Made by a program: the position numbers and the translations under genes. Source: Caballeronia turbans (GTDB taxonomy: Bacteria > Pseudomonadota > Gammaproteobacteria > Burkholderiales > Burkholderiaceae). Taken from it: a stretch of DNA of 64,000 nucleotides. Of the stretch, positions 1 through 64,000 are shown in pieces (within the stretch, counting starts at the first letter, position 1; the number at the start of each line of letters is the position of its first letter). The notes under the pieces are model-generated. The model saw only the letters and a program-made list of their open reading frames with translations, had not been told where the DNA came from and did not search any database. Where the stretch lies: positions 1 through 64,000 of the forward strand of contig FCOD02000006.1 in assembly GCA_001544655.2 (NCBI GenBank), read 5' to 3'.

Positions 1-62
1 TGAGTCCCGTGCAATACAGAACTCAGGCCTTGGCTACCCGCTAGACTTTAACCGTCCAACTT

Positions 63-93
63 CGCGGGGTCAGTTCAAACCCGCGCCGTTTTT
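63..93 (+). terminator. Possible rho-independent terminator
   Basis: A 6-bp GC stem (63-68 with 80-85) with an 11-base loop is followed within three bases by a run of five T. Read on the plus strand it would end a gene lying left of the window; on the minus strand no T-run follows, so it is not the clpA terminator. Nothing else could be identified in bases 1-113. Confidence 0.4.
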
Positions 94-113
94 ACTTCCA
101 AAGACCCCTTCGA

Positions 114-2417
114 TCAATCCACTTCGATTGCTTCCGGATTCGGATTGCGCGGCGGCGCCGAGTTTTCGTCGAACGTGAGCTGTACCTTGTCGTCCGCATC
201 GACATCCACCGTCACGCGGCCACCGTTGAGCAGCTTGCCGAACAGCAGTTCATCGGCCAGTGCACGACGGATCGTGTCCTGAATCAGACGCTGCATCGGG
301 CGAGCGCCCATCAGCGGATCGAAACCGTGCTTCGCGAGATGCTTGCGCAATGCATCGGTAAAGACCGCATCGACCTTCTTCTCGTGCAATTGATCTTCCA
401 GTTGCATGAGGAACTTGTCGACCACGCGCAGGATGATTTCCTCGTCCAGCGAGCGGAAGCTGATGATCGCGTCCAGACGGTTACGGAACTCCGGCGTGAA
501 CATGCGCTTGATGTCGGCCATTTCGTCGCCCGATTCGCGGCGCGACGTGAAACCGATCACCGACTTGCCCATCGTCTCGGCACCCGCGTTCGTCGTCATG
601 ATGATGATGACGTTGCGGAAGTCCGCCTTGCGGCCGTTGTTATCCGTCAGCGTGCCGTGATCCATCACCTGCAGCAGCACGTTGTAGATATCCGGATGCG
701 CCTTCTCGATTTCGTCGAGCAGCAGCACGCAGTGCGGCTTCTTCGTGACGGCTTCGGTCAGAAGACCACCCTGATCGAACCCGACATAGCCCGGCGGCGC
801 ACCGATCAGACGGCTGACCGCATGGCGCTCCATATATTCCGACATGTCGAAGCGCAGCAGCTCGATGCCAAGCGTGAACGCCAGTTGCTTCGCGACCTCG
901 GTCTTGCCGACGCCCGTCGGCCCGGAGAAAAGGAACGCGCCGATCGGCTTGTCCGTTTTGCCGAGTCCCGCGCGCGCCATCTTGATCGATGCCGACAGCG
1001 CATCGATGGCCGGATCCTGGCCGAACACGACGGCCTTCAGATCGCGATCGAGCGTCTGGAGCTTGCTGCGATCGTCCTGCGAAACGCTCTGCGCCGGCAC
1101 GCGCGCGATCTTCGAGATGATCTCCTCGATCTCGCTCTTGCCGATGGTCTTCTTCTGCTTCGACTTCGGCAGGATGCGTTGCGCCGCGCCCGCTTCGTCG
1201 ATCACGTCGATGGCCTTGTCCGGCAGATGACGATCCGTGATGAAGCGCGCCGACAGCTCCGCCGCCGCGGACAACGCACCCGACGAATACTTCACGCCGT
1301 GATGCTCTTCGAAACGCGTCTTGAGGCCGCGCAGAATTGCCACGGTCTGCTCGACGGTCGGCTCGGTGACATCCACCTTCTGGAAACGACGCGACAACGC
1401 CGCGTCCTTCTCGAAGATGCCGCGATATTCCGTAAACGTAGTTGCACCGATGCACTTCAACTGACCCGACGACAACGCCGGCTTCAGCAGGTTCGACGCA
1501 TCGAGCGTGCCGCCCGAAGCCGCGCCCGCGCCGATCAGCGTATGAATTTCGTCGATGAACAGAATGGCGTGCGGACGCTCCTTCAGTTCCTTGAGCACCG
1601 TCTTCAGACGTTGTTCGAAATCGCCGCGATACTTCGTGCCCGCGAGCAGCGCACCCATGTCGAGCGAATACACCTGCGCGTCAGCGAGAATGTCCGGCAC
1701 TTCGCCGCGCGTGATGCGCCAGGCGAGCCCTTCTGCGATCGCAGTTTTGCCCACGCCGGCTTCACCCACGAGCAGAGGATTGTTCTTGCGACGGCGGCAC
1801 AACACCTGCACCACGCGCTCGACTTCCAGTTCGCGGCCGATCAGCGGATCGATCTTGCCATCCTTCGCGAGCTGATTGAGGTTTTGCGTGAACTGCGCAA
1901 GCGGCGTTTCCTTTTGCGCAGCGGCGTCTTCCGACTCCGGATTGGCTTCGCTGTTCGTCTTCGCGGCGTCGCCGCTGTTCGTCTTCGCGATGCCGTGCGA
2001 AATGAAATTCACGACATCGAGACGCGTGACGCCCTGCTGCTGCAGGTAGTACACCGCGTGCGAGTCCTTCTCGCCGAAGATCGCCACCAGCACGTTCGCG
2101 CCGGTCACTTCCTTCTTGCCGTTCGAGGTCGATTGCACGTGCATGATCGCGCGCTGGATCACGCGCTGGAAACCAAGCGTCGGCTGAGTATCGACGTCGT
2201 CCGTCCCCGGCACGGTCGGCGTGTTGTCATGAATGAAATTGCGCAGGTTCTGACGCAAATCTTCAATGTTGGCTGCGCAGGCGCGCAACACTTCAGCCGC
2301 GGTCGGATTGTCCAACAGGGCGAGCAGCAGATGCTCGACCGTTATGAACTCGTGCCGCGCCTGACGTGCTTCCATAAACGCCATGTGCAGACTGACTTCC
2401 AGTTCCTGGGCAATCAT
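114..2417 (-). CDS. clpA: ATP-dependent Clp protease ATP-binding subunit ClpA
   Basis: ClpA is the AAA+ unfoldase that feeds substrates, including N-degron proteins handed over by ClpS, to the ClpP peptidase in the cytoplasm. The 767-residue product has the N-terminal Clp repeat domain (about residues 1-145), a charged linker, a first AAA module with Walker A GEAGVGKT near residue 218 and Walker B LFIDEIH, and a second module with GPTGVGKT near residue 499 and the VIGF loop expected of ClpP-binding unfoldases. There is no ClpB-type middle coiled coil, which separates it from ClpB. The start at MIAQELEV is preferred to an ATG six codons upstream because GGAGGA lies just before it and its ATG overlaps the clpS stop (ATGA), so the two are probably translationally coupled. 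Confidence 0.97.
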
Positions 2418-2728
2418 GCTTCCTCCATCACGCACTGCAGCGGGTGTCCCGCTTGCCGTGCATGGCTAACGACTTGCTCAACTTTGGTCGACGCGATATC
2501 CCGCGTGTAGACCCCACAAACTCCCCTGCCTTCGCGATGAACCTTCAGCATGATCTGCGTCGCAGTCTCACGATCTTTATTGAAGTATTCCTGCACGATC
2601 ATCACGACGAATTCCATCGGCGTGAAGTCGTCATTCAGCAGCACCACCTTGTACATGGCCGGCTTCTTGAGCTTCTGCTCCTGCCGCTCCAGTACCGTGC
2701 CATCCTGCTTGTTGGGATTGATCGCCAT
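2414..2728 (-). CDS. clpS: ATP-dependent Clp protease adaptor ClpS
   Basis: This 104-residue protein is the N-recognin adaptor that binds the ClpA N-domain and delivers proteins with destabilising N-terminal residues. The core signature is clear: [17 protein letters not shown] (about residues 26-42) forms the substrate-binding pocket, followed by the [18 protein letters not shown] segment. A flexible polar N-terminal extension of about 25 residues precedes it, as usual. It is the first gene of a clpS-clpA pair with a four-base stop/start overlap. The arrangement opposite a cold-shock gene on the other strand matches the familiar cspD-clpS-clpA neighbourhood. Confidence 0.97.
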
Positions 2729-3072
2729 ACACCCATTCTAAACAACACGGACGTCCTTGCAATTGCCGCTCCAGCACCGACCGCCCGGTCGGAATGCAAC
2801 GCTGAAAACTGCATTCGCACAGCTATCGTCCATTCAATCCTGCCGCTGCCCAACGCTTCGGCGCGGCCCGCTTGCCCCTCGTCGAAACGAGTATCGCACA
2901 GCTTCAAAAAAAACAAACCGAGCAGGCGCCGCGGGCCGCCGGGTAACACACACGTGAGTCGATTATGCGACTTTTCAAGATGGCGTGCTTGGACGGCAGC
3001 ACACACGCAAAGCAGGAATTACCCTACGAATGTGCTCTTTGCAACGAGCTTAACGGCCATCCCAAAAATTCC

Positions 3073-3101
3073 TTGACACCCGATTTAAGAGATTTAACAA
3101 T
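3073..3101 (+). promoter_or_regulatory. Probable sigma-70 promoter of the cold-shock gene
   Basis: A perfect -35 TTGACA (3073-3078) is followed after 17 bases by AACAAT (3096-3101), an imperfect -10. It predicts a leader of roughly 140 bases before the cold-shock start, which fits the long structured leaders of cold-shock mRNAs. The rest of the 520-base gap between clpS and this gene shows no coding signal. Confidence 0.5.
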
Positions 3102-3249
3102 CAAACTGGCACTTTTTTCCGGGGGCCAACCACGGACGAAAAAAGAGGCCGAGGTGAGCTTGTGAGGAGGGGGCGGTTCACAATGTGGGGTGGCCGTCGA
3201 GCTTTTCGAGCGTGCTCTGGGTGCGACAAGAGTTAGAGGGGAAGTACGA

Positions 3250-3456
3250 ATGTCTACTGGTACGGTCAAGTGGTTCAACGACGCGAAAGGCTACGGATTC
3301 ATCACGCCCGATGAAGGCGGCGAGGATCTGTTTGCACATTTCTCGGCGATTCAAATGAACGGTTTCAAGACGCTCAAAGAAGGCCAGAAGGTCAGCTTCG
3401 AGATCGTCCAGGGACCGAAGGGCAAGCAGGCTTCGAACATCCAGGACGCTGCCTGA
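3250..3456 (+). CDS. Cold-shock protein, CspA family
   Basis: A 68-residue single cold-shock domain that binds single-stranded nucleic acid and melts RNA structure. RNP1 (KGYGFIT, about residues 15-21) and RNP2 (LFAHFSAI, about 31-38) are intact, as is the N-terminal GTVKWFN. Length and the lack of a C-terminal extension are closer to CspA than to E. coli CspD, although its position opposite clpS-clpA matches cspD. An in-frame ATG 20 codons upstream is rejected because the family starts at MSTGTVKW and a purine-rich AGAGGGG precedes that ATG. It is monocistronic and ends at a strong terminator. Confidence 0.95.
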
Positions 3457-3481
3457 CCGTTCGATCGAACTTTGCCTCGTG

Positions 3482-3510
3482 AAACCCGGCCTCCGAGCCG
3501 GGTTTTTTTT
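3482..3510 (+). terminator. Rho-independent terminator of the cold-shock gene
   Basis: A nine-base-pair stem (AAACCCGGC with GCCGGGTTT) around a six-base loop runs directly into eight T, 26 bases after the stop codon. Confidence 0.9.
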
Positions 3511-3553
3511 CGTTCGGCGCTTCTCAAATATATGAAGCGCTGGCGCCCAGTCA

Positions 3554-3588
3554 AAAACCCCGCAAGGCGCAAGCCTTCCGGGGTTTTA
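3554..3588 (-). terminator. Rho-independent terminator of icd
   Basis: AAAACCCC and GGGGTTTT flank an AAGGC/GCCTT stem with a GCAA loop. Read on the minus strand the hairpin ends in a T-run just past the icd stop codon. It sits between two convergent genes and could act in both directions. Confidence 0.8.
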
Positions 3589-3615
3589 CTTAACACATCG
3601 AACTGAGGTGAGTCC

Positions 3616-4872
3616 TCACATATTCTCGATCATCACCTGTCCGAAGCCTGAACACGATACCTGCGTCGCACCTTCCATCAGGCGCGCGAAGTCGTACGTG
3701 ACGCGCTTCGAAAGAATCGATTGCTCCATCGACGAAATGATGCGGTCCGCGGCCTCGAACCAGCCGAGGTGGCGCAGCATCATTTCAGCCGAGAGAATTT
3801 CCGAACCTGGATTCACATAGTCCTTGCCCGCGTACTTCGGCGCCGTGCCGTGCGTCGCTTCGAACATTGCGACGGAATCGGACATGTTCGCGCCCGGCGC
3901 GATGCCGATGCCGCCCACCTGTGCCGCGAGCGCGTCCGAGACGTAATCGCCGTTCAGGTTGAGCGTCGCGATCACGTCGTATTCGGCCGGACGCAGCAGG
4001 ATTTGCTGCAGGAACGCATCGGCGATCACATCCTTCACGACGATGTCATTGCCCGATTTCGGATTCTTCACCTTCATCCACGGACCGCCGTCGATCAGTT
4101 CCGCGTTGAACTCCTTCTGCGCGAGCGCATAACCGTAGTCGCGGAACGCGCCTTCGGTGAACTTCATGATATTGCCCTTGTGCACCAGCGTCACCGAGCG
4201 ACGGTCGTTGTCGATCGCGTATTGAATCGCCTTGCGCACGAGCCGCTCCGTGCCCTCGCGCGACACCGGCTTGATTCCGAGCCCCGACGAATCCGGGAAA
4301 CGGATCTTCGTCACGCCCATTTCCTCGCGCAGGAACTTGATGACCTTCTTCGCCTCGGCCGAATCCGCCGGCCATTCGATACCCGCGTAGATGTCCTCGG
4401 AATTCTCGCGGAAGATCACCATGTCGATCTTCTCCGGCTCGCGCACCGGCGAGGGCACGCCCTTGAAATAGCGCACCGGCCGCAGACACACATACAGATC
4501 GAGCTGTTGACGAAGCGCAACGTTCAGTGAACGGATGCCGCCGCCGACGGGCGTCGTGAGCGGCCCTTTGATCGACACGATGTAGTCCTTCACCACATCG
4601 AGGGTCTCGTCGGGCAGCCACACATCGGGGCCGTAGACGCGCGTCGCCTTTTCGCCCGCGAAGATTTCCATCCATTGAATCTTGCGCTTGCCGTCGTAGG
4701 CCTTTTCCACCGCCGCATCGACGACCTTGATCATCACCGGCGTGATGTCGACGCCCGTGCCGTCGCCCTCGATGTACGGGATGATCGGCTGATCGGGGAC
4801 GTTGAGCGAGAAATCCGCGTTGACGGTGATCTTGTCACCGTCCGCCGGAACCTTGATGTGCTGATACGGCAT
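3616..4872 (-). CDS. icd: Isocitrate dehydrogenase, NADP-dependent
   Basis: Converts isocitrate to 2-oxoglutarate with reduction of NADP in the TCA cycle. The 418-residue length is that of the E. coli-type homodimeric enzyme. The sequence shows the N-terminal [14 protein letters not shown] segment, the phosphorylatable serine region SLNVALRQ (Ser where IDH kinase acts in enterics), and the C-terminal [24 protein letters not shown] block with the KY pair and downstream tyrosine typical of NADP specificity. The start at MPYQHIKVP is chosen because the 35 in-frame codons upstream lack family similarity. It stands alone, divergent from the pseudouridine synthase gene. Confidence 0.96.
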
Positions 4873-5075
4873 GGTCGACTCCAAATAAGGCCGGACTTGA
4901 GTGGAAGCAAACAAACTGGAAAGAGAACGATGCGATGCAGCATGCGGGGGCGACGCACAGCCCCCAATGTTCGTCATTACATCATTCTAACCATGCTGGC
5001 CCGCCCCGGCGCGCCCGACGGGGCCTGGCGCATGCATTAAGATGCCGCATCCGATCACCCCGCGCGCCGCCTTGC

Positions 5076-5651
5076 ATGTCACTCATCGCCCTGAACAAGC
5101 CCTTCGGCACCATCTGCCAGTTTTCCGCGCACGAAACGCGCGCATCGCTCGGCGACTGGGTCAAGACGCCGGGCGTGTATCCCGCGGGCAGACTCGACGC
5201 GGACAGCGAAGGGCTGCTCCTGCTCACCGATGACGGCGCACTGCAAGCCCGCATCGCAGAGCCGCGTCACAAGCTCGTGAAGCGGTATTGGGCGCAGGTC
5301 GAAGGCGCACCCGACGCAGCCGCGCTCGCGCGTCTCGCGAAAGGCGTCGATCTCGGCGACTATGTGACGCGTCCCTGCCGCACCGCATTCGTCGGTGCAC
5401 ACGACATCGACGCACTCTGGCCGCGCACGCCGCCGATCCGCTTTCGCGCCGCCATCCCGACGACGTGGATCGAGCTGGCCATCACCGAAGGCAAGAACCG
5501 GCAGGTCAGACGCATGACGGCGGCGGCCGGTTATCCGACCTTGCGGCTCGTGCGCGTGGCGATCGGCGCGCTCGATGTCTTCGCGCTGGGCATCGCCCCC
5601 GGCGAGACCGCGGACGTTGCGCCAGACGCGCCGTGGCAACGCGTTCGTTGA
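5076..5651 (+). CDS. rluE: 23S rRNA pseudouridine synthase, RluE/RsuA family
   Basis: Isomerises uridine to pseudouridine in rRNA; RluE acts on U2457 of 23S rRNA in E. coli. The 191-residue protein begins MSLIALNKPFGTICQFS and carries the family motif AGRLDADSEGLLLLTDDG (about residues 38-55), in which the first Asp is the catalytic residue. The second conserved block, EGKNRQVRRMTAAAGYPTLRL, follows near residue 143. There is no N-terminal S4 domain, which favours RluE over RsuA/RluB/RluF. Upstream in-frame codons are Arg/Pro-rich and look non-coding. The exact target base is inferred from the family. Confidence 0.88.
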   Translation: MSLIALNKPFGTICQFSAHETRASLGDWVKTPGVYPAGRLDADSEGLLLLTDDGALQARIAEPRHKLVKRYWAQVEGAPDAAALARLAKGVDLGDYVTRPCRTAFVGAHDIDALWPRTPPIRFRAAIPTTWIELAITEGKNRQVRRMTAAAGYPTLRLVRVAIGALDVFALGIAPGETADVAPDAPWQRVR

Positions 5652-6032
5652 ATCGCATTCAACTATCTCGCAAATAAGCGCCTTTGCATCGTTCAGTGCG
5701 ATGCGCTTAAACGCAGTGTCATGAAGATCGAGTAGCGCAAATCTCGAAACGAATATTTTTTGTTCTGCTGCGCATTTCTCCGTAAATCGCGTCAACCGAC
5801 TCCGCGCGCGACGCGTTAAGGGCGTCAGATGCCGCAGAAAGCTATCCGGCATGAGCGAAAACTGATTACAACAACCTGTGTGCTCCAGGGAGTTTGAAAG
5901 GTTCAAGCGTTCACAGTCGTATCGAGATTAATTTATCGACTCGACTGTCAACCGAAAGGTAGATGGCTCGTTTACTGACATGACTCAATGACCGGGTCGT
6001 TTGGTTAATTAACTCAAGCTGAGGATTCACAG
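5652..6032. other. Non-coding gap before the small exported protein
   Basis: This 381-base stretch has no open frame with coding character and lower GC in its second half, where an AT-rich block around 5925-5945 may contain the promoter of the 6033 gene. No clear -35/-10 pair could be fixed. Confidence 0.4.
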
Positions 6033-6239
6033 ATGAACAAACTGATCGCTGCTCTCGTCGCTGGCCTGTTCGCAACCGCTGCATTCGCACAAGAAGCTTC
6101 GGCACCGGCCGCTGCTGCTCCGGCTGCTGCTGCTTCGTCGGCTCACAAGTCGTCGCACAAGAAGTCGCACAAGTCGTCGCACAAGTCGCACAAGAAGGCA
6201 GCCGCTTCGGCGCCGGAAGCCGCTTCGGCAGCTCAGTAA
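6033..6239 (+). CDS. Small Ala/His/Lys-rich exported protein of unknown function
   Basis: The 68-residue product starts with a textbook signal peptide (MNKLIAALVAGLFATAAFA, cleavage after AFA, residue 19). The mature part of about 49 residues is low complexity: an Ala/Pro stretch, then repeated SHK units (HKSSHKKSHKSSHKSHKK, residues 38-55), then an Ala/Glu/Ser tail. The His and Lys content makes the mature protein strongly basic and able to bind metals or polyanions in the periplasm; this is inference. It resembles in composition, though not provably in ancestry, the acid-shock protein Asr. It is monocistronic, with its own terminator. Confidence 0.8.
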   Translation: MNKLIAALVAGLFATAAFAQEASAPAAAAPAAAASSAHKSSHKKSHKSSHKSHKKAAASAPEAASAAQ

Positions 6240-6306
6240 GTTCGTTGTAAAACGGCGGTATAGCGAAGTCAAAAACGAGCATTACCGTCGTCTTTACGGC
6301 GTTGAA

Positions 6307-6342
6307 GGGCAGATGGCCGCAAGGCGTCTGCCCTTTTGTTTT
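6307..6342 (+). terminator. Rho-independent terminator after the small exported protein
   Basis: GGGCAGA pairs with TCTGCCC around a 13-base loop that can extend the stem, followed by TTTTGTTTT. Confidence 0.8.
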
Positions 6343-6417
6343 GTGCCTGCGCATCAAGTAACATGCGCGGGGCCGCCGGCTTTCCGGCACAACGTTTGTC
6401 TTGAAAGGAGCATCGTC

Positions 6418-6957
6418 GTGAATCTGTTGTTGCGTGCCTTGGTGTCACCATTCAGTTCGACGGCTTCGGCCCGGCGCGCGCGCATCGCCGCCACGATTCG
6501 AGCATGCGTGATCGCATTGATGCTGCCATTCGCAGCCGTCCCGCTCGCGCAGGCACAGACAATGCCCCCCGGCGCCAAGCAGCCGTCCGACTTTCCGCGC
6601 GCGAAGCTCACCGCGGGCATGTACGTGATCGATGCCGCCGTCGCCGCGAACGATGCCGATCGCGAGCAAGGCCTCATGTATCGCACGAAGCTCGCACCGA
6701 ACGAAGGCATGCTCTTCGTTTTCAATGAAAACGCCGTGCATTGCTTCTGGATGAAGAACACGCTGATTCCGCTGTCGATCGCGTTCATTCGCGCGGACGG
6801 CACGATCACCGACATCGACGAAATGCAGGCCGAGACCGAGAACAATCACTGCCCGCGCAATAACGGCGTGTATGCGCTCGAAATGCCCAAAGGCTGGTTC
6901 GCCGCGAAGGGCATCAAGCCCGGCATGCAGCTCAAGGGCCTGCCGCGCGCGCAATAG
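6418..6957 (+). CDS. DUF192 family exported protein
   Basis: A 179-residue protein with a long N-terminal region ending in a signal-like hydrophobic segment (ACVIALMLPFAAVPLAQAQ, about residues 29-47) and then a DUF192 domain. The domain shows the family landmarks REQGLMYRTKLAPNEGMLFVF, FWMKNTLIPLSIAFI and the terminal GMQLKGL. The family is widespread in bacteria and archaea and its role is not established. The GTG start at 6418 is preferred to an ATG at 6313 because AAAGGAG lies eight bases before it and the earlier ATG falls inside the preceding terminator. A terminator follows. Confidence 0.85.
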   Translation: MNLLLRALVSPFSSTASARRARIAATIRACVIALMLPFAAVPLAQAQTMPPGAKQPSDFPRAKLTAGMYVIDAAVAANDADREQGLMYRTKLAPNEGMLFVFNENAVHCFWMKNTLIPLSIAFIRADGTITDIDEMQAETENNHCPRNNGVYALEMPKGWFAAKGIKPGMQLKGLPRAQ

Positions 6958-6998
6958 CCCGCAATAAGTCCGCAACAAGCCCTTTTCGCCCGACCAGG

Positions 6999-7033
6999 AA
7001 ACCGGCGTCGTCGCACGACACGCCGGTTTTTTT
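6999..7033 (+). terminator. Rho-independent terminator of the DUF192 gene
   Basis: AAACCGGCG pairs with CGCCGGTTT around a 13-base segment that can itself fold, followed by a run of seven T. Confidence 0.85.
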
Positions 7034-7192
7034 GCGTCCGGAAAGTCCCCTCCGCCGAGCTGGCAGGATTCCTGCAAAGAGCTTGCCGACGCGCTATCCT
7101 AAAAAGATTCAGCGCGACGCATCTCACCACTTCAGGTCGCGCCGAAGGTCGCCGCACGGCGACCAGGGTCGACACATCCACAGGAGGTTCAC

Positions 7193-9298
7193 GTGCCCCG
7201 CAAGACTCCCATCGAGCGCTATCGGAACATTGGCATTAGCGCTCACATCGATGCCGGCAAGACGACGACTACCGAGCGCATCCTTTTCTACACCGGCGTG
7301 ACGCACAAGATCGGCGAGGTTCACGACGGCGCGGCCACGATGGACTGGATGGAGCAGGAGCAGGAACGCGGCATCACGATCACCTCCGCAGCGACGACGG
7401 CCTTCTGGAAAGGCATGGCCGGCAATTACCCGGAACACCGGATCAACATTATCGACACACCGGGACACGTCGATTTCACGATCGAGGTCGAGCGTTCGAT
7501 GCGCGTGCTCGACGGCGCGTGCATGGTCTACGACTCGGTCGGCGGCGTGCAGCCGCAGTCGGAAACCGTGTGGCGTCAGGCGAACAAGTACAAGGTCCCG
7601 CGCATCGCGTTCGTGAACAAGATGGACCGCGTCGGCGCGGACTTCTTCCGCGTGCAGCGGCAGATCGGCGAGCGCCTCAAAGGGGTTGCGGTGCCGATCC
7701 AGATTCCGATCGGCGCGGAAGAGCATTTTCAGGGTGTCGTCGATCTGGTGAAGATGAAGGCGATCGTCTGGGACGACGATAGCCAGGGCATCAAGTTCAC
7801 CTACGAGGAGATTCCCGACAACCTCAAGGAACTCGCGCACGAATGGCGCGGAAAGATGGTCGAGGCGGCCGCCGAGTCGAGCGAGGAGCTGCTCGAAAAG
7901 TATCTCGACGACCACGAGAGCCTGACCGAGGAAGAAATCAAGGCGGCGCTACGCAAGCGCACCATCGCGAACGAAATCGTGCCGATGCTGTGCGGCAGCG
8001 CGTTCAAGAACAAGGGCGTGCAGGCGATGCTCGACGCGGTGATCGACTACCTGCCCTCGCCCGTCGATGTCCCCGCGATTCTCGGCCACACGGAAGACGA
8101 CAAGGAAGCGGAACGCCATCCGAGCGATGACGAGCCGTTCTCCGCGCTTGCGTTCAAGATCATGACGGACCCGTTCGTCGGCCAGTTGATCTTCTTCCGC
8201 ACCTACTCGGGCGTCGTGAATTCGGGCGACACCGTCTACAACCCGGTGAAGGAAAAGAAGGAGCGCCTCGGCCGCATCCTGCAGATGCACGCGAACGAGC
8301 GCAAGGAAATCAAGGAAGTGCGCGCGGGCGACATCGCGGCGGCGGTCGGTCTCAAGGAAGCGACGACCGGCGATACGCTGTGCGATCCGAATCACATCAT
8401 CATCCTGGAACGCATGATCTTCCCCGAACCGGTGATCTCGCAGGCCGTCGAGCCGAAGACCAAGGTCGATCAGGAGAAGATGGGCATCGCGCTGAATCGT
8501 CTCGCACAGGAAGATCCGTCGTTCCGCGTGACGAGCGACGAGGAATCCGGCCAGACGATCATCTCCGGCATGGGCGAGCTGCACCTCGAAATTCTCGTCG
8601 ACCGGATGAAGCGCGAATTCGGCGTCGAGGCGACCGTCGGCAAGCCGCAGGTCGCGTATCGCGAGACGGTGCGCAACAAGGTCGAGGACGTCGAGGGCAA
8701 GTTCGTCAAGCAGTCGGGCGGGCGCGGCCAGTACGGTCACGCGGTGATCGCGCTGGAGCCGGACCCGGGCAAGGGCTACGAGTTCGTCGACCAGATCAAG
8801 GGCGGCGTGATTCCGCGCGAGTTCATTCCGGCCGTGGACAAGGGCATTCAGGAGACGCTCAAGGCGGGCGTGCTCGCGGGCTATCCGGTGGTCGACGTGA
8901 AGGTGCGGCTGACCTTCGGTTCGTACCACGACGTCGATTCGAACGAAAACGCGTTCCGCATGGCCGGCTCGATGGCCTTCAAGGAAGCAATGCGCCGCGC
9001 CAAGCCCGTGCTGCTCGAACCGATGATGGCCGTCGAAGTGGAAACGCCCGAAGAGTTCATGGGCAACGTGATGGGCGATCTCTCCGGCCGGCGCGGGATG
9101 GTGCAGGGCATGGAAGACATCGCGGGCGGCGGCGGCAAGCTGGTGCGCGCGGAAGTGCCGCTTGCCGAGATGTTCGGCTACTCGACGTCGCTGCGTTCGC
9201 TGACGCAAGGCCGCGCGACCTATACGATGGAGTTCAAGCACTACGCGGAGACGCCGTCGAACGTGTCGGAGGCCATCATCAACGCGAAAGCGAAATAA
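7193..9298 (+). CDS. fusA: Elongation factor G, stand-alone copy
   Basis: A GTPase that drives ribosomal translocation and, with RRF, ribosome recycling. The 701-residue protein is full length. G1 is AHIDAGKT (residues 17-24), G2 lies in [12 protein letters not shown]3 is DTPGH (about 88) and G4 is NKMD (about 142). Domains II to V follow without gaps, including [12 protein letters not shown] near the C-terminus. The start is GTG with AGGAGG (7182-7187) ahead. None of the usual partners (rpsL, rpsG, tuf) is adjacent, and a strong terminator follows, so this is probably a second, separately regulated EF-G besides one in the str operon; that operon is not in the window. Confidence 0.95.
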
Positions 9299-9323
9299 TC
9301 GCGATCGAACCGTGTAGTATCGG

Positions 9324-9364
9324 AAGTCCGTTGCTCGCTCTGTTGGTGGCGGCAACGGACTTTT
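9324..9364 (+). terminator. Rho-independent terminator of fusA
   Basis: An 11-bp stem (AAGTCCGTTGC with GCAACGGACTT) followed by T-rich sequence, 25 bases after the fusA stop. Confidence 0.85.
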
Positions 9365-9394
9365 CCTTATCCGCAGACGATAAACCGTACCGAC

Positions 9395-9877
9395 ATGAGC
9401 GACGCACATCAGCACATCGATTGGCGCGAACACGGCGTCAAGGTCATCAAGGGCGATCAGCTCGACACCAACACTCCGCAGACGCCGGGCATGAACCGCG
9501 CGGCTGCCATCAACGCGGCGCGCGTCGGCGCGCAGAAGATCTGGGCCGGCACGGTCACGATCCATCCGAATGCGAAGACCGGCGCGCATCACCATGGCGC
9601 GCTCGAGAGCGTCATTTATGTCGTGCGCGGCCAGGCGCGCATGCGCTGGGGCGAGCATCTCGAATTCACCGCCGAGGCCGGTCCCGGCGATTTCATTTTC
9701 GTGCCGCCCTACGTGCCGCATCAGGAAATCAACGCCAGCACCGACGATCCGCTCGAATGCGTGCTCGTGCGCAGCGACAATGAAGCGGTGGTGGTGAATC
9801 TCAACATCGATGCCGTGGAAAAGCCCGAGGAAGTCTATTGGGTCGATCCGATTCACAAGCATCCACACGATCACTGA
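9395..9877 (+). CDS. Cupin-domain protein
   Basis: A 160-residue single-domain cupin of unknown substrate. The first cupin motif is GAHHHGALESVIYVVRG (about residues 63-79), with the His triplet and Glu that normally bind the metal. The second motif is PGDFIFVPPYVPHQEIN (about 96-112), with the third His ligand. The C-terminus is His-rich (HKHPHDH) and could add metal affinity. The ATG at 9395 follows the fusA terminator, so the gene is transcribed separately. An enzyme or small-molecule sensor role is possible; the sequence does not decide. Confidence 0.8.
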   Translation: MSDAHQHIDWREHGVKVIKGDQLDTNTPQTPGMNRAAAINAARVGAQKIWAGTVTIHPNAKTGAHHHGALESVIYVVRGQARMRWGEHLEFTAEAGPGDFIFVPPYVPHQEINASTDDPLECVLVRSDNEAVVVNLNIDAVEKPEEVYWVDPIHKHPHDH

Positions 9878-10019
9878 AGCGGGCGCAGAGACGCGCGATG
9901 CAGCCTCGGCGCGCGCCTTGCTACCTCCCGAAGACGCGGCGGCGCTTTTCGGCGCGGCTAACCTGATCGCTTGCGCGGCGCAGCCCGGGCGAGCGCGACA
10001 ACGACAACATCCGCACACG

Positions 10020-11681
10020 ATGAAAAAACCTTCGACCGACGCGCATTTCCTCGACCTCGCCCGCCCGCATGCGGGCGAACTGGGCAATCACGCGATCGAC
10101 GAGTTCATGGCCGGGCGCCTCACGCGCCGCGAGCTGCTGCGTCATGCGAGCATGCTCGGCATCGCGCTGTCGGCGGGCGGCCTCCTCGGCATGCCGGGCG
10201 CGCGTGCGCAAGGCGCGGGCAAGCCCGGCGGCACGATCCGCGTCGCGCATCTGATGCCCGCGGGCGCCGTCGATCCGCTCACCGTGACCGACGCCGCCGG
10301 TCTCGCGCTCATCAATCAGACGGGCGAATTCCTGATCGACGACGACAGCGAACATCTGACGCTCAAGCCCGCGCTCGCGCTGTCGTGGTCGTCGAATGCG
10401 AAAGGCGACGTGTGGACCTTCAAGCTGCGCCAGAACGTGAAGTTCCACGACGGCCAGCCGATGACCGCGAAGGACGTCGTCGCCACGTTCAATCGCCTGT
10501 CCGATCCGGGCGCGGGCTCAGCGGCGCTGTCGGTGTTGAAGGGCGTGCTGTCGAAGGATTCGGCGAAGGCCATCGACGATCACACCGTCGAATTCCATCT
10601 CGATGCGCCCAACGGCAATTTCCCGTATTACGTTTCCTCGGATACGTATAACGCGGTGATCCTGCCGGCCAATTTCACCGGGCCCTACGAGAAGACCTTC
10701 ATGGGCACGGGCGCGCTGAAGCTCGAGAAATACACGCCGAAGGTCGGTGCGTCTTTCGTGCGCAATCCCGACTACTGGGGCGAGAAATCGCTGCCCGATC
10801 GCGTGACCTTCTCCTTCTACGCCGACCAGCAGGCGCAACTCCTCGCGATGCAAGGCCGCCAGGCCGACGTGATGGGCGACTTCACCGTGCAGGGCGGCGT
10901 CTCGATTCTGACGAATCCGCAGTTCAAGGTGCTCGGCACGAAGTCGAGCTCGCATCGCCAGATTCACATGCGCTGCGACATGTCGCCGTTCAAGGACAAG
11001 CGCGTGCGTCAGGCGCTCGCGCTCGCGATCGACCGCGAGATCATCGTGAAGGGGCTCTTTCGCGGCCGCGCGACCGTCGGCAACGACAGCCCCTTCGCGC
11101 CGGTCTTTCCGTCGAGCGATCTCGCGGTGCCGCAGCGCAGGATCGACATCGCTCAAGCGAAGAAACTGATGAGCGAAGCCGGCGTCGCGAACGGCTTCGA
11201 CGTCACGCTCACGACCGAGAAGTACATGGAGATTCCCGATCTCGCGGTCGTCGTGCAGAACGCGGCGAAGGCGATCGGCATTCGCATCCAGCTGAAGGTG
11301 GAGAGCCAGGACCTGTATTACGGCTCGGGCACGTTCGGCAAGTCGGACTGGCTGGATTCGCCGCTCGGCATCACCGATTACGGGCATCGCGGCGTGCCGA
11401 ACGTGTTCCTCAACGCGCCGTTGACGAGCGGCGGCACCTGGAACGCCGCGCACTTCAGGAATCCGCAATACGACCAGCTCGTCGCGCAGTTCGTCGCGGC
11501 GCTCGATGTCGCGTCGCAGAAGAAGTTGTCCGGCAAGATCCAGCGCCTGCTGCTCGATGAAACGCCGGTCGTGATCCCCTACTTCTACGACCAGCTGATC
11601 GTCACGCGCGCCAACGTCTCGGGCGTGCGCTTCAACGCGATCTCGCAGATGTGGTTCGACCGCGCGACGGTATCCGCGTAA
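10020..11681 (+). CDS. Peptide-type ABC transporter, periplasmic substrate-binding protein
   Basis: Captures the substrate of the importer encoded just downstream. The 553-residue protein belongs to the family 5 (DppA/OppA/NikA) binding proteins: the GGTIRVAHL start of the mature fold, WTFKLRQNVKFHDGQPMTAKDVVATFNR near residue 125 and KDKRVRQALALAIDR near residue 325 are typical. The N-terminus has TRRELLRHASMLGIALSAGG (about 37-56), a twin-arginine-like signal ending in ARAQ. The start at 10020 places this signal at the N-terminus; earlier in-frame codons have no family similarity. The next gene starts immediately after the stop codon. Substrate unknown; dipeptide or oligopeptide is the default guess. 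Confidence 0.9.
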   Translation: MKKPSTDAHFLDLARPHAGELGNHAIDEFMAGRLTRRELLRHASMLGIALSAGGLLGMPGARAQGAGKPGGTIRVAHLMPAGAVDPLTVTDAAGLALINQTGEFLIDDDSEHLTLKPALALSWSSNAKGDVWTFKLRQNVKFHDGQPMTAKDVVATFNRLSDPGAGSAALSVLKGVLSKDSAKAIDDHTVEFHLDAPNGNFPYYVSSDTYNAVILPANFTGPYEKTFMGTGALKLEKYTPKVGASFVRNPDYWGEKSLPDRVTFSFYADQQAQLLAMQGRQADVMGDFTVQGGVSILTNPQFKVLGTKSSSHRQIHMRCDMSPFKDKRVRQALALAIDREIIVKGLFRGRATVGNDSPFAPVFPSSDLAVPQRRIDIAQAKKLMSEAGVANGFDVTLTTEKYMEIPDLAVVVQNAAKAIGIRIQLKVESQDLYYGSGTFGKSDWLDSPLGITDYGHRGVPNVFLNAPLTSGGTWNAAHFRNPQYDQLVAQFVAALDVASQKKLSGKIQRLLLDETPVVIPYFYDQLIVTRANVSGVRFNAISQMWFDRATVSA

Positions 11682-12701
11682 ATGAGCACGATCACGCCGA
11701 CGGCGCACGTAGCCGACTTCGCCAAAATGAAACGCATCGTGCGCTTCATCGGCGTGCGGCTGCTGCTCGCGCTCGTCACGCTCTGGCTTTTGTCGATGAT
11801 CGTCTTCGCCGGCGGTCAGCTCCTGCCGGGCGATGTCGGCCGCGCGATCCTCGGCCCGCTCGCCGATGCGCGCGCCGTCGCGGCGCTTAATCATCAACTG
11901 GGCGTCGACCGGCCGCTTTTCACGCAGTATTCGAGCTGGATCGGCCACTTCCTGCGCGGCGACATGGGCGAGTCATATGCGTTTCGCGCGCCGGTCGCGC
12001 CGTTCATCGGCAATGCGCTGTGGAACTCGGCGAAGCTCGGCGCGCTCGCGTTCGTCGTCGTGGTGCCGCTCGGCATCGCGGGCGGCGTCTACGCGGCGTT
12101 GCACGCGGGGCGCTGGATCGACAGAGTCATCAGCATCGGCGGACTGACGGCGACGGTCGTGCCGGAGTTCGTCTCGTCGATCGTGCTGATCCTGATCTTC
12201 GGCGTGTGGCTGCAATGGCTGCCGATCGAAGCGACCGCGCCCGCCGACGCCGGCGTTTTCACGCAACTGGCGCATCTGGTCCTGCCGGTGCTGCCGCTCG
12301 TCTTCGTGTTCTTCGGCTATATCGCGCGTATGGCGCGCGCGGGCACCGTCGAGGCGCTCGACGCCGATTACACGCGCACCGCGATTCTCAAAGGCCTGCC
12401 GCAGCGCGTCGTGATTCTTCGCCACGTGCTGCGCAATGCGCTCCTGCCGACCGTGACCGTCGCCGCGACGCAGCTCGGCTACATGATCGGCGGCCTCGTC
12501 GTCGTGGAGACGCTGTTCCACTATCAGGGCATCGGCTCGCTGATCTATACCGCCGCGCGAGGCAAGGACTTTCCGATGCTCGAAGCGGGCGTGCTGACCA
12601 TCGGCGTGATCTATACGGCGGCGAATCTCATCGCGGACGCGCTCTACATCGTGCTCAACCCGCGTCTGCGTAACGCCGATTCGAGCGGAGACGCCCGATG
12701 A
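11682..12701 (+). CDS. Peptide-type ABC transporter permease, DppB family
   Basis: First inner-membrane subunit of the importer, 339 residues. About six membrane segments are visible: RLLLALVTLWLLSMIVFAG near residue 27, then LAFVVVVPLGIAGGVYA, FVSSIVLILIFGVWL, LVLPVLPLVFVFFGY, MIGGLVVVETLF and a last one near residue 310. The loop carrying GTVEALDADYTRTAILKGLP matches the EAA coupling motif that contacts the ATPase. The ATG follows the TAA of the binding-protein gene directly, and the TGA overlaps the next ATG (ATGA), so translation is coupled through the operon. Confidence 0.93.
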   Translation: MSTITPTAHVADFAKMKRIVRFIGVRLLLALVTLWLLSMIVFAGGQLLPGDVGRAILGPLADARAVAALNHQLGVDRPLFTQYSSWIGHFLRGDMGESYAFRAPVAPFIGNALWNSAKLGALAFVVVVPLGIAGGVYAALHAGRWIDRVISIGGLTATVVPEFVSSIVLILIFGVWLQWLPIEATAPADAGVFTQLAHLVLPVLPLVFVFFGYIARMARAGTVEALDADYTRTAILKGLPQRVVILRHVLRNALLPTVTVAATQLGYMIGGLVVVETLFHYQGIGSLIYTAARGKDFPMLEAGVLTIGVIYTAANLIADALYIVLNPRLRNADSSGDAR

Positions 12702-13561
12702 GCACGACCGTCGCGCCGCAAACGCCAGTCAGGCCGCGCCGCTTCGAAGCGCTCGGCGCGCTGATGCGCTCGGCCACCTTCGATATCGGCGTGCTGATCC
12801 TGCTCTTCTGGGTGCTGTGCGCGCTCTTCGGCCATTGGCTCGTGCCGCACGATCCCTACGCATCCGACCCGCTCAACTCGCTCGTCGCCCCTTCCGGCGA
12901 TCACTGGTTCGGCACGGATCAGCTCGGCCGCGACGTGTTCGCGCGCGTGATCGTCGGCTCGCGCGACATCCTGACCATCGCGCCGCTCGCCACCTTGCTC
13001 GGCACCGCGGCGGGCACGGCGATCGGGCTCGTCGTCGGCTATTTCGACGGCTGGGTCGATGCCGTCGTCGGCCGCGTGATCGATGCGCTGCTGGCGCTGC
13101 CGCTCGTGATCGTCGCGCTGCTCGCGCTGGCCGCCGTCGGCGCGAGCAACACGACGGTGATTCTCGTCATCGGCCTGACGTTCGCGCCGATCACCGCGCG
13201 CACCGTGCGCGCAGCGGTCCTGAGCGAGCGCCATCTGGACTACGTGCTCGCGGCGCAACTGCGCGGCGAGAACGCGCTCTACATCATGTTCGCGGAGATC
13301 CTGCCGAATGTGCTGCCGCCGATCATCGTCGAGGCGACCGTGCGACTCGGCTACGCGATCTTCGCCGTCGCCACGCTCTCGTTCCTGGGTTTCGGCATCC
13401 AGCCGCCCTCGGCCGACTGGGGCCTCGCGCTGTCCGAAAGCTACACGCTGATGGCGGGCGGCGCGTGGTGGACCGTCGTTTTCGACGCCGCCGCGATCGC
13501 CTCGCTCGTGATCGCGGTGAATCTCGTCGCCGATGCCGTGCAAGGAGTGCTGGACCGATGA
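12698..13561 (+). CDS. Peptide-type ABC transporter permease, DppC family
   Basis: Second permease subunit, 287 residues, with the DppC N-terminal extracytoplasmic segment (HDPYASDPLNSLVAPSGDHWFGTDQLGRDVFAR, given here only as a landmark around residues 49-82). About five to six membrane helices follow, with an EAA-type loop at SERHLDYVLAAQLRG. It overlaps its neighbours by four bases on both sides. It acts with the preceding permease as a heterodimer in the inner membrane. Confidence 0.93.
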   Translation: MSTTVAPQTPVRPRRFEALGALMRSATFDIGVLILLFWVLCALFGHWLVPHDPYASDPLNSLVAPSGDHWFGTDQLGRDVFARVIVGSRDILTIAPLATLLGTAAGTAIGLVVGYFDGWVDAVVGRVIDALLALPLVIVALLALAAVGASNTTVILVIGLTFAPITARTVRAAVLSERHLDYVLAAQLRGENALYIMFAEILPNVLPPIIVEATVRLGYAIFAVATLSFLGFGIQPPSADWGLALSESYTLMAGGAWWTVVFDAAAIASLVIAVNLVADAVQGVLDR

Positions 13562-15627
13562 ACGGACCGCCGCCATCGGCTTTCCCAACCTTCGGCGCCG
13601 CGAAAGGCGACCAGGCCGACGCGCTCACGATCGTCGGCCTCACCGTCGCGTATCGTTCGCGCGGCCGCGAGCGCGAGGTCCTGCAGGACGTGACATTGCG
13701 CGTGAAACGCGGCGAGGCGTATGGGCTCGTCGGCGAATCGGGCTGCGGCAAGTCGACCGCCGCGCTCGCGGTGCTGCGCTACCTGCCGCGCAACGGGCGC
13801 GTGAAGGCGGGCCGCATATCGATCGCGGGGCGCGACGTCGCATCGCTGAACGCGGACGCGCTGCGCGGCATGCGCGCCAATGCCGTGTCGATGGTCTATC
13901 AGGATCCGGGGCGCGCGCTGAATCCGTCGCTCACGATCGCGCGGCAAGTCTCCGAGGCGTTCGAAGTCACGGGCGCATCCGCCGACGAAGCGCTGTCGCG
14001 CACCGCCGAGATGCTGAGGCGCGTGCGCATCGCCTCGCCCGAGCGCGTGATGGAGAGTTATCCGCATCAGTTGTCGGGCGGGATGCAGCAGCGCGTGGTC
14101 ATCGCGATGGCGCTCGCGTGCAACCCCGAACTGCTGATTCTCGACGAGCCGACGACCGGGCTCGATGCCACCGTCGAAGCCGAAGTGCTCGATCTCATCG
14201 CGCAGTTGCGCGCGGAGCTCGGCACGGCCGTGCTCTTCATCAGCCACAACCTCGCGGTGATCGGGCGCATGTGCGATCGCGTCGGCGTGTTGTATGCGGG
14301 CAAGCTCGTCGAGGAAGGCACGACCGCCGACGTGTTCGCGAAGCCCCGGCATCCATACACCGTCGGCCTGCTGCGCTGCCTGCCGCGTGAGGCGCTCGCC
14401 AAGGCAAGCGGGCGGCTCGATACGATTCCCGGCTCGCTGCCGTTGCCGGGATCGATCGCGCAAGGCTGCATCTTCGCGCCGCGCTGCAAGCTCGCCGACG
14501 AGCGCTGTCTCAGGGACGCGCCGCCGCCCTATCGCATCGCGTCGGCGCACGGCGATCAGATGGCGCGCTGCCACTATCACGAACGCGCGCACATGCTGCC
14601 GCGCTCGACCGAGGAAGCGCCGGCGCATGTCGCAAACGGCGAGGATCAGCCGCTCGCGCTGTCCGCGCGCAATCTCTCGAAGACCTTCCGTGTCGGCGAT
14701 GAAGAAGTGCGCGCCGTGCACGACGTCTCGCTCGATCTCGTGCAAGGGGAGACGCTCGGACTCGTCGGCGAATCGGGCAGCGGCAAGACGACGCTCGCGA
14801 AGCTCCTGCTCGGACTCGTGTCGCCGGATAAAGGCGCGTCGCTCGAACTCGAGGGCGCGTTCCTGCCCGAGCGCGTGACCAAGCGCAGCGACGCGCAGGT
14901 GAAGTCCCTGCAGATCGTTTTCCAGAATCCGGATTCCGCGCTGAACCGCGCGCATTCGGTGCGGCGGCTGATCGCGCGTTCGCTGTCGAAGCTCGCGTCG
15001 CTGCATGGCGAGGCAAAGGAACAGCGCCTGCATACGCTGACGGAAGCCGTGCGCCTGCCGGCGCGCTATCTCGGCTCACGCACGCGGCAATTGTCGGGCG
15101 GACTGAAGCAGCGCGTCGCGATCGCGCGCGCGTTCGCGGGCGATCCGCGCGTCGTGGTCTGCGACGAGCCGACGTCCGCGCTGGACGTCTCCGTGCAGGC
15201 CGCGATCCTCAATCTGCTCGCGGACCTGCAGCGCGAGCGGCGCGTGAGCTACGTATTCATCTCGCACGATCTGCATGTCGTGCGTTATCTGTCGGACCGC
15301 ATCGCGGTGCTGTATCTCGGGCGCATCATGGAGATCGGGCGCGCGGCCGCGGTCTTCGACGGACCGCAGCATCCGTACACCGAAGCATTGCTGTCGTCGA
15401 TGCCGTCGATCGACGGGACGCACGCGAAGCGCATCCGGCTGTCGGGCGAGTTGCCGAGCGCGGCGAATCCGCCTTCGGGCTGCGTGTTTCATACGCGCTG
15501 CCCGCGCAAGATCGGCGCGATCTGCGAGACAGAAACGCCGCCGTGCCGCGATGCGGACGACGGGCACGCGATCCATTGCCACATTCCCGTCGACGAATTG
15601 CGAATCCTGCAGCGTCAAGAGCGATAA
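13558..15627 (+). CDS. Peptide-type ABC transporter, fused double ATPase (DppD-DppF)
   Basis: Powers the importer by ATP hydrolysis. The 689-residue product joins two complete ATPase units that are separate proteins in E. coli. Unit one has Walker A GESGCGKST (about 61-69), signature LSGGMQQRV and Walker B LLILDEPTTGLD. Unit two has GESGSGKTT (about 404-412), signature LSGGLKQRV and VVVCDEPTSALD. Each ends in the oligopeptide-type C-terminal region with a Cys cluster (GCIFAPRCKLADERC; GCVFHTRCPRKIGAIC) known in some Dpp/Opp ATPases to bind an iron-sulfur cluster. The ATG overlaps the permease stop. Fusions of this kind are common in proteobacteria. Confidence 0.92.
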   Translation: MNGPPPSAFPTFGAAKGDQADALTIVGLTVAYRSRGREREVLQDVTLRVKRGEAYGLVGESGCGKSTAALAVLRYLPRNGRVKAGRISIAGRDVASLNADALRGMRANAVSMVYQDPGRALNPSLTIARQVSEAFEVTGASADEALSRTAEMLRRVRIASPERVMESYPHQLSGGMQQRVVIAMALACNPELLILDEPTTGLDATVEAEVLDLIAQLRAELGTAVLFISHNLAVIGRMCDRVGVLYAGKLVEEGTTADVFAKPRHPYTVGLLRCLPREALAKASGRLDTIPGSLPLPGSIAQGCIFAPRCKLADERCLRDAPPPYRIASAHGDQMARCHYHERAHMLPRSTEEAPAHVANGEDQPLALSARNLSKTFRVGDEEVRAVHDVSLDLVQGETLGLVGESGSGKTTLAKLLLGLVSPDKGASLELEGAFLPERVTKRSDAQVKSLQIVFQNPDSALNRAHSVRRLIARSLSKLASLHGEAKEQRLHTLTEAVRLPARYLGSRTRQLSGGLKQRVAIARAFAGDPRVVVCDEPTSALDVSVQAAILNLLADLQRERRVSYVFISHDLHVVRYLSDRIAVLYLGRIMEIGRAAAVFDGPQHPYTEALLSSMPSIDGTHAKRIRLSGELPSAANPPSGCVFHTRCPRKIGAICETETPPCRDADDGHAIHCHIPVDELRILQRQER

Positions 15628-15715
15628 GCGCGGCAAAGCGCTCATTCGTCGGAACCAAAGCGGCTTCCCGCGTCTCTCATCGGTTCGATGTTCAACGATA
15701 ACGAGGATTCAACCG

Positions 15716-16135
15716 ATGAAACCCGCCCTTTCCGCCGCGCTCTGTGCGCTCACCTTCGGCGTCGCGATGGCCGCACAGGCGCAGACCGCGCCGCAGGCAC
15801 CGACACCCGGCGCCGCCGATCCGAGCTTCTCCGCCTACGCGCTCGTTCAGCAGTGCGCCGCGAAAGCCGACAACACGGCGCAGGGCCAATGCGTGGGCGC
15901 GGTGCGCGGCATCGTGCGCGGTTATCAATATGGCGTGCTGTTCCTGTCGCAGCGCGCTTCGCTGCCGGTCAGCGAGACGCAGCGCATCTCGCTGTGCCTG
16001 ACGGATACGACGGTGTCGTCGATCGTCGATGACTTCATCTCGGACGCGAAGCAGGTCAACGAAGCGGATCTCCGGCGCACGCCCGCCGAAGTCGCCGTGC
16101 TCGGCTCGGTGCACGCGCATCATGCGTGCACCTGA
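15716..16135 (+). CDS. Exported protein resembling Rap1a/Tai-type immunity domain
   Basis: A 139-residue protein with a clear signal peptide (ALCALTFGVAMAAQAQ, cleavage near residue 23). The mature domain has Cys pairs at CAAKADNTAQGQC and a lone CL and HHAC near the end, with the GxxxGxxxG-like AVRGIVRGYQYG helix. This layout resembles the Rap1a/Tai family, whose studied members are periplasmic immunity proteins against type VI effectors, while many others are of unknown role. No effector gene is adjacent, so an immunity function is only a possibility. The start at 15716 follows an AACGAGG ribosome site. Confidence 0.7.
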   Translation: MKPALSAALCALTFGVAMAAQAQTAPQAPTPGAADPSFSAYALVQQCAAKADNTAQGQCVGAVRGIVRGYQYGVLFLSQRASLPVSETQRISLCLTDTTVSSIVDDFISDAKQVNEADLRRTPAEVAVLGSVHAHHACT

Positions 16136-16147
16136 TCGCGCGCGGCA

Positions 16148-16996
16148 TCAGAGCATTTCCAGCGAGCGCTTCGACTTCGGCGGCTTGAACTGCTGATCGA
16201 TGTCGGCGAGTTCGTCGGCGGACAAATGAAGGTCGAGCGCGGCGCGATTCTCCCGGACGTGCGCGAGGTCCGCCGCCTTTGGAATCGCAAACACCTGCGG
16301 CTGTTGCAGCACCCACGCGAGCGCGACCTGAAACGCCGACACGCCGCGCGCCGCCGCGATCTTTTCGAGCGCGCCGCCACGCGGCAGGCGCGCGTGATCG
16401 ACCGGGCTATATGCCATCGCGGGCATGCGGCGCTCGAGCAGCCACGGCAGCAGGTCGAATTCCGGCCCGCGCCGCGCGACGTTGTACAAGATCTGATCGG
16501 TTGCGCAGGCGTCGCCGCCGTCGATCGAAAAGAGCTCGTCGAGGTCGTCGGTGTCGAAGTTGCTCACGCCCCAATGCCGAATCTTGCCGTCGCGCTTCAG
16601 TTTCTCGAAGCCTGCGACCACGCCTTCCAGATCCTCGCCGCCGCGCCAGTGCAACAGATACAGATCGATGCGATCGGTCTTCAGACGCTTCAGGCTGCGT
16701 TCACATGCGGCCTGCACGCCGCGCTCGCTGCCGTTATGCGGATATACCTTGCTGACGATGAACAGCTCGTCGCGCCGGTCGCCGAGCGCCTCCGCGACGA
16801 GCTTCTCGCTTTCGCCGTCGCCGTACATTTCGGCGGTATCGATGAGCGTCATGCCGAGTTCGACGCCTTCGCGCAGCGCGGCGATCTCGCTCTTGCGCGC
16901 GTTCGCGCGCTCGCCCATTTCCCAGGTGCCCTGACCGAGCTTCGGGATCGCTTCGCCCGTTGGAAGCGTGACTGTCGACGCACTGGATTGAGCCAT
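16148..16996 (-). CDS. Aldo/keto reductase
   Basis: A cytoplasmic NADPH-dependent oxidoreductase of the AKR superfamily, 282 residues. The catalytic tetrad is present: Asp and Tyr in LIDTAEMYGDGESE (about 51-64), Lys in VSKVYPHN (about 81-88) and His in LYLLHWRG (about 112-119). The nucleotide-binding end shows VFAIPKAADLAHVREN. The closest match in pattern is the YeaE/methylglyoxal reductase group; the physiological substrate cannot be read from sequence. AAGGAGG lies eight bases before the ATG. It is convergent with the upstream exported-protein gene, with a 12-base gap. Confidence 0.9.
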   Translation of the reverse strand: MAQSSASTVTLPTGEAIPKLGQGTWEMGERANARKSEIAALREGVELGMTLIDTAEMYGDGESEKLVAEALGDRRDELFIVSKVYPHNGSERGVQAACERSLKRLKTDRIDLYLLHWRGGEDLEGVVAGFEKLKRDGKIRHWGVSNFDTDDLDELFSIDGGDACATDQILYNVARRGPEFDLLPWLLERRMPAMAYSPVDHARLPRGGALEKIAAARGVSAFQVALAWVLQQPQVFAIPKAADLAHVRENRAALDLHLSADELADIDQQFKPPKSKRSLEML

Positions 16997-17023
16997 GAAA
17001 AAGCCTCCTTGTGTGTCTGCCGA

Positions 17024-17526
17024 TTATGGCGCAAGGAGCACGCCCGTCATGTCACACGAGTCCGACACGAGCGGCTGGAGCGCGATGAGCGAGCGGTCAC
17101 GCCGCAGGCGGCGCACGCTGGAATTGTCCTCGACGCGCTTCTCCAGTTCGCCGATGGAAACCGCGGCCGCCGTCACTCTGAACGCGCGGCCGCCGCTCGC
17201 CGAGCCTGGACCACACGCGCCGCGCTTCGTCGCGCAGCATAGTCACCTGCAGCCGCGCGGTGTCGGCGGCAGGCAGGCCGGTTGATGGCCTCCGGTGCCG
17301 CGCCGATCGCGGCGGACTCCGTTGCGCCGCCCGCGAGCAGGCCCGCATCCAGCTTGAGGACGATGACAGCGCCCAGCACGAGCGCGACCACGACGACGAT
17401 ATCGACGATCAACGGCGCGCGTCGTAATCGACAGCCGCGCCCGATGTTCGCGAAGAACCGCAGGCCGCCCGTGAAACCGGGCGTAAAAATGAATAGCGCA
17501 AATACGATGTTCTTGAGATTCGCGAA
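17024..17526 (-). pseudogene. Decayed aspartate:alanine exchanger-type transporter
   Basis: Minus-strand translation gives broken pieces of an AspT/YidE/YbjL-family transporter. Piece one, in the frame from 17526 to 17173, contains NLKNIVFALFIFTPGF, a hydrophobic helix IVVVVALVLGAVIVLKL and the family hallmark GLLAGGATESAAIGAAPEAIN. A frame change follows, then TARLQVTMLRDEARRVW in another frame. The last piece (17182-17024) reads IGELEKRVEDNSSVRRLRRD, typical of the RCK_C domain in the middle of these proteins, and then stops. A stop codon precedes piece one, the helices expected between pieces one and two are missing and the second half is absent. It lies beside an AT-rich gap and is inactive. 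Confidence 0.65.
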
Positions 17527-18177
17527 TTACACGCGCCGGTTTGCCGAGAAATCGACGCAACGCTAAGCATGCCGCAGACGCCGCGAGTTGAATGGCCCAA
17601 CTTCACGAAGCCGATGAGATAGCCGATTGCGAGACTTCAAAACAGAAAAATTGTGCGGCAAGCGGGTTCCATATCACGGCACCTTCAATATTTTTTGATC
17701 AGAATGGCGCACTTCTCGTTAAGTGAATCGAATAGGCTTCCGGTGTAATCTTTCAGTAAGACTCTTTATCAAAATACAAAATCAATAACCAAAATCTTTC
17801 AACGGGGCTTTCTGATATATCAATCCCCCGTTCGCAGTTGTGCCAGCAGGAAATTCGATGATTTAAGAAAACACTACATATATCATAAAAAATTCTGCGA
17901 AAAGTGAATCCGATCTGCCGAAAAGCCTTATATATAACGGCTCTGGAAAGGATCGTTCCAGATTAAAGAACGACGCCCCGGGTTCGATAACCGCTTCCCA
18001 AAACAAAGTCGGCCGCTCGTAAAAAAAATCCCTTTCCCTGCAAAACTTTCTGATTTTAATATTGCAATCTTGTCTGCCTGTCAATATTATCAGATTCATA
18101 GGCCGTCAATCGCTGGACACGCGCATGTGATATGCGCGTAGATCCGGCTCCACGTAGTACACCGCGAGGCACTCACG
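17527..18177. other. AT-rich non-coding gap
   Basis: From about 17640 to 18110 the base composition is far more AT-rich than the rest of the window, with many A/T runs. A 78-codon minus-strand frame (17863-18099) exists but shows no recognised family and no ribosome site. The stretch probably includes the promoter of the LysR gene that follows; no -35/-10 pair stands out. Confidence 0.5.
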
Positions 18178-19176
18178 ATGAACCAGATTCATGCAATGCG
18201 CGTCTTCGTGCGCGTGGCGGACACAGAAAGTTTTCGCCGCGCCGCGCAACAACTAGACGTCTCGAACGCGCTGGTCACTCGGGCTATTGCCATGCTCGAA
18301 GCGCATTTGAGGACCCGCCTAATTAACCGCACGACCCGCAATCTTTCCCTCACCGAAGCCGGCACGCGTTACCTGGAAGGCTGCCGCGCGTTGCTCGAAG
18401 AACTGGACCATCTGGAATCGACCGTCACCCACACGGAGGGCGAGCCGAGCGGCACGCTGCGCGTCGTCGCCTCTAGCGCGCTCTCGCTGCTCACGCTCAC
18501 GCCGCTCATCGACGGCTTTCGAAAGGTCTATCCCAAGGTCAATGTGCGCCTGACTCTCGCCGAGCGGCACGTCGATCTTGTCGAGGACGGATACGACGTC
18601 GGCATTGTCACGGCTTTCATGGTGTCGAGCACGGCGCTCATCGAGCGGCCCGTCGGCACCAACTCGCTCGTGCCGGTCGCGACGCCGGCATTCGTCGCCG
18701 AGCATGGCATGCCCACCTCGCCCACCGACTTGCACGCACTGCCTTCCGTGGGACTGCCGAACGAGATGCGCAGCCAGACGTGGCACTTCCGGCATCGTCT
18801 CGGCGACGCGGATCAGATCACGCTCGCGCCCGTGTACACGGTCAACAATGGGCTGATGGTGCGTCTCGCCACGCTCAAGAGCATGGGCTTCTCGATCCTT
18901 CCCGAAGGCATCGTGCGCGCGGATCTCGAAGAAGGCACGCTCGTTCGCCTGCTGGACGGCTATTCGATCGACGACCCCGACATGAAGATATCGATCGTGT
19001 ATCCGGGAAGGCAGTATCTGCCGGCGAAAACGCGCTTTTTCATCGACTACGCGCTCGACTATCTGGGTCGGGAATTCGCCGCCAGAGGCATGCGTTCCGA
19101 GGAGACCCTGCGCCCGCCGATGCAGTCGGTCATGCCCTTGCAAACGATGCGGGGCGCCTCGGCGACCGCGAACTGA
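18178..19176 (+). CDS. LysR family transcriptional regulator
   Basis: A 332-residue DNA-binding regulator. The N-terminal winged helix-turn-helix is standard: FVRVADTESFRRAAQQL, with SNALVTRAIAMLEAHL as the recognition region and TRLINRTTRNLSLTEAG as the wing (residues 1-60). The effector-binding domain starts near residue 90 (GTLRVVASSALSLLTLTPLI) and keeps the family fold to about residue 300; a 30-residue tail of no recognised kind follows. Its target is unknown. The usual divergent partner is missing: upstream lies only the AT-rich gap and the transporter remnant, so it may have lost its original target. Confidence 0.92.
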   Translation: MNQIHAMRVFVRVADTESFRRAAQQLDVSNALVTRAIAMLEAHLRTRLINRTTRNLSLTEAGTRYLEGCRALLEELDHLESTVTHTEGEPSGTLRVVASSALSLLTLTPLIDGFRKVYPKVNVRLTLAERHVDLVEDGYDVGIVTAFMVSSTALIERPVGTNSLVPVATPAFVAEHGMPTSPTDLHALPSVGLPNEMRSQTWHFRHRLGDADQITLAPVYTVNNGLMVRLATLKSMGFSILPEGIVRADLEEGTLVRLLDGYSIDDPDMKISIVYPGRQYLPAKTRFFIDYALDYLGREFAARGMRSEETLRPPMQSVMPLQTMRGASATAN

Positions 19177-19266
19177 AGACCTCTCGAACAAAAGGGCCGG
19201 ATGGCGTCTGAGCCGTCCGCCCATTGGCGCCGCGAACCGAACATCATTGCCCGGTTCGCGCAGCGC

Positions 19267-19773
19267 TCAAGTCTCCCCGTACTCCGCACTTGACGCATCC
19301 GGCGCCGCGCACATCTCGCGCAGCAATGCCGCCTCGCGCTCGTGCACCTCCACCGGCATGCACAAGGCGCCGGCGTGAGCGAGATAGCGCGCGCGATGCT
19401 GCCCGTTGCGAAACGCAACGACCCCTTCCCGATGCACGCCCAGCAGTCCGAGCAAGCCCGGCGAGCGGCGCACGCTGATCGTAACGTAGGGCATTTCGGG
19501 TACGCGCGGATTGTCCGGGTCCAGGAACTCGCGGATGCCGCGCACCTTGCCCGCGTGCCAGTCATCGACGGCCTTGAGCACGTAATCGGTGTCGTCGCGA
19601 TCGGCGCACTCGAGGAGTCTTCGGACGTCGACGAGCACGACCTGATGGCGCGAGCCGAAGTCGTTGAACACCCGTTTCAGGCGCACGAAGTCGTACTGCG
19701 GATGGCCCTGGAGCCTGACGATCCAGACCGCTTCTGCGGCGGTCGGCGCAACCATCGTGTCCATGTTCGGCAT
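19267..19773 (-). CDS. Conserved hypothetical protein with ParB-like motif
   Basis: A protein of about 168 residues with no family I can name confidently. The core WIVRLQGHPQYDFVRLKRVF and the later VVAFRNGQHRARYLAHAG (about residues 123-140) resemble the ParB/sulfiredoxin-like fold, where an RxGxHR motif forms a nucleotide or DNA site; plasmid fertility-inhibition proteins carry a similar segment. Start choice is uncertain. MPNMDTM at 19773 is preferred because codons further upstream are Arg/Cys-rich, but none of the candidate starts has a good ribosome site. It is divergent from the ligase-associated exonuclease gene and could share its promoter region. Confidence 0.6.
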   Translation of the reverse strand: MPNMDTMVAPTAAEAVWIVRLQGHPQYDFVRLKRVFNDFGSRHQVVLVDVRRLLECADRDDTDYVLKAVDDWHAGKVRGIREFLDPDNPRVPEMPYVTISVRRSPGLLGLLGVHREGVVAFRNGQHRARYLAHAGALCMPVEVHEREAALLREMCAAPDASSAEYGET

Positions 19774-20007
19774 ATGAAGGAGACCGCGGCGCGCGCGCCC
19801 CGTGCGCGCGTGTTTCGCTGGCATGCGGCCCGAGCGCAAGCCACTAAACATGCCGCGCGAGCCAAATAAACTTTTACACCCTAGACGCGATTCATGAAAG
19901 CGGCATGACGGGCACGTGGCGTGCTTTTGTTGCCAGAATCGAACACATCCACGTAGCCTGACAACACGCACGGCAAGCGGCTGTCGGCACGCATCCCTCA
20001 ACGATCA

Positions 20008-21048
20008 GTGAACACTTCTTCCGATCTCATCGTCGCGCGGCCCGAAGGTCTCTTCTGTGTGCCGGGCAACTTCCATATCGACCCTTGGCGGCCTGTCGAA
20101 CGCGCGGTCATCACGCACGCGCACGCCGATCACGCGCGCTTCGGCCATGCGCATTATCTGGCTGCGCAACCGGGCGTCGGCGTGTTGTTGTCGAGGCTGC
20201 CGGGCATCGACGTGCAAGGGCTCGCCTATGGCGAAGCGGTCGTCGTGAACGGTGTGCGCGTGTCGCTGCATCCCGCGGGGCACGTGCTCGGCTCGGCGCA
20301 GGTGCGCGTCGAATACAAGGGGCGCGTGTGGGTTGCGTCCGGCGACTACAAGGTCGAGCCCGATCCGACCTGCGCGCCTTTCGAGCCCGTGCGCTGCGAT
20401 ACGTTCATCACCGAATCGACGTTCGGCCTGCCCATCTACCGATGGGACAGCGCGCACGAGATCTTCGACGGCATCGATTCATGGTGGCGGCACAACGCGG
20501 CACAAGGGCGCGCATCGGTGCTCTTCTGCTATTCGTTCGGCAAGGCGCAGCGCGTGCTCGCGGGCGTCGATGCGGCCATCGGCCCGATCTTCTGCCACGG
20601 CGCGGTCGAGCCGCTCAATCGCGCATACGCGCAAGCGGGCGTCGCGCTGCCGCAGACGCGCCTCGTCAGCGAAATCGCCGCGAAGGACAAGGCTGCCTTC
20701 AAGGGCGCGCTGATCGTCGCGCCGCCGTCCGCGCAAGGCAGCACGTGGATGCGCCGCTTCGGCGATTACAGCGATGCCTTCGCATCCGGCTGGATGCGCC
20801 TGCGCGGCACGCGGCGGCGCAAGGGCGTCGATCGCGGCTTCGTGCTCTCGGATCACGCCGACTGGCCCGGCCTGCAACTCGCGATCGGCGCGACGGGCGC
20901 GCAACGCGTGATCGTCACGCATGGCCAGATCGAGCCGATGGTGCGCTGGCTCTGCGAACAAGGGCTGGACGCGGGCGCCTTCAAGACCGAATACGGCGAC
21001 GATGCCATCGAAGCCGATACGGCAGAGCCCGAGAGCGCCGCCTCATGA
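20008..21048 (+). CDS. Ligase-associated DNA exonuclease (metallo-beta-lactamase/beta-CASP fold)
   Basis: A 346-residue protein of the family named ligase-associated DNA exonuclease. The metal site is recognisable in VITHAHADHARFGH (about residues 32-45), PAGHVLGSAQV, VASGDYK (Asp) and LSDHADWPGL; these correspond to motifs of MBL nucleases related to SNM1/CPSF. The start is GTG at 20008. Its stop overlaps the ligase start by four bases, and ligase, helicase and PdeM follow, forming the conserved cluster. A role in trimming ends before ligation is the family-level expectation; direct biochemistry is limited. Confidence 0.93.
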   Translation: MNTSSDLIVARPEGLFCVPGNFHIDPWRPVERAVITHAHADHARFGHAHYLAAQPGVGVLLSRLPGIDVQGLAYGEAVVVNGVRVSLHPAGHVLGSAQVRVEYKGRVWVASGDYKVEPDPTCAPFEPVRCDTFITESTFGLPIYRWDSAHEIFDGIDSWWRHNAAQGRASVLFCYSFGKAQRVLAGVDAAIGPIFCHGAVEPLNRAYAQAGVALPQTRLVSEIAAKDKAAFKGALIVAPPSAQGSTWMRRFGDYSDAFASGWMRLRGTRRRKGVDRGFVLSDHADWPGLQLAIGATGAQRVIVTHGQIEPMVRWLCEQGLDAGAFKTEYGDDAIEADTAEPESAAS

Positions 21049-22712
21049 AGCGCTTCGCGACGCTCTACGCCGCGCTCGACGCGACGACATCGACCAACGA
21101 AAAGCTCGAAGCGCTGATTGCGTATTTCTCGGGCGCGGAGCCGGAAGACGCGGCGTGGGCGTCGTACTTTCTCGCGGGCGGCAAGCCGCGCCAGTCGGTG
21201 CCGACGCGCCTTCTCACCGAGTTCGCGCGCGAACGCGCGGGCTTGCCGGAGTGGCTTTTCGAGGAGTCCTATCAGGCGGTCGGTGATCTCGCGGAAACGA
21301 TCGCGCACGTGCTGCCGCCCGCCTCGGGCGAATCGTCGCTCGGGCTCGCGCAGTGGATCGAGGAACGCGTGCTGACCTTGCGCGGCGCGAATCCGCCGGA
21401 GCTGCGCGACCGGCTTCTGAGCTACTGGGACGAGCTGAACTGGAGCGAGCGCTTTCTGCTGACGAAGCTGATCGGCGGCGGCTTTCGTGTGGGCGTCGCG
21501 CGGCAGCTCGTCGTGCGCGCGCTCGCGCAGGTCGCGGGTGTCGATCACAAGCGCATCGCGCAACGCATGGTCGGCTGGACCGATTCCCGGCAGGCGCCGG
21601 GCGCGGCCCGCTATCTGCGGCTGATCGCGCCGGCCGCCGAAGGCGACGACGTCGACACGCCGCACGAAAGCGATATCGGCCTGCCCTATCCGTTCTTCCT
21701 CGCGCATCCTTTGCAGGCGGACCCGGCGACGCTCGGTTCGCCCAACGACTGGATCGTCGAATGGAAATGGGACGGCATACGCGCGCAGCTCGTGAAGCGC
21801 GCGGGCCGCGTGTGGATCTGGTCGCGCGGCGAGGATCTCGTCACGGAGCGTTTTCCCGAGCTCGCGTCGCTCGGTGCGGCGCTGCCCGACGGCACCGTGA
21901 TCGACGGCGAGATTCTCGCGTGGGAGCCGGGCGCGAACGCGCCACTGCCCTTTGCGCGCCTGCAACCGCGCATCACGCGCAAGTCGCTCACCAAAAAGGT
22001 GCTCGCCGACTCACCCGCCGCGCTGCTCGCCTACGATCTCCTCGAGACCGATGGCCGGGATCTGCGCATGGAGGCCCTGCATGAACGGCGCACTCGTCTG
22101 GATGCGCTCGCTCACTCGCTCTCCACATCGCTCGCGGTCGACTTGCTGCGCGTATCGCCGACGGTGGTCGCATCGGACTGGCCCGCGCTCGCCGCATTGC
22201 GCGACGAGAGCCGCGCGCGCGGCGTAGAAGGATTGATGCTGAAGGAACGCGCGTCGATGTACGGCGTCGGGCGCACGAAGGCGTCGGGCACGTGGTGGAA
22301 GTGGAAGATCGATCCGTATTCGATCGATGCCGTGCTGCTCTACGCGCAGCGCGGCCACGGACGGCGCGCGAGTCTCTACACGGATTTCACCTTCGCCGTG
22401 TGGGACGAAGCCGATGGCGTGCGCACGCTCGTGCCCTTCGCGAAGGCCTATTCCGGGCTGACCGACGAAGAAATGCGCCAGGTCGATGCGATCGTGCGCA
22501 AGACGACCATCGAGAAATTCGGGCCGGTGCGCAGCGTCACGCCGACGCTCGTCTTCGAGATCGGCTTCGAAGGAATACAGGCGAGCCCGCGCCACAAATC
22601 GGGCATCGCCGTGCGCTTTCCGCGCATGTTGCGCTGGCGCACCGACAAGAAGATCGAAGACGCCGATACGCTCGACATGCTGAAGGGCTTCCTGAACGAG
22701 GCGACGGCATGA
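21045..22712 (+). CDS. ATP-dependent DNA ligase, bacterial cluster type
   Basis: Seals DNA nicks using ATP. The 555-residue protein has an N-terminal helical domain (about residues 1-200), then the nucleotidyltransferase domain. Motif I is [10 protein letters not shown] (Lys of KWDGIR is the adenylated residue, about 243), motif III is [10 protein letters not shown], motif IV is VEGLMLKER and motif V is WWKWKID; the OB-fold domain ends the protein. It is distinct from the essential NAD-dependent LigA and has no Ku or LigD domains. ATGA overlaps at both ends couple it to the exonuclease and the helicase genes. Confidence 0.95.
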
Positions 22713-25330
22713 GCGCGCCGGAGGCATCGGACGAGGACAAGGGCGAGCTTGAAGAAAGGCGACGCGCGCCGCGTCCCCGCCGCGTGCCGCGCACGCGTGC
22801 GGCGCAGGCGAAGCTCGACGCGGCAGCCGAGATTTTCACGCCCGCGCCTTTCGCCTACGACGAGAACGAAGCCGTCAGGCCGATCGACGAGCGCATCGCG
22901 CATTGGTTCGACGACCGCGGCTGGCAGCCGTTCGAGTTCCAGCGCGAAGCGTGGCGCGAGATCGCGCGCGGCGCGAGCGGCCTGCTGCATGCGACGACCG
23001 GCGCGGGCAAGACCTGGGCCGTGTGGCTCGGCGCGCTCGCCGCGTATGCCCACGCGCCGCCGAAGCCGAACGCATTGCCGGCGCCGCTGACCGTCCTCTG
23101 GATCACGCCGATGCGCGCGCTCGCCGCCGACAGCGCCCGCGCGCTGCAAAGCGCGGTGAGCGCGCTGTCCGTGCCGTGGACGGTCGGCCTGCGCACCGGC
23201 GACACGTCGTCGACGGAACGCGCGCGCCAGAATCGCCGCATGCCCTCCGCGCTCGTGACGACGCCCGAAAGCCTCACGCTGATGCTCACGCGCGCCAATG
23301 CGCAGGAGGAACTGAAGCACCTGCGCATGATCGTCGTCGATGAATGGCACGAGTTGCTCGGCAACAAACGCGGCACGCAGACGCAACTCGCGATCGCGCG
23401 GCTCGCGCGCTGGCGGCCGGAATTGCAGATCTGGGGCCTGTCCGCCACGCTCGGCAACCTCGCGCTCGCGCACGATGCGTTGCTGCATCCCGTGAAAACG
23501 CCGCGCGTCGTCGTGCGCGGCGCGCAGCCGAAGACGCTCGTCGTCGATACGCTGATACCGGAGACGATCGAGCGCTTTCCGTGGGGCGGGCATCTCGGCG
23601 TGCGGCAGGTCGGCCCCGTCGCCGATGAAATCGATCACGCGCAGAGCTCGCTCGTATTCACCAATACGCGCTCGCAATCGGAGATCTGGTATCGCGCGCT
23701 GCTCGACCTGCGGCCGGAGTGGGCGGGCCTGCTCGCGCTGCATCACGGCTCGCTCGACAAGGAGGTGCGCGATTGGGTGGAACTCGGCCTGAAGAACGGG
23801 CAACTGAAGGCGGTCGTGTGCACGTCGAGCCTCGATCTGGGCGTCGATTTTCTGCCGGTCGATCGCGTGTTCCAGATTGGCTCGCCGAAGGGCGTCGCGC
23901 GGCTCATGCAGCGCGCGGGGCGCTCCGGCCACGCGCCGGGCCGCGTCTCGCGCGTGACGATCGTGCCGACGCATGCGCTCGAACTCGTCGAAGCAGCGGC
24001 GGCGCGCTGGGCGATTCAGGAGCATCGCATCGAAGGCCGCGACATGCCGTTGAAGCCGCTCGACGTGCTGGTGCAGCATCTCGTGACGGTGGCGATCGGC
24101 GGCGGCTTCACGCCCGCCGACATGCTCGACGAAGTCCGCACCGCGTATGCGTATCGCGATCTGAAGGCGCACGAGTTCGACTGGGCGCTCGCGTTCGTGG
24201 AGCGCGGCGGCACGTCGCTCAAGGCGTATCCGGACTTTCATCGCGTCGTGAAGGGCGATGACGGCGTCTATCGCGTGCCGCGCGAGGATCTCGTGCGCCG
24301 GCATCGCAACAACGTCGGAACGATCGTTGCAAACGCAACCATCAACGTGGCGTATATGACGGGCGGGCGCATCGGCGCGATGGAGGAATCGTTCATCTCG
24401 CGCCTGAAGCCCGGCGACGTCTTCACCTTCGGCGGACGCGCGCTCGAACTCGTGCGCGTGCGCGACATGACCGCCTATGTGAAACGCGCGAGCTCGTCGC
24501 GCGGCGCGATGCCGCAATGGGCCGGCAGCAAAATGCCGCTCTCGTCCGAACTCGCGGACGCCGCGCTCGTGATGCTCGCGCGCGCCAGCGACGGCATCTA
24601 CGACGAGCCCGAAATGCGCGCAGTCAAGCCGCTGCTCGACCTGCAGGCGAAGTGGTCCGCGCTGCCGGGGCCGGGCGTGCTCGTCGTCGAACTGGTGCGC
24701 TCGCGCGAAGGTCATCACTTCTTCTGCTATCCGTTCGCGGGCCGCATGGCGCATATCGGTCTGGGATCGCTGTTCGGCTGGCGGGCGTCACGCGACCAGC
24801 CCGGCACGTTCTCCATTTCGATGAACGACTACGGCTTCGAGTTGCTGTCGGCGCGGCCGTTCGACTGGGAAACGCTCATCGCGCAAGGCCTCTTTTCGCC
24901 GCAGAATCTGGAGCACGACATCCTGGCGAGTCTCAACGCCTCCGAACTGTCGGCGCGGCGTTTTCGCGAGATAGCGCGCGTGTCGGGGCTGATTTATCAA
25001 GGCCATCCGGGGCAGCAAAAAAGCGCGCGGCAGTTGCAGGCGTCGAGCGGACTGTTCTACGAGGTCTTCCGCAAGCACGACAGCGAGAATCTGCTGCTCG
25101 CGCAGGCGGATCAGGAAGTGATGCTGCAGGAGCTCGAGCTGGGCCGCATCCGCGCCGCGTTGCAGCGCATGAGCGCGAGCCGCCTCGTGCTCACGCGTCC
25201 GAAGAAGCCGACGCCTTTCGCGTTCCCGCTGATCGTCGCGCGGCTGCGCGAGAAGGTGAGCACGGAGAAGCTGTCGGATCGCGTCGAGCGCATGCTCGCG
25301 GATCTGGAGAAGGCGGCGCTGCGTCCCTGA
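22709..25330 (+). CDS. Ligase-associated DNA damage response DEXH-box helicase (Lhr-like)
   Basis: An 873-residue superfamily 2 helicase related to the core of Lhr. After a basic N-terminal region, motif I is TTGAGKT (about residue 96), motif II is DEWH ([10 protein letters not shown], about 210) rather than canonical DEAH, motif III is LSATLGN, and motif VI is [14 protein letters not shown] (about 398). The C-terminal half holds the Lhr-type winged-helix and beta-rich domain, including [15 protein letters not shown] and a terminal helical region. The DEWH box fits the ligase-associated group. ATG overlaps the ligase stop. It probably loads on damaged DNA with its co-encoded nucleases and ligase. 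Confidence 0.94.
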
Positions 25331-25385
25331 TGCTTTTCGTGCTGGCGGCGCGGCGAATTCGAACTTCGTCGAAAGAGGGAGTGCA

Positions 25386-25724
25386 ATGAGCACGGCGATG
25401 CAGAACGCGCTGAAGCCCGTTCCGGCACAACTCATCGACATCACGTTGAGCAGGTCGGTCAATCCGCTGAGGCAATCGCTGTTTGATTTCCGGCCAGGCC
25501 ATGTCATCCCTATTCTGCCGGCGGGGAGCTCGTCCGTGAACGGATGCCCGGTCAGCTACACTTGGCGGCTGGAAGTCGACGACGTGTCGATCACGCGATT
25601 CGCCGCCGTGAACGGCAACCCTCCGGCACGCGCATCGAGACCGAACCCGCGTATGAAGTGCGGGCCGAAGGCGACGCCTCTTTCTCATCGACGCATCACG
25701 CGCGGGAATGCGGCGCATCGGTAA
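25386..25724 (+). CDS. Short hypothetical frame between helicase and PdeM, possibly frameshifted
   Basis: A 112-codon frame begins with an ATG after a good GAGGGAG ribosome site. It reads sensibly up to about VDDVSITRFAAVNG, then becomes Arg/Pro-rich. From about 25640 a different frame, ending at 25786, carries more protein-like sequence (TRIETEPAYEVRAEGDASF). The two could be halves of one small gene broken by a single indel. No family is recognised. The stretch separates PdeM from the rest of the ligase cluster by 478 bases, which is wider than the overlaps elsewhere in the set. Confidence 0.3.
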   Translation: MSTAMQNALKPVPAQLIDITLSRSVNPLRQSLFDFRPGHVIPILPAGSSSVNGCPVSYTWRLEVDDVSITRFAAVNGNPPARASRPNPRMKCGPKATPLSHRRITRGNAAHR

Positions 25725-25808
25725 GCAAGGTACTCGGCGAAGCGCTTCGCGCGGCGCCGGTCCTGCGGGCAGACGCCGGCATCTGAACATCAATCCACGC
25801 TCAATTTA

Positions 25809-26498
25809 ATGGCAGTCGAAGCCCTGACCATCGACCTGGACGGCCACGCGCTCGTTTTATCGGCAGACCGCGCGGCCTTCGATCCGCTCCTGAACACGCT
25901 GTTCATCGCGGACGCGCATTTCGGCAAGGACGCGGTGTTCCGCGCGCGCGGCATTCCGGTGCCCGTCGGCACGACCGGCGAAAGTCTGGCGCGGCTCGAT
26001 GCGCTCGTCGCGGCGCATCGGCCGGAATCGATCGTTTTTCTCGGCGATTTGCTGCACGCCCGCGAATCCCACGCCGATGAGACGCTCGACGCGCTGGCCG
26101 CGTGGCGCGCGAAGCATCGCGAGCTGGAACTCGTGCTGGTCGAAGGCAATCACGACAAACATGCGGGCGCGCTGCCCGCCATGTTCGGCGTCGATGTCGT
26201 AAAGGAACCGCACGTGCTCGGGCCGTGGGCGCTTTGCCATCATCCGCAGACGGTCGATGGCGCTTACGCGCTCGCCGGACACGAGCATCCTGTATACCGG
26301 CTCGCGACGCGCGTCGACAGCGTGCGCCTGCCCTGCTTTCGCTTCGGACCGCGCGCGGGCGTGCTGCCCGCGTTCGGCGCGTTCACGGGCGGCTTCGAGG
26401 TGAACGGCGCAGTGCGCGCCGAAGCGCTGTACGTGATCGCCGGCGAGCGCGTGTTTCCGCTCAGTGATAGGTCGTCGTCGACGATTGCAGCTTCGTGA
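25809..26498 (+). CDS. pdeM: Ligase-associated DNA damage response endonuclease PdeM
   Basis: A 229-residue calcineurin-like metallophosphoesterase. The metal-binding motifs appear in order: FIADAHFGK (D-x-H, about residues 32-40), FLGDLLH (about 77-83), EGNHDKH (about 115-121), LCHHP and AGHEHP (about 153-158). The family is the fourth member of the ligase-associated cluster and the name PdeM comes from that grouping. Nuclease activity is the family-level inference. The C-terminal 38 bases overlap the convergent hypothetical gene on the minus strand, so both ends are packed. Confidence 0.93.
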   Translation: MAVEALTIDLDGHALVLSADRAAFDPLLNTLFIADAHFGKDAVFRARGIPVPVGTTGESLARLDALVAAHRPESIVFLGDLLHARESHADETLDALAAWRAKHRELELVLVEGNHDKHAGALPAMFGVDVVKEPHVLGPWALCHHPQTVDGAYALAGHEHPVYRLATRVDSVRLPCFRFGPRAGVLPAFGAFTGGFEVNGAVRAEALYVIAGERVFPLSDRSSSTIAAS

Positions 26499-26904
26499 GC
26501 TTGCCGCGCTGGAAGCCGTACCAGCCGAGATTCGACTGCATCACCACTTCCTCGCCCTGCCAGAACACGCGCCTGACCGTCATGCGCTGACTCACGCGCT
26601 GCACGAGCGGCGGATTGCGGCGGAAATCGTAGAGCACCGGGCCGGTGTCGGACTGCACGAGCATGCGCGTGACCGTGGCGCTTCCGCCGGACGTTTCATC
26701 GAAATGCGCAATGCGCTTGGCATCGAAGCGATCGAACACCTGTGTGTCGATGAGCGCGGCCATGCCGGATTCGTCGCGCAGGAAATGCAGCGCGCCCGCC
26801 TTCGTTGCGATGGGGCCGGCGGCGTCGCTCTGGGCATGCGCGAGCGCGCCGAGCAGCAACGTGGATGCGAGTGCGAAGCGAATATAGATTTTTGACAGTG
26901 ACAT
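26461..26904 (-). CDS. Conserved exported protein of unknown function
   Basis: A 147-residue protein with a signal peptide (IYIRFALASTLLLGALAHAQ, cleavage after AHA or AQ). The mature part is soluble and mixed alpha/beta, ending in FWQGEEVVMQSNLGWYGFQRGKLTKLQSS. No family is recognised. The start at 26904 places the signal at the N-terminus; codons upstream are not signal-like and the ribosome site is weak. It converges on pdeM with a 38-base overlap of the coding ends. Confidence 0.7.
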   Translation of the reverse strand: MSLSKIYIRFALASTLLLGALAHAQSDAAGPIATKAGALHFLRDESGMAALIDTQVFDRFDAKRIAHFDETSGGSATVTRMLVQSDTGPVLYDFRRNPPLVQRVSQRMTVRRVFWQGEEVVMQSNLGWYGFQRGKLTKLQSSTTTYH

Positions 26905-27231
26905 CTTCGTGTTCGGTAGTTGATGCGTTCTTGTTGCTGCGTTTTTCCAACACTCTCCGGCATCTGCGACACGCAAGGATTGCACGGCCGCACGCGTGTT
27001 ACCGGAAACATCTGACGCATGGCGGCGTTGCATCCGAAAGACCCGTGCGCCGCCGGCGCGTGCAGAAGAATATCCGTTCAGACGAGGCGTGGCTCGGGCC
27101 GGTCGGTATCAGGGTTTATACCAGCATCGAAAATGACCTTTCGGTACAATTCGAGCCTTCAACTCCGCCTCGGCGCCTGCATCGCTCACTCCGACGATGC
27201 GCCCAGACGTGACACCTCGTCCGCCTCCACC
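26905..27231. other. Divergent intergenic region
   Basis: This 327-base gap separates two divergent genes and must hold both promoters. TTTATACC near 27116 and neighbouring AT-rich sequence could belong to the MFS promoter, but no confident hexamer pair was found. Confidence 0.35.
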
Positions 27232-28404
27232 ATGCCTCTGCCTCTTTTCGCTCTCGCCATTGCCGCGTTCGGCATCGGCACGACCGAATTCGTCATCATG
27301 GGACTGTTGCCCAACGTCGCGCGCGATCTCGCGGTGTCGATTCCGGCGGCCGGCATGCTCGTGTCGGGCTACGCGCTCGGCGTCACGGTCGGCGCGCCGA
27401 TTCTGGCGGTGGTCACCGCAAAGATGCCGCGCAAGAAGGCGCTGATGAGCCTGATCGGCGTGTTCATCGTCGGCAACCTGCTGTGCGCGCTGGCGCCGAA
27501 CTACTGGGTGCTGATGGGCGCGCGCATCGTCACCGCTTTCTGCCACGGCGCGTTCTTCGGCATCGGCTCGGTCGTCGCCGCCGATCTCGTCGCGCCGAAC
27601 CGCCGCGCGCAGGCCATCGCGCTGATGTTCACCGGACTCACGCTCGCCAACGTGCTCGGCGTGCCGCTCGGCACCGCGCTCGGCCAGGCTGCCGGCTGGC
27701 GCTCGACCTTCTGGGTCGTCACGCTGATCGGCGTCGCCGCGGCGGGCGCGCTCGCTGTGTGCCTGCCCAAGCACATCGAGATGCGCGACACCAGCATCCT
27801 GCGCGAATTCGACGTGCTCAAGAACCCGCAAGTGCTGATGGTCCTCGGCATCAGCGTGCTCGCGTCGGCCAGTTTGTTCTCGGTGTTCACGTATATCACG
27901 CCGATCCTCGAAGACATAACCGGCTTTTCGCCGCACGCGGTCACCTACGTGCTGCTGCTTTTCGGCCTCGGTCTCACGGTCGGCAGCACGCTCGGCGGGA
28001 AGCTCGCGGACTGGAAGCTGCTGCGCTCGCTGCTGACGTTCCTTTTGTCGATCGTCGTGATCCTGACGATCTTCGCCGGCACGATGCACGAGCCTATCCC
28101 GGCGATGATCACGATCTTCTTCTGGGGCGTGCTCGCGTTTGCGATCGTGCCGCCGCTGCAAATGCTGATCGTGAATCGCGCGAGCGATGCGCCGAATCTC
28201 GCATCGACGCTGAATCAGGGCGCGTTCAATCTCGGCAACGCGACGGGCGCGTGGCTCGGCGGCTGCGTGATCAGCGCGGGCGCGCCGCTCACGTCGCTGC
28301 CGTGGGTCGGCATTCTGATGGCGGTGAGCGCGTTCGGCCTCACGCTGCTGTCGGCGACGCTCGACAAGCGCGCGCGCCGTCTCTCGATCGGACAAGCCGC
28401 CTGA
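27232..28404 (+). CDS. MFS transporter, AraJ/PbuE-like (DHA1 family)
   Basis: A 390-residue inner-membrane proton antiporter of the drug/sugar efflux type. The first helix carries AIAAFGIGTTEFVIMGLLPNVA, the strong AraJ/PbuE/YdhP signature, and the helix 2-3 loop motif is present as AVVTAKMPRKKAL. The motif C-like glycine pattern appears at FTGLTLANVLGVPLGTALG. About 12 helices are expected from the hydrophobic pattern. The start at MPLPLFAL fits the family's short N-terminus. It is followed after 22 bases by another MFS gene on the same strand, so the two may be cotranscribed. Substrate unknown. Confidence 0.9.
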   Translation: MPLPLFALAIAAFGIGTTEFVIMGLLPNVARDLAVSIPAAGMLVSGYALGVTVGAPILAVVTAKMPRKKALMSLIGVFIVGNLLCALAPNYWVLMGARIVTAFCHGAFFGIGSVVAADLVAPNRRAQAIALMFTGLTLANVLGVPLGTALGQAAGWRSTFWVVTLIGVAAAGALAVCLPKHIEMRDTSILREFDVLKNPQVLMVLGISVLASASLFSVFTYITPILEDITGFSPHAVTYVLLLFGLGLTVGSTLGGKLADWKLLRSLLTFLLSIVVILTIFAGTMHEPIPAMITIFFWGVLAFAIVPPLQMLIVNRASDAPNLASTLNQGAFNLGNATGAWLGGCVISAGAPLTSLPWVGILMAVSAFGLTLLSATLDKRARRLSIGQAA

Positions 28405-28426
28405 TTTCCGGCGCGCGGTACGTTGC

Positions 28427-29587
28427 ATGAAGGGCATTCTCTCGCGTGACTTTCTCGCGCTGATCCTGAGCGTCGCGGTCGTCGGCCTCGGGCTGGGCGC
28501 GACGCTGCCGTTGACCGCGCTCGCGCTCACGCAGGCGGGCTACGGCACCGGCATCGTCGGGCTGATGACGGCGATGCAGGCGGGCGGCGGTCTCGCCGTC
28601 GCGCCGCTCGCGAGCCGCGTCGCCGCACGGTGCGGTGCGCGCGAGACGATCGTGGGCACGGTGATCGTCGCGGCGCTCTCCACCATCGCGATGCAGTTCA
28701 CCGTCGATCTCTGGCTGTGGGCCGTGCTGCGCTTGCTGTGCGGCGCCGCGTTGATGCTGCTCTTCACGATCGGCGAGGCGTGGGTCACGCAACTCGCCGA
28801 CGATTCGACGCGCGGGCGCGTCGTCGCGATCTACGCGACCAACTTCACGCTCTTCCAGATGACGGGCCCGGTGCTCGTCAGCGTGATCGGCGGTCTGCCG
28901 TCGATGCGCTTCGCGATCTGCGGCGCGATCTTTCTGCTGGCGTTGCCCGCGCTCGCGTCGATACGCGGCACGCCGCACACGCTCGCATCCGGCGACGGCG
29001 AACATGGCGACTGGCGGCAAGTGCTGCCGCGCATGCCCGCGCTCGTGATCGGCACGGGCTTTTTCGCCCTTTTCGACACGCTCGCGCTCTCGCTGATGCC
29101 GCTCTTCGCCATGTCGCACGGCATCGACGAGGAAGTCGGCGTGCTATTCGCCTCGGCCATCCTGTTCGGCGACACGACGATGCAATTTCCCATCGGCTGG
29201 CTCGCCGATCGCATCGGGCGCGCGAAGGTGCATGCGGGCGCGGGCGTGGTCGTAGTGCTGCTGTTGCCGTTGCTGCCGTGGGCGATGCCGCACCCGTGGA
29301 TCTGCTGGCCGCTGCTCTTCGTGGTCGGCGCGGCGGCGGGCAGCATCTACACGCTCTCGATCGTCGCGTGCGGCGAGCGCTTCCGCGGCCCGATGCTCGT
29401 GTCGGCGACGGCGATCGTCGGCGCGTCGTGGAGCGTGGCGAGTTTCGGCGGACCGATGATCGCGGGGACGCTGATGCAGCGCGTCGGCGCGGATGCGTTG
29501 ATCGGCGTGTTGACGGTGGCGGCGGGTTCGTTTCTGGTGGCGGCGTGGTGGGAGCGGCGTGCGTCGTCCGCGCGGGTATCGGAGTGA
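28427..29587 (+). CDS. MFS transporter, YcaD-like
   Basis: A 386-residue protein with about 12 hydrophobic helices, starting LALILSVAVVGLGLGATLPL. The loop between helices 2 and 3 reads PLASRVAARCGARETI, a diverged MFS motif A, and GEAWVTQLADDSTRGRVVAIY in the middle is typical of the YcaD/YfkF group. These transporters are poorly characterised. It sits 22 bases behind another MFS gene. What it exports or imports cannot be read from sequence. Confidence 0.88.
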   Translation: MKGILSRDFLALILSVAVVGLGLGATLPLTALALTQAGYGTGIVGLMTAMQAGGGLAVAPLASRVAARCGARETIVGTVIVAALSTIAMQFTVDLWLWAVLRLLCGAALMLLFTIGEAWVTQLADDSTRGRVVAIYATNFTLFQMTGPVLVSVIGGLPSMRFAICGAIFLLALPALASIRGTPHTLASGDGEHGDWRQVLPRMPALVIGTGFFALFDTLALSLMPLFAMSHGIDEEVGVLFASAILFGDTTMQFPIGWLADRIGRAKVHAGAGVVVVLLLPLLPWAMPHPWICWPLLFVVGAAAGSIYTLSIVACGERFRGPMLVSATAIVGASWSVASFGGPMIAGTLMQRVGADALIGVLTVAAGSFLVAAWWERRASSARVSE

Positions 29588-30009
29588 ACGTCGTACATGT
29601 CGATCGACGGGCGGCTGCTTCGGCGCCTCCGGCTGCTTGAACTGCTCTACCTTTTTCGTACCGCAGGGTCATTTTTGATGCGAGCTTTTCTCTGCACGCG
29701 TGCAGTGGTTCGCGAGCTAGCGAATAAGCAACTCTACGGTATCCAAATCAACTTTAACTTGGAACAGCTGAGTCCAACGAGAACGCAATCCCCGCCCGCT
29801 TCCATTTTTCGACCGCTTATATCAGACACTTTCGTCCAATCGTTTAGCAACACGAATTGATACACAAATCCTGTCGGTTGCACGTTAGCCTTCAAACCCC
29901 AAGGCTCCTCGCTCCGAGTCGTCGGCCTGCTTAGGTTCCCGGAGGGCCGCCGGCGCCCAACCCCATTCCCAATGGGTGCACGCGCTTCGTGAAGTTGAGC
30001 ACTGCTTTC
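29588..30009. other. Non-coding stretch before the VgrG island
   Basis: Composition turns AT-richer and irregular from about 29690 to 29890, with stop codons in all frames and only short translatable pieces. It probably marks the left edge of the acquired VgrG island. From about 29900 the sequence is GC-rich with several short self-complementary segments and ends in a terminator, so a small RNA could lie there, but no known RNA family was recognised. Confidence 0.4.
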
Positions 30010-30033
30010 GACCCGCTACGGCGGGTCTTTTTT
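30010..30033 (+). terminator. Rho-independent terminator upstream of vgrG
   Basis: A seven-base-pair stem (GACCCGC with GCGGGTC), a TACG loop and six T. It lies upstream of vgrG with no clear protein gene to terminate, so it ends either an unrecognised small RNA or a lost gene. Confidence 0.85.
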
Positions 30034-30058
30034 GTTCTGGCTATACGTTCTTGGCACG

Positions 30059-30065
30059 AAGGAGG
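30059..30065 (+). promoter_or_regulatory. Ribosome binding site fixing a TTG start for vgrG
   Basis: A perfect AAGGAGG lies five bases before a TTG at 30071. It decides the start: the only ATG upstream in frame, at 30032, overlaps the T-run of the terminator and has no ribosome site. Confidence 0.8.
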
Positions 30066-30070
30066 AATCG

Positions 30071-33000
30071 TTGAATCGCAGAGACGAATACTTTGAAAGA
30101 CGCGAGCGCGCTTTTCAAGGACAACATCAGCCCTACTTTCTCGAGATAAGAAGCGCGCCGAGTTCGGCCACGGCGGATGTCTTCAGCATTGAGGGCGAGG
30201 AAGCCATCGGAGAGGAGAGCCGCTACACGATTCAGTTCACGCATACGTCGCACGATCTGTCCCAGCGCGAATATCTGGGCAAGCGCGGCTCCCTTCTCGT
30301 GCAGCCGCCGCACGATGCGATACGGCAACTCAAGCCCGATCCGGCACGTCACAAATTTGGCGTGATCACAGGCTTCTCCAAACTCTCGACTTCAAAGAAC
30401 CAGAGCGTCTACGAAGTCGTACTGGAATCGCGCCTCGCGCTGCTTCGCAACACGCCGAAAGTGCGCTTTTTCTTCGACAAGAGCGAGCCGGAGGTCATGC
30501 AACAACTCCTGAAGGAGCACGGCTTCAACAAGATTTGGGCGCGCGTGGAGATGAATCTGTATCGGACGTATCGAAAGCGTCGCATCATCACGCAGTGGCA
30601 CGAATCCGACCTGTCGTTTTTGAAGCGCCTCTGCGAACGCACCGGCATCTGGTTCGTCTGCGAGGAAGGCGAAGATTGCGAACTCGTTCGCTTCGGCGAT
30701 GACCTTACGCATTATCGGCGCGATACCGAACACGAGAATCGTCCGTTCGAACTGCCGTTCCGCCCCGAGGCCGGAATGGAAACGCAGGGTACCGAGTCGG
30801 TGAAGTCGCTGGAAATGCATGCGGTCAGCATTCCGACGACCTATCACGTCCGTAGCTACAACTACCGGCAGGCACCCTATCCGATCGAGGCGACCGAACA
30901 GATTTTCGCCAAGGATGACGACACCAGCACTTACGGCGAAGCGTCGAAGGCTAATCTGGCGATCGAAACCAAGGAGGACGCGCAGCGCGAAGCACTGTTG
31001 CGCCGTGAGGCGGCAGAGGCCGCGCGAATCGAATACCGGGGCACTAGCGATGCGTTGGATGTGACGCCCGGCACCGTCCTCGCGTTCACTAACCACACGC
31101 TCGCCGATGCGAAGTATGGGCTGCTGATCGTGAGCATGAAATGCAGCGCTTCACGCAAGCAAGGGTACAAGGTCGAGTTCACCGCGGTTCCTTCCGACCG
31201 GCTGTATCGGATGCCTTTGCGCGAATCGGAATGGCCGCGCATCGAAGGCACGATTACCGGGACGATCGCGTCGACACCCGGATTTAGCGGTCCGTATATC
31301 GACGAACATGGTGAGTACATCGTCCAGTTCCACGATGACCGGGAGCGACGCGTGGCGGGTCTGAACAGTTGCTTGTTGCGGCTTGCGAAGCCCTTTGCAG
31401 GCAAGTGGCAGACCGGTTTTCACATGCCCTATCTGCCGGGTTCTGAGGTTGCCATCGCATTCTTCGCGGGCAATCCAGACCTCCCATACATACTCCATGC
31501 GCTCCATAACTCGCTGGACACCGATCCGGTTCATCAGGAACACAAGTGGCGCACGCGCAACGTCGTCATTCACACGGTTCGCAACAACACGATTCAGGTC
31601 GAGGACCGCGAGAATCAAGAACATATCAAGATCGCCACTGAGCCGGGTAAGTCACAACTGAACCTTGGTCATGCGGTCAGCAGTGGAGACCAACTTCGAG
31701 GACTCGGTTTCGAGCTGCGCAGCGATGCGAAAGGGGCACTGAGGGCCGGTCAGGGTCTGTTGATCTCGACCGAACCGCAGAACAAGGCGCAAGGACAGAT
31801 CACGGATACGAGCGGCGCGACGGCTCTATTCGAGCGCACGCAAGCGCAAGCTGATGCGTTGGCGCAGGGTGCGGTTGCATCCAAGGCCGAAGTTGCAGAC
31901 CTGAAGGCCGAGAATCAATGGCTCAAGGACGAACTCGCGGACATCAAGAAGCAGGTCATTGCGCTTTCGGCGCCTCACGGCATCGGACTGGCGACGCCCG
32001 ATCGCGTGATGATCGGCGCAGGCAAGGACGTGAGCGTTGTAACCTCTCGCGGGTTCAATGTCAGCGCCTTCGAGAACGTCGCGATCGCCGCGCGCGAAGT
32101 GCTTTCGTTGTTTGCGAACACGATGGGTATTCGCATGTTCGCCGGGAAAGGACCGATCGAGATTCAGGCTCAGTCCGATGTGCTCGCGCTCGCCGCGCAG
32201 AAGGATGTCATCGTGACGAGCGCGAACGGCGCCGTGCATGTGCGGGCAGACAAGGAGCTTGTACTCGAATGCGGCGGCGCGTATGTCGAATTGAAGGACG
32301 GGACTATCACGCTTGGTAGCGCCAAGCCGCTGCAGCTCAAGCTTCCGGGTCTGAGGAAGTCTGCGGCGGAAATCATGCATTTGGCCGGTCCAGCGTTCGC
32401 GCCCGTGGTGGTGCCGTTCAGGACGAGTTGCGACGCGTGGCTGTACTCCGACAGCTTCGCGGAGAAGACGACGCCGTCGGGATCGAAGCAAGTGAACTGG
32501 GAGCGGCCGCAGAGTGCCAGCGCGGTTCCCGCTGCTCTCGCATCGCAGGCAATGCCCGACCCCGTTGCGTCAGATCCGGTGCCGGCCGGTGCCAGTGCGA
32601 CCGATCAACCATCAACGGACGCACCCGAGGCGGATCACGATTCGAAGCATGAGTTGAAGCGATCGCCAAAGCCAAGGGACCAGGACCCAGAACCGGAGCC
32701 TATCAAAATTGGCAAACCTGTCTGGTGCGATTGGAAATTGAAAAATATGAAGAAGGAGTGTACGGCCTCGACCGAAACTAAGACGTATAAGGCGCTGACG
32801 AAGTTCAAAACCCCTTGGCTTGACAAAAGACAGAATCAGATCATGGGCGGAGGGAGTTTCCCGACGGCTTTCGAACTCAATTACGATGCAGAGAACCAAA
32901 TCCTAACTGCGGTCGTTCGAATCAAGATCATTCCCGTCGACCTGGTACAGGCCGACTCAAGCGGGAACGCCTTGCTCGACGCAGCAGGAAAGATGCAGTC

Positions 33001-33853
33001 AGTTGCATACCATCACGATTTTCATTGGCCTGGGATTGCTAACGGTGTTGATAGCCCGATTTCCGGTGGCTTGCTGATGAAATACCGTGACGGGACAGGT
33101 CCAAATTTCGATATAACGACGAAGAGTCGCGCGGTTGAAAACACGCTAAATACTCATGGGAGTCTACTCATTCTTGACGGTTGCTCAAAAGGTGCACCGT
33201 TGGTCAACAAATCTGATTTTACGGAAGAGAACGTCACTATCCCCGCGCGAAGCTCAGTCATCTTCAAATTCCTAGCAGCGCCGAACGTGAAGCTTAGAGC
33301 AGGTATCTATGAATTCCACGTTCAGGTTTTCATGGATATCGGTGGATTCGGTCCGGTTGGAACGATGGGCAAAGCCGATTTTCACTCCGACTACAAGAAT
33401 CCGTACCGCGTAACCTTCGACCGCGACTACCCCTCCACACCGCAAGAGTGGAAAGACTTCGAATCCCGAAAAGCCAAGGAAGTGTCGTTCCTTATGCCCG
33501 GCGCGACGGTTGCCGAATCCGGCTACTACCGCGCAACGTCGATCACCGGCACACGCGATCAGTTCGTGAAGAAGTTCGAGCAAGGCACGGCCGCGCCCGA
33601 TCTCGATTTCCAACGCTGGGACCGCTGGGAATGGGAGACGGACCTCGCCCGCGCGACTATCTGCAAACCCGGTGAAACGTGCCCGCGCGAGGGCCGTTGG
33701 GTACTGCGCGCGAAAGACTTCTCGTACAACAGCAAGGGAGACATTACCTATTCACAGTATGAGCAACGTTTCCGAATCGGCGAGCAGCTTCCCGCCGTTG
33801 ATATTGCCGATGTCGCCGGGCCGAGACTGTTCTGGGAATGGATGAGCGCGTAA
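30071..33853 (+). CDS. vgrG: Type VI secretion tip protein VgrG with C-terminal extension
   Basis: Forms the trimeric spike of the type VI secretion machine. With the TTG start the protein has 1260 residues, against roughly 650-900 for plain VgrGs. The gp27-like part occupies about residues 20-380 (RIITQWHESDLSFLKRLCER is characteristic), the OB domain begins at WPRIEGTITGTI (about 388), and a DUF2345-type repeat region with AAREVLSLFANTMGIRMFAGKG runs to about 755. A Pro/Asp/Lys-rich linker (about 800-875) leads to an extension of some 380 residues of no recognised family, in lower-GC sequence. The extension is probably a carried effector domain. A PAAR-like gene and a frameshifted gene follow; no other secretion genes are in the window. 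Confidence 0.93.
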   Translation: MNRRDEYFERRERAFQGQHQPYFLEIRSAPSSATADVFSIEGEEAIGEESRYTIQFTHTSHDLSQREYLGKRGSLLVQPPHDAIRQLKPDPARHKFGVITGFSKLSTSKNQSVYEVVLESRLALLRNTPKVRFFFDKSEPEVMQQLLKEHGFNKIWARVEMNLYRTYRKRRIITQWHESDLSFLKRLCERTGIWFVCEEGEDCELVRFGDDLTHYRRDTEHENRPFELPFRPEAGMETQGTESVKSLEMHAVSIPTTYHVRSYNYRQAPYPIEATEQIFAKDDDTSTYGEASKANLAIETKEDAQREALLRREAAEAARIEYRGTSDALDVTPGTVLAFTNHTLADAKYGLLIVSMKCSASRKQGYKVEFTAVPSDRLYRMPLRESEWPRIEGTITGTIASTPGFSGPYIDEHGEYIVQFHDDRERRVAGLNSCLLRLAKPFAGKWQTGFHMPYLPGSEVAIAFFAGNPDLPYILHALHNSLDTDPVHQEHKWRTRNVVIHTVRNNTIQVEDRENQEHIKIATEPGKSQLNLGHAVSSGDQLRGLGFELRSDAKGALRAGQGLLISTEPQNKAQGQITDTSGATALFERTQAQADALAQGAVASKAEVADLKAENQWLKDELADIKKQVIALSAPHGIGLATPDRVMIGAGKDVSVVTSRGFNVSAFENVAIAAREVLSLFANTMGIRMFAGKGPIEIQAQSDVLALAAQKDVIVTSANGAVHVRADKELVLECGGAYVELKDGTITLGSAKPLQLKLPGLRKSAAEIMHLAGPAFAPVVVPFRTSCDAWLYSDSFAEKTTPSGSKQVNWERPQSASAVPAALASQAMPDPVASDPVPAGASATDQPSTDAPEADHDSKHELKRSPKPRDQDPEPEPIKIGKPVWCDWKLKNMKKECTASTETKTYKALTKFKTPWLDKRQNQIMGGGSFPTAFELNYDAENQILTAVVRIKIIPVDLVQADSSGNALLDAAGKMQSVAYHHDFHWPGIANGVDSPISGGLLMKYRDGTGPNFDITTKSRAVENTLNTHGSLLILDGCSKGAPLVNKSDFTEENVTIPARSSVIFKFLAAPNVKLRAGIYEFHVQVFMDIGGFGPVGTMGKADFHSDYKNPYRVTFDRDYPSTPQEWKDFESRKAKEVSFLMPGATVAESGYYRATSITGTRDQFVKKFEQGTAAPDLDFQRWDRWEWETDLARATICKPGETCPREGRWVLRAKDFSYNSKGDITYSQYEQRFRIGEQLPAVDIADVAGPRLFWEWMSA

Positions 33854-33921
33854 CGCGCGGCCGATCGTGTCCACGCCGGGGCATCCCGCCCCGGCTTGCT
33901 CTCTATTCTTGAAGATCGAAC

Positions 33922-34122
33922 ATGAAAAATCCAGTATGCAAGGGCCACCCGGCTTCACATGGCGGAGTCGTCAAGACCGCTTCATCCTCGTTCGACATCC
34001 ACGGGCGCATGGTCGCGCTCGAGCACGATATCGTGTCCTGTCCGCTGCATGGAGATAATCCCATCATCGAGCACGGTGAAGGCTACGAGGAAGACGGGCG
34101 CAAGTGGGTCGCCGATGGATGA
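33922..34122 (+). CDS. PAAR-like spike tip protein
   Basis: A 66-residue protein with the pattern of PAAR proteins that cap VgrG spikes: GHPASHGGVVKTASSSFDIHGR (described in two parts, residues 8-18 and 19-29), VALEHDIVSCPLHGDNPIIEHG, with conserved His and Cys that bind zinc at the tip. It is shorter than typical PAAR proteins of 85-100 residues and ends soon after the single Cys segment. The gene is 68 bases behind vgrG on the same strand, where a GCCGGGG/CCCCGGC hairpin lies. It probably sharpens the tip of the adjacent VgrG. Confidence 0.8.
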   Translation: MKNPVCKGHPASHGGVVKTASSSFDIHGRMVALEHDIVSCPLHGDNPIIEHGEGYEEDGRKWVADG

Positions 34123-34175
34123 TTGACCCAATGCGGCAACGTTGTCCGCGCCACCACGAAGGGGATGGACATCGC

Positions 34176-35070
34176 ATGAGTACAAGGCGCATTCCAGACG
34201 TTCCCGAATACAAGCACATCGAACCGCCCTCCATCTGGATAGCGGTGTTGGCCTTCGTCGTGGTATTCGTAGCGGGTTTCATCGTCACGATCCTGAACTG
34301 GAAACAAGGCGAGTCGATCGTATCGGCTAATTTTTCGGCTTTGCACTGGGCCTCCCGTTTCTGGTCTGGGGTGCGTTCTGCGGCTTGCTCTATCTACCCT
34401 CCGAGGACTGGCATGCCCGCGTAGACCTATGGAATTTTCTCTGTAAAGACAACTTCAACAATTGGCGCGCGTGGTCACAGTGGAAGGTGTTGAGCTTGCA
34501 GGCCGCAGGGGATGTCATCGAAGCGCATTTGGCAGTCTTTCGCGGAGTGCTGCAAAAGCTTGAAATGGCACACGAACATATCGCCCTGTCTCGCTACGCG
34601 TTGAAGGACGTGCCGAGCATTCTTGATGAATGGATGGAGAATCAGAAGGTTCGCTATCACTACGGATATCGTGGGCGGAAGATCATGCCGGACCTATGCT
34701 TGATGCTGGCGTGTCAGCTTAACGAGGACGGCGCGTTCCCGGTATCGGAGGTGGCGGTCGGGATTTTGTTCGGCTCGTGGCAGATGCTGGGAGACACGAA
34801 GCCAAGCCCAAGGCGCGCCTGTTCCGCCCCATTCCCACGACCACCGACGAAATCGCCGCTGCCCTCAAGACTTTACAGACCGCCCAGCCGGTGCTCGGGT
34901 CTCTAATGCTTCTGATTGAAGGCGCGGTGATCGCGTCGGATGCCGGGGTCGTCTGGACCTGTAGTGCTTTAGGCGCGGGCGCCACGTTGATGTTTGTGGC
35001 GCTTCCAGCAGGGACGGTGTACAAGCATCGGCGACTCTGTCGAGAGTTTTACGAGCGTGCGCGGGGATAA
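34176..35070 (+). pseudogene. VgrG-island membrane protein gene with two frameshifts
   Basis: Three frames read as one protein. Frame one starts MSTRRIPDVPEYKHIEPP at 34176 (an alternative ATG at 34119 overlaps the PAAR stop) and holds a membrane helix IAVLAFVVVFVAGFIVTIL. At a five-T run (about 34330-34335) sense continues in another frame as FGFALGLPFLVWGAFCGLLYLPSEDW; one extra T would restore it. A second shift near 34785-34815 leads to AKPKARLFRPIPTTTDEI and on to 35070. The order of segments recalls large VgrG-associated proteins of unknown function in Burkholderia relatives, here much shorter. It could be a decayed accessory or immunity gene, or sequencing error may have introduced the breaks. 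Confidence 0.6.
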
Positions 35071-35252
35071 GCGCGGCGCGCTGCCTGTTGAGCGCTGAAA
35101 GCCTGCGGCGTGCGCGCTTTATCCTTGGCTCGTTGGCGTCCTCCTGATGTCTCCGTTCGCCAGGTTCGTGGGCCTCGATGATGCTCCGGTTCCATCTCAA
35201 CGACGAACCGTCCGAAATCTCGAAGCCACCTCTGACCCCGGCCGCTCGTTCG

Positions 35253-36539
35253 TCAACCACGCGCCGCCAGAACCTGCCCGGCACAAGCGCCGAAGCCAAC
35301 CCGGTACCCCTCCCCCTGACACCATCCCCGCAAGATGACTTCATCGCCGTCCTGCAGGAACACGCGCTCGCCGCCCTCTTCCAGCTGCAGCGGCCGCTGG
35401 CCATTCCACGTGCTTTCGAGCAGACTGCCGCACGACTCCGGCGTGGGTCCGCTGATCGTGCCGGAACCCATCAGATCGCCGACGCGCGTATTGCAGCCGC
35501 CGACCGTGTGATGCGCGAGCTGCTGCGCCATCGACCAGTACATCAGCCTGAAGTTGGTGCGCGAAATGGTCGTGGCCGTGCGGGCGCCTTCAGCGCGCAG
35601 CGTGACTTCCAGTTCGATGTCGAACGCGTGATCGCCTTCATGACGCAGATAGGCAAGCGGCGCCGGCTCCTGCCGCGGCGTCGCGGTGCGGAACGGCTCG
35701 AGCGCATCGAGCGTGACGATCCACGGCGAGATGGTCGTCGCGAAGCCCTTCGAATTGAACGGGCCGAGCGGCACGTATTCCCATTGCTGAATATCGCGCG
35801 CACTCCAGTCGTTCAGCAGCACCATGCCGAAGATGTGCGCCTCGGCGTCCTCACACGCGATCGGCTCGCCGAGCGTATTGCCGCGTCCGATGATGAAGCC
35901 CGTCTCCAGCTCGATATCCAGCTTGCGGCACGCGCCGTAGACCGGGCGATCTTCATTCGGCAGCTTGATCTGTCCGTTCGGGCGGCGCACCGGCGTGCCG
36001 CTCACGACCACCGACGACGCGCGCCCGTTATAGCCGATCGGCATCTCCGACCAGTTCGGCAGCAGCGCGTTCTTCGGATCGCGGAACATCGAGCCGACAT
36101 TGGTCGCGTGCTCCTTCGACGAATAGAAGTCCGTGTAGCCGGGAATCTCCAGCGGCAGATGCAGCGTCGCGCCGGCGCGCGGCACGAGCGCCTGGCGGCG
36201 CAGCGATTCGTCGTCGCGCAGTGTCGCGTCGCCCTGCGCGAGCAAGGCGCAGAGCGCAATGCGCACGTCGCGCCATGTCTCACGTCCGAGCGCGATGAAG
36301 TCGTTCAGGCGGGGCTTGTCGAACGTGCCTTGCGCTTTGAGGAGACCCGCCCGTTCGAGCGCGGCCAGATCGACGATCCACTCGCCGATCGCGACGCCCG
36401 CGCGCGGTTGCGCATTCACCGCGTCGCTGAAAATACCGAACGGCAGGTTCTGGATCGGGAAGTCGCTCGCGGGATCGTTCGCGGATTCGATCCAGCTCTT
36501 CAGGGCAGGCGCAAGTGTGGCCTTCAGCGCGTCGTTCAT
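35253..36539 (-). CDS. fahA: Fumarylacetoacetase
   Basis: Hydrolyses fumarylacetoacetate to fumarate and acetoacetate, the last step of tyrosine and phenylalanine breakdown through homogentisate. The 428-residue length and the fold match the eukaryote-type enzyme: [15 protein letters not shown] (about residues 129-143, with the metal-ligand Asp and catalytic His), [40 protein letters not shown] and [16 protein letters not shown]. The ATG overlaps the hmgA stop by four bases. Genes for the intermediate maleylacetoacetate isomerase are not adjacent. Confidence 0.95.
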
Positions 36540-37885
36540 CGTTGCTCCGGATTGAAGTGTTTCGTGAGGCCTTGCCAGCACTCGTAGTAGTTCGCCTGCA
36601 GTTGCGCGGTGTCGAGCGCGAACTGCGTCGGCTTGATGAGGGTGCGCGTCTCGAACATGAAAGCCATCGTGGCGTCGACCTTCGCGGGCTTCGAGGTATC
36701 GCTGTTCGATGCCTTCTCGAACGTTCCGGCATCCGGCCCGTGTCCCGACATGCAGTTGTGCAGGCTCGCACCGCCCGGCACGAAGCCTTCGGCCTTCGCG
36801 TCGTAGACGCCATGCACGAGGCCCATGAACTCGCTCGCGACATTGCGATGGAACCAGGGCGGCCGGAACGTATCCTCGGCCGCGAGCCAGCGCGGCGGGA
36901 AGATCACGAAGTCGATCGTATCGACGCCCGGCGTGTCGCTCGGCGATTGCAGCACGAGGAAGATCGACGGATCGGGATGGTCGTAGCTGATCGAGCCAAT
37001 CGTGTTGAAATGGCGCAAGTCGTACTTGTACGGCGCGTAGTTGCCGTGCCACGCGACGACATCGAGCGGCGAATGACCGATATCCGCGCGCCACAGCACG
37101 CCGTTCATCTTCGTGACGAGCTCGAACTTGCCCTCGCGGTCTTCATAGGCCGCCTGCGGCGTGAGAAAGTCGCGCGGATTCGCGAGCCCGTTCGAGCCGA
37201 TCGGACCGAGATCGGGCAACTGAAAGAGCGCGCCGAAGTTCTCGCAGATATAGCCGCGCGCCGCGCCTTCGGGCAGCGCAACCGAGAAGCGCACGCCGCG
37301 CGGAATCACCGCGATCTCGTACGGCTCGACGTCGAGCTTGCCGAGCTCCGTCGAAATCGCGAGGCGCCCTTGCTGCGGCACGATCAGCAGCTCGCCGTCG
37401 CTGTTGTAGAAGAAACGGTCCTGCATCGACCGGTTCGCGGCGTAGAGATGAATCGCGCAGCCGGTCATCGATTCGGCGGCGCCGTTGCCCGCCATCGTCA
37501 CCCATCCGTCGATGAAATCGGTCGGCGCGGCGGGCATCGGCAGCGGGTCCCAGCGAAGCTGGTTGGGCGGCGTCGGCGGCACATCGGGCGAACCCGCGCC
37601 GAAATTGCCGACGAGCTTCGCGCGCATCGTGTCGGCGGGAATACGGGTGAACGGCTTGTGCACGGCACCCGGCCGGATGCGATAGAGCCACGAGCGGCGA
37701 TTGTGGGCGCGCGGCGCCGTGAACGCCGTGCCCGAAAGCTGTTCGGCATACAAGCCGTAGGCCACGCGCTGAGGCGAATTGCGGCCGACGGGCAGCGCGC
37801 CCGGCAGCGCCTCGGTGGCGAAATCGTTGGCGAAGCCGGATTGATAGTGCTGATTCGCGTCCGTGTGCGTCTCGAACGTTGGCAT
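36536..37885 (-). CDS. hmgA: Homogentisate 1,2-dioxygenase
   Basis: Opens the ring of homogentisate to maleylacetoacetate using Fe(II) and oxygen. The 449-residue protein has the family blocks [17 protein letters not shown] near the N-terminus, [10 protein letters not shown], and the C-terminal iron site in [20 protein letters not shown] (His and Glu ligands) with [12 protein letters not shown] further on. The start at MPTFETHTD is preferred to an upstream ATG because the family begins there and the 30 codons ahead are low quality. It is first in a two-gene operon with fahA. Confidence 0.96.
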
Positions 37886-38137
37886 GGTCGAAATCCTCGG
37901 CGAAAAAATGCGACGGTCAGGCGGCGACGGCGAGCGCGGCACGCTGTCGCGATGTTTTACGCATGGTAAAACCAATTACGATTAGTGAAATTGCTCGTAT
38001 ACCCTTAATCGACGCCCTTACTCCGGCATATCAATATGTGAATTTGGTGCTGGACGCGGTGCTGCGCGCTGATACCATCGACCCTTCCGACGACAATCGC
38101 CCGGTACGGCACGCCTCACAATACGAATGCTCCATCC

Positions 38138-38959
38138 ATGATCGCCCCGTCCTTGCCTGAACTCGTCGCCCGCGCCGCGGAACATCCGTTTCTCGGCGCG
38201 CATGTCGCGCTCGGCGAGAACGAGCACGCCGGGCAGGCCATCGCGCGGTACGGCGATCTGTGCATTTCGAGCGCCTACGAGCCGATCTTCGATGTCGGCA
38301 CGCATAGCTTCCCGCAGACATTGAGCGCATCGCCGGAGAGCGCCGAGCGTTTCGGCGATGAACTCGGCGTGCAGGCGTTGACGTTGATTCAGGGCGATGC
38401 GCCGCACGATCCGTTCGGCCAACTGGAAAACGATCGCGAACTGGTCGCGCTCGACCGCCTATCGCGCGCGGTGCACGCGTTCAATTTCTTCGGGCCGCAT
38501 CGGCCGGGGCTTCTGTTTTTGCGCGTGCACGAGCGGCTGTTGAAGAGCGTGAAGTACGACCACGGGCTGCACTTTTCTTCCGTGCTGACGGAGTTCGGCA
38601 TGACGCCGTCGCGTGTGGTGATCGAATTGCCGGCTGCCGCCGTCGCGCACAAGACGTTTCTTGGTTATCTCACCAAGAGCTATCAGCGTTACGGGTTCAA
38701 GGTCGCGGGGAATCTGCCCAATGCCGGGCAGATCATGGCGGTGTCGGATATGGCACGGCTCGATTTCATCAAGATGGATGCGGCGCAGGCTTTACGCGAT
38801 TCCGTAGTGAAGCATCTCGTGGCGTATGCGCATCGGCTGAAGATTCCGCTCATCTTCTCCAATGTCCGCGACGAAGCGCAGTTCAACGCATTGCAGCAGT
38901 TCGACGTGCACTTCGTGCAGGGACCGGTGTTCGATTCGCATCCGGTGCACGGCCGGTGA
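38138..38959 (+). CDS. Degenerate EAL-domain protein
   Basis: A 273-residue protein with the overall EAL phosphodiesterase fold but weakened active-site motifs. YEPIFD (about residues 47-52) corresponds to YQPIVD, yet the EAL/ExL motif itself is not seen after it; the Asn of the second motif is replaced (LLFLRVHERLL), and VIELPAAAV and FIKMD stand for the IEITE and KID motifs. The C-terminal FVQGPVFDSHP corresponds to the QGY/F-x-x-P end. Loss of EAL and Asn suggests it cannot hydrolyse cyclic di-GMP and acts as a binding or protein-interaction module. No GGDEF, PAS or membrane segment is present. Confidence 0.75.
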   Translation: MIAPSLPELVARAAEHPFLGAHVALGENEHAGQAIARYGDLCISSAYEPIFDVGTHSFPQTLSASPESAERFGDELGVQALTLIQGDAPHDPFGQLENDRELVALDRLSRAVHAFNFFGPHRPGLLFLRVHERLLKSVKYDHGLHFSSVLTEFGMTPSRVVIELPAAAVAHKTFLGYLTKSYQRYGFKVAGNLPNAGQIMAVSDMARLDFIKMDAAQALRDSVVKHLVAYAHRLKIPLIFSNVRDEAQFNALQQFDVHFVQGPVFDSHPVHGR

Positions 38960-38989
38960 ATCGCGGCGGGCCCCGGACGCTCATTCGCC

Positions 38990-40534
38990 TCATTCGACCC
39001 GCAAACGGTGCATCAGCGGCTTCAACGCGGGATAGAGATCGAGATAGACGCCGAAGCGATCCGCATAGACCCGCTGCCGCTCCTTGTCCGGCTGCGCACG
39101 TTCGACGAGCGTGACCCATCCGCCTTCCGCCGTTTCCCGCGACACCAGCCCCGCGCCCAGCGCCGCCAGCAGCGCGGCGCCCATCGCGGCTTCGACGTCC
39201 TGCTCGATCGACAATACCGGATAGCCGGTCACATCGGCGATGATCTGCATCCACAGATCCGAATGCGCCGCGCCGCCGACGACGATCAACCGGTCATCGA
39301 GCGACTGCGCCCCGCGCCGCCCCGCTTCCATGTTGTGCTTCAACGCGAACGCGACGCCTTCGAGCACCGCGCGATAAAGCGTCGCGCGCGTATGAAACAG
39401 GTTGAGCCCGACGAACGTCCCGCTCGCGCGCGCGTCCCAGACGGGGCTGCGCTCGCCCATCAGATACGGTAGAAACACGACGCCATCCGAACCCGCCGCA
39501 ACCTTCGACGCCGCATCTTCCAGCAGCCGATGCGGGTCGCCATGCGGCATCGTCTTCGCCGCGGCGATTTCGGCCTGGCAGAACTGATCGCGATACCACG
39601 CGACGCACTGCCCCGCGGTGCTCGCGCCGCCGAACACATAGAGATCGTGCTTGCCGTTGTAGACATGCGGCATCGACACGAGTCCGTGACTCGCATCGAC
39701 GGTCTGGTTGATGTAGCCCCAGCACATGCTCGTGCCGATCATCGCGACGTGATGACCCGCCTTCGTGACGCCCGCCGCGAAGGTCGCGACCGCCGCATCG
39801 ACGCCGCCCGCGACGATCGGCGTGCCTGCGGCAAGCCCCAGTTTGTCGGCCCACTGCGGCAACAATCCGCCCACCGCTTCCGACGATTCGACGAGCCGCT
39901 GCGGCATCATCGAAGCGGGAATGCCCAGCATGTCGAGCGCCTCGCGCGACCACGCGCGCTTCGCCACGTCGTACACGCCGCCGATATTCCCCGCCGAACT
40001 GTGGTCGACGGCGAGCTCGCCAGTCAGTCGCTGGATCACGAATGCATTGGGCGGCAGAAAATAGCGCGTCTTGTTCCATACGTCGGGCTGATGGCGGCGC
40101 AGCCAGAGCATCTTCGTGAAACCGTAATAGCTGTCGACGCCGTTGCCCGTGATCGTTTCCAGCCGCTTCATGTCGACGTTCGCGCGCACCCAGTCGACTT
40201 CCGCCGTCGCGCGCCGATCCATCCAGATGAGGCACGGGTAGAGCGGTTCCATGTGCTCGTCGACGGGAATGCCCGAGCCGCCGTAAAGACTGCTCACGCA
40301 GAGCGACTTCACATCGCTCGAAGCGACGCCCTTCTCGCGCGCCTTCGCGACGACCGCCGCGATGCACTCCGTCACGGCCTCGAACCATACCGAAGGCCAT
40401 TGCTCCGCCCACAACGGTTTGGGCGTATCCGGATGGTAAGCGCTCGAATGCTGCGCGACGATCGCGCCGCTGGTTTCGACGAGCAGCGCCTTCGTGCTCT
40501 GCGTGCCGATGTCGATGCCGATCACATAATTCAT
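38990..40534 (-). CDS. FGGY-family carbohydrate kinase
   Basis: Phosphorylates a sugar or polyol with ATP. The 514-residue protein has the N-terminal phosphate-1 motif YVIGIDIGTQSTKALLV (residues 3-19), a DxGxx-like catalytic region GGVDAAVATFAAG (about 247) and the second ATP-binding motif GGAAHSDLWMQI near residue 420 followed by EAAMGAALLAALG. It is more distant from the two xylulokinases in this window than they are from known XylB, so its substrate is open; a polyol-derived ketose is likely from context. GGGAGACGGAC precedes the ATG. It is divergent from the arabinitol dehydrogenase gene. Confidence 0.88.
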   Translation of the reverse strand: MNYVIGIDIGTQSTKALLVETSGAIVAQHSSAYHPDTPKPLWAEQWPSVWFEAVTECIAAVVAKAREKGVASSDVKSLCVSSLYGGSGIPVDEHMEPLYPCLIWMDRRATAEVDWVRANVDMKRLETITGNGVDSYYGFTKMLWLRRHQPDVWNKTRYFLPPNAFVIQRLTGELAVDHSSAGNIGGVYDVAKRAWSREALDMLGIPASMMPQRLVESSEAVGGLLPQWADKLGLAAGTPIVAGGVDAAVATFAAGVTKAGHHVAMIGTSMCWGYINQTVDASHGLVSMPHVYNGKHDLYVFGGASTAGQCVAWYRDQFCQAEIAAAKTMPHGDPHRLLEDAASKVAAGSDGVVFLPYLMGERSPVWDARASGTFVGLNLFHTRATLYRAVLEGVAFALKHNMEAGRRGAQSLDDRLIVVGGAAHSDLWMQIIADVTGYPVLSIEQDVEAAMGAALLAALGAGLVSRETAEGGWVTLVERAQPDKERQRVYADRFGVYLDLYPALKPLMHRLRVE

Positions 40535-40750
40535 GTCCGTCTCCCGCGTTCTGTTTTTGCGCCTATCGTTAAAGGCAATTGGCTCACGCACCTTCGTTCA
40601 TTGGCCGTCAGCTTGCCTATACGGGTTATTCCCGATGCGTACCCGTCGATGGAATTTGTGCGCCGCAGCGCCGTCCGGAGCGCGCGTCGGCGATGGATGT
40701 GCCGTTCGCGCGACGCGCGGTTTGCGCGGCGTCGCACGAACTATCGCGCC

Positions 40751-40804
40751 TTGACTTTAGTCCGGGCGAATACGATCATTCGATCAACGACAGAGCAAAT
40801 GCTC
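40751..40804 (+). promoter_or_regulatory. Promoter and operator of the arabinitol arm
   Basis: TTGACT (40751-40756), a 17-base spacer and GATCAT (40774-40779) are followed by the palindrome GAGCAAATGCTC (40793-40804). The same layout, spacing and most bases recur upstream of the sorbitol dehydrogenase operon (minus strand, 52864-52917). The palindrome lies about where transcription would start or just after, as expected for control by a repressor or SorC-type protein. The remainder of the 375-base gap 40535-40909 holds short 9-base direct repeats (40811-40837) and no gene. Confidence 0.7.
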
Positions 40805-40810
40805 ACTTCA

Positions 40811-40837
40811 GCGCCTTGAGCGCCTTGAGCGCTTTGA
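40811..40837. repeat. Short tandem repeat, 9-base unit
   Basis: Three head-to-tail copies of GCGCCTTGA, the third with one change (GCGCTTTGA), in the leader of the arabinitol dehydrogenase gene just downstream of the operator. Confidence 0.7.
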
Positions 40838-40909
40838 GCGCCTCGCGCGCCATCGCGACCCGCCGTCCGCGAAGAACGGGCGCGCATCCCAATCAGAGGA
40901 AGAGACGAC

Positions 40910-42289
40910 ATGACTAGCGAAGCCAACGTGATCCTGCACATCGGCGCCGGGTCTTTTCATCGCGCGCATCAGGCGTGGTATCTGCACCGACTGAACGAAA
41001 CGGGCGATACGAGCTGGTCGCTCGCCGTCGGCAATATTCGCGGCGACATGAATGCCGTGCTCGAAGCGCTCGCCGCGCAGCATGGGGCGTACACGCTCGA
41101 GACCGTCACGCCTAAGGGCGAGCGCGAATACGAGACCATCCGCTCGATCAGGAAGGTCGTGCCGTGGTCGGCCGATCTGAACGAACTGATCGCGACGGGC
41201 GCCGATCCGGCTTGCAAGATCGTGTCGTTCACCGTCACGGAAGGCGGCTACTACCTCGACGAGCACGACAAGCTCGACACCGCCAACACCGATCTCGCCG
41301 CCGATCTGAAAGGCGCGAAGACGACCATCTACGGCGCGCTCGCCGCCATCCTCGATGCGCGCATGAAAAACGGCGCGGGCAAGGTGTCGCTGCAGAATTG
41401 CGACAACCTGCGCAGCAACGGCGACCGATTCAAGGCGGGCATGCTGGAATTCCTGGAGCGGCGCGGCGAGACCGCGCTGCGCGACTGGATGATCGCGAAC
41501 ACGTCGTGCCCGAACGCGATGGTCGATCGCATCACGCCGCGTCCGACGCCCGATGTCGCCGAGCGCGTGAAGGCCGCGACCGGCTTCGACGACAAAGCGC
41601 CCGTGATGGGCGAGAAGTTCATCCAGTGGGTGATCGAGGACAACTTCGTCGCCGGGCGGCCCGCGTGGGAGAAGGTCGGCGCGGAGATGGTCGAATCGGT
41701 GCATCCGTACGAGGAAGCGAAGATCCGCATCCTGAATGCGAGCCATAGCTGCATTGCGTGGGCGGGCACGCTCGTCGGGCTGCAATACATCCACGAAGGC
41801 ACGCAGGACCTGGAAATTCGCGCGCTCGCGGACGCCTACGTCACCGACGACGTCATCCCCTGCCTCACGCCCAGTCCGATCGATCTCGCGAAGTATCGCG
41901 ATGTCGTGCTCGATCGTTTCAGCAATCCCTATATCAGGGACACGAACCAGCGCGTCGCGGCGGACGGCTTCTCGAAGCTGCCGGGCTTCATCGCGCCGAC
42001 GCTCTCCGAATGTTTCGCACGCAACGTCGATCCCGATTCGACCGCCATCCTGCCCGCGCTCTTCTTCCGCTTTCTCGAACGCTGGCACGAAGGCAAGCTG
42101 CCTTACACGTATCAGGACGGGGTGATGGACCCATCGGCCGCGCATGCCTTCTTCACGGCCACCGATCCGGTCAAGGCGTTCACGGCAGACAAGCTCCTGT
42201 GGGGCAGCATGGCGCAGACCGAAGGTCTCGAGCGCGTGATGCGCAACGCGATTTCGAAGGTCGATGCGTGGCTCGCCAATCGCCCATAA
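40910..42289 (+). CDS. dalD: D-arabinitol 4-dehydrogenase (mannitol dehydrogenase family)
   Basis: Oxidises D-arabinitol to D-xylulose with NAD. The 459-residue protein belongs to the long-chain polyol dehydrogenases: [17 protein letters not shown] (about residues 10-26) is the N-terminal nucleotide-binding signature, and [16 protein letters not shown] (about 272-287) contains the catalytic Lys and conserved Asn/His. DalD is favoured over mannitol dehydrogenase by length and by the xylulokinase gene that follows 170 bases downstream on the same strand, giving the chain arabinitol to xylulose to xylulose 5-phosphate. Other polyols such as mannitol could be accepted. Confidence 0.88.
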
Positions 42290-42459
42290 GCCCGATGTTA
42301 TCGCCGCCCTAAACGCGAGTTGAAACCAGCGCCGCGCCGCTCGGGTAATGTGCCCATGGCGCGGCGCGCTGCGTGGCGTTAAATTAGCGCCTCCCGCTGC
42401 ATCGGCGTCACGCCTGTTTTTGGCCGGGTTCGATCCCGGCGACGACAAAGGGTCCGTTC

Positions 42460-43941
42460 ATGTACTTAGGCATCGACCTCGGCACCTCCGAAGTGAAAGT
42501 TCTGCTGCTCGCGAGCGACGGCAGCGTCATCGGCACGGCGGGCACGCCGTTTACCGTATCGCGTCCGAAGCCGCGCTGGTCGGAGCAGAATCCGCTCGAC
42601 TGGTGGGAAGGCACGCGCGCCGCGCTCTTCAAGCTGCGCGACAAATTCCCGGATGAATTCGCGCAGGTGCGCGGCATCGGCCTCTCGGGTCAGATGCACG
42701 GTGCGGTGCTGCTCGATTCATACGACAACGTGCTGCGCCCCGCCATCCTGTGGAACGACATGCGCAGCGACAAGGAGTGCGCCGAACTCTACGAGCGCGC
42801 GCCGAACCTGCACGAAATCGCCGGCAATCTGGCGATGCCCGGCTTCACTGCGCCGAAGCTCCTCTGGGTCGCGCACAACGAACCCGAAATCTTCAAGCAG
42901 ACCGCGTGCGTGCTCTTGCCGAAGGATTATCTGCGCATGCATCTGACGGGCACGAAGGTCTCCGATCCATCGGATGCCGCGGGCACGCTCTGGCTCGATG
43001 TCGCACGGCGCGACTGGTCCGACGAGTTGCTCGCGGCATGCAGCATGTCGCGCCAGCAGATGCCGTCGCTTGCCGAGGGCAGCGAGCCGTCAGGGATGTT
43101 GCGGCGTGAGCTCGCGCGCGAATTCGGGCTGGGCGACCACGTGGTCGTCGCGGCGGGCGGCGGCGACAATGCCGCGAGCGCGGTAGGCATCGGCGCGACC
43201 GATCCGGGCGATGGCTTTCTCTCGCTCGGCACATCGGGCGTGCTGTGCGTGATCGGCGATCGCTTCCGGCCGAATCCGGCGTCGGCGGTGCATGCGTTCT
43301 GCCACGCGATTCCGGATCGCTGGCATCAGATGAGCGTGGTGTTGTCGGCGGCGAGCTGTTTGCGCTGGGTGTGCAAACTGACATCGACGGACGAGCCGAC
43401 CTTGCTCGCGGAAATCGAAGCCTTGCCCGCCGACGTGTTGCCTTCCGCGCCGTTGTTCCTGCCGTATCTGAGCGGCGAGCGCACGCCGCACAACGATCCG
43501 TACGCGCAGGGTGTGTTTTTCGGCATGACGCACGCGACCGATCGCGCGCTGCTCGGTTACTCGGTGCTCGAAGGCGTGACGCTCTCGCTGACCGACGGTC
43601 TCGACGCGCTGGAATCCGCGGGCACGCAGGCGCGCGCGTTGTCGATGTTAGGCGGCGGTGCGCGCAGCGCGTACTGGGCGCAGATGTTCGCCGATGCCTT
43701 CGATACCCCGACGCGCACGCACGGCGGCGGCGAGACCGGCGCGGCGCTGGGCGCGGCACGGCTTGGCTGGCTTGCGGCGGGCGGCGACCCGGCGACGGTG
43801 CTCGCCAAGCCCGAGATCAAGCAGGAATTTACGCCGGACGCGGGGCGGCATGAGATGCTTCGGCAGCGTCTGAAGGGGTTTCGGGAGTTGTATCAGCATG
43901 TGAGACCGTTGTTTGATCCGGCGCGGCCGAGGTTGGCTTGA
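42460..43941 (+). CDS. xylB: Xylulokinase
   Basis: Phosphorylates D-xylulose to xylulose 5-phosphate for the pentose phosphate pathway. The 493-residue FGGY kinase begins YLGIDLGTSEVKVLLL, carries the XylB hallmark GIGLSGQMHGAVLLD (about residues 72-86), the catalytic-Asp region AGGGDNAASAVG (about 232) and LSLGTSGVLCV, and ends with the second phosphate motif MLGGGARSAYWAQM. It lies downstream of dalD and upstream of the SorC-type regulator on the same strand. A large inverted-repeat element starts 68 bases after its stop. Confidence 0.93.
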   Translation: MYLGIDLGTSEVKVLLLASDGSVIGTAGTPFTVSRPKPRWSEQNPLDWWEGTRAALFKLRDKFPDEFAQVRGIGLSGQMHGAVLLDSYDNVLRPAILWNDMRSDKECAELYERAPNLHEIAGNLAMPGFTAPKLLWVAHNEPEIFKQTACVLLPKDYLRMHLTGTKVSDPSDAAGTLWLDVARRDWSDELLAACSMSRQQMPSLAEGSEPSGMLRRELAREFGLGDHVVVAAGGGDNAASAVGIGATDPGDGFLSLGTSGVLCVIGDRFRPNPASAVHAFCHAIPDRWHQMSVVLSAASCLRWVCKLTSTDEPTLLAEIEALPADVLPSAPLFLPYLSGERTPHNDPYAQGVFFGMTHATDRALLGYSVLEGVTLSLTDGLDALESAGTQARALSMLGGGARSAYWAQMFADAFDTPTRTHGGGETGAALGAARLGWLAAGGDPATVLAKPEIKQEFTPDAGRHEMLRQRLKGFRELYQHVRPLFDPARPRLA

Positions 43942-44009
43942 TTTTGTGGTGCTCGTGGGCTTCTATGGAATTTGTTGTCGTGGTCGTTGTTGGCGCTTTT
44001 TTTTTCGGC

Positions 44010-44634
44010 GGATCCCGTTTTCTTTTTGGTTTATTAGCGTTGCCCCTATGCGGGGCAGCAGTCACTTTCTTTGCTGCTGCAAAGAAAGTAACCAAAGAAA
44101 GCAGCTCGAGACGCCCGCGGTCACACGCAGTTTGGCCACGCTTGCCAGGTGATCGTGGGCTGCCTAAGTGTCGCCCTCAAAGGTTAAACCGGGCTTGGAT
44201 CGCGCACGGTCCGCCACCTCGCGTCGCATGGCGGAGCGGTTCAGCACCAAACGGCTCCAGCCCGCTTCGCGGCCGACCGGTCAATCGGGTCTGCCCGAAC
44301 TTTCTTTACTAACGCCTCCATCTCACTGCAAGTGCAGACCGATGTTGTCCCTTGCAAACCCAGCGGCAGCGCGTAGCGCTGTGCCGGCGCTATTTGGTGC
44401 TGAACCAGCGTCTTTTGAGTACTAGCTTGTCAGACCGTGCGCGATCCAAGCCCGGTCGGGCCTGTGAGGGCGACACTTAGGCAGCCCACGATCACCTGGC
44501 AAGCATGGCCAAACTGCGTGTGACCGCGGGCGTGTGGAGCTGCTTTCTTTGGTTACTTTCTTTGCAGCAGCAAAGAAAGTGACTGCCGCCCCGCATAGGG
44601 GCAGCGCTAATAAACCAACACGAATACGGGATCC
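44010..44634. repeat. Large inverted-repeat element, copy A
   Basis: A 625-base element with tips GGATCCCGT and ACGGGATCC. Its arms (44010-44210 and 44434-44634, 201 bases each) are almost perfect reverse complements. Each arm contains the hairpins GCCCCTATGCGGGGC and ACTTTCTTTGC/GCAAAGAAAGT. The 223-base core contains most of an 85-codon frame (44168-44425, plus) that recurs in copy B with a few substitutions, but no protein family is recognised and it looks incidental. No transposase is encoded, so it resembles a miniature non-autonomous element. It fills the gap between xylB and the regulator gene. Confidence 0.85.
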
Positions 44635-44702
44635 GGCAACACCCCAAAAAAACCCCAAAAACACCCCTAAAAAAAGCAACAAAGCAAAAAACGAAACCAC
44701 CA

Positions 44703-45650
44703 GTGCCCAAGTCCACTGAAAAACTCGACCTCGCGACGCGCGCAGCGTGGCTCTATTACGTCGCCGGCAACACCCAGAACGAGATCGCCGAAAAGCTCCA
44801 GATCTCGCGACCGGTGGCGCAGCGACTCGTCGCCTTCGCCGTCGAAAAGAACCTGATCCGCGTGCGCGTCGATCATCGCATCGCCGATTGCCTGTCGCTC
44901 GCGAAGGCGCTCAGCGACCGCTACGGTCTCGCGATGTGCGAAGTCGTGCCCATCGACGGCGACGCGCCCGAGCAAGTCGACCGCAAGCTCGCCGTCGCGG
45001 GCGCGCAGGTGATGGAGCGCTATCTGCTCGAAGAGAAACCGCTCGTCGTGTCGATCGGCAGCGGGCGCACGCTGAAGGCCTGCGTCGCTCAGATCGGGCA
45101 GATCGACCGGCCGCAGCATCGCTTCGTTTCGATGGTCGGCGCAATAGCACAGGACGGTTCATCGAATCGTTATGACGTCGCGCAGCAGCTATCGGAGAAG
45201 ACCGGCGGCAAGCACTTCATGTTGCCCGCGCCGCTCATGGCCGACAGCGAAGCCGAGCGCGCGCAGTGGGTGAGTCACCGGCTGTATCGCATCGTCAGCG
45301 AACTCGCGAAGCAGGCGGACGTGGCGTTCGTCGGCATCGGCAACGTGGGCGTGAATTGTCCGCTGCACCAGGACGGTTTCATCACGCGCGCGGAAGTCGA
45401 CGAGATGATGTCGGCGGGCGCCGTGGCCGAATGGCTCGGCCTGCCGATCGATGCAAACGGCAAGCGCGTGACCTCGAAAACCGGGGCGCGCGTGACGAGC
45501 CTCAAGCTCGATGCACCGCCCAAACGCCCGACGATCGGTTTCGCGGGCGGCGAGCGCAAGCGCGAGGCGCTCATCGCCGCGTTGAAAGGGAAATGGCTGT
45601 CGGGGCTTGTCACGGACGAGTTGTGCGCGAAAGCCGCGCTCGACGCGTGA
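44703..45650 (+). CDS. SorC-family sugar-binding transcriptional regulator
   Basis: A 315-residue regulator of the SorC/DeoR-like group. The N-terminal helix-turn-helix is NTQNEIAEKLQISRPVAQRLV (about residues 23-43, shown only as a landmark), and the large C-terminal sugar-binding domain includes VVSIGSGRTLKACV (about 114-127) and VGIGNVGVNCPLHQDGF, related to glucosamine-6-phosphate isomerase folds. It lies in the polyol locus, so it probably senses a phosphorylated sugar or polyol and binds the shared palindrome found upstream of dalD and of the sorbitol operon; this link is inference. Its start lies 68 bases after the inverted-repeat element. Confidence 0.9.
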   Translation: MPKSTEKLDLATRAAWLYYVAGNTQNEIAEKLQISRPVAQRLVAFAVEKNLIRVRVDHRIADCLSLAKALSDRYGLAMCEVVPIDGDAPEQVDRKLAVAGAQVMERYLLEEKPLVVSIGSGRTLKACVAQIGQIDRPQHRFVSMVGAIAQDGSSNRYDVAQQLSEKTGGKHFMLPAPLMADSEAERAQWVSHRLYRIVSELAKQADVAFVGIGNVGVNCPLHQDGFITRAEVDEMMSAGAVAEWLGLPIDANGKRVTSKTGARVTSLKLDAPPKRPTIGFAGGERKREALIAALKGKWLSGLVTDELCAKAALDA

Positions 45651-45653
45651 GCG

Positions 45654-46517
45654 TCAGAAGTCGATTTCCGCTTCCACGTCCTGCCCGACTTCCAGCGCGA
45701 CGCCCTCGCCTTCCAGGATGATCGCGTTCTTGCCGAAGGTGAGCGCGCCGTCGAACTGATCGCTGCCGCGATACGCGCTCATCGTGTCGAGCGGCTCGTG
45801 CGGCCACGATGGATCGTGCGCGCCCGTGCCCTGATCGATCGATGGAATCGGACAGCGCGTGCAGAGCTTCACGAGCCGTAGCCGCACAGCGCGTCCCGGC
45901 ACGCGAACGTGCATGTCGCCGATGAAATCCTCTTCGTACGCATCGAGCCCGCCGATCACGAGATTCGGGCGGAAGCGATTCGCCGCGATGCCCGGCGCGC
46001 CCTTGATGGACAGGCGTGCGTTGAGATCGTCGAGCGATGCCTGGCCGACGACGAGCAGCGGAAACTGATCCGCGAAGCGCGTGTGCGTGCTGTGCGGCGC
46101 GGTCCATTCGTCGCTGACGTCGCGACGCGAGGACGGCGCGAAACGCACGAGACGCGCGGACGTGTCCATGAATTCGCTGAACCATCGCGCAGCGTCCTCG
46201 CCGGTGTCGAGCGCATCGACGGTATCGCGCCAGACGGTCGCGCGTATCGCCCGCGCATCGGTGAGCGCTTCGGCGCAGAGCGGCGTGCGAAGCGTCGGCA
46301 TGCCGGGCGCGTCGATGACGAGATCGTCGCCATCGAATGCGGTCCTGATCAGCGCCATGCGCGGATGTGTGCGTTGCGTGAACATCGCGCCCGCCGGATC
46401 GGTCACCATCCAGTGACGGTCGTATTCGAGACCCGTGTCGAGGAGCGTCGCGCGGGGCAGCGAAATGCCGGCGCAGGACTTGACGGGATAGACGAAGAGT
46501 TCGTTCAGGACGGGCAT
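45654..46517 (-). CDS. MOSC-domain protein, YcbX type
   Basis: A 287-residue protein with an N-terminal MOSC beta-barrel domain (MPVLNELFVYPVKSCAGISL, with the PVKS motif) and a C-terminal MOSC domain (about residues 130-280) holding NRFRPNLVIGG and KLCTRCPIPSIDQGTG, whose Cys can bind the molybdenum cofactor. YcbX in E. coli reduces N-hydroxylated bases with the help of a flavodoxin-type partner; the ferredoxin domain of YcbX itself is absent here. It is convergent with the SorC gene, with only three bases between the stops. The start is placed at the PVLNELFVYP segment typical of the family. Confidence 0.88.
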   Translation of the reverse strand: MPVLNELFVYPVKSCAGISLPRATLLDTGLEYDRHWMVTDPAGAMFTQRTHPRMALIRTAFDGDDLVIDAPGMPTLRTPLCAEALTDARAIRATVWRDTVDALDTGEDAARWFSEFMDTSARLVRFAPSSRRDVSDEWTAPHSTHTRFADQFPLLVVGQASLDDLNARLSIKGAPGIAANRFRPNLVIGGLDAYEEDFIGDMHVRVPGRAVRLRLVKLCTRCPIPSIDQGTGAHDPSWPHEPLDTMSAYRGSDQFDGALTFGKNAIILEGEGVALEVGQDVEAEIDF

Positions 46518-46597
46518 GGCGATATCGTGTGGGACGGGCGCGGGCCAACGCGGGTGGCTGGTCGAAAACGAGATTATCGCGCGTATGCGGGTCGTGC

Positions 46598-46632
46598 AAA
46601 AAACAACGGCGCCGCTCTGCCGAACGGCGCCG
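46598..46632 (-). terminator. Rho-independent terminator of the polyol transport operon
   Basis: On the minus strand two CGGCGCCG blocks pair around a ten-base loop and are followed by TTGTTTTTT. It lies just beyond the stop codon of the ABC ATPase gene, the last gene of the operon. Confidence 0.75.
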
Positions 46633-46652
46633 CTCATGCGATCAGCGGAATT

Positions 46653-47789
<1,137 letters not shown>

Positions 47790-47835
47790 GATGTGTGTCT
47801 CCAGTCTTCATTAGCGATGCGTCACGCGCTTTCCG

Positions 47836-48549
47836 CTATCTGATTTCGAACGTCGCGTTCTGCAGCCATTGCTCGACGAGCGCAGGCAATCGCGTCATGT
47901 CGTCGAATACCTTCTGCGCCCCCGCCCTTTCGAGCGCGCCGATCTGCCCTTCGGTCGCATGTCCGCCGCCGATGAAGCCGAGCACTGGCATGCCCGCCGC
48001 CTTCGCCGCCGTCACGCCGGTCACGCTGTCCTCGACGACGAGGCAGCGCAGCGGATCGATGCGCATCGCGCGCGCCGCCGCCAGATAGACGTCGGGCGCG
48101 GGCTTCGGATTCGCGACCATGTCCGCGCAAAAACGCCGCTCGCCGAAAAAGCGCAGCAGGCCCGTGCGTTTGAGCACGGCATCGACATAGGTCGAAAAGC
48201 TGTTGCTCGCGCACGCCTTCATGAATGGCACGGCCGCGAGCGCCTCGGCGATGCCGGGCACCGCCGGCGCCTCGATGGCCGCGACTTCGACGGCATGCCG
48301 GATCGCGACGACCTGATCGTGCGTCAGCGTGCGGTTCACCGTATCGGCGGCGCTCGCGAGCACCGCCTCGATGCGCAACCCGAGCAGCGGCATCACGACC
48401 GGCTCGACATCGACGCCCGGCCACAGCGCCTGCAACTCGGTGACGAGCATGCGCGCGGCCACCGCTTCGCTGTCGATCAGCACGCCGTCGCAATCGCAGA
48501 TCAACAGGCGGTCTTCGAGATTGGCCTCGTGGGATGGAGTGAGGTTCAC
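47836..48549 (-). CDS. HAD-superfamily phosphatase
   Basis: A 237-residue haloacid dehalogenase-type hydrolase. Motif I is LICDCDGVLIDSE (about residues 16-28) with the nucleophilic Asp and second Asp, motif II is ASNS, and motif III/IV is NPKPAPDVYLAAA with VVEDSVTGVTAAKAAG. The cap is the small helical type of phosphoglycolate or sugar phosphatases. It is embedded between permease and ATPase genes of the polyol operon, as in related polyol operons, so its substrate is probably a sugar or polyol phosphate formed during uptake; not proven. Confidence 0.85.
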   Translation of the reverse strand: MNLTPSHEANLEDRLLICDCDGVLIDSEAVAARMLVTELQALWPGVDVEPVVMPLLGLRIEAVLASAADTVNRTLTHDQVVAIRHAVEVAAIEAPAVPGIAEALAAVPFMKACASNSFSTYVDAVLKRTGLLRFFGERRFCADMVANPKPAPDVYLAAARAMRIDPLRCLVVEDSVTGVTAAKAAGMPVLGFIGGGHATEGQIGALERAGAQKVFDDMTRLPALVEQWLQNATFEIR

Positions 48550-48559
48550 GCTCGCATCC

Positions 48560-49411
48560 TCACTTCACCGCGCCAAACGTGAGGCCGCGCACCAGCTGCT
48601 TCTGCGAGACCCAGCCGACGATCAGGATCGGCGCGACCGCGAGCAGCGAAGCCGCCGAGAGCTTCGCCCAGAAGAGGCCCTCCGGACTCGAGTACGACGC
48701 GATGAACACCGTCAGCGGCGCCGCGTTCGAGCTCGACAGGTTGATGCTCCAGAATGCCTCGTTCCACGACAGGATGATGAGCAGCAGACCCGTCGATGCG
48801 AGACCGGGCAGCGCCATCGGCATCAGCAGGTAGACGATTTCCTGCCACGTCGTCGCGCCGTCGATGCGGCCTGCTTCGAGAATGTCCTTCGGCACTTCGT
48901 TGAAGTACGTGTAGGCCATCCACACGGCGATCGGCAGGTTGATCAACGTGTACACGATGATGAGCCCGGACACGCTATCGAGCAGGCCCGTGTTCTTCCA
49001 CAAGAGGTAGATCGGCACGAGCACGCCGACCGACGGCATCATCTTCGTGGACAACATCCACAGGAGGACCGACTGCGTTTTCCGGGTCGGGAAGAACGCC
49101 ATCGCGTACGCGCACGGCACGGCGAGGATCAGGCAGAGCAACGTGACGCCCACCGAGATCAGCACCGAATTCCACGCGAAGCCGAAGTAGTTGCTGCGCG
49201 CAAACACTTCACGGAAGCTCTCCAGCGTCGGCGTGAAGAACAGCGACGACGAGTACGCCTGCTGCTCCGTCTTGAACGCGGTGATCGTCATCCAGAAGAT
49301 CGGAAAGAACAGCAGGATGGACACGATCCACGCGACGATGCCGGGCACCACATTCTTGGCGTGACCGAGCGCGGTGGTCCGCGGCGCGCCCGTAACCGTT
49401 TGAGTGCTCAT
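48560..49411 (-). CDS. smoG: Polyol/sugar ABC transporter permease (SmoG/MalG type)
   Basis: Second inner-membrane subunit of the polyol importer, 283 residues. Six hydrophobic helices are visible, starting with IVAWIVSILLFFPIFWMTI. The coupling motif EAGRIDGATTWQEIVYLLMP (about 193-212) is the EAA loop that binds the ATPase. Its ATG overlaps the TGA of the preceding permease (ATGA) and the HAD gene follows after ten bases, so all are cotranscribed. Substrate is inferred from the linked polyol dehydrogenases. Confidence 0.9.
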   Translation of the reverse strand: MSTQTVTGAPRTTALGHAKNVVPGIVAWIVSILLFFPIFWMTITAFKTEQQAYSSSLFFTPTLESFREVFARSNYFGFAWNSVLISVGVTLLCLILAVPCAYAMAFFPTRKTQSVLLWMLSTKMMPSVGVLVPIYLLWKNTGLLDSVSGLIIVYTLINLPIAVWMAYTYFNEVPKDILEAGRIDGATTWQEIVYLLMPMALPGLASTGLLLIILSWNEAFWSINLSSSNAAPLTVFIASYSSPEGLFWAKLSAASLLAVAPILIVGWVSQKQLVRGLTFGAVK

Positions 49412-50346
49412 GACTCGTACTCCCCTTTGAGGTTCTTCGCGAGCATTCTCACGAGGAAGAACGCGACGATGTTGGCGAGAATGACCGCGAGAATGCCGCC
49501 CGCCGATGCGAGACCGACATCGAACTGCTGCAGGCCGAGTGCGTAGATCAGGTACGACAGGTTGGTCGTCGCGGTGCCGGGGCCGCCGCCCGTCGTCGTG
49601 TAGATTTCCGCGAAGATCGACAGCAGGAAGATGGTTTCCATCATCACGACCACGGCGACCGCGCGCTTCAGGTGCGGCAGCGTGATGAAGAAGAACATCG
49701 CGAACGGACCCGCGCCGTCGATGCGCGCCGCTTCCTTCTGTTCCTGATCGAGCGACTGGATCGCCGTGAAGAGAATCAGGAACGCGAAAGGCAGCCATTG
49801 CCACGCGACGATCACGATGACCGCGAACAGCGGATAGTCGGCGAACCAGTCGATCGGCTGCATGCCCATCGAGCGCATCAGGCTCGCGATGAGGCCGTAC
49901 ACCGGATGCAGAATCATGTTCTTCCAGATGAGCGCGGAGACCGTCGGCATCACGAAGAACGGCGCGATCACGAGCAGACGCGCGATGCCCTGTCCGAAGA
50001 ACTTGCGATCGAACAGCACGGCGAGCAGCACGCCGCCCACGACCGTGATGACGAGCACCGAAATGATCAGCGTCAGCGTATGGCCGATGGATGGGCCGAA
50101 CGCCGGATCGGTGACGAGGAACTCGAAATTGTCGAAGCCCGCGAAGCCTTTGACATCGGGGTTCAGCAGGTTGTAGCGCGAGAACGAAAACCAGATCGTC
50201 ATCGCGAGCGGAATGGCCATCCACAGAAAGAGCAATCCGGTCGATGGCGCGATCAGCCATCGCACCGACTTTGCGCGCCGCTTGTCGCGCTCGGCGGCGG
50301 ACTCCTCCAGATGATGATCGGTGATGGGGGGATTCAGTTGACTCAT
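49408..50346 (-). CDS. smoF: Polyol/sugar ABC transporter permease (SmoF/MalF type)
   Basis: First permease of the polyol importer, 312 residues. After a polar N-terminus of about 30 residues come six hydrophobic helices, beginning LIAPSTGLLFLWMAIPLAMTI, and the EAA loop EAARIDGAGPFAMFFFITLP (about 214-233). It lies 67 bases after the binding-protein gene and overlaps the next permease by four bases. It pairs with that permease to form the membrane channel. Confidence 0.9.
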   Translation of the reverse strand: MSQLNPPITDHHLEESAAERDKRRAKSVRWLIAPSTGLLFLWMAIPLAMTIWFSFSRYNLLNPDVKGFAGFDNFEFLVTDPAFGPSIGHTLTLIISVLVITVVGGVLLAVLFDRKFFGQGIARLLVIAPFFVMPTVSALIWKNMILHPVYGLIASLMRSMGMQPIDWFADYPLFAVIVIVAWQWLPFAFLILFTAIQSLDQEQKEAARIDGAGPFAMFFFITLPHLKRAVAVVVMMETIFLLSIFAEIYTTTGGGPGTATTNLSYLIYALGLQQFDVGLASAGGILAVILANIVAFFLVRMLAKNLKGEYES

Positions 50347-50413
50347 CGTGTCACCTCTCGATGATGATGCCGGCGGGCCGCATCAGGCGACGCGGCCCGT
50401 GTACCGCGGAAGA

Positions 50414-51781
50414 TTACTTCTGATAGCCCGCCTGCTTCACGGCGCGATCCGCGGCGGCGTTCGCCGCCTTCAGCGCGTTGTCGACGCTCGTCTGACCCGC
50501 GACGACGCCCGCGATCGACTGGCCGACCACCGTGCCGAAGGACTGGAACTCCGGAATGCCGACGAACTGGATGCCGCTATACGGCACCTTGTGCAGCGTC
50601 GCGTCGTTCGGGTCCGCGGTTTCGATCGCCTTCAGCACGAAGTCGCCGAACGGCGCGGCCTGCTTGTACTCGGGGCGCGCGTAGGTCGACTTGCGCGTGC
50701 CCGGCGGTACCGACGCCCAGCCTTCGTCCTTGCCGACCATCTCGATGTATTCCTTCGACGTCGCCCATGCGGCGAATTTCTTCGCGGCGTCCTGCTGCTT
50801 CGACGTCTTCGGGATCGCGAGCGACCACGACCACAGCCAGTGCGAGCCCTTCGGCGTGACGGCAATCGGCGCCGCCGCGAAGCCGATCTTGTCCGACACC
50901 TGCGACTGCGACTTGTTGTAGAGCATGCCGGCGGCGACCGTCGCGTCGATCCACATCGCGCACTTGCCGGACGACATCAGCGTGAGGTTCTCGTTGAAGC
51001 CGTTCGAGCTCGCTCCCGGCGGGCCGTCGCTCTTCAGCAGATCAGCGTAGAAGCCGACTGCCTTCTTCCACTCGGGCGTGTCGAGCTGCGCCTGCCACTT
51101 CTCGTTGAACCATTCGCCGCCGAAGGTGTTCACGACCGTCGACACGAACGCCATGTTCTCGCCCCAGCCCGCCTTGCCGCGCAGGCAGATGCCGTACTGG
51201 CCCTTGGACTTGTCGGTGAGCTTGTCGGCGAACTGCTTGATCTGGTCATAGGTCGGCTGGTCGGGCATCTTGAGGCCGGCCGCCTGGAACAGATCCTTGC
51301 GGTAATACGTCATCGAGCTTTCGACGTAGAACGGCAGCGCATAAAGCACGCCGCCGGACGAGAGGCCGTCGCGCGCGGTTTTCACGACGTCGTCGAGATC
51401 GTAGTTGGCGGGCAGGCCGGTCATCGGCGAGAGCCAGCCGCGCTTGCCCCATTGCGGCGCCTCATACGTGCCGATGGTGATCACGTCGAACTGGCCGCTG
51501 TTGGTCGTGATGTCGGTCGTCGCGCGCTGACGCAGCACGTTCTCTTCGAGGATCACCCATTTCAGCTGGATGTCCGGATTGGCCTTCTCGAAGGCCGGGG
51601 CGAGCTTCTTCAACTCGATCATGTCCGGGTTGTTCAACGTCGCGATCGTGATGGTCGACGCGGCATGCGCCGACAGCGGCACGAGCGCGGCGGCGGCCAG
51701 CGCGGCCGACAGCGCCCCGGTCACGAACGGGGCGCGACGTGCGCGCGGTTGTGCTCGAACGATACGTTGGGTGCGTTTCAT
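50414..51781 (-). CDS. smoE: Polyol/sugar ABC transporter substrate-binding protein
   Basis: Periplasmic receptor of the polyol importer, 455 residues, of the family 1 extracellular sugar-binding proteins. A basic N-terminus and a hydrophobic segment ending in SAHA (about residue 41) form the signal peptide. The mature domain begins STITIATLNNPDMIELKKL and carries the family's conserved segments such as YALPFYVESSMTYYRKDLF. The start at 51781 is supported by AAGGAG at a good distance; codons further upstream are Arg-rich. It has its own promoter (51981-52008) as well as read-through from the sorbitol dehydrogenase gene. Confidence 0.9.
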   Translation of the reverse strand: MKRTQRIVRAQPRARRAPFVTGALSAALAAAALVPLSAHAASTITIATLNNPDMIELKKLAPAFEKANPDIQLKWVILEENVLRQRATTDITTNSGQFDVITIGTYEAPQWGKRGWLSPMTGLPANYDLDDVVKTARDGLSSGGVLYALPFYVESSMTYYRKDLFQAAGLKMPDQPTYDQIKQFADKLTDKSKGQYGICLRGKAGWGENMAFVSTVVNTFGGEWFNEKWQAQLDTPEWKKAVGFYADLLKSDGPPGASSNGFNENLTLMSSGKCAMWIDATVAAGMLYNKSQSQVSDKIGFAAAPIAVTPKGSHWLWSWSLAIPKTSKQQDAAKKFAAWATSKEYIEMVGKDEGWASVPPGTRKSTYARPEYKQAAPFGDFVLKAIETADPNDATLHKVPYSGIQFVGIPEFQSFGTVVGQSIAGVVAGQTSVDNALKAANAAADRAVKQAGYQK

Positions 51782-51980
51782 TGGGTTCGTCTCCTTTTTG
51801 TTTGCACGGACACGGCGGACAGTCTCATGCATGACCGCAAGCGCCGTGTATGCCGCTGCCTGCTTTTGAGGGTGCGCGATCGGGGATCGCGTGGTTGCCG
51901 GGTTGATCCTTTGCCGCGCCTGCCTCCGTCGTCGTAGAGGTTCGGTTTTCACGCGCACGCATTCGCCGCGACGCCGTTTC

Positions 51981-52008
51981 ACTATAGACGGTGCCTGCCG
52001 CGCTGCAA
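51981..52008 (-). promoter_or_regulatory. Probable internal promoter of the binding-protein gene
   Basis: On the minus strand TTGCAG (52003-52008), a 16-base spacer and TATAGT (51981-51986) form a plausible sigma-70 promoter. It lies in the 255-base gap between sorbitol dehydrogenase and the binding-protein gene and would give extra transcription of the most abundant subunit. Confidence 0.5.
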
Positions 52009-52036
52009 GCCGCATGGCGTGCGGGCGTGGAGCGCG

Positions 52037-52810
52037 TCAACTCATCCAGTTGCCGCCGTCGACGTTGATTGTCTGAGCGGTGATGTAATCCGAATCCGAT
52101 GACGCCAGAAAGAGCGCCGCCCCTGTGAGGTCCGCGGGCACGCCCATGCGCCCGAGCGGCACTTCCTCGCCGACGAGCCGCTTCTTCTCGCCAAGCGGCC
52201 GGTTCTCGTAGCGCGCGAAGAGCGCGTCGACTTCGTTCCACATCGGGGTATCGACGACGCCCGGCGCGATGCCGTTCACGTTGATGCGTTCCCTGGCGAG
52301 CGCGAGCGCCGCCGACTGCGTATAGCTGATCACCGCCGCCTTGGTCGCGCAGTAATGCGACACGAGCGCCTCGCCGCGCCGTCCGGCTTGCGATGACATA
52401 TTGATGATCTTGCCGCCACGCCCCTGCTCGACCATGCACTTGGCGACCGCCTGCATCAGAAAGAACATGCCTTTGACGTTGACCGCGAACAGGCGGTCGT
52501 ACACGTCCCAGGATTCATCGAGGATCGGGCGCATGTCGAAGAGCGCCGCGTTATTGAAGAGAATGTCGATGCCTCCAAAACGCTCGACCGTGCGCGCCAC
52601 GATGCGCGCGATCTCTTCACGCTGCGTGACGTCGGCCTTGAGCGCGAGCATGCGCGCGCCGACGTCCGCGAAGCGCTGCGCCATGTCGTGTTCGTCTTTC
52701 ACGTCGACGGCGACGACCTGCGCACCTTCCTCCAGATAGCGCCGCGCGACCGCTTCGCCGATGCCGCTCGCGGCACCCGTAATGACCGCGACCTTGTCTG
52801 TCAGTCTCAC
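52037..52810 (-). CDS. smoS: Sorbitol dehydrogenase, short-chain dehydrogenase family
   Basis: Oxidises sorbitol (D-glucitol) to D-fructose and possibly galactitol or L-iditol, using NAD. The 257-residue protein has the SDR nucleotide motif TGAASGIGEAV (about residues 11-21), NNAA near residue 88, the catalytic Ser in NMSSQAG and YCATK (about 153-157), and the PGVVDTPMW segment. Pattern and operon content match SmoS/PolS of the Rhodobacter polyol system. It is first in a minus-strand operon with binding protein, two permeases, HAD and ATPase, behind a promoter with the shared palindrome. Confidence 0.87.
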   Translation of the reverse strand: MRLTDKVAVITGAASGIGEAVARRYLEEGAQVVAVDVKDEHDMAQRFADVGARMLALKADVTQREEIARIVARTVERFGGIDILFNNAALFDMRPILDESWDVYDRLFAVNVKGMFFLMQAVAKCMVEQGRGGKIINMSSQAGRRGEALVSHYCATKAAVISYTQSAALALARERINVNGIAPGVVDTPMWNEVDALFARYENRPLGEKKRLVGEEVPLGRMGVPADLTGAALFLASSDSDYITAQTINVDGGNWMS

Positions 52811-52863
52811 CGATGTCTCCGATTCCTTCGATCGCCGTTCGTGTGAGCGAACGCTCTGCGAAT

Positions 52864-52917
52864 GAACAATTGCTCTTTGTTTGATCGAATGATCGGCGTT
52901 GCACGCGGTCGTGTCAA
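52864..52917 (-). promoter_or_regulatory. Promoter and operator of the sorbitol operon
   Basis: On the minus strand TTGACA (52912-52917), a 17-base spacer and GATCAT (52889-52894) are followed by the palindrome GAGCAATTGTTC (52864-52875). Between -10 and palindrome the sequence TCGATCAA and the spacing are the same as upstream of dalD. The operator lies about 55-65 bases before the sorbitol dehydrogenase start. Confidence 0.72.
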
Positions 52918-53066
52918 GGCGTCGGCACAGGTTTCGATGTTGCGTCGCGCAAACGTGGGAAAGGTCGGGAAAACCCGTGTAGCAACGGGTCGGAGAGCCA
53001 AGCGCGGTATCACGCGGGCGGCACTACAGACGGTTCAGCACAATTCTAGTTCTCGCATGTCAACGC

Positions 53067-53084
53067 GATACGTTATATCATTTC
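53067..53084 (+). promoter_or_regulatory. Zur-type box upstream of zur-znuABC
   Basis: GATACGTTATATCATTTC matches the Zur palindrome consensus GAAATGTTATAACATTTC, as I recall it, at 15 of 18 positions. It lies 79 bases before the zur start, so the operon is probably autorepressed when zinc is plentiful. Confidence 0.6.
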
Positions 53085-53162
53085 CAAATCGTCCGACGAG
53101 CGGCACGCCCGCTCACGGTTCAACCCCTTGCACGGGTCGCGTCCCGACGCGGCCGAGATGAC

Positions 53163-53621
53163 ATGACCGCATCCGTCGAAACCATGCTGGCCCGCGCCGA
53201 AGCGCTCAGCGTCGAGCGCGGCGTCGCGCTCACGCCGCTGCGCCGCCAGGTCTACGAACTCGTGCTGAAGGCGCACAAGCCGATCGGCGCCTACGACCTC
53301 ATCGACGTGATGGAGCCGCAGCGCGGCGCGCGCGTGCCGCCGACCACCGTCTATCGCGCGCTGGAATTTCTCGTCGAGAACGGCTTCGTGCATCGCATCG
53401 AGTCGAAGAACGCGTTCATCGCGTGCTGCGACGCGGGCAAGCCGCACGAAAGCCAGTTCCTCATCTGCGACGAATGCGGCGCGACGCTCGAAATCCAGGG
53501 CCGCGAGCTCGCTTCGTCGCTGTCCGCGAGCCCGCCGGCGCACGGCTTTCAGGTGCATCACCAGGTCGTGGAATTGAGCGGGCTGTGCGCCGATTGCCAG
53601 CGCAAACATCGCGACGCCTGA
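53163..53621 (+). CDS. zur: Zinc uptake regulator Zur (Fur family)
   Basis: Zinc-sensing repressor of zinc uptake genes, 152 residues. The winged-helix domain contains TPLRRQVYELVLKAHKPIGAYDL and VPPTTVYRALEFLVENGFV (about residues 21-80), and the C-terminal part has FLICDECGATLEI and SGLCADCQ, two CxxC pairs that hold the structural zinc, with His residues (GFQVHHQV) for sensing. The two CxxC motifs and the linkage to a metal ABC importer point to Zur rather than Fur. It is first gene of the operon and probably autoregulated through the box at 53067. Confidence 0.92.
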   Translation: MTASVETMLARAEALSVERGVALTPLRRQVYELVLKAHKPIGAYDLIDVMEPQRGARVPPTTVYRALEFLVENGFVHRIESKNAFIACCDAGKPHESQFLICDECGATLEIQGRELASSLSASPPAHGFQVHHQVVELSGLCADCQRKHRDA

Positions 53622-53661
53622 TTCGCTTCGCTCGAGAACGACTCATCCAGAAAGGAAATCG

Positions 53662-54543
53662 ATGAAATTCGCGCACATCCTGACCTGCTTCGCCATCGCA
53701 CTCGGCTTGTGCAATACGGCATCCGCGCAGACCGCGCGCGTGCCGGTCGTCGCGGCGGAGAACTTCTACGGCGACGTCATCCGGCAGCTCGGCGGCGATC
53801 ACGTGCAGGTGACGAGCATCCTCAGCAATCCGGACGAAGACCCGCATCTCTTCGAAGCGAGCCCGAAAACCGCGCGCGCATTGCAGCACGCGGCCCTCGT
53901 CGTCTATAACGGCGCGGACTACGATCCGTGGATGGACAAGTTGCTCGCCGTATCGAAGAGCAACGACAAGCGCACGGTGATCGTCGTGGCGAAGCTCGTC
54001 GGCAGGAAGGCCGGTGACAATCCGCACCTCTGGTACGACCCGGCGACGATGCCCGCCGTCGCGAAGGCAGTGAGCGCATATCTCGTGAGCGCCGACCCGT
54101 CGCACAAAAGCGATTACGACGCGCGCCTCGCGGCCTTCCTCGGTTCGATGAAGCCGATCGACTCGACCGTCGCGCAGTTGAAGACGCACTACAAGGGCGT
54201 GCCCGTCACCGCGACCGAGCCGGTGTTCGGCTACATGGCCGATGCCATCGGCTTCGAGATGCGCAACCTGCGCTTTCAAATGGCATCGATGAACGAGACC
54301 GAGCCGAGCGCCGCCGATATCGCCGCGTTCGAAAAGGATCTGCGCGAGCGCCGGGTGCACGTGCTCATCTACAACAGCCAGGCCACGGGCGCGCTGACGA
54401 AGCGCATGCTCAACATCGCAAAGGATGCACATGTGCCGAGCATCAGCGTGACCGAAACCCTGCCCGCAAAAGAGACCTATCAGCAATGGATGCAGTCGCA
54501 ACTCGACACGCTGTCGGGCGCGCTGCAAGGATGGCAGCGATGA
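53662..54543 (+). CDS. znuA: Zinc/metal ABC transporter, periplasmic binding protein
   Basis: Captures metal in the periplasm for the importer, 293 residues. A signal peptide ends at ASAQ (about residue 23). Metal ligands are visible in DEDPHLFEAS (His, about 62), NPHLWYDP (His, about 119) and TEPVFGYM. At that last site typical ZnuA has His, but here it is Glu, as in Mn-binding relatives. The His-rich loop of classic ZnuA is also missing, while the ATPase next door has a His-rich tail. Linkage to zur argues for zinc, but manganese or broader specificity is possible. It starts 40 bases after zur and overlaps the ATPase gene by four bases. Confidence 0.88.
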   Translation: MKFAHILTCFAIALGLCNTASAQTARVPVVAAENFYGDVIRQLGGDHVQVTSILSNPDEDPHLFEASPKTARALQHAALVVYNGADYDPWMDKLLAVSKSNDKRTVIVVAKLVGRKAGDNPHLWYDPATMPAVAKAVSAYLVSADPSHKSDYDARLAAFLGSMKPIDSTVAQLKTHYKGVPVTATEPVFGYMADAIGFEMRNLRFQMASMNETEPSAADIAAFEKDLRERRVHVLIYNSQATGALTKRMLNIAKDAHVPSISVTETLPAKETYQQWMQSQLDTLSGALQGWQR

Positions 54544-55421
54544 CCGCCGCCGCAACCACGCAAGCCGCGCTCGAAGTCGATCGCGTGACCCTCGCGCTCG
54601 GCGGGCGCGAGATTCTCAACGACGCGAGCTTCACGGTCCGCAACGGCGAGTTCATCGGCGTGCTCGGGCCGAACGGCGCAGGCAAGACCACGCTGATGCG
54701 CGCGCTGCTTGGCCTCGTGCCGCTAAAAAGCGGGTCGATCCGTGTGAACGGCGAAACGGTCGTGCGCGGCAATGCATCCATTGGTTACATGCCGCAGATT
54801 CGCACCGGACTCGCCAACCGGCGCGTGCTGGGCCGCGATTTCGTCGCGATGGCCGCCGACGGGCATCACTGGGGCCTGCCGCATCGCAACGCGCGCATTC
54901 GCGCCGATGTCGAGCGCGTGCTCGAACTCGTCGGCGCGCATCAACTGGCTTCGCGTCCGTTGTCGGAACTGTCGGGCGGCGAGCGCCAGCGTCTGCTGCT
55001 CGCGCAGTGTCTGCTCGGCAATCCGCGGCTCCTGCTGCTCGACGAGCCGCTCATCAGTCTCGATCCGCGTCATCAGACGGGCGTCGTCGAACTCGTGCGG
55101 CGCGTTCAGCGCGAACTGAACATCACCGTGCTGTTCTCGGCGCACGAGCTCAATCCGCTGCTGAATTCACTCGACCGCGTGCTCTATCTCGGCAGCGGGC
55201 GCGCCGCGCTCGGCACCGTCGACGAAGTCATCTCGAGGCCCGTGTTGTCGCGCCTGTACGGTTCGCCCATCGACGTGATGCGCGTGAACGGCCGCATCTT
55301 CGTGATGTCGGGCGATGTCGAGATCGACAAGCTCGATCACGCTCATGAAGAAGGCGGGGAGCATGAGCACGAACACGAGCATGACCATGCGCACGGTCAC
55401 GGCCACAGCCACGCCAAATAG
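54540..55421 (+). CDS. znuC: Zinc/metal ABC transporter ATPase with His-rich tail
   Basis: ATPase of the metal importer, 293 residues. Walker A is GPNGAGKTT (about 42-50), signature ELSGGERQRL and Walker B LLLLDEPLISLD, with the His switch in FSAHELN. After residue 262 comes a tail rich in His and acidic residues (HAHEEGGEHEHEHEHDHAHG and on to HSHAK, about 263-293), encoded by short tandem-like repeats. Such tails usually occur on periplasmic binding proteins; on the cytoplasmic ATPase it may store or sense zinc. The ATG overlaps the binding-protein stop; a slightly earlier ATG at 54531 is also possible. Confidence 0.9.
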   Translation: MTAAATTQAALEVDRVTLALGGREILNDASFTVRNGEFIGVLGPNGAGKTTLMRALLGLVPLKSGSIRVNGETVVRGNASIGYMPQIRTGLANRRVLGRDFVAMAADGHHWGLPHRNARIRADVERVLELVGAHQLASRPLSELSGGERQRLLLAQCLLGNPRLLLLDEPLISLDPRHQTGVVELVRRVQRELNITVLFSAHELNPLLNSLDRVLYLGSGRAALGTVDEVISRPVLSRLYGSPIDVMRVNGRIFVMSGDVEIDKLDHAHEEGGEHEHEHEHDHAHGHGHSHAK

Positions 55422-55431
55422 AAAAAGCACA

Positions 55432-56220
55432 ATGTTCGAATACGACTTCATGGTGAATGCGTTCGCGGCGTCGGGGATGGTCGCGGTGCTGTCGGGAATC
55501 GTCGGGTACTTTCTCGTGTTGCGCGGGCAGACCTTCGCGGGTCACGCGCTGTCGCACGTCGGCTTCACCGGCGCGACGGGCGCGGTGCTGCTCGGCATGC
55601 CGCCGCTCTGGGGGATGGTGGGCTTCACGCTCGCGGCCGGCGTCGGCATGGGCGCGCTCGGCGAACGCCTCTCGGGCCGCGATGTGGCGATCGGCGTGAT
55701 TCTTTCGCTATCGCTCGGCTTCGGCCTGTTGTTTCTGCACTTCTTCACCGCGTATGCGACGCAGGCCACGGCGCTGCTTTTCGGCAACGTGCTTGGCGTG
55801 AGCCATGAGACGCTCGTCGTGCTGGCGGGTCTCGCCATCGTGAGTCTGGGCGCGCTCGGCTTCATCATGCGGCCTTTGCTGTTTGCGTCCTTGCAGCCGG
55901 AGCTTGCGGAAGCCAAGGGTGTGTCGTTGCGGCTCGTTTCCGTGCTGTTTCTGGCGATCACCGCGCTCGCGGTTGCGGCGTGCACGCAGATCGTGGGCGT
56001 GCTGCTCGTGTTCGCGTTGATGGTCGGGCCGGCGGCCGCGGCGCAGAACGTGACGACGCGGTTATCGTCGGGGCTGGTGCTCGCGGCATTGTTTGCGCTC
56101 GGGCAGGCGTGGGTCGGGCTTACTCTCGCCTACTACACCGACTGGCCGACGAGCTTCTGGATCACGATGCTCGCCGCAATCGTGCATGGCGGCAGTCTGC
56201 TTGCGCGGCGCGGGAATTGA
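55432..56220 (+). CDS. znuB: Zinc/metal ABC transporter permease
   Basis: Membrane channel of the metal importer, 262 residues, with seven to eight hydrophobic helices of the ABC-3 family. The start reads MFEYDFMVNAFAASGMVAVL, and GQTFAGHALSHVGFTGATGA (about residues 37-56) is a family landmark, as is VFALMVGPAAAAQ near residue 198. It begins ten bases after the ATPase stop. Earlier in-frame codons translate the His-rich region in another frame and are not part of it. A short G/T tandem and a miniature repeat element follow. Confidence 0.92.
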   Translation: MFEYDFMVNAFAASGMVAVLSGIVGYFLVLRGQTFAGHALSHVGFTGATGAVLLGMPPLWGMVGFTLAAGVGMGALGERLSGRDVAIGVILSLSLGFGLLFLHFFTAYATQATALLFGNVLGVSHETLVVLAGLAIVSLGALGFIMRPLLFASLQPELAEAKGVSLRLVSVLFLAITALAVAACTQIVGVLLVFALMVGPAAAAQNVTTRLSSGLVLAALFALGQAWVGLTLAYYTDWPTSFWITMLAAIVHGGSLLARRGN

Positions 56221-56245
56221 GGGTTTGGGTTTGGGTTTGGGTTTG
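56219..56245. repeat. GGGTTT tandem repeat
   Basis: Four head-to-tail copies of GGGTTT directly after the znuB stop, continuing into related G/T sequence up to the miniature inverted-repeat element. The function is unknown; it may simply be slippage-prone non-coding DNA. Confidence 0.7.
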
Positions 56246-56265
56246 CTTTTGGTTTTGTTTTCGCT

Positions 56266-56334
56266 GGATCCCGTTAGGGTATCGGTCTATTAGCACTGCC
56301 CCTGTGCTAATAAACCAACAAGAAAACGGGATCC
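56266..56334. repeat. Miniature version of the inverted-repeat element
   Basis: A 69-base sequence with tips GGATCCCGTT and AACGGGATCC. It retains only the outermost parts of the two arms of the larger elements (TATTAGCAC, GCCCCT, GTGCTAATAAACCAACA) joined to form a compact hairpin; the rest of the arms and the whole core are missing. It lies between convergent znuB and fghA. Confidence 0.8.
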
Positions 56335-56346
56335 GCCGAAAAAAAA

Positions 56347-57195
56347 TCAACGACACAAAACCCGCGCATGATGCGCGACATGCCCCCCGACGAACGTCGA
56401 AATGAAGAAATACCCATGATCGTAGCCTTCATGACGCCGCACCGTCACCCGGTGCCCCGCTTCCTGTGCATTGCGCTCCAACACATCAGGATGTAACTGC
56501 TCGGCAAGAAACTGATCCGCCATTCCCTGATCGACAAGAATCCCGCCTTCGAACCGCGACGCCGCATCGCCCTTGATGAGTTCGCTCGCATCGTATTGCT
56601 TCCACGCTTCGCGATCATCGCCGAGATAGCCGGAAAACGCCTTCACGCCCCACGGGCACTGCGACGGCGCCGCGATCGGCGCGAACGCCGACACCGACCT
56701 GTATAGGTCAGGATTGCGCAACGCGAGCACGAGCGCCCCGTGACCGCCCATCGAATGCCCGAAGATGCCGATGCGATCCTCCCGCACCGGCAACGCCGAA
56801 AGCACCGTCTCACGCAATTCCTGCGTCACATACGAGTACATGCGATAACGCCGCGCCCACGGCTCGCGCGTCGCATCGACATAAAAGCCCGCGCCGACGC
56901 CGAAATCCCATGCGTCTTTCTCGCCGGGAATATCCGCGCCGCGCGGACTCGTATCCGGCGCGATCAGCGCAATGCCGTGTTCCGCCGCATAACGCTGCGC
57001 GCCCGCCTTGATCGGGAACGTCTCTTCGGTGCAAGTGAGGCCGGCGAGATAAAACAACGCGGGCACCTTGTGCGATGCGGCCTCTTTCGGCAGAAAGACG
57101 GAGAAACGCATCGGCAGGCCGATCGTCTGCGATTCGTGCCGATAGATGCGCTGCACGCCCTCGAAGCAACGATGTTCTTCCACGAGTTCCAGCAT
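56347..57195 (-). CDS. fghA: S-formylglutathione hydrolase
   Basis: Hydrolyses S-formylglutathione to formate and glutathione, the second step of glutathione-dependent formaldehyde detoxification. The 282-residue esterase D-type alpha/beta hydrolase has the nucleophile elbow GHSMGGHGA (about residues 146-154, catalytic Ser), the oxyanion region FYLAGLTCTEE (about 51-61) and the catalytic His in RRHEGYDHGYFFI. The start at MLELVEEHRCFEG matches the family. It lies 14 bases downstream of frmA on the same strand. Confidence 0.94.
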   Translation of the reverse strand: MLELVEEHRCFEGVQRIYRHESQTIGLPMRFSVFLPKEAASHKVPALFYLAGLTCTEETFPIKAGAQRYAAEHGIALIAPDTSPRGADIPGEKDAWDFGVGAGFYVDATREPWARRYRMYSYVTQELRETVLSALPVREDRIGIFGHSMGGHGALVLALRNPDLYRSVSAFAPIAAPSQCPWGVKAFSGYLGDDREAWKQYDASELIKGDAASRFEGGILVDQGMADQFLAEQLHPDVLERNAQEAGHRVTVRRHEGYDHGYFFISTFVGGHVAHHARVLCR

Positions 57196-57209
57196 GGCGT
57201 TTTCCCCGC

Positions 57210-58316
57210 TCAGTAGATGACGACAGAACGAATCGACTCGCCCTTCTTCATCAGGTCGAAGCCATCGTTGATCTGCTCCAGCTTGAGATGATGCGTGATC
57301 AGATCGTCGATGTTGATCTTGCCTTCCATATACCAGTCGACGATCTTCGGCACGTCCGTGCGCCCGCGCGCGCCGCCGAACGCCGAGCCTTTCCATTCGC
57401 GGCCGGTGACGAGCTGGAACGGGCGCGTGCCGATCTCCTCGCCCGCCGCCGCCACGCCAATGATGAACGACTGTCCCCAGCCCTTGTGCGTGCATTCCAG
57501 CGCCTGACGCATCAGCTTCACATTGCCGACGCACTCGAACGAATAATCCGCGCCGCCATCGGTAAGCTGCACGATATGGTCGACGACGTTCTCGACTTCC
57601 TTCGGGTTGATGAAGTGGGTCATGCCGAACTTCTTCGCGAGTTCGACACGGCCCGGATTGATATCGACGCCGATGATCTTGTCCGCGCCGACCATCTTCG
57701 CGCCCTGAATCACGTTCAGGCCGATACCGCCGAGACCGAACACGACGACATTCGCGCCCGCCTCGACTTTCGCCGAATAGACGACCGCGCCGACGCCCGT
57801 CGTCACGCCGCAGCCGATGTAGCAGATCTTGTCGAACGGCGCGTCTTCGCGCACTTTCGCGACCGCGATCTCAGGCACGACGATGTAATTCGAGAACGTC
57901 GATGTGCCCATGTAATGGAACAAGGGCTTGCCATCGAGCGAGAAACGCGAAGTCGCATCCGGCATCAGCCCTTTGCCCTGCGTCGCGCGAATCGCCTGGC
58001 AGAGATTCGTCTTGCGCGACAGACAGAACTTGCACTGGCGACACTCCGGCGTATACAGCGGAATGACGTGATCGCCCTTTTTCAACGTGCCGACGCCCGG
58101 CCCGACATCCACGATCACACCCGCGCCCTCATGCCCGAGAATCGCCGGAAAGATGCCTTCCGGATCGGCGCCCGACAGCGTGTAGTAATCGGTGTGACAG
58201 ATGCCCGTTGCCTTGACTTCGATCAGGACTTCACCCGCGCGCGGTCCTTCGAGATCGACTTCCTCGATCGTCAACGGCTTGCCGGCTTCCCATGCGATTG
58301 CTGCTTTCGTTTTCAT
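57210..58316 (-). CDS. frmA: S-(hydroxymethyl)glutathione dehydrogenase / class III alcohol dehydrogenase
   Basis: Oxidises S-hydroxymethylglutathione, the adduct of formaldehyde, to S-formylglutathione with NAD. The 368-residue zinc enzyme has catalytic-zinc ligands in [13 protein letters not shown] and GHEGAGV, the structural-zinc quartet [15 protein letters not shown] (about residues 93-107), the class III RATQG site and the nucleotide-binding [16 protein letters not shown]. The start [15 protein letters not shown] is the standard one. It forms a two-gene operon with fghA. Confidence 0.95.
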
Positions 58317-58354
58317 CGTTCTGCTCCTTGGGTTTCGATAATCTGGATTTTGTC

Positions 58355-59569
58355 TCAGCGCACGACGTTCAGGACTTCGTAGCATGCACCCATCGTGTGA
58401 TAGTCGACCTTTCCGGCCGGACTCTTCTCGTCGCTGTACTGGCGGTTGTCGCGCGTGAGAATGCGGTACCACGCGCCCCATTTGTGATCGACGAAATGCT
58501 CCCAGCTATAGGCCCACAGGCGGTCGTAATCGTTCAAGTAACGCGCGGCGAGCGCGGCGTCGCCGTCGCGTTGCGCGCGATCCGCCAGCAGCGCGGCCGC
58601 CGCGATCGATTCCGCCTGGACCCAGAAGTATTTGTCCTCGTCGTAGAACTTGCCGTCTGGATCGAAGCCGTACACCATCCCCCCGTGCTCGTGATCCCAC
58701 GACAGTTCCAGCGCGCGGTCGAACAACTCTCGCGCACGCGTCACGTGCCACGCCTGCGGGCGATGACGCTCGAGGATCAGCAGCAGCTTCGCCCATTCGG
58801 TCTGATGCCCCGGCTGAAAACCCCACGGCCTGAAGATGTTGCTGCGGTCTCCCTTGTTGTAATTCCAGTCGATCGACCAGTCCGGCTTGTAGTGTTCCCA
58901 GACGAGGCCGCCCGCGAGCGCGGCCTGACGGTTCACCATGTTGTCGGCAAGCAGGGCCGCGCGGTCTAGATAGCGCGCTTCGCCCGTCGCTTCGAACGCG
59001 GCGAGCAGCGCCTCGCAGGCGTGCATGTTCGCGTTCTGGCCGCGATAGTCGGACACCTGCCAGTCGGCGGTCGCTTCGTCCTTGTAGAGGCCGTGCTCTG
59101 CATCCCAGAAGCGCGTTTCCATCAGGTTCCAGGTTTCGTCGAGCCATGCGCGCGCCTCGTCGAATCCCGCTTCGACCGCCTTCGCATACGCGAGCACGAC
59201 GAACGCGAGGCCGTAGCAATGGTTGGTCGCATCGGTGACGTCGCGTCCGCTCAGCGTCCACGCATAGCCGCCCGTCTGCGGATTGCGATGAAACTCGCGC
59301 AGATATTCGATGCCATGCGCCACGCCGCCGCGATATTCATCGAGACCGAAGTGCTTGTACGCCATCGCATAGTTGAAGACGAAGCGCGTGCTCGACACGA
59401 GATGACGCGAGGCGCGGTCGTAGATCGTGCCGTCGTTCTTGTAGTAGTGAAAGAATCCGCCCGCAGGGTCCATGCAGTGCGGGTGATAGAAGGTCATCGT
59501 GCGCAACGCATGATCGAGCAGAAACGCGCGCGCGCGGAAATCGGGATGTGACGGCGAAGGTGCGGACAT
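58355..59569 (-). CDS. AGE-family epimerase/isomerase
   Basis: A 404-residue (alpha/alpha)6-barrel protein of the N-acylglucosamine 2-epimerase/mannose isomerase superfamily. Diagnostic segments include [17 protein letters not shown] (about 59-75), [19 protein letters not shown] (about 179-197), [21 protein letters not shown] (a landmark around 243-263) and [13 protein letters not shown]. Candidate reactions are mannose to fructose or lyxose to xylulose. The xylulokinase gene 108 bases upstream on the same strand favours a product fed to that kinase. Position just ahead of frmA is probably coincidental. Confidence 0.85.
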
Positions 59570-59677
59570 GGCTGAGTTCGATGTTGTCTTGACGAAGCGC
59601 GCTTCAGTTACCGCTCATATGAAGCGACGCTTCATGATCCCCGATGCGGATGGCATCGGGGTCGAAGCTACGAAAGT

Positions 59678-61135
59678 TTAAGCGGACTCGCGCCCGACCG
59701 TGAACCAGTCTTCGGCACGCTTGTACAGATCGATGAAACGCGCGAGCCGTGCGTCGAGCGAAGCGTTCGCCCGCGGCGTCGCGACGAGCGTCGCGGCGGG
59801 TGCGAGCGATGCGAGATCGTCGATGCGCCAATGGCCCGCCGCGATGCCGCCGAGGATCGCCGCGCCGCGCGTCGCCGCGTTCGGGCAATCGACTGCGTGC
59901 AGCTCGACGCGCAATGCGTCGGCAAGCAACTGCCGCCAGCGCGCATCGACGGAGCCGCCGCCCGCGAGCAGCATCGAATCGAGCGGTGCGCCGTTCGCCC
60001 CGGAGTGTCGCCGAACGGCGTCCAGCCCGGCACGCAAGGCGAATGCCACGCCTTCGAACGCGGCGTGCATCATGGTGCCGCGCGTGTCGTCGAGGCCGAG
60101 TCCGAGCCAGCCGCCGCGCGCGTCGGGGTTCATCCACGGGGAACGTTCGCCGCTCAGATACGGCAGAAAGCTCACGGATGCGCTGGCGTTCGCAGCGAAC
60201 GCGTCGTCGTAGGCTTGCGGCCACGACGGATAGCCGAGCCAGCCGCGCACCGCTTCGAGCGCGACGCCGACGTTCTGCATCGCCGCCATGCGATACCACG
60301 CCCCGGTCGCCGCACGATACGTGTGCAGGCCATGCACGGGCGCGGGCGCGTCGGCGCACATCACGACGATCTGGCCGCCGGTGCCGGTGGTGAGAAGCGC
60401 GTCGCCGTCGGACGATAGCCCGCTGCCGAGCGCGGCGCACGGCGTATCGCCCGCGCCGACGGCCATCGGGATGCCCGCGCGCAAGCCGAGCGCGGCCGCC
60501 GCTTCGCCCGACAACACGCCGCCAATGTCATGCGATGCCGCCAGCGGCGCGAACCATGTGCGCGGCAAACCGAGCGCGTCGATGAGCGCATCGTCCCATT
60601 CGCCCGATGGCGCGGCGAGCGCGGTCGCGCAGGCATCGGACGCATCGGTGACGAAACTCGCAGGCGCGGCGCCGCCGAGCTTCACGCGCAGCCAGTCCTT
60701 CGGCTGCAACGCCCAGCGCGTGCCGCCCGCGATCTCCGGTTCGTGCGACACGAGCCAGCGCAGCAGCGGCCCCGCCATGCCGGGCGCGACCGGATTGGGC
60801 TGCGGTCCGCGCCATGCATCGAGCAGATCGCGGGCGCGCGTGTCGGGCCACAGCATCGCGGCGCGCAGCGCGTGGCCATCGGCGCCGGTCGGCACGACGC
60901 CGTGCATCTGCCCGGAAAAGCCGACTGCGCTCACCGCTTCGCGCTCGTCAGCGGGCAGGCGCGACGCGGCGCCGACGAGCGCGGAGTACCACGCATCGAC
61001 CGTGGTCTCGGCCCAGCCGGGCTGCGCGCTGGTCACCGCATACGCCGCGCTCGACGATGCGGTTTCGCGCCCGTTTTCGTCGACGATGGCGAGTTTCAAG
61101 GAGCCCGTGCCGAGGTCGATGCCTAAAAAACGCAT
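59678..61135 (-). CDS. xylB: Xylulokinase, second copy
   Basis: A 485-residue FGGY kinase. It begins FLGIDLGTGSLKLAIVDENG, has the XylB hallmark VGFSGQMHGVVPTG (about residues 71-84) and the catalytic-Asp region VGAGDTPCAALG (about 229), and later FLPYLSGERSPWMN and LLAGGGSVDARW. It differs clearly from the xylulokinase at 42460 and is not a recent duplicate. It precedes the AGE-family isomerase on the same strand, suggesting a lyxose or mannose-type sugar route into xylulose 5-phosphate. Confidence 0.88.
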   Translation of the reverse strand: MRFLGIDLGTGSLKLAIVDENGRETASSSAAYAVTSAQPGWAETTVDAWYSALVGAASRLPADEREAVSAVGFSGQMHGVVPTGADGHALRAAMLWPDTRARDLLDAWRGPQPNPVAPGMAGPLLRWLVSHEPEIAGGTRWALQPKDWLRVKLGGAAPASFVTDASDACATALAAPSGEWDDALIDALGLPRTWFAPLAASHDIGGVLSGEAAAALGLRAGIPMAVGAGDTPCAALGSGLSSDGDALLTTGTGGQIVVMCADAPAPVHGLHTYRAATGAWYRMAAMQNVGVALEAVRGWLGYPSWPQAYDDAFAANASASVSFLPYLSGERSPWMNPDARGGWLGLGLDDTRGTMMHAAFEGVAFALRAGLDAVRRHSGANGAPLDSMLLAGGGSVDARWRQLLADALRVELHAVDCPNAATRGAAILGGIAAGHWRIDDLASLAPAATLVATPRANASLDARLARFIDLYKRAEDWFTVGRESA

Positions 61136-61468
61136 GGGATGTCGAGTCCGAAAAGACGTCAGGGAAAACGCGTAAAACGCGGGTAAACCCCACGATTACG
61201 CGATGAACACGAAAAACGGACTATACGCGCGGCGTGATGAACATCATAACGAGCAGTCGAGGAAAGCGACCTTTCGTCACGCGACGGATTTCCTGCGATG
61301 TGCGCCAAAGCCCCTGTGACAAGGGCTTGCGCCTCTTCGCGCCACCGGTGGCGCGCGAAACCCATATCGACGCGCGAACGCGATGTATAGCGCCGGGCGG
61401 TCTTGTTCATGCGTTGCGATGCACTTAACTTGGAGGCCATTCAAATGAAGGCGATATAGGAGAGAGAC
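61136..61468. other. Divergent intergenic region
   Basis: A 333-base gap between divergent xylulokinase and permease genes. It contains no coding signal. GGAGAGAG (61461-61468) ahead of the permease ATG is a good ribosome site; promoters could not be fixed. Confidence 0.45.
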
Positions 61469-62860
61469 ATGGCTTCAAGTTCGGTGAACCCGTCCGTGCA
61501 TCCGTGCGACGAACGGCTGCCCGCCGGTCAGCTTCTGACGCTCGGCATACAGCACGTTCTCGTGATGTACGCGGGCGCGGTCGCGGTGCCCCTGATTCTC
61601 GGCGCGGCGATGGGACTGCCGAAAGACCAGGTCGCGTTTCTCATCAGCGCGGATTTGTTCTCGTGCGGCGTCGCCACGCTGATTCAGACGCTCGGGCTGT
61701 GGATCTTCGGCATTCGCCTGCCCGTCATCATGGGCTGCACGTTCGCGGCCGTCGGCCCGATGGTCGCGATCGGCACCAATCCCTCGCTCGGCATTCTCGA
61801 CGTATTCGGCGCGACCATCGCGGCGGGCGTGATCGGCATATTCCTCGCGCCGATGATCGGCAAGCTGTTGCGGTTCTTCCCGCCGGTCGTGGTCGGCACC
61901 GTGATCGCGGTAATCGGTCTCTCGCTGATGGGCGTCGGCATCAACTGGGCGGCGGGCGGCGTCGGCAATCCCGAATACGGCAATCCGGTGTTTCTGCTGC
62001 TGTCGCTCGTCGTGCTTTCGCTGATCCTGCTCATCAACAAGTTCGCGCGCGGTTTCATCGCGAATATTTCGGTGCTGCTCGGGATCGTTGCGGGCTTCGT
62101 CATCGCCGCGATGCTCGGCCGCGTGAACATGGATGGCGTCGCGCACGCACCGTGGGTCGGCATCGTGCTGCCGTTCCACTTCGGCATGCCGCACTTCGAT
62201 GCGCTCTCGGTCGCGACGATGGTCATCGTCATGTTCGTCACGTTCATCGAATCGACGGGCATGTTCCTCGCGGTCGGCGATCTCGTCGAGCGTCCGGTCG
62301 ATCAGAAGGCGCTCGTGCGCGGCCTGCGTGTCGATGGGCTCGGCACGCTGATCGGCGGCATCTTCAATTCGTTTCCGCACACTTCGTTTTCGCAGAACGT
62401 CGGGCTGATCGGCGTGACGGGCGTGAAGAGCCGCTTCGTCTGCGCGACGGGCGGCGTGATTCTCGTCGTGCTCGGTCTGTTCCCGAAGATGGCGCAGGTG
62501 GTGGCGTCAGTGCCGCCGTTCGTGCTCGGCGGCGCGGGCATCGTCATGTTCGGCATGGTCGCGGCCAACGGCATCAAGACGCTCTCGCGCGTAGACTTCT
62601 CGAAGAACCAGCACAATCTGTTCATCGTCGCGGTGAGCGTCGGGATGGGCATGGTGCCGGTCGTCGCGCCGAAGTTCTTCACGCAACTGCCGCACGCGCT
62701 GGAGCCGATTCTCCACAGCGGCATCTTGCTGGCATCGGTGTCGGCGGTCGTGTTGAACATCGTGTTCAACGGCGTGCGCAAGGAACGCGATGCGCGGCGT
62801 GATGCGCGTGAAGCCGCGCATGAGTTCGAAGGCGCGGTGCATGCGGGGGATGCGCGTTGA
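61469..62860 (+). CDS. Nucleobase permease, NCS2 family (xanthine/uric acid type)
   Basis: Proton-coupled purine or pyrimidine uptake through the inner membrane. The 463-residue protein has the NCS2 fold with about 14 helices: LLTLGIQHVLVMYAGAVAVPLILG near residue 22, the substrate-site TFIESTGMFLAVGDL (about residues 255-269) and the signature SFSQNVGLIGVTG (about 306-318). QNVGLI-type motifs and the FIESTG helix favour xanthine/urate permeases over uracil permeases, but substrate is uncertain. The gene is monocistronic and ends at a strong terminator. Confidence 0.9.
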   Translation: MASSSVNPSVHPCDERLPAGQLLTLGIQHVLVMYAGAVAVPLILGAAMGLPKDQVAFLISADLFSCGVATLIQTLGLWIFGIRLPVIMGCTFAAVGPMVAIGTNPSLGILDVFGATIAAGVIGIFLAPMIGKLLRFFPPVVVGTVIAVIGLSLMGVGINWAAGGVGNPEYGNPVFLLLSLVVLSLILLINKFARGFIANISVLLGIVAGFVIAAMLGRVNMDGVAHAPWVGIVLPFHFGMPHFDALSVATMVIVMFVTFIESTGMFLAVGDLVERPVDQKALVRGLRVDGLGTLIGGIFNSFPHTSFSQNVGLIGVTGVKSRFVCATGGVILVVLGLFPKMAQVVASVPPFVLGGAGIVMFGMVAANGIKTLSRVDFSKNQHNLFIVAVSVGMGMVPVVAPKFFTQLPHALEPILHSGILLASVSAVVLNIVFNGVRKERDARRDAREAAHEFEGAVHAGDAR

Positions 62861-62904
62861 AGATGGCGTAACCCTGGAAGTGATTGCTGGATGTTTGCGT
62901 TGGG

Positions 62905-62935
62905 CGCCGCGGTGAGAGTCGCGGCGTTTTTTTTT
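62905..62935 (+). terminator. Rho-independent terminator of the nucleobase permease
   Basis: CGCCGCG pairs with CGCGGCG around an eight-base loop and is followed by nine T. It lies just before inverted-repeat copy B. Confidence 0.9.
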
Positions 62936-62951
62936 GTTTTTGTTGTTCGCC

Positions 62952-63563
62952 GGATCCCGTATTGGTGTTGGTTTATTAGCACTGCCCCTATGCGGGGCAG
63001 CAGTCACTTTCTTTGCTGCTGCAAAGAAAGTAACCAAAGAAAGCAGCTCCACACGCCCGCGGTCACACGCAGTTTGGCCATGCTTGCCAGCCCATCGTGG
63101 GCTGCCTAAGTGTCGCCCTCGTAGGTCCAACCGCGCTTGGATCGCGCACGGTCTGACAAGCTAGTTGTTCAAACGCGCTGGTTCAGCACGAAACAGCGCC
63201 GGCACAGCGCTACGCGCTGCCGCTGGGTTTGCAAAGGACAACATCGGTCTGCACTTGCAGTGAGATGGAGGCGTTAGTAAAGAAAGTTCGGGCAGACCCG
63301 ATTGACCGGTCGGCCGCGAAGCGGGCTGGAGCCGTTTGGTGCTGAACCGCTCCGCCATGCGACGCGAGGTGGCGGACCGTGCGCGATCCAAGCCCGGTTT
63401 AACCTTTGAGGGCGACACTTAGGCAGCCCACGATCACCTGGCAAGCGTGGCCAAACTGCGTGTGACCGCGGGCGTCTCGAGCTGCTTTCTTTGGTTACTT
63501 TCTTTGCAGCAGCAAAGAAAGTGACTGCCGCCCCGCACAGGGGCAGCGCTAATAAACCAACAC
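62952..63563. repeat. Large inverted-repeat element, copy B (inverse orientation)
   Basis: The reverse-complement counterpart of the element at 44010-44634. The left arm is 62952-63152, the core 63153-63375 and the right arm begins at 63376. Arm-specific differences prove the flip: the GAGACG and GGTTTAACC variants of copy A's left arm are found in the right arm here. The right tip has lost the GGATCC end and similarity fades at about 63563. The internal 85-codon frame is present on the minus strand (63161-63418). It lies between convergent permease and efflux genes. Confidence 0.85.
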
Positions 63564-63600
63564 GAACACAGGCCATTCATGAAAGCCCAAGGCGCAGCCT

Positions 63601-64000
63601 TCACCTTACGAGGCCCTGCCCCCCCGTCCGCTCGATCCACCCGCCTCCCAGCGCCTGATACAGCGCCACGAGATTCGCCAATCGCTGCGTTCTCGCCGCG
63701 ATCAACGTCTGCTGCGCCGCGTACAGGTCCTGCTGCGCGGTCAACACGCCGAGATAACTATCCACGCCCTGCCGGTACCGCAACGTCGACAGATCCAGCC
63801 GACGCTGCTGCGCGGCCGTATCGCGCTCGAGCGCCCCGATCTGCTGATCATAGGTGCCGCGCGCAGCGAGCCCATCCGCCACGTCGCGGAATGCCGACTG
63901 AATCGCCTTCTCGTATTGCGCGATCTCGATCTTCTTCCCGATGTTCGCGGCATCCAGATTCGCCAGATTCTGCCCGCCGTCGAAGATCGGCAACGTGATG
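63601..64000 (-). CDS. Outer-membrane efflux protein, TolC/NodT type (partial)
   Basis: C-terminal part of an outer-membrane channel of a tripartite efflux pump; the gene runs off the right edge and about 132 codons are seen. The segment has PIFDGGQNLANLDAANIG, long coiled helices (EKAIQSAFRDVADGLAARGTYDQ, described as about residues 32-54 of the visible part), and LSTLRYRQGVDSYLGVLTAQQDLYAAQQTLI, the repeat structure of the alpha-helical tunnel. It ends soon after YQALGGGW, the usual terminus of NodT-type lipoproteins. The pump partners lie outside the window. Confidence 0.9.
   Translation of the reverse strand, partial: ITLPIFDGGQNLANLDAANIGKKIEIAQYEKAIQSAFRDVADGLAARGTYDQQIGALERDTAAQQRRLDLSTLRYRQGVDSYLGVLTAQQDLYAAQQTLIAARTQRLANLVALYQALGGGWIERTGGQGLVR

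What the first reader, a model, noticed from the sequence alone, without database searches (positions are those of the whole stretch)
44010..44634. Dispersed 0.6-kb element with 201-base inverted arms and a hairpin-dense structure
Seen directly: two copies (44010-44634 and, inverted, 62952-63563) share arms, core and an 85-codon frame, and arm-specific variants show that copy B is the exact inverse of copy A. The arms are 201 bases and contain nested hairpins. No transposase is encoded. All copies lie just after a gene's 3' end. This looks like a non-autonomous mobile or structural repeat family that may act on transcript ends, and I do not recognise it as a named element.
Basis: partly seen in the sequence, partly recalled or inferred. 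Interest (0 to 1): 0.8.

Follow-up and report, generated by a model that had tools for sequence, protein, structure and literature searches.

The report
Fragile palindromes that skew neighbouring genes
A family of about 600-base DNA palindromes scattered through Caballeronia and Paraburkholderia genomes sits at the centre of a mirror-image mutation gradient in the genes on both sides, which suggests that the palindromes break again and again and mark their neighbours.

Summary
Copies A and B belong to a dispersed, non-coding, nested-palindrome ("foldback") family: about 20 long copies in this Caballeronia genome, and the same architecture with an unrelated core in Paraburkholderia caribensis. 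The 85-codon frame is intact in 2 of 17 copies. No transposase partner was found. B is a private insertion beside a terminator; site A is old and holds long, short or no palindrome in relatives. The outer arm matches Rfam Bp1_684.

The unexpected result is in the flanks. On both sides the strand reading towards the element is rich in G and T, with skew falling to zero by about 1.5-2 kb. It crosses genes of either orientation and shows at third codon positions. Both sides are positive for 65 of 73 elements, against 220 of 1278 random points and 47 of 217 element-free gene ends. Ten sites against a relative lacking long copies there give C>T 307, T>C 143 close to the element, about equal far away. 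It recurs in P. caribensis (29 of 29 sides counted).

Best explanation: hairpins recurrently break the DNA, both ends are resected, and exposed 3' strands mutate, mainly C to T. The footprint is shown; breakage is inferred and the nuclease is unknown.

The parts
44010..44634 (+). Copy A of the foldback element, in the intergenic region between the 493-aa frame 42460-43941 (+) and the 315-aa frame 44703-45650 (+)
   Evidence: relatives hold long, short or no palindrome at this site
44010..44217 (+). Left arm of copy A
   Evidence: I1: 44009-44216 with 44428-44635, 208 nt, 93% complementary
44427..44634 (-). Right arm of copy A, inverted
44042..44056 (.). Small GCCCC-n5-GGGGC hairpin in the left arm; short forms of the element in relatives have the two outer ends joined at this hairpin
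44065..44088 (.). 24-base CTTTCTTTGC..GCAAAGAAAG palindrome; in Caballeronia sp. NK8 IS481-family elements are inserted inside the corresponding palindrome
44556..44579 (.). The same palindrome in the right arm
44168..44425 (+). 85-codon frame of the core; not conserved (intact in 2 of 17 copies)
62952..63572 (-). Copy B, a private insertion, between the 463-aa permease-like frame 61469-62860 (+) and a TolC-like frame ending at 63601 (-): convergent neighbours
62904..62935 (+). GC-rich hairpin followed by a T run, the terminator-like end of the upstream gene, conserved in relatives; copy B begins just beyond it
   Evidence: sequence
42500..46200 (.). Flanks of copy A: keto skew of the inward strand left/right 0.27/0.27 at 50-200 b, 0.11/0.02 at 200-400, 0.04/0.00 at 400-600 (the right side is weak)
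61400..64000 (.). Flanks of copy B: 0.21/0.15 at 50-200 b, 0.05/0.01 at 200-400, 0.20/0.11 at 400-600; derived changes in this lineage near B 6 towards keto, 5 away, so no footprint can be claimed for B

Best explanation
The element is a non-coding foldback repeat: a nested, near-perfect palindrome of about 600 bases that occurs as long, shortened and absent alleles at the same intergenic sites and sometimes moves to new sites. As a single strand it forms one giant hairpin. The hairpin makes its locus fragile: the DNA is recurrently broken or opened at the palindrome, both ends are resected 5' to 3', and the 3'-ended strands (those reading towards the element on each side) stay single-stranded long enough to collect mutations, mainly C to T, before repair from the sister copy. 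Over time this leaves a mirror-image G/T skew that is strongest at the element and fades over 1-2 kb. Shown here: the family, the allelic forms, the mirror skew, its controls and the substitution bias at orthologous sites with and without the element. Inferred: breakage, resection and deamination, and that the element is the cause.
For: Skew against distance: GC skew of the inward strand .25.26.19.12.12.09.07.05.03.016.002 and TA skew .66 falling to .00 from 0-50 b to 2-3 kb, 95-193 sides per bin, left and right alike. Both sides positive in 65 of 73 elements at 100-600 b, against 220 of 1278 random points and 47 of 217 element-free gene 3' ends; 15 of 15 in the own genome and 50 of 58 in other species. 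The weaker side still averages .084, so it is not a one-sided replication effect. It is present in windows whose gene reads towards and in windows whose gene reads away from the element, and clear at third codon positions. Filled G000 against G048 at 10 sites (nine without any element, site A with a remnant), 50-600 b: C>T 307, T>C 143; amino>keto 672, reverse 403; at 1200-2400 b 840 and 792. Divergence there is 14.5% at 0-200 b, 12.4% at 200-400 b and 9.5-9.7% beyond 1.5 kb (sums). At the L008 site changes derived in the filled lineage are 21 towards keto, 3 away at 50-600 b, 29 and 31 far (Fisher p .001). In lineages without the element at four sites, near changes run the other way: 114 towards keto, 235 away; far 341 and 345. 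Replicate in P. caribensis, core unrelated: 29 of 29 sides positive, mean .226. In print: palindrome cleavage by SbcCD on the lagging strand gives a two-ended break with 3' overhangs in E. coli (PMC4125073, passages), and long inverted repeats raise mutation up to 8 kb away on both sides in yeast (PMC3681665, abstract).
Against: No break, resection or transcript was measured. Canonical SbcD scores over its cut-off in only 17 of 58 genus genomes and not in G000; the footprint is present without it and also with it (G041: 9 of 14 elements with both sides positive), so the usual palindrome nuclease is not needed. Flanks of short forms are as skewed as those of long forms (amino>keto 152, reverse 192 for long against short, 4 sites), which speaks against a simple dependence on palindrome length unless it is a relic. 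Sites without the element keep part of the skew (.097/.066 in G048; 5 of 9 other empty locus-genome pairs have both sides positive), which can mean past elements or pre-existing skew. Pooled filled lineages near four sites (61/34) do not differ significantly from far (101/86), p .13; sites L011 and L015 alone show no gain (6/6, 9/11), and unpolarised comparisons at L010 and L015 give ratios 1.00 and 1.13. Near sequence is keto-rich, so some excess of changes away from keto in empty lineages is expected from composition alone. Copy B shows no derived bias (6/5), and copy A is weak on its right side beyond 200 b.
Confidence: 0.55

Rival explanations
1. An ordinary MITE-like element, moved by an unidentified transposase, that prefers to insert into regions already G/T-skewed on both sides; the skew is a property of the target, not an effect.
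For: Copy B is a private insertion next to a terminator T run. Sites without the element keep some skew.
Against: Filled and empty orthologues differ in the expected direction near but not far from the site, and empty lineages lose keto bases. Gene ends in general are not skewed (47 of 217). No direct repeats at the ends: mean longest shared word 2.66 against 2.70 for shuffled partners, 102 elements. No transposase-bearing version found: the four longer copies examined in NK8 hold IS481-family insertions (transposase family scan run on L024's only).
Confidence: 0.2
2. A bidirectional transcription insulator or small-RNA source: selection keeps a strong hairpin and U/G-rich or A/C-rich (Rho-site-like) flanks at gene ends.
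For: Mostly tandem or convergent placement in Caballeronia (59 of 60 clear); overlap with Rfam sRNA Bp1_684, whose B. pseudomallei member was tested by RT-PCR (PMC3521395, passages); slight excess of G-U over A-C mismatches in the stem, 616 against 497 in 102 elements (cells not independent).
Against: The skew runs hundreds of bases into coding sequence on either strand and at third positions; it is present beside verified divergent genes, 7 of 8 sides; site occupancy varies among species.
Confidence: 0.12
3. Replication-fork stalling at the hairpin exposes the lagging-strand template, without a double-strand break.
For: The hairpin is expected on single-stranded template; leading strands are usually G/T-rich (established knowledge).
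Against: Forks reach most loci from one side only, whereas both sides are skewed in 65 of 73 elements and the weaker side averages .084. Replication direction was not mapped here.
Confidence: 0.13

Closest known systems
Rfam RF02421 Bp1_684 (candidate sRNA of Burkholderia pseudomallei)
   Same: Matches the outer end of the arm over the whole model; above threshold in L070 (46.9 bits) and L012 (44.5)
   Different: 113-position RNA model of one arm end; says nothing of the 600-base palindrome, its copy number or its flanks. In the passages read, the paper treats it as a possible trans-acting sRNA
Foldback transposons and MITEs (recalled)
   Same: Long inverted arms, non-coding centre, dispersed copies, a private insertion
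   Different: No direct repeats detected at the ends, no transposase-bearing relative found; arms and centre together form one nested hairpin
REP/BIME/REPIN elements with RAYT transposases (listings only: PMC3116915, PMC2817692)
   Same: Intergenic palindromes; an insertion sequence that uses the palindrome as target (compare PMC1525189, listing)
   Different: Far longer; the one Y1_Tnp match in the own genome is not flanked by the repeat
Engineered fragile palindromes: 246-bp palindrome cut by SbcCD in E. coli (PMC4125073, passages); inverted repeats in yeast (PMC3681665, abstract)
   Same: Long inverted repeat; two-sided effect on flanking DNA
   Different: Those are laboratory constructs; here a natural, multicopy family with an evolutionary footprint, mostly in genomes without a canonical SbcD hit

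Membership tests
MITE / foldback transposon | Terminal inverted repeats | tested here: met
   Arms 208 b, 93% complementary; mean arm identity .876 in 102 elements
MITE / foldback transposon | Target-site duplication | tested here: inconclusive
   No excess of shared words just outside the GGATCC ends, 102 elements; exact ends are uncertain and no clean duplication was seen at B
MITE / foldback transposon | Related autonomous element with a transposase | tested here: not met
   Four 1.9-kb versions in NK8 carry IS481-family elements inserted inside the palindrome, not an own transposase; other genomes were not searched for one
MITE / foldback transposon | Mobility: occupied against empty sites | tested here: met
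   Copy B absent from 29 of 29 relatives' loci fetched
REP / RAYT system | RAYT (Y1_Tnp) gene flanked by the repeat | tested here: not met
   One Y1_Tnp match in G000, no significant element match in its 3.3-kb locus
Rfam Bp1_684 | Covariance-model score above the gathering threshold | tested here: inconclusive
   Above in 2 of 14 loci, below in the window
DNA-break fragile site | Two-sided strand-specific mutation footprint | tested here: met
DNA-break fragile site | Physical double-strand breaks at the locus | not testable with these tools
   needs DNA-end or RecA mapping

The most novel reading that the evidence does not exclude
A natural, multicopy family of fragile palindromes acts as a set of local, directional mutators: each copy repeatedly breaks, and the repair imprints a C>T-led, mirror-image substitution gradient on the coding sequence of both neighbours, which lingers as a fossil after the palindrome is lost. 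Hence past positions could be read from composition alone, and the palindromes may spread or change length through the breaks they cause.
Probability: 0.4. Interest if true: 0.9.

Novelty: new variant of a known kind. Interest (0 to 1): 0.78.

Why it matters
Long palindromes are known to break chromosomes in engineered strains. If this reading is right, a group of soil and symbiotic bacteria carries dozens of them per genome, and their cost is written in the neighbouring genes. That would give a natural, genome-wide record of break-end processing, explain local composition anomalies that can mislead gene finding and phylogeny, and make palindrome-driven mutation testable in the wild. It also raises the question of which nuclease acts where canonical SbcD is missing.

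Tried and rejected
Rejected: a conserved 85-codon gene (2 of 17 intact; no Pfam match for the frame). A RAYT partner. A phage origin (no match in the phage collection). An own transposase in the 1.9-kb versions: they are IS481-family insertions. The idea that arms are homogenised within one copy: arm difference within a copy .089, between copies .070-.082. The statement, after my first pass, that the element is never between divergent genes: withdrawn. In that first pass five of 17 copies were aligned in the wrong orientation; one search repeats the frame and arm counts with orientation mended.

Literature: ten searches of an open-access library. None of the titles and abstract starts listed described this repeat family or a mirror skew around palindromes; five exact-sequence terms gave 0 papers. 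Subscription journals are mostly missing, so this is no proof of absence.

Led nowhere: annotated plasmid records were mostly without gene tables; three regions of NZ_AP024327.1 had them. Searches were made to check the report; they changed the frame count and gave exact control counts.

Full report
What is there. Copy A (44010-44634) and copy B (62952-63572, other strand, 96% identical) are two of 20 places in the own genome that cover at least 549 of the 625 query bases; many partial places exist as well, several at contig ends. Arms are 208 bases and 93% complementary, 211 apart. Inside are further palindromes, so that copy A folds into one hairpin, -488 and -502 kcal/mol for its two strands. 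Over 102 elements the two arms are on average 87.6% identical, range 71-98%. The 85-codon frame is intact in 2 of 17 copies, A and B themselves.

Where it occurs. 27 of 41 genomes in the first relatives' search match: the own genome, 24 same-genus relatives, and 2 of 16 from other families of the order, the latter weakly. A strict arm pattern is found in 33 of 58 genus genomes. In plasmid records 13 match, 8 Paraburkholderia and 5 Caballeronia; no phage record matches. The P. caribensis copy shares the outer palindromes and the size of about 594 bases, but the blastn matches cover only 24% of the query, in two end pieces. The arm end overlaps Rfam Bp1_684.

Alleles and mobility. At site A, 29 relatives were read: 12 long, 6 short, middle-sized or remnant palindromes, 10 without, 1 cut by a contig end (my count). 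Short forms have the two outer ends joined at the GCCCC-n5-GGGGC hairpin. At site B no element match is found in any of 29 relatives' loci, 21 of them with both neighbour genes found; the copy begins just beyond the T run of the upstream gene's terminator-like hairpin, and the far gene's end differs from the relatives'. Ten further own sites were compared with seven genomes through joined flanks (a capped list, read by eye; sequences of 40 stretches): the same sites are long in many species, short in G009 at 5 of the 7 sites where it lacks the long form, and G048 has no element at 9 of 9 sites where both flanks lie on one contig. No direct repeats mark the ends (102 elements).

Placement. Among 106 elements 48 lie in tandem, 11 in convergent and 1 in divergent gene pairs; 18 are unclear and 28 too near an end. 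In P. caribensis 3 of 4 clear cases of 15 are divergent. In the three annotated NK8 regions two are tandem and one convergent.

The mirror footprint. Taking on each side the strand that reads towards the element, G exceeds C and T exceeds A, most next to the element and falling smoothly to zero by about 1.5-2 kb, equally left and right. At 100-600 bases both sides are positive in 65 of 73 isolated elements (15 of 15 in the own genome, 50 of 58 in others); controls: 220 of 1278 random points, 47 of 217 gene 3' ends without an element nearby. Genes reading towards and away from the element both show it, most clearly at third codon positions, where GC skew goes from .26/.32 to -.04/.03. Verified divergent pairs show it on 7 of 8 sides; the eighth is the side of L312 that holds a Mutator-family transposase, which may be a late arrival. 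P. caribensis: 29 of 29 counted sides positive, mean .226 (the negative L312 side was not among them). SbcD-positive G041: 9 of 14 elements with both sides positive, mean .092.

Substitutions. Against G048 at ten sites, 50-600 bases: C>T 307, T>C 143, A>G 161, G>A 114, C>G 185, G>C 135; ratio towards keto 1.67, against 1.06 at 1200-2400 bases. Site L008 against four genomes without it: 467 towards keto and 123 away (ratio 3.80), far 1.08; the four comparisons share the own lineage and are not independent. Polarised with all outgroups it is 21 to 3 near and 29 to 31 far. Long against long is .84 and long against short .79, so neither shows a gain. Sites L010 and L015 show no unpolarised gain (1.00, 1.13); L011 1.29 near and 1.24 far. 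In lineages without the element near changes run 114 towards keto and 235 away, far 341 and 345, p 1.6e-7; part of this follows from the keto-rich composition. Sites now without an element keep a reduced skew. I read this as a footprint that is maintained while the palindrome is present and relaxes after its loss. Copy B, the newest, shows none (6 to 5).

Mechanism. The inward strand on both sides is the 3'-ended strand that 5' resection of a central two-ended break would leave single. Cytosine deamination there gives C>T on just this strand, the largest asymmetry seen. E. coli palindromes give such breaks through SbcCD (PMC4125073, passages) and inverted repeats raise mutation on both sides in yeast (PMC3681665, abstract). 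But canonical SbcD is over its cut-off in 17 of 58 genomes only: elements (strict pattern) are in 3 of these 17 and in 30 of the other 41 (Fisher p 1.4e-4, not corrected for kinship). The own genome has instead an Mre11-like phosphoesterase below the cut-off. Which enzyme acts is open. Transcription, one-sided replication and target preference each fail at least one test above, but target preference is not excluded.

Verdict. The element itself is a new variant of a known kind, a bacterial foldback repeat whose arm end is already in Rfam. The mirror footprint was not described in anything that my ten searches listed, and is the reason for the score.

Noticed in passing
L024, L025, L026, L027 (Caballeronia sp. 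NK8): IS481-family elements sit at the same point inside the CTTTCTTTGCAGC/AGCAAAGAAAG palindrome in 4 of 4 copies examined, with CAGCAG or CTGCTG on both sides; two of the transposases (L025 and L024) are about 77% identical at DNA level in opposite orientation. It looks like site-specific targeting of the repeat.
   Followed up: partly
L340 (G000 contig C23, 15508-15843): Mre11/SbcD-like phosphoesterase, 57 bits against a cut-off of 77.65, in genomes that lack a canonical SbcD hit.
   Followed up: partly
G007 C170:49922-50518: One element with two different arm subtypes (GTGACTGCC..GCATA and GTTACCCCC..GGGGA), which suggests exchange of arms between subfamilies.
   Followed up: no
L003-L018 left and right of the elements: The outermost flanks carry either a T-run with CGCC before GGATCCCG or a GGGCTTCTATGGAA(T)CC motif; the two types occur at either end and may be old ends or target preferences.
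   Followed up: no
G000 C86, C39, C36, C62, C30: Short forms lie within some 10-20 bases of long or other partial copies, as in clusters.
   Followed up: no
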